Source of the DNA: Eubacterium sp.
GTDB taxonomy: Bacteria > Bacillota > Clostridia > Lachnospirales > Lachnospiraceae
Reading direction: 5' to 3'
DNA length: 38,610 nt
Assembly (NCBI GenBank): GCA_021769425.1
Contig: JAETSX010000032.1
Span: forward strand, 1 to 38,610
Positions 1 to 38,610 of the stretch are shown in pieces (the first letter of the stretch is position 1; each line of letters begins with the position of its first letter). The notes under the pieces are model-generated. The model searched no databases, was not told where the DNA came from, and saw nothing but the letters and a program-made list of their open reading frames with translations. Made by a program: the position numbers and the translations under genes.

Positions 1-203
<203 letters not shown>

Positions 204-454
204 GTTCTTTCCGGCCAGTCCCTTCCTTAACCTCTCCATCCCCATGGATGGACTCTCTTAAGTCCGGTTTGTCTGGCTTACTGTTTTTAGGTTGCATCTT
301 TCAATGCCTGTTCTCTTAAATCTTCCGCCGACCTCCATCGCTTTCGGTCAGCTTCCCCGCTCTTTCAAGCGGAAACTCGTTTGAATCTTTCAAGGTTATT
401 CCACTGTTCAGTTGTCAAGGTCGTCTGTCATCTTTCTTGCGCGACAACTCCTAT

Positions 455-483
455 ATCTTATCACAGTCTCTCGCGTTTGTCAA
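455..483 (-). promoter_or_regulatory. rRNA operon promoter
   Basis: On the minus strand a perfect -35 TTGACA (478-483) and a -10 TAAGAT (455-460) are separated by exactly 17 nt. They lie about 250 nt upstream of the 16S start, as expected for an rrn promoter with a long leader. The leader (about 205-450) has no ORF I believe. A boxA-type antitermination site may be present but I could not fix it. Confidence 0.85.
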
Positions 484-715
484 TAACTTTTTTATATTTT
501 TTTGTAATTTTTTGTCTTTCAAAACTCTAATGGTTTCTGACAATGATTTACACTTTTCAATTGTTGCGTTCAGCAACGGATATTATGATACCACGATAAT
601 CCAATTGTGTCAACTATAATTTGGAAATTTTTTAAAATTATTTTTGGAGCAGTTTTTTCTTCCTTAATTATGGGACAGACTTCTTTCTTTACTACATAAA
701 AAAACTTGATCTGTA
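484..715. other. AT-rich intergenic spacer between rRNA and P-type ATPase promoters
   Basis: This is the divergent space between the minus-strand rRNA promoter and the plus-strand ATPase promoter. It is strongly AT-rich, which may act as an UP-element for the rRNA promoter. Short ORFs here are low complexity and lack ribosome binding sites. I see no gene. Confidence 0.5.
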
Positions 716-744
716 TTGACAAAAATCTTTTAATATGATTTAAT
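716..744 (+). promoter_or_regulatory. Promoter of the P-type ATPase gene
   Basis: TTGACA (716-721) is followed after 17 nt by TTTAAT (739-744). The ArsR-type operator begins right at the end of this -10 box, so a bound repressor would block initiation. The gene starts at 819 after an AGGAGG site (804-809). Confidence 0.7.
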
Positions 745-772
745 ATACATATGAACAATTATTCATGTATAT
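745..772. promoter_or_regulatory. ArsR/SmtB-family operator (candidate)
   Basis: The core TGAACAATTATTCA (752-765) sits in a longer imperfect dyad, ATA...TAT, centred between 758 and 759. This core is the classic binding sequence of metal-sensing ArsR/SmtB repressors such as SmtB, ZiaR and CzrA. Its position just downstream of the -10 suggests metal-derepressed expression of the ATPase. No ArsR-family gene is in the window, so the regulator would act from elsewhere. Confidence 0.7.
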
Positions 773-818
773 GTTGTTTTGAGTTGACCATAATAATCTA
801 TTCAGGAGGAATGTATGA

Positions 819-3164
819 ATGAAAGATAATGCAAACCACAATCATCACGAACATGGCGAACACTGCTCCTGCGGACACGAACACCACCACGAACATGACG
901 AACACTGCTCCTGCGGACACGGGCATCATCACGAACATGACGAACGCTGTTCCTGCGGGCATGAACACCATCATGAGGAGACTCATCCGCACCATTTGGA
1001 CGCCGATGCAGCCATCGGCATTAAGTTCACCTGTCTGGTGGACAATTTAGGCTGCGCCAATTGCGCAGCCAAGATGGAACGCCGTATCAATGAACTCCCC
1101 GAGATAAACGCCGCTGTTCTGACCTTTGCCACCAAACAGCTCCGGGTGGCTGTCAAACCGGAAGCGGCGGGGCAAGAGGAATCTCTTATCAAACAATTTC
1201 AAGAAATCTGCGCTTCCATTGAACCGGAAGTCGTGGTACGCAGGCAGCAGGCTTCTCAAAAAGGAAAAAAGGCTCTTCAGAATACAGAAACGGAGAAGTC
1301 CGGCAATCGCCGTTTTTCAGAACAGCAAATGGACCTTATCTCCATTATAGCAGGCGCTTTTCTTTTTGCTGCCGGAGAAATTCTGGAACACATTAACGCA
1401 GACCGTGCGCTTCTTCCCTCTATTATTTATGTGGTCTCCTACCTGATTCTCGGCGGACAGATTGTTTTGACGGCTCTCAAAAATTTGTGCAAAGGCCAGA
1501 TTTTTGATGAAAATTTTCTGATGAGCATCGCAACCATCGGCGCATTTGCCATTGGAAACTTCCCGGAAGCTGTGGGCGTTATGCTGTTTTACCGCATTGG
1601 CGAATATTTCGAAGAAGCGGCCGTTTCCCGCAGCCGTTCCCAAATTATGGAAGCTGTGGATCTGCGTCCGGAGGTGGTTACTCTCGTAACCGAAACCGGA
1701 ACAAAAGAGATTGCTGCGGAAGAAGCAAAACCAAAGGATATCCTGCTTGTCCGCCCCGGCGATCGGATTCCGTTAGACGGCACAGTGATTGATGGGGAAA
1801 GCCGCCTGGACACTTCCCCCATCACCGGGGAACCTGTTCCTGTCAAAGCCTCCGTGGGAGATGCCGTCACCTCAGGCTGCATCAATACCTCCGGCCAGCT
1901 GAAAATCCGTGTAGAACAGACATTGGAACATTCCATGGTAACCCGTATTCTGGATTCTGTGGAAAATGCCGCTGCAAGCAAGCCTAAAATTGATCGGTTC
2001 ATCACAAGATTTTCCAGGATATATACACCTTTTGTGGTAGCTGCCGCGCTTGCCACTGCCATTATCCCCTCTCTGATAACCGGAGATTGGAACCACTGGA
2101 TTTACACGGCGCTGACATTTCTGGTCATCAGCTGCCCCTGCGCGCTGGTATTAAGCGTACCCCTTGCGTTTTTTTCCGGAATCGGAGCCGGCTCTAAGAA
2201 AGGCATTCTATTCAAAGGCGGAGTTTCCATTGAGGCTTTGAACCACATTTCCACTGTTGTAATGGATAAAACCGGCACTATCACTAAGGGGAACTTTGCG
2301 GTGCAGAAAATCATACCATTTCAGAATTATACAGAAGAGGAAGCTCTTATGCTCTGTGCCAGCCTGGAACAACATTCCACTCATCCCATCGGAATCAGTA
2401 TTTCCACTGCCGCTCGAGAGAAAAACCTTGTTTTGGAAGAGGCTTCCTCGTTAAATGAAATTGCCGGCTATGGAATTCAGGCCGTTCTGTCTTCCGGCGA
2501 AACACTGGCCGGAAACCGGAAACTGATGGAAAAATTCCATGTTGACTTATCCGGATGCAGTCAGAACAATTACGGCACAGAAGTCTGGCTGGCCCAAAAT
2601 GGCCGTTTGGCAGGGTGCCTGCTGATTGCCGACACTGTAAAACCGGAGGCAGCCGAAGCCATCGGCCGTTTAAAGCAGCTTCATATCACAACTGCCATGC
2701 TGACCGGTGACAGGTTGGAAAGCGCCAAAGCTGTTGCCTCAGAAACCGGCATCGATCAGGTTCATGCCAAACTGCTGCCGGAGGATAAGTTGACAAAGCT
2801 TCAGGAAATACGCCGAAACAACGGCGCCGTCATGTTTGTGGGAGATGGAATCAACGACGCTCCTGTCCTCGCCGGTGCAGACGTGGGCGCAGCTATGGGA
2901 AGCGGCGCAGATGCCGCCATTGAAGCGGCAGATGTGGTATTTATGACTTCTAATATGCAGGCGGTTCCCACTTCCATTGCCATTGCAAAATCCACCAACC
3001 GGATTGCATGGCAGAATGTTATCTTTGCCCTGACTGTAAAAGCCCTTGTTATGATTCTGGGACTGACCGGTCATGCCTCCATGTGGATGGCAGTATTTGC
3101 AGACAGCGGCGTTGCTATGCTGTGTGTCCTGAATTCAATTCGGATCTTATATGCACGGCGGTAA
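819..3164 (+). CDS. Heavy-metal P1B-type ATPase (Zn/Cd/Pb exporter, CadA/ZntA-like) with His-rich N-terminus
   Basis: This is a membrane pump that uses ATP to move divalent soft metals across the cell membrane, probably exporting Zn, Cd or Pb. Residues 1-58 are a His/Cys-rich tail built of three 14-residue repeats with the pattern EHxE(H/R)CSCGHxHHH. An HMA metal-binding domain follows with the motif GCANC. Then come the DTSPITGE actuator motif, the CPx transport motif SCPC (near residue 438), the phosphorylation site DKTGT (near 483), TGD, and the hinge GDGIND (near 675). The length of 781 aa fits the family plus the extra tail. The ATG at 819 is supported by AGGAGG nine bases upstream and by an in-frame stop just before it. 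Control is probably by an ArsR-type repressor acting at 745-772. The exact metal cannot be read from the sequence. Confidence 0.95.
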   Translation: MKDNANHNHHEHGEHCSCGHEHHHEHDEHCSCGHGHHHEHDERCSCGHEHHHEETHPHHLDADAAIGIKFTCLVDNLGCANCAAKMERRINELPEINAAVLTFATKQLRVAVKPEAAGQEESLIKQFQEICASIEPEVVVRRQQASQKGKKALQNTETEKSGNRRFSEQQMDLISIIAGAFLFAAGEILEHINADRALLPSIIYVVSYLILGGQIVLTALKNLCKGQIFDENFLMSIATIGAFAIGNFPEAVGVMLFYRIGEYFEEAAVSRSRSQIMEAVDLRPEVVTLVTETGTKEIAAEEAKPKDILLVRPGDRIPLDGTVIDGESRLDTSPITGEPVPVKASVGDAVTSGCINTSGQLKIRVEQTLEHSMVTRILDSVENAAASKPKIDRFITRFSRIYTPFVVAAALATAIIPSLITGDWNHWIYTALTFLVISCPCALVLSVPLAFFSGIGAGSKKGILFKGGVSIEALNHISTVVMDKTGTITKGNFAVQKIIPFQNYTEEEALMLCASLEQHSTHPIGISISTAAREKNLVLEEASSLNEIAGYGIQAVLSSGETLAGNRKLMEKFHVDLSGCSQNNYGTEVWLAQNGRLAGCLLIADTVKPEAAEAIGRLKQLHITTAMLTGDRLESAKAVASETGIDQVHAKLLPEDKLTKLQEIRRNNGAVMFVGDGINDAPVLAGADVGAAMGSGADAAIEAADVVFMTSNMQAVPTSIAIAKSTNRIAWQNVIFALTVKALVMILGLTGHASMWMAVFADSGVAMLCVLNSIRILYARR

Positions 3165-3220
3165 TGCCAAAGCCCTGCACAGATGCTGGTAATACTCTGT
3201 AGAATTGTATTTGATTCAAA

Positions 3221-3280
3221 AAAGTTCAGGAGTTGTTGGACATCCCTTTATCTTCCAACAACTCCTGAACTTTTTCTTTC
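3221..3280. terminator. Bidirectional intrinsic terminator between ATPase and radA
   Basis: A perfect 20-bp stem (3221-3240 with 3254-3273) with a 13-nt loop is flanked by a T run on the right and an A run on the left. It can therefore stop the plus-strand ATPase transcript and the minus-strand radA transcript, which converge here. Confidence 0.92.
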
Positions 3281-3314
3281 ACATAATCTATCCATCGGCA
3301 TTCCGGACATTCTT

Positions 3315-4685
3315 TTACATAATCTGTCCGATGGCTTCCCGGATATTTCCCACTCCTACGATCTTAACGCCTTTGGCGTCTGTCAGACCAGGAATGGAAA
3401 CCTTCGGCAGAATACACGTTTCAAATCCAAGCTTCCCGGCCTCTGTTACCCGCTGCTGTGCCATACTGACTGCCCGGACTTCGCCGCTTAATCCCACTTC
3501 CCCGAAACAGATGGTCTTCTCATCCACCGCAATATCCCGGAAACTGGAGGCCAAAGCCATGACAATTCCTAAGTCTATGGCCGGTTCGTTCATTCTGATC
3601 CCGCCTGCGATATTGACATAAGCGTCACAGGCTGACAGAGACAAACCTGCCCGCTTTTCTAACACTGCCATCAGAAGATTGACGCGGTTCAGATCTGCTC
3701 CTGCCGCCGTTCTTCTGGGTATTCCGAAATTACTGCGGCACACCAGCGCCTGAATCTCTGCCAATATGGGCCGAGTGCCTTCCATGGTACAGGCAACTAC
3801 AGAACCGGAAGCGCCCTTAGGCTTTCCGTTCAGCATAAACTCTGAAGGGTTCATCACTTCCGCAAGCCCCTCTTCCCGCATCTCGAAAACGCCGATTTCA
3901 TTGGTAGAGCCGAAACGGTTTTTCACACCCCGCAGCACCCGGTAAGATGCATGGCGATCCCCTTCAAAATAAAGCACAGTATCCACCATATGTTCTAATA
4001 CTCTGGGGCCCGCCACCACTCCTTCTTTGGTCACATGGCCTACAATAAAAATCGTAATTCCCGTTCCCTTGGCAATCTTAAGAAGACGCCCGGTGGTCTC
4101 CCGCACCTGTGAGACGCTTCCCGGCGCGCTCCCTACTTCATCGCTGTACATGGTCTGAATGGAATCAATGACAACAACCCGGGGCTTCTGCCGTTCCACC
4201 ACCTGTTCAATCCGCTCCATTCCTGTTTCGCAAAACAACTGCAGGCCATCGGAAAACTGCCCGATCCTTTGAGCCCGCATTTTGATCTGCTGCAGAGATT
4301 CTTCGCCGGAAATATACAATACTTCCATTTTCTCTGCCAGGTTCCGGCATACCTGCAGCAGCAGCGTGGATTTCCCGATACCAGGATCACCCCCTACCAA
4401 AACCAAAGAACCGGGAACAATTCCGCCTCCCAGCACCCGATCAAGTTCTGTAAATCCTGTTTCCATCCGTTCCTTGGACTGCATATCAATTTCAGAAATT
4501 TTAGAGGGCTTTAACTCCTGGTTTCCTCCGGAAACGGGCTTTATCTTTCCTGCCGCTTTTTTCTCTAAGGCTTCTTCCACAAAGGTATTCCATTCCCGGC
4601 AGCCCGGGCACTGGCCCATCCATTTGGAGGATTCATATCCGCAGGACTGGCAGAAATATACTGTAACTTTCTTTCCTTTTGCCAT
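3315..4685 (-). CDS. radA: DNA repair protein RadA (Sms)
   Basis: RadA is a RecA-like DnaB-type ATPase that drives branch migration of recombination intermediates. The 456-aa protein has the family's three parts: an N-terminal four-Cys zinc finger (CQSCGYESSKWMGQCPGC, residues 11-28), a RecA core with Walker A GDPGIGKST, the RadA signature KNRFGS, and a C-terminal Lon-protease-like domain without protease function. It lies 19 nt after the small conserved gene on the same strand, so it is probably the last gene of the clpC unit. The ribosome binding site before ATG 4685 is weak, which suggests coupling to the upstream gene. Confidence 0.97.
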   Translation of the reverse strand: MAKGKKVTVYFCQSCGYESSKWMGQCPGCREWNTFVEEALEKKAAGKIKPVSGGNQELKPSKISEIDMQSKERMETGFTELDRVLGGGIVPGSLVLVGGDPGIGKSTLLLQVCRNLAEKMEVLYISGEESLQQIKMRAQRIGQFSDGLQLFCETGMERIEQVVERQKPRVVVIDSIQTMYSDEVGSAPGSVSQVRETTGRLLKIAKGTGITIFIVGHVTKEGVVAGPRVLEHMVDTVLYFEGDRHASYRVLRGVKNRFGSTNEIGVFEMREEGLAEVMNPSEFMLNGKPKGASGSVVACTMEGTRPILAEIQALVCRSNFGIPRRTAAGADLNRVNLLMAVLEKRAGLSLSACDAYVNIAGGIRMNEPAIDLGIVMALASSFRDIAVDEKTICFGEVGLSGEVRAVSMAQQRVTEAGKLGFETCILPKVSIPGLTDAKGVKIVGVGNIREAIGQIM

Positions 4686-4704
4686 ACATATTCTATCAGC
4701 TTAT

Positions 4705-5118
4705 CTAGGCTTTTGTAATCTGAACAGAAACCGGCGCGTTTTCACTCAATTCCACACTGAGACTTAACTTTCCTCCCAGATTGGTCTTCATATTTCCGGC
4801 ATTCACTCCGCCTACCATCACCTGATACTCTGCCTGTTCCTCCAGTTCCAGGGTAATCTGCGCATCCTCCGGCCCTTCTACCTGAAACTCAATGCCGCTG
4901 TCTGTTACATGAAGCCCGCTTACGGCAGTTCCAGGCACAGATTCGTACACAAACATCCCATTCCGTTCCAGCTTGGTTATCTCCTTAAAGGTCTTTACCT
5001 TATATAAATCACCGCCAAATTCATAATTGTCTAATTTGGACTTTGCGGCCAGCTTGTAATTCCCAAAACTTAAAGTCTCATTGTTCTCCGTACGAATCAA
5101 TTCCTCTACTACAGCCAT
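4705..5118 (-). CDS. Conserved Lachnospiraceae protein of unknown function (137 aa)
   Basis: I do not recognise a defined domain. The product is acidic and predicted mostly beta, with no signal peptide or membrane segment. It ends in a repeated beta-rich stretch (about residues 70-135). The start at 5118 has an AGGAGG site 7-8 nt upstream. It sits between clpC and radA, 86 nt after clpC and 19 nt before radA, all on the same strand. Relatives in this bacterial family are sometimes labelled endosialidase, but nothing visible here supports a sialidase activity and I would not carry that name over. Confidence 0.8.
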   Translation of the reverse strand: MAVVEELIRTENNETLSFGNYKLAAKSKLDNYEFGGDLYKVKTFKEITKLERNGMFVYESVPGTAVSGLHVTDSGIEFQVEGPEDAQITLELEEQAEYQVMVGGVNAGNMKTNLGGKLSLSVELSENAPVSVQITKA

Positions 5119-5204
5119 TCTTTTATCCTCCTGTTGAAATTTTGTCCGTATTTCCAGTATTAATTATATAATAAATCCTGCTGTTTTGCCAGTAATATTT
5201 CCCT

Positions 5205-7661
5205 TTATTTTTCTTTTTTTACGGTAAAAGCAATCTCTTTTTTATGCATGGCTGCCTCCACAAAATCTCCCTGCTTGATGCGGCCGGAAAGAATTTCTTC
5301 TGCCAGACCGTCTTCAATCTTATTCTGAATCATCCTGCGCAGGGGACGTGCGCCGTACTTTGGTTCGTATGCAGTGTCCACAATATACCCTTTGACATTT
5401 CCGGTTATACGAAGCTCAATTCCCATCTGCTTTTTGCAGCGGTCCACTAAGGATTTCGCCATCAGCGTCACAATCTTTTTCATGTCTTCTTTTGTCAGAG
5501 CATGGAAAACGATTGTCTCATCAATACGGTTTAAAAATTCCGGCTTGAAGATTCTTCTTACCTCTTCCATCACACTGTCTTTCATCCGATCGTAATTGTG
5601 CTTTGCATCCTCCACGGAAGCAAAGCCCAGGGCCTTCGGTTCAATGATGGACTGAGCGCCTGCATTGGAGGTCATGATAATAATGGTATTTTTAAAATCT
5701 ATTTTCCTGCCCTGGGCATCTGTAATATGCCCGTCATCCAGCACCTGCAGCAAAATATTAAATACATCCGGATGAGCTTTCTCTATCTCGTCAAACAGAA
5801 TCACAGAATAAGGATTTCTCCTTACCTTCTCGCTTAGCTGCCCTCCTTCGTCGTATCCCACATACCCGGGAGGCGAACCAATCATCTTTGAAACACTGTG
5901 TTTTTCCATATATTCAGACATATCCACCCGTATCATGGACTCTTCCGTGCCGAACACAGCCTCTGCCAGAGCCTTGGATATTTCTGTTTTTCCTACGCCG
6001 GTAGGCCCCAGAAACAGAAACGATCCAATGGGACGGTTGGGATCTTTCAGTCCCACTCTGCCTCTTCGTACGGCTTTTGCCACCGCTGACACCGCTTCCT
6101 CCTGGCCAATGACACGTTTATGAAGAACCGACTCTAACTTCCGCAGTTTGGCGGATTCTTCTTCCGCAAGTTTCTTAACCGGAATCTTCGTCCATTGAGC
6201 CACTACCTCTGCGATTTCATTTTCCCCAACTTCCGCTTTTCTGCGCTTCATGGATTTTCTGGCTTTTTTCTGAATTTTCTCATACTCCGCCTGCAGAGCT
6301 TCTTTTTCCTTCCGCAGCTCTGAGGCCGTTTTGATTTCCATTTTCTGGATGGCCTCTTCCATCTCATCGGTTACACGGTTGATTTCAATCCGGATATCCT
6401 GTAAATTTGTGGAAGTTTTCACTCCCTCTAAGCGCACCTTCGCCGCCGCCTCATCCATCAGATCAATGGCCTTATCCGGCAGAAAACGATCGGAAATATA
6501 CCGGTCCGAAAGCCTGGCTGCCGCTTCTAATCCCTCATCGGTAATCACTACCTGATGATGCTTTTCATAAAATCTGCGGAGTCCCTTTAAAATCTCTACT
6601 GTGTCCTCCACCGAAGGCTCTTCCACCATGACCGGCTGAAATCTCCGCTCCAGCGCCGCATCTCTTTCAATGTATTTCCGGTATTCTTCTACGGTAGTGG
6701 CTCCGATCATCTGAATCTCGCCTCTGGCAAGATAGGGTTTCAGAATATTAGAGGCATCCATTGCGCCCTCTGCGCCGCCTGCTCCGATCATTGTATGAAG
6801 TTCATCCATAAACAGTAAAATATTTCCCGCTCCGATCACTTCCCGTATCACTTTCTTGATACGCTCTTCAAATTCTCCCCGATACTTGGAACCGGCAATC
6901 ATACTGGAAAGATCCAGCGTAATCACCCGTTTCCCTGCTACGGATTCCGGAACCAGACCTAAGGAAATCTGCTGTGCAAGTCCTTCTGCAATGGCGGTTT
7001 TTCCCACTCCCGGCTCCCCAATCAGACAGGGATTGTTCTTTCCCCGCCTGCTTAAAATCTGAATCACGCGGCGGATCTCCTCTTCCCGGCCAATCACCGG
7101 ATCCAGTTTTCCCTCCAGAGCAAGCCTCGTCAAATCCCTGGAATACTGATCCAGCACCGGCGTCGCCTCCAGATTCCGCTTCCTTCCTCTGGCTGATTTC
7201 AGCTCCTCTCTCGAATAACTGCCCTCTTCTCCCATGGCTACCAGCAAATCGATATACAATTTCTGCAGATTTACGCTCATGGTGTTTAAGAGCCGCACTG
7301 CCGCAGACTCGTTCTCTTTCATAATGGCAAGCAAAAGGTGTTCGGTGCCAATCTCATCACTGTTGAAATGTTCTGCTTCTTTTTCCGCTGTTTCCAGAAC
7401 TTTCTGTGTTCTGGGGGAATATCCGTCTGCATCCAGCAGAACCGTCCCCTCTCCCGGGGAAATCAGTTCCTCAATCAATTCCAGCAGCTTTTTTTCCTCC
7501 AGATGATTTTCTGTCAGAACCCTGGCCGCCACTCCGCTTCTCTCCTGCAGCAATCCTGCCAGAATATGTTCTGTGCCTACGTAATTGTGCTGAAGCTTTC
7601 TGGACAGCTTTGCAGCCAGTTCCAGAACCTTTCCCGCCTGGGGCGTATATTTTTTATGCAT
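5205..7661 (-). CDS. clpC: ATP-dependent Clp protease ATP-binding subunit ClpC
   Basis: ClpC is an AAA+ unfoldase that feeds substrates to the ClpP peptidase for protein quality control. The 818-aa protein shows two Clp-N repeats (residues 1-145), the first AAA+ module with Walker A GEPGVGKT (215-222), a coiled middle domain of ClpC length (about 400-480), and a second AAA+ module with Walker A GPTGVGKT. It also carries an LGF tripeptide (in EPKALGFAS) in the loop that docks ClpP. The start has a GGAGG site. It lies 12 nt after a GntR-type regulator. Most Firmicutes have ctsR-mcsA-mcsB-clpC; none of ctsR, mcsA or mcsB is present here, and I saw no CtsR box. Confidence 0.97.
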
Positions 7662-7673
7662 TAGTTCCTCCTG

Positions 7674-8045
7674 TCACGATTCATATTCATCAAATATTTC
7701 ATCTATTAACTGATGTATCTCTTCTCTGGATATATTTTTGCAGACTGCTTTCGCCAGTATTACCTGAAAAGACTCTCTCATCTCTGAAATCGCCTGGCTC
7801 TTATCTTCTTCCAGAAAAATAACGGCTCCGTTTCTGCGGTCTAAGCGGATAAATCCTTCCTGCCGCAATACATGATATGCTTTATTTACAGTATGCATGT
7901 TAATTCCGATACTTTCCGCAAGCTGGCGCACCGAAGGAAGGGACTCCCCTTCCTGGTACTGATTGGTGGCAATTCCCAACACAATTTGATTGCGAAGCTG
8001 CATATAAATTGCCTCATCACTGTTAAAATCAATTTCTATATACAT
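7674..8045 (-). CDS. GntR-family transcriptional regulator, short YtrA type
   Basis: This 123-aa protein has a GntR-type winged helix-turn-helix in residues 10-78, including the signature LPSVRQLAESIGINMHTVNKAY, and then only a short helical tail. That layout is the YtrA subfamily, whose members usually sit first in operons for ABC transporters or stress genes and repress their own operon. Here it is directly upstream of clpC (12 nt gap) and 22 nt after the cohesin-like gene. It is therefore a candidate regulator of this clpC unit. The start is supported by AGGTGA upstream of ATG 8045. Confidence 0.9.
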   Translation of the reverse strand: MYIEIDFNSDEAIYMQLRNQIVLGIATNQYQEGESLPSVRQLAESIGINMHTVNKAYHVLRQEGFIRLDRRNGAVIFLEEDKSQAISEMRESFQVILAKAVCKNISREEIHQLIDEIFDEYES

Positions 8046-8067
8046 ATGTCACCTGTCATCCTGATTC

Positions 8068-10224
8068 CTACAAATCTTCCAGATCTATCACCTCAAAATC
8101 ATCTTTCACTTCTGGTGTTTTCGGAGCAGTAAAAGAAGCGGACTTTCTGGGCGCCGCATGGGGCGTCGGCGCCGTCGGCTTTTTGCGCATGGCCGGAACC
8201 GGCGATGATTCCGGTGTCTTAGGCATAACTGACGCTTTCGCCATGGATTGCGCTGCAGGCGCTTTCCCCACGGATTGCGCTGCAGGCGCTTCCGGCATTC
8301 TCGGGGGAGCCGGCGCTTTGGGCGCTTTTGCCATTTCAGGCATTTTAGGCAGATCCGGTATCTTAGGCATGACCGGCATCTCTGATTTTCTCTGAGAGCC
8401 GGAAATGCCGGACTGTTCTGATATCTTTTGTGAACCGGAAGCCGCCGGATATTCCGATTTTTTCCGGGAAATAGAATCAGCCAGTGTATCCGGCTTTTTT
8501 CTGGTTTCCTGTTTTGAGAAAGGCATCGGCCTGGTTTCCTGGCTCACCTTCGTTCTTTTCTTAGGCTTGGGAACGTCTTCCAAAAGATCGTCCTCATCTC
8601 CGTCATAGTCCTCCTGTCTGCCCCGCAGAATCAAATTGACAATCACCACAAGCAGCACGGCAATGACAAATACCATAATTGCCGTTGTTTTCCTGGAACT
8701 GGATTTCTTCTCATTCAACTGTTCTTCCAAATCTTTATATGCATTCTGCAGACTCTGCATTTCCACACTGCTGTCTGTCTCTCCTCCCTCCTGTGGCGTT
8801 TCCTGCACGGCTCCGGTCTGGACATACCGCTGGAAAAATCCTTCCGATGCATCATATTGATACCAACCCATATTGCCAAAGCTGCTGACGCCATATACCA
8901 AAGAAAACTCTGCTCCGGCTGCCGGACTTGCCGCTGTTTCCTCCGGATTCGCGGCTTCTCCTTCCGGATTTGCGGCTTCTCCTTCCGGACTTGCGGTTTC
9001 CCCTTCCGGCGCCGCTGCCGGTGCAGCTTCTCCTTTTACAAATACCGGAACGTTTTCAAAACCTTCCACCGAAGCTGTTGTACGGGTATACTCCGCAGAA
9101 AGCCCCGGTTCTGCCGGAGGATCCAGTAAAATTACATATTTTTCTCCAATTGCCACTTTTCGGAACTGATAAATGCTTCCGCTGGCTTCGTCAAAAACTG
9201 CAAGGGTATTCTTCACTTCTGTACTGGGCGTGGTAAGATAAACCAGCTTCAATGCCCCTTTGTCAAACTGCAGTCCTTCTACCTGCTTTCCCTGACAGGT
9301 AACCGTTGTTTTCGTAAAATCCTGGGGCACTGCATCTTCCGGAATTGCCTCTGCCAAATTAAAAGGATGCCCGTTAACGGTAATTCCCTGGGGATTTTCC
9401 TGGGACGTTGTGTCATCCTGGGTTTCCTGAGGTGTCTGTGGGGCTGCCGCGCCTTCTCCGCCTCTGGTCACCACTATCTTATAGGTGGCAGCGCTTCCGT
9501 TTTCTGCCTTCACCACAATGCTGATGGTATTCTGGCCCGGCTGCAGATTCTCGGCACCGGTGATAGATTCCACTTTTGCTTTTTCATTGGAAGGCGTGGC
9601 GTTTACTGTAACGCTTGTAACGTCTTCCGCTACCGTTGCTGTATAATTTGTCTCAGAATACTGAAAAGCCGGAGACAAAGCGCCCGGAGAAATAGACAGG
9701 GACGCAAGGCTGTTGTCTTCTGATTTATTGGCATTATCCGCTCCGTTATTAGTATCTCCATTATCGGATGCGTTATTTCCTGTGCCGGTTCCTTCATTTA
9801 TTGTAAGCTTGGTACCGCCTGCCGTAAGTTCTCCGTACTCTGCCGTGCCGTCACTGACGCTTACGCCGTTGGAACCGCTGACTGTCACAGAGGCAACTCC
9901 CGCCGCCGTTGCTTTCAACGTAATGGAAACATTATTTCCGGTGACTCCTACATAACCTTCACTGCCTCCTGTATAATCTGCCTCGCTGCAGCTTACAAAT
10001 GAAAATTTCCCGCTGTCGTAATTGAATCCCATCTTGGCAATGGCCGCTTCTCCGTTTGGGCCTGACGCCCAGGCAGTTACAGTTACGGTTTCTCCCACAT
10101 TTACCGTGGAAGAAGATACCGAAATGGTCACTGTCCCGCTTGCATGCGCCGTCATTGGCACAAACAGACCAAACAGCAACAGGAATGATAGTAAAATGCC
10201 TGTAATCCGTTTTGTTCTTTTCAT
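8068..10224 (-). CDS. Secreted/membrane protein with cohesin-like and cadherin-like domains and a Pro-rich cytoplasmic tail
   Basis: The start is placed at ATG 10224, not at the longer ORF start, because a signal peptide follows directly (residues 1-28, ending AHA) and AAGGTG lies 8 nt upstream. In order: a cohesin/BACON-like beta domain (31-142); an Asn/Asp/Gly-rich linker (144-171); a cadherin-like beta-sandwich (173-254, PF12733 type, ending TYKIVVTR); a third beta region; short Glu-Pro repeats (GEAANPE); one transmembrane helix (about 508-529); and a 190-residue tail rich in Pro, Lys, Ala and Met with MPK(I/M)P-like repeats. The layout suggests a cell-surface binding or adhesion protein whose tail faces the cytoplasm. 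A specific ligand cannot be named. It is the first gene of the unit leading to gntR and clpC and has its own strong promoter. Confidence 0.88.
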   Translation of the reverse strand: MKRTKRITGILLSFLLLFGLFVPMTAHASGTVTISVSSSTVNVGETVTVTAWASGPNGEAAIAKMGFNYDSGKFSFVSCSEADYTGGSEGYVGVTGNNVSITLKATAAGVASVTVSGSNGVSVSDGTAEYGELTAGGTKLTINEGTGTGNNASDNGDTNNGADNANKSEDNSLASLSISPGALSPAFQYSETNYTATVAEDVTSVTVNATPSNEKAKVESITGAENLQPGQNTISIVVKAENGSAATYKIVVTRGGEGAAAPQTPQETQDDTTSQENPQGITVNGHPFNLAEAIPEDAVPQDFTKTTVTCQGKQVEGLQFDKGALKLVYLTTPSTEVKNTLAVFDEASGSIYQFRKVAIGEKYVILLDPPAEPGLSAEYTRTTASVEGFENVPVFVKGEAAPAAAPEGETASPEGEAANPEGEAANPEETAASPAAGAEFSLVYGVSSFGNMGWYQYDASEGFFQRYVQTGAVQETPQEGGETDSSVEMQSLQNAYKDLEEQLNEKKSSSRKTTAIMVFVIAVLLVVIVNLILRGRQEDYDGDEDDLLEDVPKPKKRTKVSQETRPMPFSKQETRKKPDTLADSISRKKSEYPAASGSQKISEQSGISGSQRKSEMPVMPKIPDLPKMPEMAKAPKAPAPPRMPEAPAAQSVGKAPAAQSMAKASVMPKTPESSPVPAMRKKPTAPTPHAAPRKSASFTAPKTPEVKDDFEVIDLEDL

Positions 10225-10321
10225 ATTCCACACCTTTCTTCTGTTCAAAAATCTGTCATGGTTCCTTCTATATTTTAACTTATTCTGCTTCTTATGACAT
10301 ACTTCCCCATGATTAAGTACC

Positions 10322-10351
10322 ATTATAATTTTCCTGATCCCATATTGTCAA
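10322..10351 (-). promoter_or_regulatory. Promoter of the cohesin-like/gntR/clpC unit
   Basis: On the minus strand a perfect TTGACA (10346-10351) and a perfect TATAAT (10322-10327) are 18 nt apart. This predicts transcription from about 10315 and a 5' leader of about 90 nt before ATG 10224. No other comparable promoter is visible before gntR or clpC, whose gaps are only 22 and 12 nt. Confidence 0.85.
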
Positions 10352-10435
10352 GAGTTATGAACATAAAAACATTGGATTCTGTGGCAATAAAACCGAAGGC
10401 TGAACCGTAACTTGGATTCTGTATGATATTAATGC

Positions 10436-10536
10436 CAAACAGAACTGTCAGAAAATGAAATTTGGATACCATACAACGTCATGCTCCCAAAAAACAGAGC
10501 ATATTTTGTATAGTCTTTTCCTGACAGTCCAGTTTG
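10436..10536. repeat. Imperfect inverted repeat with an internal hairpin
   Basis: Arms at 10436-10455 and 10516-10536 match as inverted repeats apart from a few mismatches and one indel. Between them lies a second small hairpin, ATGCTC/GAGCAT (about 10481-10503), with an A-rich loop. The structure is downstream of the ABC ATPase remnant on the minus strand, so it could be a terminator or a degenerate MITE-like element. The rest of 10352-10598 shows no gene. Confidence 0.5.
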
Positions 10537-10598
10537 ATACCCATAAATGAATTTCTTTACAGAAGGAATCTTCCCTCCAAATACCGTTTTTTGCGGAT

Positions 10599-10796
10599 TC
10601 AATTCACCAACTTTCCTTTCTGCAGCCGATATACTTCATCGCATAACACATTGATATCTTCTGCACGATGGGGGGAAAGAATTACCGTCACTCCGCCGTT
10701 TTTTATTTCCAGCAGAATTTCCCTCACATCCCTCACTCCATCCTCATCTAAAAGAGCGGAAAACTCATCCGGCGCCAAAAGCCTTAGATTCTCCAT
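10599..10796 (-). pseudogene. Remnant of an ABC transporter ATP-binding protein (C-terminal part only)
   Basis: The 65-residue reading frame matches the end of an ABC ATPase. A degenerate Walker B/D-loop region (DEFSALLDEDGV instead of the usual LDEPxxxLD) is followed by an H-loop-like segment (VTVILSPHRAEDI, normally ASHxxxDI), then CDEVYRLQKGKL. The Walker A, Q-loop and signature motif are absent, so it cannot be a working ATPase. It begins 9 nt after the acyltransferase stop and has only a poor ribosome binding site. It may be residue of a deleted transporter locus. Confidence 0.65.
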
Positions 10797-10805
10797 AATT
10801 TTTCA

Positions 10806-11867
10806 TCACTTGCCGCATTCCTTTCCCTGAAGCAGCTTTTCTACCATCCGCCCAACCGTTTCCCGGAAGATCACCGCAAGCGCCAGAGTAATCCCAAAAC
10901 AGAGAATCACATATCCGTACTTCCTGATATCGGATGGTTCCCCAGCCAACAGACAGGGCTTTAAAACAATCATCGGCAGCCTCTGCAGAATATACAGCCC
11001 GAACAAATTCCGGCCCAGCCACTGCAGCGGTCTGCTGTCTATCACAAACTTCATGGTAAATACCACTACCATCCCGGCAAAACTGAACACCCACCACTGG
11101 TATACGGCAAAACGCTCATTTCCTATAAAATACACAGACAGATATCCCGCTGCAAACAGCAGAAGCGTCAGCGCCCAGGTTCCCCAATTCCGGTTCACCA
11201 GCTTCTCTATCCTGGTACGGTGCAGGGAAAACAGCATCCCCCAGAAATAACATAAAGCGGTATTATACCACCAGTCCTCTTTTCCCATCAGACGCAGAAC
11301 GGCAATGTAGGCCAGAGAAAGCAGAAACACTCCAAGCGCCGCCTTTCCATGGCTTTTCTTGCAAATCCGAAAGGAAACATAAGTAAAGAGATACAGCCAT
11401 AAAATGCAGAACACATACCAGTTGCTGTTCCCCACGCTTTCCCAGCCGATAAATACCAACAGCATTTTTTTCAGGCTGTAACGGGCTCCTTCCAGATATC
11501 TGCATGCCAGAAACAAAATCATGGCGCAGTCAAACTGCAGCAGTACCTTGCAAAATCTCTGTCTGGGAATCTGCCTGACATATGCCTGTCCTTTTCGTTT
11601 GATGGATTCCATCACGCCATAGCCGGAATAAAAGAGAAACATCACCACAATGCACTGCCCAATCTGCCGCAGGATCTCATAAGGGCGATCCAGATATGGA
11701 TTGGTAAAATCCGTATAAGTCCAGATATGGGTAAAAAACACCAGCACAAGAAAAAATCCTTTGATGCTGCCTGTCATCTCCATGGACATATAAAACCGCG
11801 CTCCGTCATCCGCCCTCCTAAGCCCCAGGACTGTAAGGAGCATCAGCGCTCCAAAAAATAAAATCAT
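10806..11867 (-). CDS. Acyltransferase-3 family integral membrane protein
   Basis: This 353-aa protein consists of about ten hydrophobic helices and matches the acyltransferase-3 (OafA/OatA-like) membrane fold. An early segment, GFFLVLVFFTHIW, corresponds to the first helix with the family's conserved His, and YSGYGVMESIKRKG follows. Such enzymes move acyl groups onto cell-surface polysaccharides or lipids. The substrate cannot be read. The first residues differ from classic OafA, which starts directly with the His helix. AAGGAG is placed 7 nt before ATG 11867. It stands alone, with no glycan gene cluster around it. Confidence 0.85.
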   Translation of the reverse strand: MILFFGALMLLTVLGLRRADDGARFYMSMEMTGSIKGFFLVLVFFTHIWTYTDFTNPYLDRPYEILRQIGQCIVVMFLFYSGYGVMESIKRKGQAYVRQIPRQRFCKVLLQFDCAMILFLACRYLEGARYSLKKMLLVFIGWESVGNSNWYVFCILWLYLFTYVSFRICKKSHGKAALGVFLLSLAYIAVLRLMGKEDWWYNTALCYFWGMLFSLHRTRIEKLVNRNWGTWALTLLLFAAGYLSVYFIGNERFAVYQWWVFSFAGMVVVFTMKFVIDSRPLQWLGRNLFGLYILQRLPMIVLKPCLLAGEPSDIRKYGYVILCFGITLALAVIFRETVGRMVEKLLQGKECGK

Positions 11868-11884
11868 ATTTTCACTCCTTTGCC

Positions 11885-12058
11885 TCAGCGATAAGCTAAA
11901 ACAGTAACTGTTCAGATACCTTCACTGTTACAGGCATCCGGCCATTGAAAACCGCTTCGCGATGGGCCGGACGCTTCCAGGCTCTGCTCTATGGTACGGT
12001 CAGCGCAGTGAATGCGCAGACCTGTCTGAACTGTTGCCTAAAACATCCTCCTTGTACA
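11885..12058. repeat. Intergenic cluster of palindromes
   Basis: The 194-nt gap between the acyltransferase and the MBL-fold gene is rich in inverted repeats: a short AACAGTAACTGTT dyad near 11900, a CCGGCC/GGCCGG hairpin around 11938-11970, and a strong hairpin at 11998-12022 (GGTC+GCGCA arms with one mismatch and a GTGAA loop). No ORF fits. It resembles the palindrome-rich spacer at 28100-28320 in style and may belong to a genome-wide repeat family. Confidence 0.5.
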
Positions 12059-12061
12059 GCG

Positions 12062-13108
12062 CTATTTCAGCAAAATCTGGTTGGGCGCAGTATAATAGCT
12101 GTACACAATCCTTCCCATATCCAGAATCATATCCTCTTTATCTTTGGAACTGAATTCAGACTCTCCGTTCATCAGCCAATAAGGCGCGTCAAAAAAAGCT
12201 GCTTTCGGATCCACATTTTCATAAAATTCACGGCCCAGCCCCTGAAAGCCGTGATGGGCCATCTGAACATAGTCGGACTTTAAGGCATCCCCGTATTCTT
12301 CCACCAGATATTTGTTCATACGCTTCCTAGCTTTGTCCGTCTTGCCTCCTGCGCTTCCCACGTCGGCGCAGAATAGCATAGATTCTTCTTTGCCTGTTAC
12401 CCGAAACAACAGGGAACCGTCATTCATCAGGTCGTTGGACAGTTCATCAATCCTTTCGTCGTAAGCGCTCAAAACCTCCAGTTCCAGTCCCAAAACATTT
12501 TTCCTGTCACCCTTGTGCAGATATTCCAGGCCAGGGATATCCAAAGAGCGAAACCGTTCCAAATCGCTGTAATCTTCCCAGGAAGCATTTTCCTTAAGAG
12601 TCTCCATATCCGGCAGTTCAATGGTATAGACATGGTGAATCTGGATGCCCTGAAGATCTTCATAAATATTCAAAAAGGATGTGATATGATCCGGATGGGG
12701 ATGGGTCAGAATCCACGCCTCCACATGGTTGCCGTACTGGGCAATAATCTTCCGAAGCCTGTCCTCTTCGTAAGCCTGTCCTCCGTCCACAATCACAAGC
12801 CCGGTGTCTGTGGTAATTGTATAACACATCTCCTGCTGCTGCATAACATCCCCGAACTGGGTGATTTTCCAGCCTTCTTTATGGGGCTTGAGGTCCGGAA
12901 TATAACTGCCGGCCTGGCTGCTTTCCTGAAAAGACGCTTGCTGCCATTCCCTCTGCATATTTTCCTGCATGGATTCAAACTGGCGGACTGCTTCATAGAG
13001 ACGGTTGGTCTTGGAATTTACCTTCCAGATTCCCCAAACTGCCGCCGCCATAAAAATTACTGCTGCCCCAGCAAAGCCTGCCTCTGCGATTACCGTTTTC
13101 CTTTTCAT
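12062..13108 (-). CDS. Membrane-anchored metallo-beta-lactamase-fold hydrolase (ComEC/Rec2-like domain)
   Basis: The start is set at ATG 13108 because AGGGAGGT lies 8 nt upstream and the protein then opens with a basic N-terminus and one membrane helix (about residues 8-28), leaving the enzyme outside. The catalytic domain has the metal motif THPHPDH (HxHxDH), an earlier DGGQ, and later the metal-binding CADVG and MAHHG segments. The layout is that of the MBL domains related to ComEC, though the DNA channel part of ComEC is absent. The length is 348 aa. The substrate is unknown. It could act on a nucleic acid or phosphodiester at the cell surface. Confidence 0.85.
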   Translation of the reverse strand: MKRKTVIAEAGFAGAAVIFMAAAVWGIWKVNSKTNRLYEAVRQFESMQENMQREWQQASFQESSQAGSYIPDLKPHKEGWKITQFGDVMQQQEMCYTITTDTGLVIVDGGQAYEEDRLRKIIAQYGNHVEAWILTHPHPDHITSFLNIYEDLQGIQIHHVYTIELPDMETLKENASWEDYSDLERFRSLDIPGLEYLHKGDRKNVLGLELEVLSAYDERIDELSNDLMNDGSLLFRVTGKEESMLFCADVGSAGGKTDKARKRMNKYLVEEYGDALKSDYVQMAHHGFQGLGREFYENVDPKAAFFDAPYWLMNGESEFSSKDKEDMILDMGRIVYSYYTAPNQILLK

Positions 13109-13287
13109 TCTGACAACCTCCCTGCTGCAAATGATAAATTTATGATACTGCATCAGGGTGCGGATTCCCAGACCGCTGGGGTAAAATTAAAAGTATCTTA
13201 AGTTTTTCAATAAAGTTTCCTTTCATAACAGGGTCAATTGCCATCTCATTTAAGAACTGCTGTACCAGCCGCCGCATCTTTTCTATG

Positions 13288-14322
13288 CTATTTTGAAGTA
13301 ATATGCCCCACATTTTTAATTAAAATCGAAATGCTTCCATCCGGATTGGTAATAAATTCAATGTGCTCGCCATCCTGATACTGTTCCATGGGAATTTTAA
13401 TTTCCACTCCGGTATCTGTGGTAAGATGCTGCTTTCCAAACTTTCTAGCTGTGCTCTCTGACTGAGGTTCAATTCTCACATCTGTTCCCATTTTGTACTT
13501 TTCCAGCTTTTCCTGCACTTCTTCTTTGTATTCCTCTTTTTCTTTAAAAACCTGATCCAGCACAAAGGGCACGTCTACCGCGCCTGTTTCCGCTAACTGG
13601 CTGTGTATAATCTGCTTGGTTTCCATCTGCGCCTCAAACTGCTCCCCGTCATTGCAATACTTCTTCTGCACCGTATCAATGGCCCGGGTGACAATGGAAA
13701 GCTGGGATTTTGGGGACAAGGCTCCGCTGCAGTTTAAAAATAATTTGGAAAAGTAATAGGTTTTTATCCCGTTAACCTCATATTTTTTCTCTGTCAAAGA
13801 AACGGTAAAATCTGACAGATTAATAATTGCAGCCTCCGATAATTTCTGGGTTTCCGTAGGCAGAACCGCCCGAAATTTAATAATCTCGTTCGTATTTCCC
13901 AATGCATCGGAGCGGGTCTGGTGGGTATAGGAAGTTCTGTAATCCATTTTCAGCAATGCAAGATAATTTTCCCCTTCTGCCTCAAAAAGAGCCGCCGCGA
14001 AATCCGCCTGGGGAATCTCAATATTCTGATTCATAATTTCATACAGGCGAGCCGCCAGATTCCGGCTAATTTCTATAAATGTTTCCTCCTCCAATCCGGA
14101 TTCCGCAAAAGCGGCTATCTGCTGATATGCCTGGGATTCTTCCTTGCAAAACTGACAGGTTTTCTTCTCATCCGTGGTTTCAATCCGGTAAATATGCTCC
14201 CGCAGAAAATCTCCGAAATCGGAACCGTAATCCAACAGGGCATCAGAAAGAACCGGCACTCCCACTGTGGAATCTAAAATATGCACAATAACCTTCCGAA
14301 GCCTGATTTCTCCTTTTTCCAT
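13288..14322 (-). CDS. Nucleoid-associated protein (NdpA/YejK family)
   Basis: The family (PF04245) is a DNA-binding, nucleoid-associated group. The visible 344-aa product begins MEKGEIRLRKVIVHILD, the usual N-terminus of the Firmicute members. I chose ATG 14322 rather than the longer ORF start at 14430, because GGGAAAGGA sits just upstream and the longer start would run through the perfect hairpin at 14339-14394. A CxxC pair (CQFCKEE) occurs near residue 60. The exact role is not well defined even in known members. Confidence 0.85.
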   Translation of the reverse strand: MEKGEIRLRKVIVHILDSTVGVPVLSDALLDYGSDFGDFLREHIYRIETTDEKKTCQFCKEESQAYQQIAAFAESGLEEETFIEISRNLAARLYEIMNQNIEIPQADFAAALFEAEGENYLALLKMDYRTSYTHQTRSDALGNTNEIIKFRAVLPTETQKLSEAAIINLSDFTVSLTEKKYEVNGIKTYYFSKLFLNCSGALSPKSQLSIVTRAIDTVQKKYCNDGEQFEAQMETKQIIHSQLAETGAVDVPFVLDQVFKEKEEYKEEVQEKLEKYKMGTDVRIEPQSESTARKFGKQHLTTDTGVEIKIPMEQYQDGEHIEFITNPDGSISILIKNVGHITSK

Positions 14323-14338
14323 CTTTTGTTCCTTTCCC

Positions 14339-14394
14339 AGCGCTACAGCGAACAGTTCCTGTGTATTGAAATATGAACTGTTCGCTGTAGCGCT
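14339..14394. repeat. Perfect 20-bp inverted repeat upstream of the nucleoid-associated protein gene
   Basis: AGCGCTACAGCGAACAGTTC (14339-14358) pairs perfectly with 14375-14394 across a 16-nt loop. There is no T run, so it is not a standard terminator. It falls between the exonuclease gene and the start of the nucleoid-associated gene, directly next to a copy of the short dispersed motif at 14395-14410. It could be a repeated palindromic unit or a regulatory or processing hairpin. Confidence 0.8.
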
Positions 14395-14410
14395 AGAGCG
14401 TGCTTGAAAA
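14395..14410 (-). repeat. Short dispersed motif (TTTTCAAxCACGCTCT), copy 1
   Basis: Read on the minus strand, this is TTTTCAAGCACGCTCT. Closely related copies lie at 15348-15369 and 16101-16120 on the plus strand, so three copies occur within 1.8 kb. The function is unknown. Confidence 0.5.
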
Positions 14411-14475
14411 TTGCTTTCTGACAGATGCATTCCACAATTTGTGAGACACCGGCCGCACCTTGTCCACCAGAACCC

Positions 14476-15231
14476 TTACTCTATCTCCAATTCCACCGGA
14501 CAATGATCTGAGCCAAATACCTGCGTATGAATTTTTGCGTCTTTCAGCTTATCTTTCAAATCCTCAGACACTACAAAATAATCGATCCGCCATCCTGCAT
14601 TCTTCTCTCTGGCTTTAAACCGGTAGGACCACCAGGAGTACACCTGCTCCAAATCAGGATAAAAATGCCGAAAAGTATCAATATAGCCATGGTTCAAAAA
14701 CACAGAGAATTTTTCCCTTTCTTCATCGGTAAATCCTGCGTTTTTCCGATTGGTTTTGGGATTCTTTAAATCAATCTCCTGATGGGCCACATTCAAATCC
14801 CCGCAGAAAATAACGGACTTCTTCTCTTTCAGCCCGTCCAGATAACAAAGCATCGCCTCCTCCCACTCCATGCGGTAGGGAAGCCTTGCCAGTTCATTCT
14901 GGGAATTGGGCGTATAACAGGTTACAAGATAAAATTTCTCATACTCCAGTGTAATGACGCGCCCTTCGGAATCGTGTTCCGGGACGCCTATTCCGTAAGC
15001 TGATGACAATGGTTTGTGTTTTGTAAAAATTGCTGTGCCGGAATATCCTTTCTTCTGAGCATAATTCCAGTAGCTTTCATATTCTTCAGGCAAATCCAGG
15101 GAGATCTGGCCTTCCTGCAGTTTGGTTTCCTGAATGCAGAAAAAGTCTGCACTGCTTTCTTTGAAAAAATCCAGAAACCCTTTCTGCACACAGGCCCGCA
15201 GGCCGTTTACATTCCATGAGATAAATTTCAT
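14476..15231 (-). CDS. xth: Exodeoxyribonuclease III / AP endonuclease
   Basis: This is a base-excision repair enzyme that cuts DNA at abasic sites and trims 3' ends. The 251-aa protein shows the family motifs in order: WNVNGLRA at the N-terminus with the catalytic Asn, IQETKLQ with the metal-binding Glu, CGDLNVAH, and [10 protein letters not shown] at the C-terminus. The length is typical of ExoA/Xth. AAGGAG is correctly placed before ATG 15231. A candidate promoter is at 15327-15355. Confidence 0.96.
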
Positions 15232-15294
15232 AAGTGAACTGCTCCTTTTCTGATCCTTTTTCTGTTCCGAAATAACTGTTTTGTATGGAAAAGA

Positions 15295-15314
15295 GGCTGA
15301 AATTCATTTCAGCC
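15295..15314 (-). promoter_or_regulatory. Leader hairpin of the exonuclease III gene
   Basis: GGCTGAAAT (15295-15303) pairs perfectly with ATTTCAGCC (15306-15314). It begins only a few bases after the predicted transcription start and is followed by TCTTTT on the minus strand. It may stabilise the 5' end or act as a weak attenuator. Confidence 0.45.
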
Positions 15315-15326
15315 CTGAATGTTCTG

Positions 15327-15355
15327 ATTATAACATGCTTCCCGGAATTTTTCAA
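15327..15355 (-). promoter_or_regulatory. Candidate promoter of the exonuclease III gene
   Basis: On the minus strand TTGAAA (15350-15355) and a perfect TATAAT (15327-15332) are 17 nt apart. The -35 box lies inside copy 2 of the short dispersed motif (15348-15369). Confidence 0.6.
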
Positions 15356-15369
15356 ACACGCTTTAAGAC
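15348..15369 (+). repeat. Short dispersed motif, copy 2
   Basis: TTTTTCAAACACGCTTTAAG is nearly the same as the copies at 16101-16120 and (minus strand) 14395-14410. It overlaps the -35 box of the candidate exonuclease promoter. Confidence 0.5.
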
Positions 15370-15561
15370 GGAGATCCAGTTTCTGCATACCGGATCGTTT
15401 CTTCTGTGTATTTCCGTTCCATGTTAACATTAATTTTTGTCCAATATACAGGTAAAATTCGTTTCTGTCAAGGCAAACTTTCATTTTCATCTGGAATGTC
15501 TCTGATTTTTATGATATCTTTAGGAAAGCAACTATTTATCAATCAGAAAGGAACGAAAACT

Positions 15562-16041
15562 ATGAGACGAAAAGACCGGGAAATCAAGAACATTGATGAC
15601 ATTTTCTCTGTCATCCGGCAATGCAAAACGATACACATTGCCATGGTGGATGATGGAAAGCCTTATGCGGTTGCCCTTAATTTCGGCTTTGACCGGATCG
15701 GGGATACGCTGCTGTTATATCTTCACAGCGCCTTCGAGGGAAGAAAAATGGACATTTTAAAGAAAAACCCCAACGTATATTTTCAGATGGACTGCAACCA
15801 TGCGCCGGCGCCTGGCTCTCCCGGCAATCCCTGCAGCTTCAGCTGGGATTTTGACAGCGTAATGGGCAGCGGGCAGGCCGCCTTCCTCTCCGAACCATCC
15901 CAGAAGGAACATGCCCTGAACCGAATCCTCCAATGCGTGGGAGACCTGGAAGAGGAATTTACATTTCCTGAAAAAATGCTGGAAAATACCTGTGTATGGC
16001 AGATTGCGTCAAATGATTTTACCGGAAAACGCCACCGATAA
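15562..16041 (+). CDS. Pyridoxamine 5'-phosphate oxidase-fold flavoprotein, NimA-like
   Basis: The start at ATG 15562 follows an AGAAAGGA site. The longer upstream frame has no such support. The 159-aa product begins with MRRKDREI and contains HIAMVDDGKPYAVALNFG, the typical first strands of the split-barrel flavin-binding fold, and later HSAFEGRKMDILKKNPNVYFQMD. Members of this group bind FMN or FAD, and some (NimA type) reduce nitroimidazoles. Whether this one does cannot be told from the sequence. It is transcribed divergently from the exonuclease gene and converges on ldh. Confidence 0.85.
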   Translation: MRRKDREIKNIDDIFSVIRQCKTIHIAMVDDGKPYAVALNFGFDRIGDTLLLYLHSAFEGRKMDILKKNPNVYFQMDCNHAPAPGSPGNPCSFSWDFDSVMGSGQAAFLSEPSQKEHALNRILQCVGDLEEEFTFPEKMLENTCVWQIASNDFTGKRHR

Positions 16042-16100
16042 TCCATGCCTTTGAGCCAGCGTTCTTCCAAGAATTTTTCTTTACATTCCATAGAAGTTCC

Positions 16101-16120
16101 TTTTCCAAACACGCTCTAAG
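16101..16120 (+). repeat. Short dispersed motif, copy 3
   Basis: TTTTCCAAACACGCTCTAAG is the third copy of the motif. The stop codon of the lactate dehydrogenase gene (16116-16118) falls inside it. Confidence 0.5.
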
Positions 16121-17072
16121 GCAAATCCAGTCCGCCAATTACTTTTTTCAGGGTATCCGCCGAATGTTTCAGCAGCTCCATTTCCTCCTTATCCAGAGAA
16201 ATCGGCACATGGGTTTCTACGCCGTTCATACCCACCACTGCCGGCATGCTGAGGGCAATGCCTTCCATTCCATAATTCCCATGCTGGATAGAGGATATGG
16301 GCAGAATGGACTTTTCATCCCTTACAATACATTCACAGATCCGTTTCACAGCCATGGCGATTCCGTAATAGGTGGCCTGCTTTTTAGAAATTATTTCATA
16401 GGCGCTGTCTTTCACCTTTTCCGCAATCCTGTCCATTGCCTCTTCATGATTAAAGTGTCCCCGCATTTCACAGAAATCATCCACCGGAATGCCGGACACA
16501 TTTGCGCTGCTCCAGGCGGCAATCTCACTGTCTCCATGCTCACCGATAATAAAAGCATGAACGCTTCGGCTGTCCACCCGCAAATGCTCGCTGAGGGTGT
16601 ATTTCAGCCTTGCCGTATCAAGAACCGTGCCGGAACCCAGCACTCTCTGCTCCGAAAATCCTCCAATTTTCACCGCCGCATACGTCAAGATATCCACCGG
16701 ATTGGATACCACCAGAAGAATACCCGAAAATTCCCGGTTTGCAATTTCCGGTATAATGCTTTTATAGACGGCCACATTTTTATTTACCAGATCAAGCCTG
16801 GTTTCCTCCGGCTTTTGGTTTGCCCCCGCCGTCACAATAATAATGGCGGCGTCTGCAATATCATCATAAGTTCCGGCATAAATTTTCATCTGCCCGGAAA
16901 AAGGAATTCCATGGGCGATATCTTTTGCCTCCCCGTCCGCCTTGTCAAAATTGGCATCCAGCAGCACAAGTTCTGTAAAAAGCCTGCTCTGCATCAGGGT
17001 AAAGGCGATGGAAGAGCCTACGAATCCGCAGCCGATTACAGCCGCTTTTTTTGCATTGATTTGTTTCTTCAT
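16116..17072 (-). CDS. ldh: L-lactate dehydrogenase
   Basis: This enzyme reduces pyruvate to L-lactate with NADH in fermentation. The 318-aa protein has the Rossmann motif GCGFVGSS (residues 15-22), the substrate-binding segment EETRLDLV, SNPVDILTY, and the catalytic IGEHGDSE with the proton-relay His. It matches LDH rather than malate dehydrogenase in the region after GANQKPEETR (102-loop Gln present), which supports lactate as product. AAGGAG precedes ATG 17072. The upstream region carries the 74-bp tandem repeats. Confidence 0.95.
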   Translation of the reverse strand: MKKQINAKKAAVIGCGFVGSSIAFTLMQSRLFTELVLLDANFDKADGEAKDIAHGIPFSGQMKIYAGTYDDIADAAIIIVTAGANQKPEETRLDLVNKNVAVYKSIIPEIANREFSGILLVVSNPVDILTYAAVKIGGFSEQRVLGSGTVLDTARLKYTLSEHLRVDSRSVHAFIIGEHGDSEIAAWSSANVSGIPVDDFCEMRGHFNHEEAMDRIAEKVKDSAYEIISKKQATYYGIAMAVKRICECIVRDEKSILPISSIQHGNYGMEGIALSMPAVVGMNGVETHVPISLDKEEMELLKHSADTLKKVIGGLDLP

Positions 17073-17107
17073 TATTGAATTCGCTCCTTTTTGGGTACTG
17101 TTTCCAT

Positions 17108-17255
17108 ACTATGAAAGTCTCCGACTTCCATAGTAGGATGGCCATGCGGCCCGCCAAACGACAGGCTGAGCTTGATGGGGGACTATGAAAGCCCTTGGCT
17201 TCCATAGTAGGATGGCCATGCGGCCCGCCAAACGACAGGCTGAGCTTGATGGGGG
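17108..17255. repeat. Two exact tandem copies of a 74-bp repeat
   Basis: Units at 17108-17181 and 17182-17255 are nearly identical, and the first bases of a third unit follow. Each begins with a hairpin, ACTATGaAAGYC-NNN-GRCTTcCATAGT. The two copies differ in the stem as GTC/GAC versus GCC/GGC, so pairing is kept by a double change. The rest of the unit contains GGCCATGCGGCCC and ACAGGCTGAGCTTGATGG. A related single copy is at 30707-30766. The remaining part of the 17073-17609 gap shows no convincing gene. Confidence 0.85.
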
Positions 17256-17492
17256 TACTATGAAACGTTTCTATAAGTATACCCCTTGTGAGCGGATGCT
17301 ATTCTTTCCTGTTTTTCAGTTTCCTATTGTCAGACAGCCTCCCTGGCGAACAGGCTCAATCCTTACGGCTGCCCGTTTCCGGAGCCTTCCGATGAAATGC
17401 CGCTCTGTCGTTCATATTTACAGCCATTTTGGGAAACAGTGCGATCTTCTTGCAAGCAAAAAAAGAAGGGATAGAAATTTTTAAAAAGAAAA

Positions 17493-17522
17493 AACCCCGG
17501 GAAACTTGCATTTACCAGGGTT
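17493..17522 (-). terminator. Terminator downstream of the displaced tRNA-Leu 3' end
   Basis: On the minus strand an 8-bp stem (AACCCTGG with CCGGGGTT, one wobble) is followed by TTTTCTTTTT. It lies directly after the 20-bp tRNA-Leu 3' fragment at 17526-17545. It was probably the original terminator of the chromosomal tRNA-Leu before the island inserted. Confidence 0.7.
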
Positions 17523-17525
17523 ACA

Positions 17526-17545
17526 TGCGGAAGATGGGACTTGAA
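17526..17545 (-). other. attL-like fragment: displaced 3' end of tRNA-Leu
   Basis: TGCGGAAGATGGGACTTGAA is identical to the 3' end (T-arm side and acceptor) of both tRNA-Leu genes at 19088 and 24692, and then the match stops. Such a truncated copy is what a tRNA-targeting integrase leaves at the far end of an inserted element. It marks the left limit of the island. Confidence 0.8.
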
Positions 17546-17609
17546 GTATTATTACTCTCAAAAAAACTGATAGAAAGGGGCTTTCTGGCACGTCATCTTC
17601 TAAGTGTAA

Positions 17610-17969
17610 CTAAAAGTTTCCACTTCCGCACTCTGAACAGCTAACCATATTCCCTATTGCTTCTTCCACAACAACATTCAGGCTTTTTCCATGCTCCATT
17701 GCATACAAAGCAGCTCTCCTGTGAAGTTCTGGGCTGATTCTGACATTAACAATTCCTTGATATGGCTGTTCCGGCTCCACATTTCTTTCCTTACAGTCCA
17801 TTAAATATTCATCAATTACATTCTTAAAATCCTGCTCTAATTCCTGTACAGAATCACCTTCATATGATAACAAAGATTTTATCCCTATGACTTTTCCAAA
17901 AAGGCAATGGTCTTCTTCTGAATATACTACATTTCCCTGATACCCTCTGTATGATAACAAATTGTTCAT
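17610..17969 (-). CDS. hicB: HicB-family antitoxin (intact)
   Basis: The 119-aa protein has the HicB layout: an N-terminal partial RNase-H-like fold with YxGxxGxVxYSEEDHCLFGKVIGI, LLSYEGDSVQELEQDFKNVIDEYL, then a C-terminal ribbon-helix-helix DNA-binding segment with NVRISPELHRRAALYAMEHGKSLNVVVEEAI. HicB neutralises the mRNA-cutting toxin HicA and represses the pair. Its ATG overlaps the stop of hicA (ATGA), the usual coupling in hicAB operons. The partner toxin gene is broken by an insertion, so this antitoxin is an orphan. Confidence 0.92.
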   Translation of the reverse strand: MNNLLSYRGYQGNVVYSEEDHCLFGKVIGIKSLLSYEGDSVQELEQDFKNVIDEYLMDCKERNVEPEQPYQGIVNVRISPELHRRAALYAMEHGKSLNVVVEEAIGNMVSCSECGSGNF

Positions 17970-18399
17970 AGCAAACCATCCTTTCCAAATTTTTCTATCA
18001 CCTGTTCCAACACATAACGTTTTAATATTCCGCTTGGATGAGGTTTATGGAAATTTTTTACTTCACTACTGCCCTCTTTTATAAATTTCACCCCTGACCC
18101 TGCTCCGCCTGATTTTAGTTTATATCCAAAATATTACTCCGGCGGTTAAATATCGCAGAATTTTACGTAGGATAAATTTTCATCTGCAAAGCGGAAGAAT
18201 GAGTTGTAGCCAGGGTTACAACGATTGATGAGGGTCTGCCCGCTTTATCGGGCACAACGTAGCAGAGGGAAATTTAGACAAGTAAAAACTGCGATATTTA
18301 ACCGCCGGAGTAATATGACAGCTGAGATTCCATTTCATCAAAAGTAAAGTCCTTTGGTTTCTTCAACAGCTTGTCTAGCAATTTATCCTTCTTGCTCAT
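17966..18399 (-). pseudogene. hicA: hicA toxin gene interrupted by a 180-bp MITE-like insertion
   Basis: From ATG 18399 (AAGGAG upstream) the frame reads MSKKDKLLDKLLKKPKDFTF and reaches ...MESQLS, then meets the insertion at 18134-18313. After the insertion the same frame resumes with FGYKLKSGGAGSGVKF, ...NFHKPHPSGILKRYVLEQV, the HicA dsRBD-like fold with its catalytic His region. Removing the insertion and one TA restores a complete HicA of about 84 residues that overlaps hicB by ATGA. With the insertion, translation stops within the element (TAA in the terminal repeat), so the toxin should be inactive. Confidence 0.9.
18134..18313. mobile_element. MITE-like element with perfect terminal inverted repeats inside hicA
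   Basis: The ends are perfect inverted repeats beginning TTACTCCGGCGGTTAAAT. Counting the flanking bases the repeat is 28 bp (18131-18158 with 18289-18316). A TA is present on both sides, consistent with a TA target duplication as made by IS630/Tc1-type transposases. There is no room for a transposase. The inside has two hairpins: GTTGTA/TTACAAC (about 18203-18222) and GCCCG/CGGGC (about 18238-18253). Confidence 0.88.
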
Positions 18400-18420
18400 T
18401 TGCCACTCTCCTTTACATAT

Positions 18421-18449
18421 ATTATACAGTCATTTCAGAACAATACAAC
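18421..18449 (-). promoter_or_regulatory. Promoter of the hicAB operon
   Basis: On the minus strand a perfect TATAAT (18421-18426) has TTGTAT or GTTGTA 16-17 nt upstream (18443-18449). It lies about 25 nt before the hicA start. Confidence 0.6.
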
Positions 18450-18564
18450 CATTTTTCATTGCATGGATAGTTTTCATAACTTCCTATTTATTCATTTTGA
18501 CATTTCCACTAATCTATCACATACAAAATGTTTCATATTTAAAATTAGAAAGTGAGGTATTCAT

Positions 18565-19002
18565 ATGTTAAAGAAAATAATAAACCATACCAAGACTCAA
18601 TGCGGAATGAGAAAGCTGATATTGACAGAAAATGCAAAGAAATATATCCAGATGGCTATTGACAGGAATAGAGAACTGGGCATTTCAGATGGAGATTAAA
18701 TCTTCCTCAATAAGAAAGGCAGCAAAATACACGATCATGCTATTAACAATGTATTAAGAAGATTAAATGGCGTTAGGTATAAAAAAGATGCTTTTGTAAT
18801 CACTGATAGACCTAGCGGCAATCATGCAATTAGGAAAACCTGTATTTCAGAACTACACGACTCCAAGCTATTGTCAGATGATACAATTAAAACCTTTGCA
18901 GGACACAAAGACATTTCAACAACACAAAAATGCTATATCCATCAGGTAAAGCCAATCACAGAATATGCGGATGCATTTAAAAATGTTTTTGATGTTTCAT
19001 AA
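18565..19002 (+). pseudogene. Tyrosine integrase remnant (C-terminal half, internal stop)
   Basis: From ATG 18565 the frame reads into a tyrosine-recombinase catalytic domain. An in-frame TAA breaks it after GISDGD, and beyond the stop it continues IFLNKKGSKIHDHAIN, then SGNHAIRKTCISEL (the HxxR box), TFAGHKDISTTQKCYIH (the GH box and the catalytic Tyr) and ends at 19002. The N-terminal arm-binding and core-binding domains are missing. The gene points at the tRNA-Leu copy at 19088, about 85 nt away, as expected for the integrase of the left element. It should be non-functional. Confidence 0.88.
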
Positions 19003-19047
19003 GAAGTGTAACCAAATGTAACTAATTTACAAGCAAAAATAAAAAGC

Positions 19048-19073
19048 GGGAAGCCTTGATTTTCAGGCTTCCC
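19048..19073 (-). terminator. Terminator of the inner tRNA-Leu / integrase remnant
   Basis: A perfect 9-bp stem GGGAAGCCT/AGGCTTCCC (19048-19056 with 19065-19073) is flanked on the left by an A-rich stretch, which gives TTTTTATTTTTG on the minus strand. It is 15 nt beyond the tRNA 3' end. Confidence 0.8.
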
Positions 19074-19087
19074 AAAACTTAACTCAA

Positions 19088-19171
19088 TGCGGAAGATGGG
19101 ACTTGAACCCACACGTCTATACAGACACAAGATCCTTAGTCTTGCTCGTCTGCCAGTTCCGACACTTCCGC
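19088..19171 (-). tRNA. tRNA-Leu (AAG), inner copy
   Basis: The 84-nt sequence folds as a class II tRNA with acceptor GCGGAAG/CTTCCGC, anticodon arm CAAGA-CTAAGGA-TCTTG (anticodon AAG) and a long variable arm. From about 19088 to 19145 (the 3' two thirds) it is identical to the copy at 24692. The 5' third differs at several places. I saw no good promoter upstream, unlike the other copy. It probably arrived with an inserted element and forms the junction between the two elements. Confidence 0.93.
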
Positions 19172-19463
19172 ATAAAACCCCAGTAAATCATGAATCCGTC
19201 TTTTTATCACGCAAGATACTTTTCAGTTTCTGCTCGTAAAACTACCCAATTTGGAGAAAGTAGTCTGACGAGTCGCTATTTACTTCTTGACGCTTTTTAT
19301 TATTTCTAATCTTGCGAGAAAAGTAAAGTGGAAAATTAACTTTTAGAGTGAAATTCCGTTTAAAACTTTCAATATAGCACGTTTACATCATATCCTGTAA
19401 GCATTTCCATAATCGCTCATAGTTTTTAAAACGAACCCCCAAATTTAAAAAAATTTTTAAAAT
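19172..19463. other. Gene-free end region of the right element
   Basis: No ORF is supported in this stretch. It contains TCTGACGAG (19264-19272), which recurs inverted at the other end of the element (24573-24581), and CTTGCGAGAAAA (from 19311), which recurs as CTTGCGAGTAAA at 24605. Such shared short words near both ends may be integrase arm-binding sites. The rest is AT-rich. Confidence 0.35.
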
Positions 19464-19502
19464 AACTGCTGACCATTGGAAATCATCTTAATGGCAGCAG
19501 TT
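19464..19502 (-). terminator. Terminator downstream of the SF3-type ATPase gene
   Basis: AACTGCTG(A)CCAT and ATGG(-)CAGCAGTT form a 12-bp stem (19464-19476 with 19491-19502). On the minus strand it is followed by TTATTTTAAAAATTTTTTT. It is 37 nt beyond the stop of the ATPase gene. Confidence 0.75.
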
Positions 19503-19538
19503 GTTTATTTTAAACTCCAAAAGCAGGGCTTGTTTTTC

Positions 19539-20990
19539 CTAATCCGTCCTTTCGAGAGTCAGCCTGATGTATCGGCTATTATTTGGTGTTTTGCTCATTT
19601 CTATAGTAACGCCAGCCTTTTTAAACTCAAATTGCAGTTTATTTATTTCTCTTGACAGATAATTAGGAACAGATGGAATCTTTATATCCGTGTCAGATAA
19701 CGCTACTAATTCATTCAGCTTAATAGAAAAATATTGCATTTTACTTTCCCACTCATAATTATTTCGCTCAAGGAACAACACTACTACTTCGACTAAATCC
19801 GGGTTTTTCTCAAACGGCTTTAACTGGCTGTCCAATAAAGTACCATACCGCTTACAGAAAACTTCTCCTTGACCCGTTTCCCACGCTTCACAAATACAGT
19901 AGCCATAATCATAAAAGGCAGGCATTCGTATATCCCTTCCATACCTATCAGCAATATACGGTTTATAATTCCCCAAAGCTTCTGACAGAAGATTGACTAT
20001 ACCGCCCCAGATAGCCGGACAGTCTTTCTTAAATTCCTCCATTAAAGATACCTTTTCATCAGCAGTGTTTACTCCATTTCCAGGCTTTTCCAAAGTCAAA
20101 ACAATACTTCTGCTAAGCATATCCTCATTCTTAATAACATCATGAATGCCGTTTAAGATAATAGGCTGACAGATATCATAATCTATCGTTTCATTATCCG
20201 TATAGAGTTTCCTGCGTCTTTCCTTGATACCTGTTACATACCCGCAAAGAGTATCACTCGTTGACGAGGATATCGTTGCAAGGTTGTCAATCGCTATCAG
20301 ATAATTTTCCTGGAAAAGCAATACCCATTCACTTTCTTTTCGAGGACACAAATTTGGTCTGTTATCGCCCACAGGGTCAATTAAGGCTTTAATAAATATA
20401 CACATAGTCGTTTTCCCTGAACCCTGTTCTCCATTTATCACAAGACAAGGATGCTCTATATCACTGATAAGTAATGTGAGAAGATAGGCAATAAATACAG
20501 CCCTTTCACTTTCGGGTACTCTGCAATACTTAAAAATCTTGTTTATATCGTTATGGTCTGTATCAGGCAAAGGAATCATACCTTTTTTTGAATGCTTATA
20601 AAAGTGTTTATAGGTTTTAAACCCCATAGAAAAGGGTAATAGCCTATGATTTTTAATAGTAAAATAGACATCTGCCTTATTCGCCGCATCAATCCATATT
20701 TCATGATTTCTGTGTATATAACGATTCGGATTTTTTGTCTTTTCCTGCTGTATTACAAGATCCCCTTGGAAACTGCGGATACAATTTTTAATAGGTGTCG
20801 CTGATATTACCATTCCGCACCGTTTCCGATACTTACTGGTAATGATACTAATGAATTTATCACTGTTGATAGAAACATCTTCTTTTCCATCCGCGGTAGA
20901 AATCGTTACGAGAATACCTAAATCCGTTTTCTTGTAGTAAAAATCATTCTCAATAATATCAAACAGTAACTTATAGTCTGCTTCTGCCAT
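19539..20990 (-). CDS. SF3/P4-primase-like AAA+ ATPase of the mobile element (probable replication helicase)
   Basis: The 483-aa protein has a central ATPase domain with Walker A GEQGSGKTT (residues 187-195), a Walker B-like stretch YLIAIDNLA (about 230-238), a sensor region PIILNGIHDV, and MLSRSIVLTLE with an arginine-finger candidate. This order matches SF3-type helicases at the end of phage/plasmid primases. The N-terminal 180 residues show no primase motif that I can recognise. It probably unwinds the element's origin during replication. AGGAGG lies 9 nt before ATG 20990. It stands alone on its strand and ends in a strong terminator. Confidence 0.78.
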   Translation of the reverse strand: MAEADYKLLFDIIENDFYYKKTDLGILVTISTADGKEDVSINSDKFISIITSKYRKRCGMVISATPIKNCIRSFQGDLVIQQEKTKNPNRYIHRNHEIWIDAANKADVYFTIKNHRLLPFSMGFKTYKHFYKHSKKGMIPLPDTDHNDINKIFKYCRVPESERAVFIAYLLTLLISDIEHPCLVINGEQGSGKTTMCIFIKALIDPVGDNRPNLCPRKESEWVLLFQENYLIAIDNLATISSSTSDTLCGYVTGIKERRRKLYTDNETIDYDICQPIILNGIHDVIKNEDMLSRSIVLTLEKPGNGVNTADEKVSLMEEFKKDCPAIWGGIVNLLSEALGNYKPYIADRYGRDIRMPAFYDYGYCICEAWETGQGEVFCKRYGTLLDSQLKPFEKNPDLVEVVVLFLERNNYEWESKMQYFSIKLNELVALSDTDIKIPSVPNYLSREINKLQFEFKKAGVTIEMSKTPNNSRYIRLTLERTD

Positions 20991-21364
20991 ACTAATAAAC
21001 CTCCTATTGTGGATACTTTAATATGAACCTATGGGAGTTTTATACCTTTACACAAAATCCCATTCTTAAATTTCTTGTACCTATTTTGTTAGGAGGAATG
21101 CGCATTCCGTATTTATTAAATTCATTATAACAGGAAAAAAGCAACATAGCTATTGACAATGTATCTGAAAACAAGCATTTTTCGGCTCTTTCAAAAATTA
21201 GGACAATCGCCCACTCGCTTAGTGACGAGTTTCCTCAATCCTGTCAAAAAAAGTTGCACAAAACATATGTTCTTTAGTGAAGATAAAGAAAATACGGAAA
21301 TAACCACCGTTACCTCCGCATCTCCCAAACCTTTTACTATTACCTTCAACTAACCTATTAGTCT
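20991..21364. promoter_or_regulatory. Regulatory gap upstream of the element ATPase, with a perfect palindrome
   Basis: This 374-nt gap has no gene I believe. It contains GGAATGCGCATTCC (21095-21108), a perfect 14-bp palindrome and a good operator candidate. On the minus strand a TATAAT box (21124-21129) lies just upstream of it, without a clear -35. A hairpin ACTCG/CGAGT occurs near 21215-21232. The 66-codon plus-strand ORF from 21153 has no ribosome binding site and no family resemblance. Confidence 0.45.
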
Positions 21365-22276
21365 TTAATTTTCGCCGTCAGTACCGGAATCTGGAAGTTC
21401 AATATAAGTTCCGTTATATATCCCGTATTGCCCGGAACTCGTAAATTCCAAATCTCCCTTTTCGTTTAGCTTAATAATAATGTGAGAGTTAACATCATCG
21501 TCTGGATAACCTTCATACCCCTCAATCGTTTCACTATAAGACACGGTTACATAGTATTCTTCGTTAATAACACACATTAACGAATTATCCCATGATGTTC
21601 TGAAAGAAATTATAACATCTTCCCCGCTTTCTGTTTCAAAACATTCAAATTGCCGTCCGTCCAGCACGTCTTTTACTTCGTCATCAATTTTCTGATTTTC
21701 TGTCTGTTTTTCTTTTTCGGATAATTCTTTATTATAGATGTATTCTCCGCTGTAATCGATTGCATTAGCTGAATGATTTGTATAGTAAGTAAATAATACA
21801 ATCACTTCATCTATTTTAGGCAAATAGTCTATAATAAAATCAAATCGTCCATATTCCTCAGCATATCTGTATCTTAGGGCATTTCCGTATTCTTCGGTTT
21901 CAATCATCTCTGGAGCGCCTACGGAAAAGCCATAGCCAGGCACTCTTACATAAGTCTTGCCATCTTCTCCATCATAAAAATGAATATAGTGCTGTGGTTT
22001 TTGTATGTCCGTATAATATTTTCCCTGATACCATTTCTCCGAATCCTGACCGCTTACGGTGTTCTGCTCAATGCTTTCTGTAACTTCTTCGTGCTGAACT
22101 TCCGTATCCTCTTCAATCGCAAAGGCATACTCCGGCGATTCGTTTTCCGCTTCAACAGTACTTTCATTATTCCGAACGGTATCATTCTCTCGCTCCGTTT
22201 TTTCACCATTACACGCCGTTAAAAGCATTGTTGAAGAAAGTATCAGCAAACCAATTTTATATTTTCTTTTCATCAT
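21365..22276 (-). CDS. Lipoprotein of unknown function (element cargo)
   Basis: The start is placed at ATG 22276 because AGGAGG lies 7 nt upstream. The product then begins MMKRKYKIGLLILSSTMLLTAC, a lipoprotein signal peptide with lipobox LTAC, so the mature 280-residue protein is anchored outside. The mature part starts with a Glu/Asn-rich linker and has no domain I recognise. It ends with a small beta region (EFTSSGQYGIYNGTYIELP). It sits between the ATPase and the divergently transcribed XRE regulator. It may be cargo, for example for surface exclusion, but no function can be assigned. Confidence 0.8.
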   Translation of the reverse strand: MMKRKYKIGLLILSSTMLLTACNGEKTERENDTVRNNESTVEAENESPEYAFAIEEDTEVQHEEVTESIEQNTVSGQDSEKWYQGKYYTDIQKPQHYIHFYDGEDGKTYVRVPGYGFSVGAPEMIETEEYGNALRYRYAEEYGRFDFIIDYLPKIDEVIVLFTYYTNHSANAIDYSGEYIYNKELSEKEKQTENQKIDDEVKDVLDGRQFECFETESGEDVIISFRTSWDNSLMCVINEEYYVTVSYSETIEGYEGYPDDDVNSHIIIKLNEKGDLEFTSSGQYGIYNGTYIELPDSGTDGEN

Positions 22277-22464
22277 CTTAATGCCTCCTCCTACATTTAT
22301 TCGCCTTATAGACATCTTTTAAAATACGCTTATCAATCACCAATTTTCTCATTCCAGAATACAACTGTAAGCATAGATAATAAAAGCATACCGCATATTC
22401 ATATAAAAAGCAACAGTGAGTATCATTTTCTTTAGCTAATAGTTTTAAGAAAGGAAGTGGTACT

Positions 22465-22827
22465 TTGGATTATAAACTTCTGGGAAAACGGATAAGGGAA
22501 GAACGCCTGCGGCTGGGAAAGACACAGGAGAGTCTGGCGGAAGAAGTCAATATCTCGACCGCCTATCTCGGACAGATAGAACGTGGGGAACGGAGTGTTA
22601 CGCTGGATAAGCTGATACCTCTGGCGAATAAACTGGGAGTAAGCGTGGATTTCTTATTAGCCGAATACCTTACCCCGAATGACGATAATAGCCTTGATTT
22701 GATAAGACAGCTTTTTAGTGATAAAACCGCAGAAGAAAGGGAATTAGCTGTTAATATGGTGAAACTTCTGTTTTCCTATCCCGATAAAGGCTCTCGTGGT
22801 TCCGGGGATAGCGGAGATAGAATTTAG
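22465..22827 (+). CDS. XRE-family transcriptional regulator
   Basis: The 120-aa protein has a Cro/C1-type helix-turn-helix at residues 6-63: LGKRIREERLRLGKTQESLAEEVNISTAYLGQIERGERSVTL. It is followed by a short tail of about 55 residues. It starts at TTG 22465, preceded by AAGGAAG. No ATG fits. It is divergent from the lipoprotein gene and faces the structured RNA module and the integrase. Such regulators commonly keep integrative elements silent, which is a reasonable guess here. Confidence 0.9.
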   Translation: MDYKLLGKRIREERLRLGKTQESLAEEVNISTAYLGQIERGERSVTLDKLIPLANKLGVSVDFLLAEYLTPNDDNSLDLIRQLFSDKTAEERELAVNMVKLLFSYPDKGSRGSGDSGDRI

Positions 22828-22850
22828 AAAATTTCGGAAAATATTTCCTT

Positions 22851-22871
22851 ATGAGGGGCTTCGCCCCTCAT
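22851..22871 (+). terminator. Hairpin after the XRE gene (GC stem with a CTTCG loop)
   Basis: ATGAGGGG pairs with CCCCTCAT across a CTTCG loop. It lies 24 nt after the XRE stop. No T run follows, so it may be a weak terminator or part of the hairpin cluster around the structured module. Confidence 0.5.
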
Positions 22872-22950
22872 AACTACTCGCTTCGCTCGTAGACTTATAA
22901 TTTTAAGTCTTGACTTATCGATAAATCTAGTATAAACTATACGTATAAGA

Positions 22951-23148
22951 CTTGTTAGCAACAGGACTTGGTTCGATTCCAAGTATCGCCACCTTTAAAT
23001 TTTTCATAGATTCTATCGCTTCTGGTGTAATATATGACGCAGTTGTCCAATTTACACGCTCAAAAGAAAGGAATGATTTTATGAAAATGATAATCATTGG
23101 TTTGGGGTGTTGCGGCGATATAGTGTAATGGTAGCATATGTTAATAAG
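22951..23148 (+). ncRNA. Circularly permuted tRNA-like RNA (3' half before 5' half)
   Basis: The 3' half comes first: T-arm CTTGG-TTCGATT-CCAAG (22967-22983), acceptor strand TATCGCC (22984-22990), then A and CC. After a 123-nt interval the 5' half follows: acceptor strand GGCGATA (23114-23120), TA, and a D-arm GTGT-AATGGTA-GCAT (23123-23137) with the conserved GG. The acceptor strands are perfectly complementary over 7 bp. The outer flanks pair as TGTT/AACA (23139-23142 with 22960-22963) and AATAAG/CTTGTT (23143-23148 with 22951-22956), with one 3-nt bulge (AGC). A normal anticodon loop cannot be read, so no amino acid is assigned. Transcription would end at the terminator at 23208-23240. 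It may instead be a relic of an attachment site in a phage-type tRNA. Confidence 0.6.
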
Positions 23149-23160
23149 CATCCCCAAACC
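23099..23160 (+). promoter_or_regulatory. Long-range hairpin enclosing the tRNA 5' half
   Basis: GGTTTGGGG (23099-23107) pairs perfectly with CCCCAAACC (23152-23160). The 44-nt loop contains the tRNA-like 5' half. Because the acceptor stem pairs across this hairpin, the two folds form either a pseudoknot or two alternative states. Confidence 0.65.
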
Positions 23161-23207
23161 GCCAAAAATAATGAGAGCATATAGAGGTTCTCTTAATAAT
23201 AATCTTG

Positions 23208-23245
23208 AATCCGCAATGAGTATAGTTTTACTTGCGGATTTTTTT
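23208..23245 (+). terminator. Intrinsic terminator of the permuted tRNA-like transcript
   Basis: AATCCGCAA (23208-23216) pairs perfectly with TTGCGGATT (23232-23240) and is followed by TTTTTATTT. It is the only classic terminator for a plus-strand transcript in this region, and no protein gene precedes it after the XRE gene. A separate RNA is therefore likely transcribed. Confidence 0.85.
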
Positions 23246-23249
23246 ATTT

Positions 23250-23357
23250 AAGAATTATACACAGACGGAGCGAAGCGACGTCTTTGCGAAGCAAAGGCTA
23301 TTTCTAAAGATTCTAAAATTTAAAAAGTTTTCGTTTTTTATCTCCGGTATCACCGCT
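23250..23357 (-). other. Small-hairpin cluster beyond the integrase operon
   Basis: Two short hairpins with GCGAAGC-type loops lie at about 23262-23300 (GACGgaGCGAAGCgaCGTC and CTTTGCGAAGCAAAG). They mirror the pair left of the structured module (22851-22890). They may end the integrase transcript on the minus strand or belong to a single-strand origin. No gene is seen here. Confidence 0.4.
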
Positions 23358-23582
23358 TTACATCAAGTCCAACAGAAACCGGATTCCTTCAGTAAAACCA
23401 CGGTAGAACCATTCTTTCTCCAGATTCCGGTAAAACTCGTTTAGTTCTTCCTCAATCGACAGATAATCTTCCCTAAGTATCACAGCGGCTAGCCTGCGGT
23501 ATATCCGTTTTTCTGCCAGTTCTTCAATCGTCCGTTCCCACGGTTTATTATGATAAATCGAATCCGTTATGTATCTTTCCAT
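23358..23582 (-). CDS. Small conserved element protein, DUF6809-like
   Basis: The 74-residue product (ATG 23582, AAGGCGG upstream) starts MERYITDSIYHNKPWER and ends FYRGFTEGIRFLLDLM. This pattern, an N-terminal (Y/H)NxPWER motif and a C-terminal FxxGFxxGxRFLL helix, is typical of a small helical family found in Clostridial phages and integrative elements. It begins 15 nt after the integrase stop, so it is co-transcribed with it. The function is unknown. An excisionase role is possible but there is no clear DNA-binding motif. Confidence 0.7.
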   Translation of the reverse strand: MERYITDSIYHNKPWERTIEELAEKRIYRRLAAVILREDYLSIEEELNEFYRNLEKEWFYRGFTEGIRFLLDLM

Positions 23583-23597
23583 ACTTCCCACCGCCTT

Positions 23598-24551
23598 TTA
23601 TTTAGACATAGCAATCTTTTTACAGCCATTTGAGGAAACGGTACGGTCTAGGGGATTGAACTTATCAAAATCTACAGATAAATCATTGCCGAACATCTGT
23701 ACATATTCCTTTACTACGGATAAATCGCTATGCCCCAGTATCTTTTGAAGCCGGAATATATCCCCACCGTTCAATATCCACTTTTTAGCGAATGTATGAC
23801 GGTAAAGGTGGGCTGAGGTCTTTTCTACACCCTTACTGCGGTTATATGCCGCTAACATATCCTGATAGGTGCGTATATCCCCTTTGTTTCCGTATGTATT
23901 ACAGAATACATAGTCCTCCGCTTCGCCCTTTCGGTATTTGAGATATTCCCTCATGATATTTGCCAGTGTTTGAGAAAGCGGTATAATTTGGGCGGTGCGG
24001 TTTTTCGTGTGATTGAGTGCGATCATACTGTTATCAAAATCTATGTCCTCTATTTTAAGGTTGAGAGCGGTGGAAATACGGTTTCCAGTGCCTAAAAGAT
24101 AATTGGAAAATACCCAGACCTTATATTCCGAAAATCCACAGGTTTTTAGGTTGGGCTTTTTCAAAAGCACATTCAGTTCCGCATCGGTGTATGTTTCCTT
24201 GAGTTTCTTATCTACTTTTGGAATACGGATTTTAAAAGCAGTCATATAGTCCATTTCCATACAGTAATAAAGAAAAGCCCGAAGCCCTCTGAGGTAAGTA
24301 TTAACCGTTACATCATTACAGACATGCTTATCAGAACGCAACTCCAATATAAAGCTGTTTACGGTAGCAAGAGTAACATCAGAAATAAGGTATGTTTCAT
24401 CATCTAAGAAACGGTGGAATACGTTAAATTGATACTGATAAAGCTTAATTGTTTCCCCAGACAGATTTTTAATCCGACAATGTCCTTTGAAGTCCTCAAA
24501 CGCTTCGTCCACGGTTAAGTTGTCTGAGTTTTTGAGAGATAATTTTTTCAT
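23598..24551 (-). CDS. int: Tyrosine recombinase / integrase (tRNA-Leu-specific)
   Basis: The 317-aa protein has an N-terminal SAM-like core-binding domain (residues 10-100) and a C-terminal catalytic domain with the expected residues: Arg in GTGNRISTALNL (about 157), the Lys region NHTKNR, the HLYRHTF box (about 247), LGHSDLS (about 268) and the nucleophile Tyr in VKEYVQMF. It is complete, with AAAGGAG before ATG 24551. It lies 140 nt from the tRNA-Leu 3' end at 24692, the standard arrangement for an enzyme integrating at a tRNA 3' end. It precedes the DUF6809-like gene in the same operon. Confidence 0.95.
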   Translation of the reverse strand: MKKLSLKNSDNLTVDEAFEDFKGHCRIKNLSGETIKLYQYQFNVFHRFLDDETYLISDVTLATVNSFILELRSDKHVCNDVTVNTYLRGLRAFLYYCMEMDYMTAFKIRIPKVDKKLKETYTDAELNVLLKKPNLKTCGFSEYKVWVFSNYLLGTGNRISTALNLKIEDIDFDNSMIALNHTKNRTAQIIPLSQTLANIMREYLKYRKGEAEDYVFCNTYGNKGDIRTYQDMLAAYNRSKGVEKTSAHLYRHTFAKKWILNGGDIFRLQKILGHSDLSVVKEYVQMFGNDLSVDFDKFNPLDRTVSSNGCKKIAMSK

Positions 24552-24650
24552 GAGAATGCTCCTTTTCTTATGCTCGTCAGATGCTCAGAAAACTTCAAGA
24601 CAGTCTTGCGAGTAAAAAAGGAGTACATCGTAAAATTAAAATAAAAAATG

Positions 24651-24675
24651 CCCTGTAAATCCAAGATTTACAAGG
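24651..24675 (-). terminator. Terminator of tRNA-Leu (outer copy)
   Basis: An 11-bp stem (24651-24661 with 24665-24675, one wobble) lies 17 nt after the tRNA 3' end. On the minus strand it is followed by GCATTTTTTATTTT. Confidence 0.8.
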
Positions 24676-24691
24676 CTTCCCAAGGGTTAAA

Positions 24692-24775
24692 TGCGGAAGA
24701 TGGGACTTGAACCCACACGTCTATACAGACACAAGATCCTTAGTCTTGCCTGTCTGCCAATTCCAGCACTTCCGC
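24692..24775 (-). tRNA. tRNA-Leu (AAG), outer copy
   Basis: This 84-nt class II tRNA has acceptor GCGGAAG/CTTCCGC, D-loop with TTGG, anticodon arm CAAGA-CTAAGGA-TCTTG (anticodon AAG), a long variable arm and T-loop TTCAAGT. It has its own consensus promoter and is taken as the functional chromosomal gene whose 3' end is the integration site. CCA is not encoded. Confidence 0.97.
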
Positions 24776-24793
24776 ATTTCTGACGACCTGTAA

Positions 24794-24822
24794 ATAATAC
24801 CAAATTCGCGGGAAAATGTCAA
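24794..24822 (-). promoter_or_regulatory. Promoter of tRNA-Leu (outer copy)
   Basis: On the minus strand TTGACA (24817-24822) and TATTAT (24794-24799) are 17 nt apart. The tRNA begins 18 nt downstream of the -10. The copy at 19088 has nothing comparable. Confidence 0.88.
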
Positions 24823-24848
24823 TGGCATTTTTAAAATTTATTGGATTT

Positions 24849-26537
24849 TTAGAGATATTTTTTTTCAAATTCTTCCGCTTTCATAGGTCTATCAAAATAA
24901 AACCCCTGAATCATATGAATCTGCATTTCTTTTAAAATTTCATACTGGCGCTCATATTCCACGCCTTCCACGCACACATTCATGCCGATCACGGCAGCAA
25001 GCTCACAGACAATCCGCACAAAAGCATCGGCAAATTCATCTCTCCCCAAATCCTCAATAAAGCACCTGTCAATTTTAATCAGGTCAATAGGCATTTCCCG
25101 GATATGGTTCAGGGAACTGTAGCCTGTGCCGAAATCATCCAGGGCCACCCGCACGCCCAGGTTTTTAATCTGACCCAAAATCTGCTTCATCCGCGCCATA
25201 TCATTGATGGCAAGGCTCTCTGTTACTTCCAGCGTCAGGTTCTTCGGATTCAACCCTGTCTGCTGCAGCGCATCTTTCACCCGTTCAGCCATATCATTGC
25301 GCAGAAGCTGCACCACGGAAAGGTTCACATTTACCTTATATTCCGGATGCCCGGAATCATTCCAGTGTTTGCAGCGGCGGCAGGACTGCAGCAGCACATG
25401 ATCCCCGATTGGATTAATCAGCCCCAGATATTCTGCAAGGGGAATAAAATCCGCCGGGGAAACAAACCCCAGGTTCCCGCAATTCCAGCGAATCAATGCT
25501 TCCGCCCCCATACAGGGATTGCCCGGCTTTGAAATATCCACAATAGGCTGATAATATACTTCAAATTCATTGCAGGCATCTATAATGGCATTCCGCATAT
25601 TTTTTTCCAAATCCAAGCGTTTAAAAGAGCTTCCTTCTTCTTTCGCCGTGTAGAACTTATACCGGTTCTTTCCCGCTTTTTTCGCCTCCAAAAGAGCCAA
25701 ATCCGCCTTTTTAATGACTTCCTGCACCGTATCTCCATCGGTGGGAAACCGGACAATCCCCATGCTCATAGTACAGTAATAATCGGCTCCTTTTAAAAAC
25801 CAGGGCTTTTCAAAAATTCCGCAGATATCCTCCAGAATCCGGTCTAACCTGGAAAAAACCGTATCTGTGACAAGAATGATAAATTCATCCCCGCCCATCC
25901 GGTAGCAACTGCTTTCAATTCCGGGAATCCTTTTCAGGCTGTAGGAAATCCCCTGCAGCAGCACATCCCCATACTGATGGCCCAAACCATCATTGATATG
26001 CTTGAAATCATCCAGATCCATATATAGAAGCGCACCTTCCCCGCCCTTTTCCCGGGTCAGGCAAATCTGCTCGTCCAAATCTTTCTCACAGCGTATCCGG
26101 TTATACAGCCCGGTTAAAAAATCATTGTTAGCCTGCCTCTCAATTCTCTGCTGATACCGCTTGATCTCCGTAATGTCATAAACCGTATACAGCTCTGCCA
26201 TCCGCTGATCCAGCCAGCGAATATTCTTCCTGTGGACATCAAACCATTTTTCACTTTCCTCAAAATATAATTCTCCGCCGCCGTTTTCTTTACCGTCTTT
26301 CAATGCCTGAGACAGCAGTTCCTTCACGCCTTTTCCGTCAACTTTGCCATTAAAGAAAGCGGCGAATCTCTCATTTGCAAACAGTACCTTTTCCTGGGAA
26401 GAACATATGCAGATTCCGCAGCCTATGTTATTCAAAATTTCCACTCCGGAAATATAAAAACTCACACTCTGCCCCTCCTGCTGTGCCGGCCTGCCGTTTT
26501 CCTCCTGTTTTTCTTCCTGTTTCATAATCTGTATCAA
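24849..26537 (-). CDS. GGDEF/EAL protein (c-di-GMP synthesis and breakdown) with a PAS-like sensor
   Basis: The 562-aa cytoplasmic protein has a PAS-like N-terminus (residues 25-130), a diguanylate cyclase domain with an intact MGGDEF motif (about 214), and a phosphodiesterase domain with EAL (in GAEALIRW, about 346), DDFGTGYSSL and GFYFDRPM. Both active sites look complete, so it may work in either direction, tuned by the PAS domain. No membrane helix is seen. The TTG start at 26537 overlaps the stop of the methyltransferase gene (TTGA), which suggests translational coupling. An ATG at 26525 is an alternative start. Confidence 0.93.
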   Translation of the reverse strand: MIQIMKQEEKQEENGRPAQQEGQSVSFYISGVEILNNIGCGICICSSQEKVLFANERFAAFFNGKVDGKGVKELLSQALKDGKENGGGELYFEESEKWFDVHRKNIRWLDQRMAELYTVYDITEIKRYQQRIERQANNDFLTGLYNRIRCEKDLDEQICLTREKGGEGALLYMDLDDFKHINDGLGHQYGDVLLQGISYSLKRIPGIESSCYRMGGDEFIILVTDTVFSRLDRILEDICGIFEKPWFLKGADYYCTMSMGIVRFPTDGDTVQEVIKKADLALLEAKKAGKNRYKFYTAKEEGSSFKRLDLEKNMRNAIIDACNEFEVYYQPIVDISKPGNPCMGAEALIRWNCGNLGFVSPADFIPLAEYLGLINPIGDHVLLQSCRRCKHWNDSGHPEYKVNVNLSVVQLLRNDMAERVKDALQQTGLNPKNLTLEVTESLAINDMARMKQILGQIKNLGVRVALDDFGTGYSSLNHIREMPIDLIKIDRCFIEDLGRDEFADAFVRIVCELAAVIGMNVCVEGVEYERQYEILKEMQIHMIQGFYFDRPMKAEEFEKKYL

Positions 26538-28015
26538 TTCCTCTTTCCAATAATAAACAAATTGTACAATTCTTTTTCATCCATACGGTATTCTTTCAGC
26601 AGCGTAAACTCCTTTCTGAGCCGAAGCTGCTTTTTGATATAATTTTTCTCATCGGAGTACAGAATCATCCTGCCGCTGTCTGATAAAACTTCTTCTGCTT
26701 TCTCAAAAAATCTCCGGTAAAACAAATCATGCTCTTCTCTGGACTTCTTCCCTCTGTCCGGCATATTCGTGATAATTTCGTCAAAAGGGTAACCGTGCTG
26801 AAAGGTAAAAAAATCCCGATGGATATAATTCACCTGTTTTCCCGCCAGCCGGGCATTTTCCCAGGCCCCGTCTATGGCTTCTCCAAAAGTGTCAATGCCA
26901 TACATCACTCTGGCCGGGCATACTCTGTCCCGTTCTAACAGCATAGTCCCCACACCGCAGAAAGGATCCAGGATCTGCGCCTGTTCTGCCAGATAAGGTT
27001 TGGCCAGATATGCAATCAATGCCGCCTGTTCCGGCCGTATGGAAGCGGCTACTGTGCGTTTTCGGTAAGCAAACCGATCTTCCCGGAACGTATACAGCTT
27101 CACCAACGGCAGAAAAGTCCCCTCCCGGCCTTCCACCAGACGGATTTCCACTTCATAATCCGATGCGGAATTGTACAGCCTGCGGCCGGTTTCCTGCTCT
27201 AATGCAAACCCGCATTTTTTCACAAAATCACTGCGTTTATTCAGGGGCATCCGGCTGTGGACTCCCAGACGGAAACAATATCTTCCGTCGGCCTTATGCG
27301 CTTTGTCCAGTAATTCCAGCAGATTGGATTTAGCCAATGATTTCGCAGCCAACTTCGGCTCCGGTTCCAATCTCTTTTTATTCAGCGGAAACAGCATTTC
27401 CCGGTAAGTGGGAATTTCCAATATGGGCCTGATATGGCTGGTAACCACCCGGACTCCGCTTTTCAATACAGCCGTGTCTCCGTTTTTGATCTGTTCCGCT
27501 GTCACCTGCTGATATAGTTTTCCGGTGGTCAGAATCAGTTCATAAGTCTCATCATATCCCTGAAATGTATGCTTTTTCAACGGCTCCCCCCGGCACACAA
27601 GCGTCCGCAGGCCTTTCAGCTCTTCCCGGATATGCTTTTCTTCTTCTGCCTTGGGATGATAAGCCTCCAGCTCTTCCAGACGTTCCTTTAATTGTGGCAG
27701 ATATTCGGAACTATCCAGCTCAGCCAAGGCGGACAGATAATTGCTCCTGATAAACAGCTTCTCTTCCTTTTCATATGCTTCATATAATAGAGAAGTGAAT
27801 TCCTTCTGCTTCAGCCTGCCCAGCGCCAGGGCTGCATTCCCTCTCACCTTAGGCTCCTCATGCCCCAAAAGATCTGTGAGAATCCTGTAATCGCCCTGCA
27901 GCAATTCCAGAAATTCTTCTCTGGCTTCTTCCATCTTCAATTCCTGTTTCAGTGCAATCAGGTCTTTTCTCAGATTTTTTCCTGTTTTCAGGCTTTCATA
28001 TTGTTCCCTTATCAT
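26534..28015 (-). CDS. HEAT-repeat protein fused to a THUMP/RlmL-like RNA methyltransferase domain
   Basis: The 493-aa protein has an N-terminal helical part with HEAT-like repeats (about residues 40-150: DLLGHEEPKVRGNAALALGRL, then similar units), a middle domain, and a C-terminal Rossmann methyltransferase domain with DPFCGVGTML (about 352) as SAM-binding motif I. The catalytic motif, usually (D/N)PP(Y/F), reads NMPDRG (about 417). The closest type is the Trm11/TrmG10/RlmL group, which methylates guanine N2 in tRNA or rRNA. The target cannot be named. It begins at ATG 28015 with AGGAGA upstream and is coupled to the GGDEF/EAL gene. Confidence 0.82.
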   Translation of the reverse strand: MIREQYESLKTGKNLRKDLIALKQELKMEEAREEFLELLQGDYRILTDLLGHEEPKVRGNAALALGRLKQKEFTSLLYEAYEKEEKLFIRSNYLSALAELDSSEYLPQLKERLEELEAYHPKAEEEKHIREELKGLRTLVCRGEPLKKHTFQGYDETYELILTTGKLYQQVTAEQIKNGDTAVLKSGVRVVTSHIRPILEIPTYREMLFPLNKKRLEPEPKLAAKSLAKSNLLELLDKAHKADGRYCFRLGVHSRMPLNKRSDFVKKCGFALEQETGRRLYNSASDYEVEIRLVEGREGTFLPLVKLYTFREDRFAYRKRTVAASIRPEQAALIAYLAKPYLAEQAQILDPFCGVGTMLLERDRVCPARVMYGIDTFGEAIDGAWENARLAGKQVNYIHRDFFTFQHGYPFDEIITNMPDRGKKSREEHDLFYRRFFEKAEEVLSDSGRMILYSDEKNYIKKQLRLRKEFTLLKEYRMDEKELYNLFIIGKRN

Positions 28016-28466
28016 ATGGTTCTCCTGTTCTGTTGAATTATGGAACTCCCATTTCTGCTATTCATTGTACTCGATTATCCTTTATTTGGCAATAGGGGGC
28101 AGTCACTGTTCCCATCCACACCTGCATACAGTAAAAACTTTATGGAATCTGGCGTGGGTGTGAATGGCAGCAAGAGTTGTCACTGTTCCCTCCTGGGCCG
28201 TGCACCGCGCTGCACGGTCACAGGCCAATCCACCGCGAAGCGCGCTGCCGTTCACGGAGTGTACAATAACGCCCCAGGAAGAAGTCTTTTTGTATCTCAC
28301 TCCTTCCTGGGGCAGCCTTTTTACATTCTCTTTCCAATTCATAAATTCTTGAAAACAAAGCGGACAAGCCCATATCAGCTCTCCTTTCCCTCAATCTTAA
28401 AGGGATGATACGCTTTGCGCAGCGAGTGCGGACACAAAGAGACAATCTCCCGCCCGCACGGGTTTC
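28016..28466. repeat. Palindrome-rich intergenic region
   Basis: This 450-nt region holds no ORF I believe. It contains GGGAACAGTGAC twice (about 80 nt apart, minus strand), a CGTGCA/TGCACG hairpin near 28199-28218, and a perfect 11-bp stem GCCCCAGGAAG/CTTCCTGGGGC (28273-28283 with 28305-28315). The last has T-rich bases in its loop and could end transcription from the amidase gene on the minus strand. The rest resembles Lachnospiraceae intergenic repeats. Confidence 0.5.
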
Positions 28467-29240
28467 CTATTCCTCCGGCTCCGTTCCGTATGTATCCAGA
28501 TATTTCTGCACATCCTCTTTGAAACGTGTCCAGGCGTCTTCGTTTTTCACATAATAAATTGGACATTCTTTTCCTGTCACATCATAATGCCGAATGACAT
28601 CATCCACCGGAAGATTAAATTTTCCGCAAAGCCATGCCGTCAATTCTACCAGAGAATCATACGTTTCCTGGGTAAACTGCCCCGTCTCATCCTTGTGGCA
28701 GCACTCAATCGACAGAGTATCCACATTGCGTTCATTGGAAGCATAAGACATCTCCGTGCTGGGAATGCACTGGATCACCTCTCCTTCCATTCCCACTACG
28801 AAATGGCTGCTTGCCTTCGTCTTCTGGGTATCCTTCAGACTCTCGAAATAGCTGCGATTCTGAGCTGCCGTGGTTCCCGGATTGGCCGTGTAATGAACCA
28901 CAATCCCCTTAACCTCCTCTAATGCCGTCTGAGGCCTGGAATAAGGATTGGGCGTCAGAAGATCCACCTTGAACTCCGGGGTCTGGGCAATCACTTTCTG
29001 CTGGAATCCCTTTTCTTCTTTTTCTTCCTCTTTCTGAATAGTCTTGGGCGCTTCCTTCTTGGCCTGAACTTCATCCGGTGCAGTATCCTTGTGAAAAATC
29101 CTTGTTACTCCAAACACAATCAGAAATATGCCAAAGCCCACAATCGCAGCTCTTTTGATAATCTGTATGGTTCTTCTCCGTTTTCTGCGCCGTTTTCTGG
29201 CCAGATATGTTTCTCTCCTTCTTCTTTCTTCACTGGTCAC
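28467..29240 (-). CDS. Membrane-anchored N-acetylmuramoyl-L-alanine amidase (Amidase_2)
   Basis: The enzyme cuts the bond between muramic acid and the peptide of the cell wall. After a very basic N-terminus (RRRRETYLARKRRRKRRR) there is one membrane helix (about residues 30-48), a Lys/Glu linker, and an amidase-2 domain with VVHYTANPGTTAAQNRSYF (first zinc His), ASSHFVVG, SIECCHKD, and VIRHYDVTGKECP (second zinc His and Cys region). I prefer GTG 29240 (GGAGAG 7 nt upstream) over GTG 29255. The downstream domain is complete and no choline-binding or SH3 repeats are present. Confidence 0.93.
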   Translation of the reverse strand: MTSEERRRRETYLARKRRRKRRRTIQIIKRAAIVGFGIFLIVFGVTRIFHKDTAPDEVQAKKEAPKTIQKEEEKEEKGFQQKVIAQTPEFKVDLLTPNPYSRPQTALEEVKGIVVHYTANPGTTAAQNRSYFESLKDTQKTKASSHFVVGMEGEVIQCIPSTEMSYASNERNVDTLSIECCHKDETGQFTQETYDSLVELTAWLCGKFNLPVDDVIRHYDVTGKECPIYYVKNEDAWTRFKEDVQKYLDTYGTEPEE

Positions 29241-29364
29241 TGTACTTCTCTCCACTCTTTCTCGTATATTATCAGCCTGTATTTCTTTTTACCTATTATA
29301 ACACCACTTTTTTAAAAAAAGAATTAACTTTCTTTAAATTTTTTGTAAGAAAAAAGTAAGAGTG

Positions 29365-30648
29365 TTACTGTTCATACCCATTGTATTGTTCCATGATTTT
29401 CAGTGTTTCATTCAAAATTTCCTCCGTATGGGCCAGCGATAAAAACATTGCTTCAAACTGGGAAGGCGCCAGATAGACTCCATGCTCCATCATATAATTG
29501 CAGTAACGGGCAAATGCTTTGGTATCGGAAGTTTTGGCGCTCTCGTAGTCTGTCACTTCTTTATCCGTAAAATAAAGACATCCCAGAGAACCCACATGGT
29601 TTACCTGCCAGGAATGTCCGGCTTTTTTCAATATCTCCTGCATCTTTTGATAAAACTGATCCGCCCTTTTATTCAGCTCTGTATAATATTCCGGATGCTC
29701 CTTCAATATTGTAAGCTGCGCAATGCCTGCCGCCATGGCAACCGGATTGCCGCTTAAAGTTCCCGCCTGGTACACACCGCCCACAGGGGAGACCAGTTCC
29801 ATGATTTCCCGTTTTCCGCCATAGGCTCCCACCGGCATGCCGCCTCCGATAATCTTCCCAAAAGTAGTAAGATCCGGCGTCACGCCGTAATACCCTTGAG
29901 CTCCTTCGATCCCCAGCCGAAATCCGGTGATCACTTCATCAAAAATCAGCAGTGCGCCGTATTCCCTGCAAATACTTCCAAGACCTTCCAGAAAGCCGGG
30001 TTTTGGAGGCACGACGCCCATATTGGCCGCAACCGGCTCTACAATGACCGCCGCTATTTCCTCTCCGCATCTTTTAAAATGCTCTGCTACCGTATCTAAA
30101 TTATTATAATCTGCAGATAACGTATCCTGGGTACATCCGGCAGGAACCCCCAGGCTGTCCGGAACTCCTGCAGTCATGACTCCGGATCCCGCCTTAACCA
30201 GAAGTCCGTCGGAGTGCCCATGATAGCATCCCGTAAATTTGATTATTTTATTCCTTCCGGTATAACCTCTTGCCAGGCGGATGGCGCTCATAACCGCTTC
30301 CGTACCGGAATTTACCATCCGCACCATTTCTATGGACGGAATCAGCTCACATACCAGCTTTGCCATTTCCACCTCTATGGCAGTAGCCGCCCCAAAGCTC
30401 AGCCCGCGTTTGCATGCGTCTGTGACGCTGTCAATCACCGCTTCATTGGCATGCCCTAAAATCATCGGCCCCCAGGAACCAATATAATCAATATACCGGC
30501 TGCCGTCCTCATCATAAAGGTATGCTCCTTCCGCGCTTTTGATAAATCTTGGGGTGGTTCCCACAGACCCGAACGCCCGCACCGGTGAGTTGACGCCGCC
30601 CGGCATTACCTTTACCGCTTCCTGAAACAATGTTTCTGATCGATTCAT
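29365..30648 (-). CDS. hemL: Glutamate-1-semialdehyde 2,1-aminomutase
   Basis: HemL converts glutamate-1-semialdehyde to 5-aminolevulinate, using PLP. The 427-aa protein (ATG 30648, AAAGGAG upstream) has MPGGVNSPVRAF near the start, NSGTEAVMSAIRLARGYTG, DEVITGFR and the PLP-lysine region TFGKIIGGGMPVGAYGG. It is clearly HemL rather than another class III aminotransferase, given the conserved VNSPVRAF and FGKIIGGG. It follows hemB by about 170 nt that include a copy of the 74-bp repeat family. Together they feed uroporphyrinogen synthesis, probably for cobalamin or siroheme. Confidence 0.97.
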   Translation of the reverse strand: MNRSETLFQEAVKVMPGGVNSPVRAFGSVGTTPRFIKSAEGAYLYDEDGSRYIDYIGSWGPMILGHANEAVIDSVTDACKRGLSFGAATAIEVEMAKLVCELIPSIEMVRMVNSGTEAVMSAIRLARGYTGRNKIIKFTGCYHGHSDGLLVKAGSGVMTAGVPDSLGVPAGCTQDTLSADYNNLDTVAEHFKRCGEEIAAVIVEPVAANMGVVPPKPGFLEGLGSICREYGALLIFDEVITGFRLGIEGAQGYYGVTPDLTTFGKIIGGGMPVGAYGGKREIMELVSPVGGVYQAGTLSGNPVAMAAGIAQLTILKEHPEYYTELNKRADQFYQKMQEILKKAGHSWQVNHVGSLGCLYFTDKEVTDYESAKTSDTKAFARYCNYMMEHGVYLAPSQFEAMFLSLAHTEEILNETLKIMEQYNGYEQ

Positions 30649-30706
30649 CTGCTGCTCCTTTCCTGTATCCATAAACCTTTTGCCTGAACCTCTTCATCCT
30701 GTTTTC

Positions 30707-30766
30707 TCCGACTTCCATAGTATGGATGGCCATGCGGCCCGTCGCACGACAGGCTAAATATGATGG
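30707..30766. repeat. Diverged single copy of the 74-bp repeat family
   Basis: TCCGACTTCCATAGTATGGA followed by GGCCATGCGGCCC and ACAGGCT...ATGATGG matches the units at 17108-17255, with changes in the middle. The first hairpin arm is absent. Here GCC-GTCG/CGAC-GGC forms a good internal hairpin. It lies between hemB and hemL. Confidence 0.75.
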
Positions 30767-30819
30767 AAGTTTACTTTGCAAACCTCTGTCTGTTCCGCCG
30801 CTTCGGATATTGTCCAGCG

Positions 30820-31803
30820 CTACCCTATCCTTCCCTCATTCATAAATTTCGCCAATTCCTCTGCAAAATATGTAATATAAATATCTGTTCCTCCACGAAA
30901 TGCGCTTGCCGCCATCTCGCACACAATGCCGGCCTCATCCACAAATCCTGCCCGGGCGGCGGCTTTTACCATGGCATACTCTCCGCTGACAGAGTAGGAC
31001 GCCAGGGGAAGGTTCGTTCTGTCCTTCACCTCCCGGATTAAATCGCCGTACGCCATTGCCGGCTTCACCATCAGGATATCCGCCCCTTCTTCCACATCCA
31101 GCATGGCCTCTTTCAACGCTTCCCTGCGGTTATGGTAATCCATCTGATAAGATTTGCGATCCCCGAAGGCAGGCGCCGAACCTGCCGCATCCCGGAACGG
31201 CCCGTAAAAGGAAGATGCAAATTTCACCGCATACGACATAATCGGAGTATTGCAGTATCCATTCTGGTCAAGCATCCTGCGGATTGCCGCCACGCGCCCG
31301 TCCATCATATCAGAGGGCGCAACCATATCCGCCCCTGCCTGTACCTGTGAGAGCGCTGTTTTAGTCAGAAATTCCAAGGTTTTATCATTGTCCACCTCCT
31401 GTCCGCAAAGGATGCCGCAATGGCCATGAGAAGTATATTCGCACATACAGACGTCCCCGATCAGATACAGGCCCGGGAACGTTTCTTTTGCTTTCCGGAA
31501 AGCTTTCTGGACAATTCCGTCCTTCGCATAGGCGCCGCTGCCCATTTCATCCTTGTTTTCCGGAATGCCAAAAAACATCACTGCCGTCACTCCGGCGCTT
31601 TGAAGCGCCTCCAGTTTTTCCTCCATCCGATCCACGCTGTAGCGGTACTGCCCCGGCATGGAAGGGATTTCTTCTTTTTTATTATTCCCTTCCATCACAA
31701 ACATGGGATATACTAAAGATGAGGGATCCATTCTGGTTTCCCGCACCATTTTACGCAAAATGCCGTTTCCCCGCAGACGGCGGGGCCGATTTGATAACTC
31801 CAT
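30820..31803 (-). CDS. hemB: Delta-aminolevulinic acid dehydratase (porphobilinogen synthase)
   Basis: HemB joins two 5-aminolevulinate molecules into porphobilinogen. The 327-aa protein has the Zn-binding cluster DVCMCEYTSHGHCG (three Cys), the first active-site Lys region MSYAVKFASSFYGPFRDA and the Schiff-base Lys in ILMVKPAMAY. The Cys-rich site indicates the zinc-dependent form. AGGAGG precedes ATG 31803, 19 nt after the TetM-like fusion gene. It is followed by hemL. Other heme-pathway genes are not in the window. Confidence 0.97.
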   Translation of the reverse strand: MELSNRPRRLRGNGILRKMVRETRMDPSSLVYPMFVMEGNNKKEEIPSMPGQYRYSVDRMEEKLEALQSAGVTAVMFFGIPENKDEMGSGAYAKDGIVQKAFRKAKETFPGLYLIGDVCMCEYTSHGHCGILCGQEVDNDKTLEFLTKTALSQVQAGADMVAPSDMMDGRVAAIRRMLDQNGYCNTPIMSYAVKFASSFYGPFRDAAGSAPAFGDRKSYQMDYHNRREALKEAMLDVEEGADILMVKPAMAYGDLIREVKDRTNLPLASYSVSGEYAMVKAAARAGFVDEAGIVCEMAASAFRGGTDIYITYFAEELAKFMNEGRIG

Positions 31804-31822
31804 TATTCTTTCCTCCTGAATC

Positions 31823-34495
31823 TTACTTTATCTGCTTGGCCAGTTCCTCCGAAATGGCCTCTCCCAGATAATTTCCGCTTTTCCCCTGCTTTTGCACGTA
31901 TTCCTGCTTCAAATCCTCTTTGGCCCTTCTGATTTCCTCCCAAAATTCCCTGGCGGAAATCAGGCCGCAGCCCTGGCCCCTGATAACAATCTGTTCCAGA
32001 CCGTCAGAGGTCACCACCGTAACCCGATACTTTTTCGCATGCTCATGGGCAAATTTTTCGATATACTGATCGGCCGTTTCCGCCTCTTTGGTAAACACCA
32101 CATGAATATTGTGATAATCTAAAATCTCCGTTTTGTGCTGCTGCACCCGGTAAGCGTCAAAAACCACCATCAAATGACAGCCCCTTATTCCCTGATAATC
32201 GGAAAGGATATCCTGCAGCTTCCCTCTGGCCCCGTCAATATTATCTCTCGCCAGTTCCCGCAAATCCTCCCAGGCAAAAATTACATTGTAGCCGTCCACC
32301 AAAAGATATTCTTCTGCGGATTGGGGGCTGCGGTAAGTGCGGGTCACAGAATGGCCTGTTTCCCGGGACATCGCCTTTTTCTTATGATAGCCCTTCCGCC
32401 CTGCCTGTTTCTCCCTTTTGTTGGCGTTTAAAGTATGGGACAATATGGCCTCCACTTCCTCTTCCCCAATCCAAGCTTCCTCCAGGGAGCCGCTTCTGGT
32501 TCCCGGCTGTTCCTCTAAAGGCCTGTCTTCCCGAAGGTCCTTTTTCAGAAAAGCCGGACTTTCCACATGCATATATTCCTTTACCTGATTCCATTTCACC
32601 ACAAATCCAGCCCCATGTGCGCAAAACACAGAATCCGGGGAATGTTCCAGATCGCTTTGCGCATCATAACCTGTCCGCTCTATCACTTCCTGCTGATTCC
32701 GGCAGGGCTCGTATCCCTTCAGGCTGCAGGAGAGCCGGCCGTTTCCCCTGGTATAAGAAATCACTTCCCGCTGGTAATCTCCCAGGGATGCCACCGGAAC
32801 GCTTCCCTCAAACACTGCCATTCCTCCCTGAATCCAGGGCGGCCCGGAGTTTCCATGCATCCGTTCAATATCAGTCATGGCCCGTCCCACCAAAGATTCC
32901 GGCACCTCCAGCCGGAAGTTATAATAGGGCTCCAGCAGAACAGATTCCGTCTCCATCAATCCCTGGCGCAGCGCCCGGTAGGTGGCCTGCCGGAAATCCC
33001 CGCCCTCTGTATGCTTCAGGTGGGCCCGGCCGGTCACCAGCGTAATCTTCATATCGGTAATTGGAGAGCCGGTGAGAACCCCTTTGTGCTCCCGTTCCTC
33101 CAAATGCGTTAACACCAGCCGCTGCCAATTTCTGTCCAGCTCGTCCTCGCTGCAGCGGACGTCAAATACAAGGCCGCTGCCCCGCTCCCCGGGCTCCAGC
33201 AGCAAATGGACCTCCGCATAATGGCGGAGCGGCTCATAATGCCCCACTCCCTCCACCGGATGGGCAATGGTTTCTTTATACAAAATATTTCCGGCGCCAA
33301 ATTCCACCTGAATGCCAAAACGCTCTTTTATCATGCTTTTTAAGACTTCCAGCTGCACCTCCCCCATAATCTGCGCCTGAATTTCCTGTAAATGCTCATC
33401 CCAGACAATGTGAAGCTCCGGCTCCTCCTCCTGAAGCTGATTCAGGCAGGAGAGCACGGAGGTTACCTGGCTGCCTTCAGGCAGAATCATCCGGTAAGTC
33501 AGCACAGGCGCCAGAAGTGGCTGGAAAGAATCCCGCTCCCCTCCCAGCCCTGTTCCCGGAGAAGCGCCGCTTAACCCGGTCACGGCGCAGACCGCGCCTG
33601 CCTCTGCTTCCTTTACCATTTCATATTTTTCACCGGAATAAATGCGGATCTGATTGATTTTTTCCTTTGTATCAGAAACCTCCGTTTTTACTTTCAGGCG
33701 CCCGCCTGTAACTTTCAAAAAGGTAAGGCGGTTTCCCTGGCTGTCTCTTGCAATTTTAAAGATTTTCGCGCCGAACTCCTTGGGATAATCCGGCTGAAGC
33801 ATATACCGTTTCAGCGATTCCAAAAAATACTCCACACCGGTTAATTTCAATGCGGAACCAAAAAAACAGGGAAACACTTTCCTGGCCCTGATTAAGGACC
33901 GAATCTGTTCTTCTTCCACCCGTTCCCGTTCCAGAAAATACTCCAGCGCATGTTCCTCGCACATGGCAATATTTTCATAAAATTCCGGGGTATCCGTCCG
34001 GGAAAAATCCACGCAGTTTTCATCCAGCCCCGCTTTCAGCTGCTCTATCAGTTCTTCCGCATCTGTGCCCTGCTGATCCATTTTATTGACAAATAGAAAT
34101 GCCGGAATCCTGTATTTTTTCAGCAGCCGCCACAGGGTCCGGGTATGGCCCTGCACGCCGTCCGCGCCGCTGATCACCAGAACGGCATAATCCAATACCT
34201 GCAGCGTCCGCTCCATTTCCGCGGAAAAATCCACATGCCCCGGCGTATCCAGCAGCGTAATTGTCATTTGATCGGTCTTTAGCGCCGCCTGTTTGGAAAA
34301 AATCGTGATTCCCCGGGCCCGTTCCAGCTCGTAGGTATCCAAAAAAGCATCCTTGTTGTCCACTCTTCCCATTTGGCGGATACTGCCGCTTACGTACAGC
34401 AGAGCTTCCGACAATGTGGTCTTGCCTGCGTCTACATGGGCCAACAGCCCCAAGGATATCTGTTGTTTTGGCTTATTTTCAGATGCCTCATCCAT
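31823..34495 (-). CDS. TetM/EF-G-like translation GTPase fused to a Rae1/YacP-type NYN ribonuclease domain
   Basis: Residues 1-660 match ribosome-protection factors of the TetM type: G1 AHVDAGKT (19-26), DTPGH, NKMD, then EF-G-like domains including LEPYYNFRLEVPESLVGRAMTD and LKGYEP. After a charged linker (about 660-727) a NYN/PIN-like domain follows (728 to about 870). It keeps the acidic residues of that fold: LLVDGYN (D734), VVFDAY (D780), KEAETADQY (D809) and VTSDGLEQ (D831). This domain closely follows Rae1 (YacP), a ribosome-associated endonuclease that cuts mRNA in the A site. The factor probably binds ribosomes and brings RNase activity to them. Tetracycline resistance should not be assumed. 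It lies 18 nt after the binding-protein gene and 19 nt before hemB. Confidence 0.88.
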   Translation of the reverse strand: MDEASENKPKQQISLGLLAHVDAGKTTLSEALLYVSGSIRQMGRVDNKDAFLDTYELERARGITIFSKQAALKTDQMTITLLDTPGHVDFSAEMERTLQVLDYAVLVISGADGVQGHTRTLWRLLKKYRIPAFLFVNKMDQQGTDAEELIEQLKAGLDENCVDFSRTDTPEFYENIAMCEEHALEYFLERERVEEEQIRSLIRARKVFPCFFGSALKLTGVEYFLESLKRYMLQPDYPKEFGAKIFKIARDSQGNRLTFLKVTGGRLKVKTEVSDTKEKINQIRIYSGEKYEMVKEAEAGAVCAVTGLSGASPGTGLGGERDSFQPLLAPVLTYRMILPEGSQVTSVLSCLNQLQEEEPELHIVWDEHLQEIQAQIMGEVQLEVLKSMIKERFGIQVEFGAGNILYKETIAHPVEGVGHYEPLRHYAEVHLLLEPGERGSGLVFDVRCSEDELDRNWQRLVLTHLEEREHKGVLTGSPITDMKITLVTGRAHLKHTEGGDFRQATYRALRQGLMETESVLLEPYYNFRLEVPESLVGRAMTDIERMHGNSGPPWIQGGMAVFEGSVPVASLGDYQREVISYTRGNGRLSCSLKGYEPCRNQQEVIERTGYDAQSDLEHSPDSVFCAHGAGFVVKWNQVKEYMHVESPAFLKKDLREDRPLEEQPGTRSGSLEEAWIGEEEVEAILSHTLNANKREKQAGRKGYHKKKAMSRETGHSVTRTYRSPQSAEEYLLVDGYNVIFAWEDLRELARDNIDGARGKLQDILSDYQGIRGCHLMVVFDAYRVQQHKTEILDYHNIHVVFTKEAETADQYIEKFAHEHAKKYRVTVVTSDGLEQIVIRGQGCGLISAREFWEEIRRAKEDLKQEYVQKQGKSGNYLGEAISEELAKQIK

Positions 34496-34513
34496 CGGAA
34501 GCGCTCCTTTCCT

Positions 34514-35824
34514 TTATTGTTCTTTCAGAGATTCCTCCTGCAGTTTGTCAAATTCAGCCAGACACTCTTCCACTGTGGCTCCATTCAGCAACTCCCGGAC
34601 GATATTGCAGGTATTTCCCCATTGCTCCACTTTCAGATTGGCATTGGCGCCCAGCACATAGATATTCTCATTGACCCTGTCATTCAGCGGTTTTAAAGCG
34701 TCGATGCATTCCACCTGGACATTTTTGGACGGGGAAATCACTTTATTGGTTTCCGTGTACACCTGCAGAGCCTCATCCGAAAGAATCACATCCAGAACAT
34801 TCATCGTATCCTCCATGTGAGCCGCCTCTGCGCTGACGCCGTATCCTGTTACAGGCACCACCGGCATCTGGCCCCGTTTACTGGGAAATCCAATCACCTG
34901 CATGTGAAAATCCGGCTTCCCATAGGCCGTATCTGCATTTGCAGCTCCCCAGTACGCCATAACAATCGGCGTCTTCTGCGCCAGAAAATCCGGTCCCTCA
35001 CCTTCAATCGCCTCTGAAACATAGGCTTTTTCTGCATCCACATAGCCTTTATCAATCAATTCCTGCAAAAACTCAAAGCCGGGCCGCATATAGTCGCTGT
35101 ACTTTGCTTCTCCGCTGTTTAATGCGGCAATTTCCTCTTCTGTTGAGTCCCCGTTATACATGTCTGCATAGGCCTGAGCCAAAACAAAATTTTCCAGCCA
35201 CCAGCGGTTGGCTCCTACCGGAGTCTCAATGCCGTTTTCCTTAAATACTCTGCAGCATTCCAGAAACTCTTCCGGCGTATTCGGCAATTCCAGATGATAT
35301 TTATCGAACATGTCTTTATTTACAAACAGGCCGTTCACCACAATTTCCTGGGGAATTGCAACTAACTTCCCATTGATGGTGTTGGCGGTTTTTACCACAT
35401 CTCTCAGATTCTTTACGCAGTCAAGACCGGACAGATCTGCCAGCTCTCCTTCTTCTCCCAGCGCCTGTATGGTATCCGGATTCAGGAGATAAAAATCATC
35501 CATGTGATTCCTTGCCCGGTCCAAAGCCACTTCATCATAGGACTTCTCCTGATAGTTTTCCGCCGTGTAAGTCCGGTATTCCACCGTCACCCCCAATTGT
35601 TCCTCCGCCATTCCCACTGTGATGTCAAATGCTGTTCTTGAAATATTTTCATTATCCGGATCTGACTTCTCCATAGGGGCAAACAGCAAAACCGAACGGA
35701 TGCGGTTTTCTTTTTCCTCTGCAAGATTTCCCTCAAAATATTCATTCTGTCCACAGGCCCCTGCTGCGACAGCCATAAGCCCTGCCAGCAATACGGCTCC
35801 CAGTCTGCATACTCCTTTTTTCAT
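34514..35824 (-). CDS. Extracellular solute-binding lipoprotein (ABC family 1 type)
   Basis: The 436-aa protein starts MKKGVCRLGAVLLAGLMAVAAGAC, a lipoprotein signal with lipobox AGAC. It shows the fold features of family-1 binding proteins: VVNGLFVNKDMFDKYHLELPNTPEEFLE and FLAQKTPIVMAYWGAANA. Such proteins bind sugars or peptides outside the cell. No ABC permease or ATPase is nearby. Its gene begins 3 nt after the sensor kinase gene, so it more probably serves as the extracytoplasmic ligand detector for that kinase than as a transporter part. The ligand is unknown. Confidence 0.88.
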   Translation of the reverse strand: MKKGVCRLGAVLLAGLMAVAAGACGQNEYFEGNLAEEKENRIRSVLLFAPMEKSDPDNENISRTAFDITVGMAEEQLGVTVEYRTYTAENYQEKSYDEVALDRARNHMDDFYLLNPDTIQALGEEGELADLSGLDCVKNLRDVVKTANTINGKLVAIPQEIVVNGLFVNKDMFDKYHLELPNTPEEFLECCRVFKENGIETPVGANRWWLENFVLAQAYADMYNGDSTEEEIAALNSGEAKYSDYMRPGFEFLQELIDKGYVDAEKAYVSEAIEGEGPDFLAQKTPIVMAYWGAANADTAYGKPDFHMQVIGFPSKRGQMPVVPVTGYGVSAEAAHMEDTMNVLDVILSDEALQVYTETNKVISPSKNVQVECIDALKPLNDRVNENIYVLGANANLKVEQWGNTCNIVRELLNGATVEECLAEFDKLQEESLKEQ

Positions 35825-35827
35825 TTC

Positions 35828-38410
35828 CTACTCCTTTCTCTGCATATATTGATGTACCGTCTTCTTAAATAGCCCCATATCCACCGGCTTTGCAATATGG
35901 GCATTCATGCCTGCGGCCAGAGCGTCCTTCACATCCTCTGCAAATGCATTTGCAGTCATGGCAATAATCGGCACAGCGGCCGCATCTTCACGATCCAGCC
36001 CGCGGATCGCCCTTGTAGCTTCATACCCATTCATAACCGGCATCTGAACATCCATTAGAACAGCGTCAAATTCTCCCGGAACGGAATTCCGGAATCGCTC
36101 CAGTGCGGCCTGACCATCCTCAGCCACTTCACAGTCAGCTCCTTCCATTTCTAAAAGCTGTGCCAGAATTTCCGCATTGATCGCATTATCCTCAGCCACC
36201 AGGAAGTGACATCCTTCTAAGCTGTCTGTTTCCGGATTTCCCCCGGCTTGCTCCCTGTTTTCTAAAACTGCATGGACTTCCAGAATTTTTTCTTTCAGGG
36301 CAGAAACGAAAAAGGGTTTTGCAAGGAATCCGTCAATTCCCGCCTGTATAGCTTCCTCTTTCAGTTCCTCCCAGTCATATGCCGTCAGAAACAGAATAGG
36401 AACGTGCGTTTCCACAACGGCCCGAATCCTTCTGGCTGTCTCTATGCCGTCCATACCGGGCATTTTCCAGTCCAGTAAAATCACATGATAAGGCTCATCT
36501 TCGTCCTTTGCCCGGCATACCTGCCGGATTCCCTCTTCTCCGCTGAGCGCCGCGTCTGTCCGAACTCCGGTATCCTCCATCAATGTCTGAACATTCCTGC
36601 AGATATCTTCATCATCATCCACCACCAGTATCCGTGAAACCTTATGATTAATCCAGAAGTTTCGATCCACCTGCTCTTCCGGAATCCGCAGTTCAAGATC
36701 CACGGTAAACAGGCTTCCTTTGCCCACCTCACTGACAACCGTAATGGTTCCTCCCATCAGTTCCACAATATTCTTGGTAATGGCCATACCCAGCCCGGTT
36801 CCCTGGACTTTATTGGTAGTGCTGTTTTCCGCTCTGGTAAATGCGTCAAAAATAGTTTCCAGATATTCCGGCGTCATCCCATATCCGTTATCCTCCACCT
36901 CTATCCGAATATGCTCGTACTGACTGGATCGCCGCTCTAAGCCGATAATCCGAAACCAGATATTCCCTCCCTCCTGGGTATATTTTACGGCGTTGGAAAG
37001 CAGATTAATCAAAATCTGATTGATCCTGGTCTCATCTCCCACAAGGCATTCACTTTTTATCCCGGTTACTGTCATCTCAAAATTCTGTTTTTTTGCTTTG
37101 GCCGCAGGACGGATAATCGCATCCACCGAAGATACCATATTGCTCAGGGTAAATTCACCGATGGTAAGCGCCACTTTTCCGCTTTCAATCTTGGATACGT
37201 CCAGCACATCATTGATCAAACTAAGCAGATGCTGACTGGAGGCAGTGATTTTCCTGGTATATTCCCTCACTTTTTCCGGATGATCCGCATCTTTCGCAAG
37301 CAGGATGGTAAATCCCAGAATCGCATTCATAGGCGTCCGGATATCATGGGACATATTGGAAAGGAACATGGTCTTGGATTTGCTGGCCACCTGCGCCGCC
37401 TGCAGCGCCTCTGCCAGCTGCCTGTTATGCAGTTCTCTCTCCTTTTCCCGTTCTCTCCCGGCCCTGATCCGCTGTCTTTGTGTAAAAAAATACAGAGCGC
37501 AGCAGATGAAAAATGCAATCAGCATCGCAGTTGCCACTAAATAAATGTTCTGATTTACCGCATTGCCCTCCCGCTGTATGGCTTCTATCGGAACATATCC
37601 AATCAGATAAATAGTCCCGTCATTGACAGCCCACATATAAATCAGGGATTTTTTCCCCTGTATGTCATGATAAAACATCACATTTTTCCCGGCTTTGATA
37701 TCTCTTGTAATTTCCTCTTTTACATCCTCTTCCAAAATTTGGTTTGCACGGTAAAAATCCTCCAGATTCACATGGCCTGCCTCCCGCTCTCCCATCCCCT
37801 TGGGCTTCAGCACAAGTCTTTCGCTCTCTGTGTCCATAATATAGAGAGACGCCATACTGTTGTAAAATCTGTTGGGCAGCGCCTTATCAAAAGATTCATA
37901 AATATATTCGATATAAAGCGTTGCCGTCTCCCGATTCTTCTGCATCACAGGACATTTCAGCGTATAGGCCCAGGCTCCCATATAGTTGATATAAGATTCG
38001 GAGACAGGCAGGCCCTCCACTGTCTTTCCCGCGGAAAAATCCAGTTCCTCCGGGTAAAAGAGTTCTCCCATATTGGTAATTCCCTGGGATTCCCCGGCAG
38101 ATACCAAAGACAGCTTAACCATCGTCTCATTTCCATCATAAGATTGAATAAATTCCTCTGGATTCTCCATCAATTCTATTTCTTTGGCAATTAATTTCTG
38201 GTACTCCGCTTCCTTTCCCAGAATGGCTTCAATCGTTCCCCGAATCAAATCCAAACTCTCGCTCAGGTTGTCAATGGCCGCCGCAGACATTTCCCTTGAA
38301 ATCCTCCCGGCAATATAGAATACAAATGCCCCCAAAATGCAGAAAATCAGTATGATTGGCACAATCAAAGACATTCCTTTGCCCTTTTTGTCATTGTTTT
38401 TTCTTTTCAT
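35828..38410 (-). CDS. Hybrid sensor histidine kinase with two receiver domains
   Basis: The 860-aa membrane protein has one helix near residues 14-34, a long extracytoplasmic Cache-like sensor, and a second helix (about 285-305). A HisKA domain follows with the phospho-His in MSHDIRTPMNA (H355), a HATPase domain (VEDNGYGMTPEYL, GTGLGMAI), a receiver with the target Asp in LLDWKMPGMDG (D647) and a second receiver in LMDVQMPVMNG (D787). There is no HPt domain and no DNA-binding output domain, so a phosphorelay partner must exist elsewhere. It is the first gene of the unit with the binding protein. Confidence 0.95.
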   Translation of the reverse strand: MKRKNNDKKGKGMSLIVPIILIFCILGAFVFYIAGRISREMSAAAIDNLSESLDLIRGTIEAILGKEAEYQKLIAKEIELMENPEEFIQSYDGNETMVKLSLVSAGESQGITNMGELFYPEELDFSAGKTVEGLPVSESYINYMGAWAYTLKCPVMQKNRETATLYIEYIYESFDKALPNRFYNSMASLYIMDTESERLVLKPKGMGEREAGHVNLEDFYRANQILEEDVKEEITRDIKAGKNVMFYHDIQGKKSLIYMWAVNDGTIYLIGYVPIEAIQREGNAVNQNIYLVATAMLIAFFICCALYFFTQRQRIRAGREREKERELHNRQLAEALQAAQVASKSKTMFLSNMSHDIRTPMNAILGFTILLAKDADHPEKVREYTRKITASSQHLLSLINDVLDVSKIESGKVALTIGEFTLSNMVSSVDAIIRPAAKAKKQNFEMTVTGIKSECLVGDETRINQILINLLSNAVKYTQEGGNIWFRIIGLERRSSQYEHIRIEVEDNGYGMTPEYLETIFDAFTRAENSTTNKVQGTGLGMAITKNIVELMGGTITVVSEVGKGSLFTVDLELRIPEEQVDRNFWINHKVSRILVVDDDEDICRNVQTLMEDTGVRTDAALSGEEGIRQVCRAKDEDEPYHVILLDWKMPGMDGIETARRIRAVVETHVPILFLTAYDWEELKEEAIQAGIDGFLAKPFFVSALKEKILEVHAVLENREQAGGNPETDSLEGCHFLVAEDNAINAEILAQLLEMEGADCEVAEDGQAALERFRNSVPGEFDAVLMDVQMPVMNGYEATRAIRGLDREDAAAVPIIAMTANAFAEDVKDALAAGMNAHIAKPVDMGLFKKTVHQYMQRKE

Positions 38411-38448
38411 AAGTCACCTTTAAAAACAAAAATTTATTTACATTTCCT

Positions 38449-38478
38449 ATTGTACCTTGAAAGGCATGGCAAAGTCAA
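38449..38478 (-). promoter_or_regulatory. Promoter of the hybrid kinase unit
   Basis: On the minus strand TTGACT (38473-38478) and TACAAT (38449-38454) are 18 nt apart, about 40 nt before ATG 38410. It is probably the main promoter for kinase, binding protein, TetM-like fusion and hemB. The rest to 38610 is AT-rich and shows no gene. Confidence 0.65.
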
Positions 38479-38610
38479 GAAAAGGCTATTTTCAGCAGAG
38501 ATTTAGCTTTTAACACTTTCGTTCATTTTATATTTATACATTCTATTTTTTGCACCATCAAATACCTTCTATTATTATAACCAGCCTTCATTTTCATAAG
38601 TTTCTGATAA

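Follow-up and report, generated by a model that had tools for sequence, protein, structure and literature searches.

The tRNA-like unit within an integrated element of Eubacterium sp. is a putative stand-alone small RNA gene that occurs mostly on mobile elements of gut-type bacteria, and its RNA almost certainly represents a real, structured and covarying family. Comparison of ten intact copies shows that a tRNA-like core in circularly permuted order can be formed by pairing between the two RNA ends, and that the acceptor loop holds a putative Shine-Dalgarno sequence and an ATG-initiated ORF of 15-20 codons, preceded by an in-frame, codon-conserved stretch. Our tentative reading is that the unit serves as a tRNA-shaped, cis-regulatory end lock on the mRNA of a small hydrophobic peptide of mobile elements. 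The covarying family had no Rfam 15 match above gathering in the scans done, and no published account of it was found in the partly accessible literature searched, and one may exist elsewhere.

The window is the whole stretch of DNA that was analysed, 38,610 nucleotides of contig JAETSX010000032.1. Its relevant features are as follows.

19086..24777, no strand: integrated element whose ends are 88-nt direct repeats with two tRNA-Leu(aag) genes (repeats 94% identical, 5604-bp spacing)
22465..22827, + strand: XRE-type helix-turn-helix regulator gene (PF01381, E 1e-15)
22910..22938, + strand: promoter-like TTGACT, 17 nt, TAAACT, with an alternative TATAAA at 22931-22936 (9/12 matches, weak alone)
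22954..22965, + strand: conserved 5ʹ segment GTTAGCAACAGG, its end a variable-loop-like AGG (alignment A6)
22967..22983, + strand: T-arm CTTGG-TTCGATT-CCAAG, stem 22967-22971/22979-22983, read from the sequence
22984..22991, + strand: acceptor 3ʹ strand TATCGCC (22984-22990) and a discriminator-like A; can pair with 23114-23120 in 10/10
22994..23080, + strand: codon-conserved in-frame stretch 5ʹ of the ATG, with an S-G-x-x-Y-D motif and no recognisable start codon
23062..23072, + strand: Shine-Dalgarno-like AAAAGAAAGGA before the ATG (L020 counterpart GAAAGGAGG)
23081..23128, + strand: small ORF MKMIIIGLGCCGDIV, its stop TAA lying across the junction of D-stem 5ʹ strand and D-loop
23099..23107, + strand: conserved outer helix, 5ʹ strand GGTTTGGGG, from homologue comparison
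23114..23120, + strand: acceptor 5ʹ strand GGCGATA, then a 2-nt spacer TA, from the pair count
23123..23137, + strand: D-arm GTGT-AATGGTA-GCAT, 4-bp stem and 7-nt loop; pairing possible in 10/10, nearly invariant
23138..23151, + strand: anticodon-arm-like hairpin, stem and loop variable among homologues
23152..23160, + strand: conserved outer helix, 3ʹ strand CCCCAAACC
23208..23247, + strand: terminator-like hairpin AATCCGCAA...TTGCGGATT, then a T-run, read from the sequence
23598..24551, - strand: tyrosine integrase of the element (PF00589, E 1.5e-28)

The unit is placed between the XRE regulator gene and the tyrosine integrase gene. From 22967 to 23137 on the + strand it runs T-arm, acceptor 3ʹ strand, a loop of about 120 nt, acceptor 5ʹ strand and D-arm, and in the ten copies the acceptor strands are separated by about 110-120 nt, including the ORF, which is 15-20 residues long across the ten sequences. 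A descriptor of this permuted layout, composed after the site had been seen, matched once in the window and twice in total across 60 dinucleotide-shuffled windows, both strands being searched. In scans of the window, the unit was not called by ARAGORN and no Rfam family reached its gathering score over it. The scan of this region did not list the hairpin at 23208-23247, whose 15-nt loop exceeds the length that the scan allows. Two further proteins of the element, without a Pfam or PADLOC match, were characterised by eye: a 483-aa protein with a GEQGSGKTT P-loop (19539-20990) and a lipoprotein-like 316-aa protein with an LTACN motif (21365-22315).

Besides the window, nine more intact copies were found, and the ten sequences compared were the window, L010, L011, L012, L013, L014, L016, L018, L020 and L022, among which L010 and L013 are mutually close. 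A 23-base pattern of the acceptor and D-arm gave six stretches in 84,980 species genomes, one of them a decayed copy and five intact. The covariance model R1, built on the 3ʹ part, gave matches in 6 of 397 genomes of the family, of which three were new and the others were the window, the decayed copy and a copy known already, and in 4 of 392 order genomes, with one additional new copy, the family and order samples overlapping. After rebuilding, model R2 found 2 of 391 class genomes, namely the window and the decayed copy. The few genomes matched by the pattern, R1 and R2 indicate that the unit is rare. The carrier contigs are named as Anaerostipes, as Lachnospiraceae (three) and, for L011, only as Eubacteriales; the other carriers are in the family of the window, Lachnospiraceae.

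The first genome matching had returned eight genomes, comprising the window, the decayed L002 and six (L003-L008) with other sequence; these six were dropped as homologues, as only the Shine-Dalgarno/ATG stretch matches. Several entries are duplicates (L015 of L012; L028-L031 of L013, L010, L011 and L014; L017 and L001 of the window), and L036, L038 and L040 are HetE-N matches at units counted already. No homologues were obtained from the DNA search of phages and plasmids, from the window peptide against plasmids, from the L012 peptide against phages or from strict patterns in viral contigs; the protein alignment search of viral contigs yielded 37 stretches, none of which was confirmed. L021, the sole gapped-pattern match in viral contigs, was a phage tRNA array and was dropped as false. 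The decayed copy (L002/L009/L019, on a Hominisplanchenecus faecis contig) keeps the ATG ORF, the acceptor 5ʹ strand and the D-arm, but lacks the T-arm and some of the outer 3ʹ strand, so that the outer helix is broken; it was excluded from every pair count.

On alignment A6, a sequence alignment that was not structure-fitted, the T-stem, acceptor and D-stem of the ten sequences were paired in 160 of 160 cells, and the lengths of 7 bp for the acceptor, 5 bp for the T-stem and 4 bp for the D-stem, canonical for tRNA, were found in 10/10. When the partners were shifted by 1-3 columns as a control, 24-54% of the cells paired. Two-sided changes occurred in 6 of 16 pairs (1 of 500 shuffles was as high) and in 12 cells (0 of 500), and the covariation score of the T, acceptor and D helices was reached by none of the 500 shuffles, in statistics that ignore the relatedness of the sequences; the number of additional pair types, nine, was not above the shuffled mean of 10.3. 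The two-sided changes fell in 2 of 5 T-stem pairs, 4 of 7 acceptor pairs and none of the 4 D-stem pairs, and the D-stem is thus conserved rather than tested, because it hardly varies. One copy carries the acceptor GATGGTG/CACCATC in place of GGCGATA/TATCGCC. The sequence-only reading had described the permuted T-arm, acceptor and D-arm on the + strand, as a permuted tRNA-like RNA within an integrated element, and had named acceptor strands that do not co-vary as the result that would overturn it. The arms are present in the window, the same fold recurs with covariation in nine other loci, and the acceptor pairs with a two-sided change in at least one homologue bear that description out. The compensatory changes in these nine loci therefore point to a conserved RNA, neither chance nor an integration scar.

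A second helix, formed by 23099-23107 and 23152-23160, has 8-11 bp in all ten sequences (GGTTTGGGG/CCCCAAACC in the window, AGCTGGCTATG/CATAGCCAGCT in L020). Four of its 8 aligned pairs show a two-sided change in at least one sequence, and 5 of the 8 aligned pairs have one or two cells broken or gapped. As the outer 5ʹ strand lies between both acceptor strands, the outer helix and the acceptor would together make a pseudoknot if both form at once; they might instead be alternatives. The linkers of 6-9 nt look long enough for a pseudoknot. In the minimum-energy fold of the window RNA, with pseudoknots disallowed, the T-arm, three of the four D-stem pairs and the outer helix are present; the acceptor is absent from this nested fold, four of its 5ʹ bases pairing with the small hairpin region instead. 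The z-score of the fold was -1.34, mildly better than shuffles. The hairpin that follows the D-arm was predicted locally in 9/10, with stems of 5-7 bp, loops of 4-8 nt and differing sequence, and none was predicted in L020; the one at 23138-23151 is absent from the full-length minimum-energy fold of the window.

A different outer helix had been proposed before, of 10 bp between 22951-22960 and 23139-23148 and likened to a splice-type motif. It exists in the window but is not conserved, since the longest pairing in the matching segments of the nine others is 4, 4, 6, 4, 8, 6, 8, 6 and 6 nt with G-U allowed. Because the 10-bp helix is specific to the window, there is no conserved splice-like helix, and that likeness finds no support. 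The small ORF in the loop and the conserved, potentially pseudoknotted outer helix are additions to what had been noted.

The reading frame from the 5ʹ segment to the TAA in the D-arm contains no stop in 10/10, versus 4-10 and 1-5 stops in the other frames, and its lengths of 174-189 are all multiples of three. In all ten sequences, the final 15-20 codons begin with an ATG that has a purine run containing GGA 4-12 nt before it, and the last codons and the stop of this small ORF lie within the acceptor 5ʹ strand and the D-arm. Between the acceptor 3ʹ strand and the ATG, S-G-x-x-Y-D is kept in 10/10 with synonymous changes. The pN/pS values, calculated from proportions in nine sequences with L013 left out, were 0.39 between the ATG and the acceptor, 0.67 in the upstream stretch, where constraint is weak, and 1.51 in the T-arm segment, which for this reason looks constrained as RNA rather than as codons. 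Upon inspection by eye of the ten sequences, no common start codon was seen upstream of the ATG among ATG/GTG/TTG and ATA/ATT. A TAG directly precedes the first codon in L014 and L020, and codon 15 is ATG in L016, TTG in L022 and neither in the other eight. The absent start codon is a testable puzzle on how translation begins.

A promoter-like pair with at least 9/12 matches ends 15-21 nt upstream of codon 1 in 7/10, a count made with no shuffled control, and the pair is weaker or farther away in L016, L020 and L022. If real, promoters so close would leave almost no leader. Promoter-like sites in three regions, that of the window first, numbered 3, 4 and 2, against shuffled means of 1.9, 1.7 and 2.4, and were thus about as frequent as in shuffles, with no clear excess. 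Systematic sequestration of the Shine-Dalgarno sequence was considered and rejected, as its predicted accessibility was not consistently below average. The peptide segments are hydrophobic; the window peptide matched no PHROGs or NCBIfam family and had one Pfam match, at E 0.11.

The majority of the copies are within or close to mobile elements; where no family match is given, the neighbouring genes of the homologues were identified by eye in ORF lists. A near-identical XRE-type gene adjoins the unit in L010, L011, L013 and L022, and the units of L010, L011 and L013 come directly after tuf. Integrase, relaxase and primase-like genes stand alongside the unit in L010, L013 and L022. In L016, smpB (by eye), a tmRNA and tRNA-Pro lie upstream of the unit, and an integrase follows about 5 kb away. 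In L018 (L024 9518-9962), the unit is about 145 bp from a tRNA-Leu(aag), the type of gene that bounds the element of the window; no integrase was recognised nearby, and a 12-base tRNA 3ʹ-end word had no second exact copy in the 20 kb examined. In L020 (L025; unit 11403-11626), the unit sits between an AAA ATPase gene group and a Gabija pair (L025 12011-16170; GajA E 8.1e-200, GajB E 2.6e-241) that begins about 385 bp downstream. Further upstream in L025, there is an AAA ATPase gene with HEC-01/AriA/AbiLi-type PADLOC matches. The L012 contig has a relaxase-like gene, and L014 is near a serine-recombinase-like gene. Beside the L012 unit, there is a 633-aa protein (L012 236-2137) with the look of an HSP90-type ATPase by eye and no PADLOC match.

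Under the end-lock reading, the 5ʹ end would give the T-arm and acceptor 3ʹ strand, and the 3ʹ end the acceptor 5ʹ strand, the D-arm and the anticodon-arm-like hairpin, with the second helix crossing the acceptor, its strands lying immediately upstream of the acceptor 5ʹ strand and immediately downstream of the hairpin. Because the last codons and the stop lie inside the tRNA-like fold, translation and folding would exclude or tune each other. We speculate that the tRNA shape is a switch working in cis on the small hydrophobic peptide, that it may be read by the ribosome or by tRNA-processing or tRNA-modifying enzymes, and that the peptide may serve element maintenance or host defence; a cut by RNase P before GGCGATA would take away the stop codon. 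The nearest working precedent, by analogy, is the yjdF riboswitch, a tRNA-like fold in bacterial mRNA with a D-loop/T-loop contact and cis control over translation; in vitro, translation rose 2- to 6.3-fold when tRNAs were put in cis ahead of a Shine-Dalgarno sequence (PMC9142559). For the unit, cis control of this kind is a prediction. In contrast to yjdF, which is a leader in normal tRNA order, the unit would fold from both RNA ends, in permuted order and with the stop codon inside. No yjdF match was listed in the Rfam scans of the window. If the reading is right, the two ends of a small mRNA would be able to make a permuted tRNA-like core with a pseudoknot, a compact natural example of a coding sequence and a tRNA fold on the same nucleotides.

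The unit might instead be a tRNA-mimic scaffold RNA in the style of YrlA (RF02553), whose permuted module binds a protein and in which the ORF in the acceptor loop is secondary; we consider this unlikely. Like permuted tRNA and YrlA, the unit has its T-arm and acceptor 3ʹ strand ahead of the acceptor 5ʹ strand and D-arm, and PMC8394870 describes YrlA as a mimic of tRNA that has D, T and acceptor arms as well as an end-to-end stem. In L016 (606-665), the YrlA model matched the junction of the tmRNA 3ʹ end and the tRNA-Pro 5ʹ end with 32.3 bits (gathering 69), an informative false positive, because such a match indicates that YrlA has the T-arm before the D-arm. A permuted tRNA mimic in bacteria thus has a precedent in the arm order of this Y RNA model. 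At the unit itself, no YrlA match was obtained in the window or L010-L014 (E up to 5), nor in L016, L018, L020 and L022 (E up to 1). The Ro60/TROVE protein (PF05731) was found in 0 of 10 carrier genomes, of which completeness is known for 6, with a positive control genome, and a Ro60-bound Y RNA was accordingly rejected. The YrlA acceptor is closed by a short loop. The unit has about 110-120 nt and an ORF between its acceptor strands, an extra hairpin after the D-arm and an outer helix that crosses the acceptor, and conserved codons, a Shine-Dalgarno sequence and an ATG would be unexpected in the loop of a pure scaffold. The unit would extend bacterial permuted tRNA mimicry past Ro60-bound Y RNAs, to mobile elements.

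We also regard as improbable, to a like degree, that the RNA is the mRNA of a small toxin or abortive-infection peptide with a lock between its 5ʹ and 3ʹ ends, of the type I toxin-antitoxin kind, in which the tRNA shape would be a locking device. The hydrophobic peptide segments and the placement on mobile elements, in L020 385 bp before the Gabija pair, are consistent with such a role. So is a weak resemblance between the stretch before the ATG and two models, HetE-N and antiphage GapS6a, with matches in 8/10 and 5/10 members at E up to 1, covering the first 32 positions of the models, and best E values of 0.0002 and 0.0011. All these matches are below the curated cut-offs (best 22.1 bits versus 25, and 19.2 versus 90), so that membership of either family is not indicated. 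The upstream stretch of the window itself showed no similarity to either model at E up to 1, and the HetE-N search of the 10 carriers gave a match at the unit in 3, also below the curated cut-off. We take the weak resemblance as a lead only; a literature search on GAPS6 found nothing useful. Against a toxin, neither an antisense RNA nor a protein antitoxin was identified.

It is very unlikely that the unit is a genuine pre-tRNA in permuted form, or a two-piece tmRNA, that RNase P and RNase Z would mature. Such an RNA would explain the canonical helix lengths in 10/10, and the window weakly matches Rfam tmRNA_permuted (17.3 bits versus gathering 47, E 0.22); no Rfam tmRNA model matched at the unit in the nine other copies. 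According to PMC3985003, the permuted two-piece tmRNA likewise joins a permuted tRNA-like domain and a short reading frame, and a G-U at the third acceptor pair is the criterion for tmRNA. In the unit, this pair is C-G in 7/10 and U-A in 3/10 and never G-U (0/10), on which a tmRNA was rejected; unlike in permuted tmRNA, the D-stem is regular and the frame lies between the acceptor strands with its own Shine-Dalgarno sequence and ATG. Permuted tRNA genes of algae and Thermofilum pendens share the placement of the 3ʹ half before the 5ʹ half (PMC3978253), but the unit has a bacterial host and a long, ORF-bearing intervening sequence, and no conserved terminal helix or anticodon arm was found. In the ten sequences, there was no anticodon arm with a 7-nt loop and a usable anticodon, and no bulge-helix-bulge at the termini, as judged by the non-conserved terminal helix alone. 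The hairpin after the D-arm differs among copies in both stem and loop, which speaks against a tRNA gene proper; no conserved CCA follows the acceptor 3ʹ strand, and as the acceptor sequence varies, no aminoacylation identity is evident. RtcB occurs in only 4/10 carriers, which counts against a pre-tRNA and led us to reject RtcB-dependent circularisation. An NCCA end encoded directly behind the outer helix was also rejected, being present in 7/10 and missing in L016, L018 and L020. The unit thus looks like a tRNA mimic, yet falls outside tRNA, tmRNA and Ro60-bound Y RNA on the features tested.

There is only a slim chance that the conserved frame right after the acceptor strand is translated with no start codon, the permuted, pseudoknotted fold positioning the ribosome directly. 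The unit would then be a bacterial counterpart of the viral tRNA-like internal entry sites, and would encode a membrane peptide of about 45 residues, with the ordinary ATG giving rise to its C-terminal part as well.

A chance arrangement or a scar left by integration into a tRNA gene, suggested by the position inside an element bounded by tRNA-Leu repeats and by the decayed copy without a T-arm (L002/L009), is hardly credible and in our view refuted by the compensatory changes in the T and acceptor stems, the same unit also occurring at unrelated sites and its T-arm and acceptor being unlike those of the tRNA-Leu at the element ends. The sequence-only reading had offered a relic of an attachment site as a simpler account, with recombination between ATAAG words at the outer ends. 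Such a relic does not fit the covarying copies of the structure after tuf, close to tRNA-Leu, close to tRNA-Pro and next to Gabija genes. Recombination at ATAAG is not supported either, the word standing at the left end in 3/10, at the right end in 6/10 and at both in only 2/10 (the window and L011). The window opens with a minus-strand 16S rRNA gene, whose 5ʹ end occupies positions 1-202.
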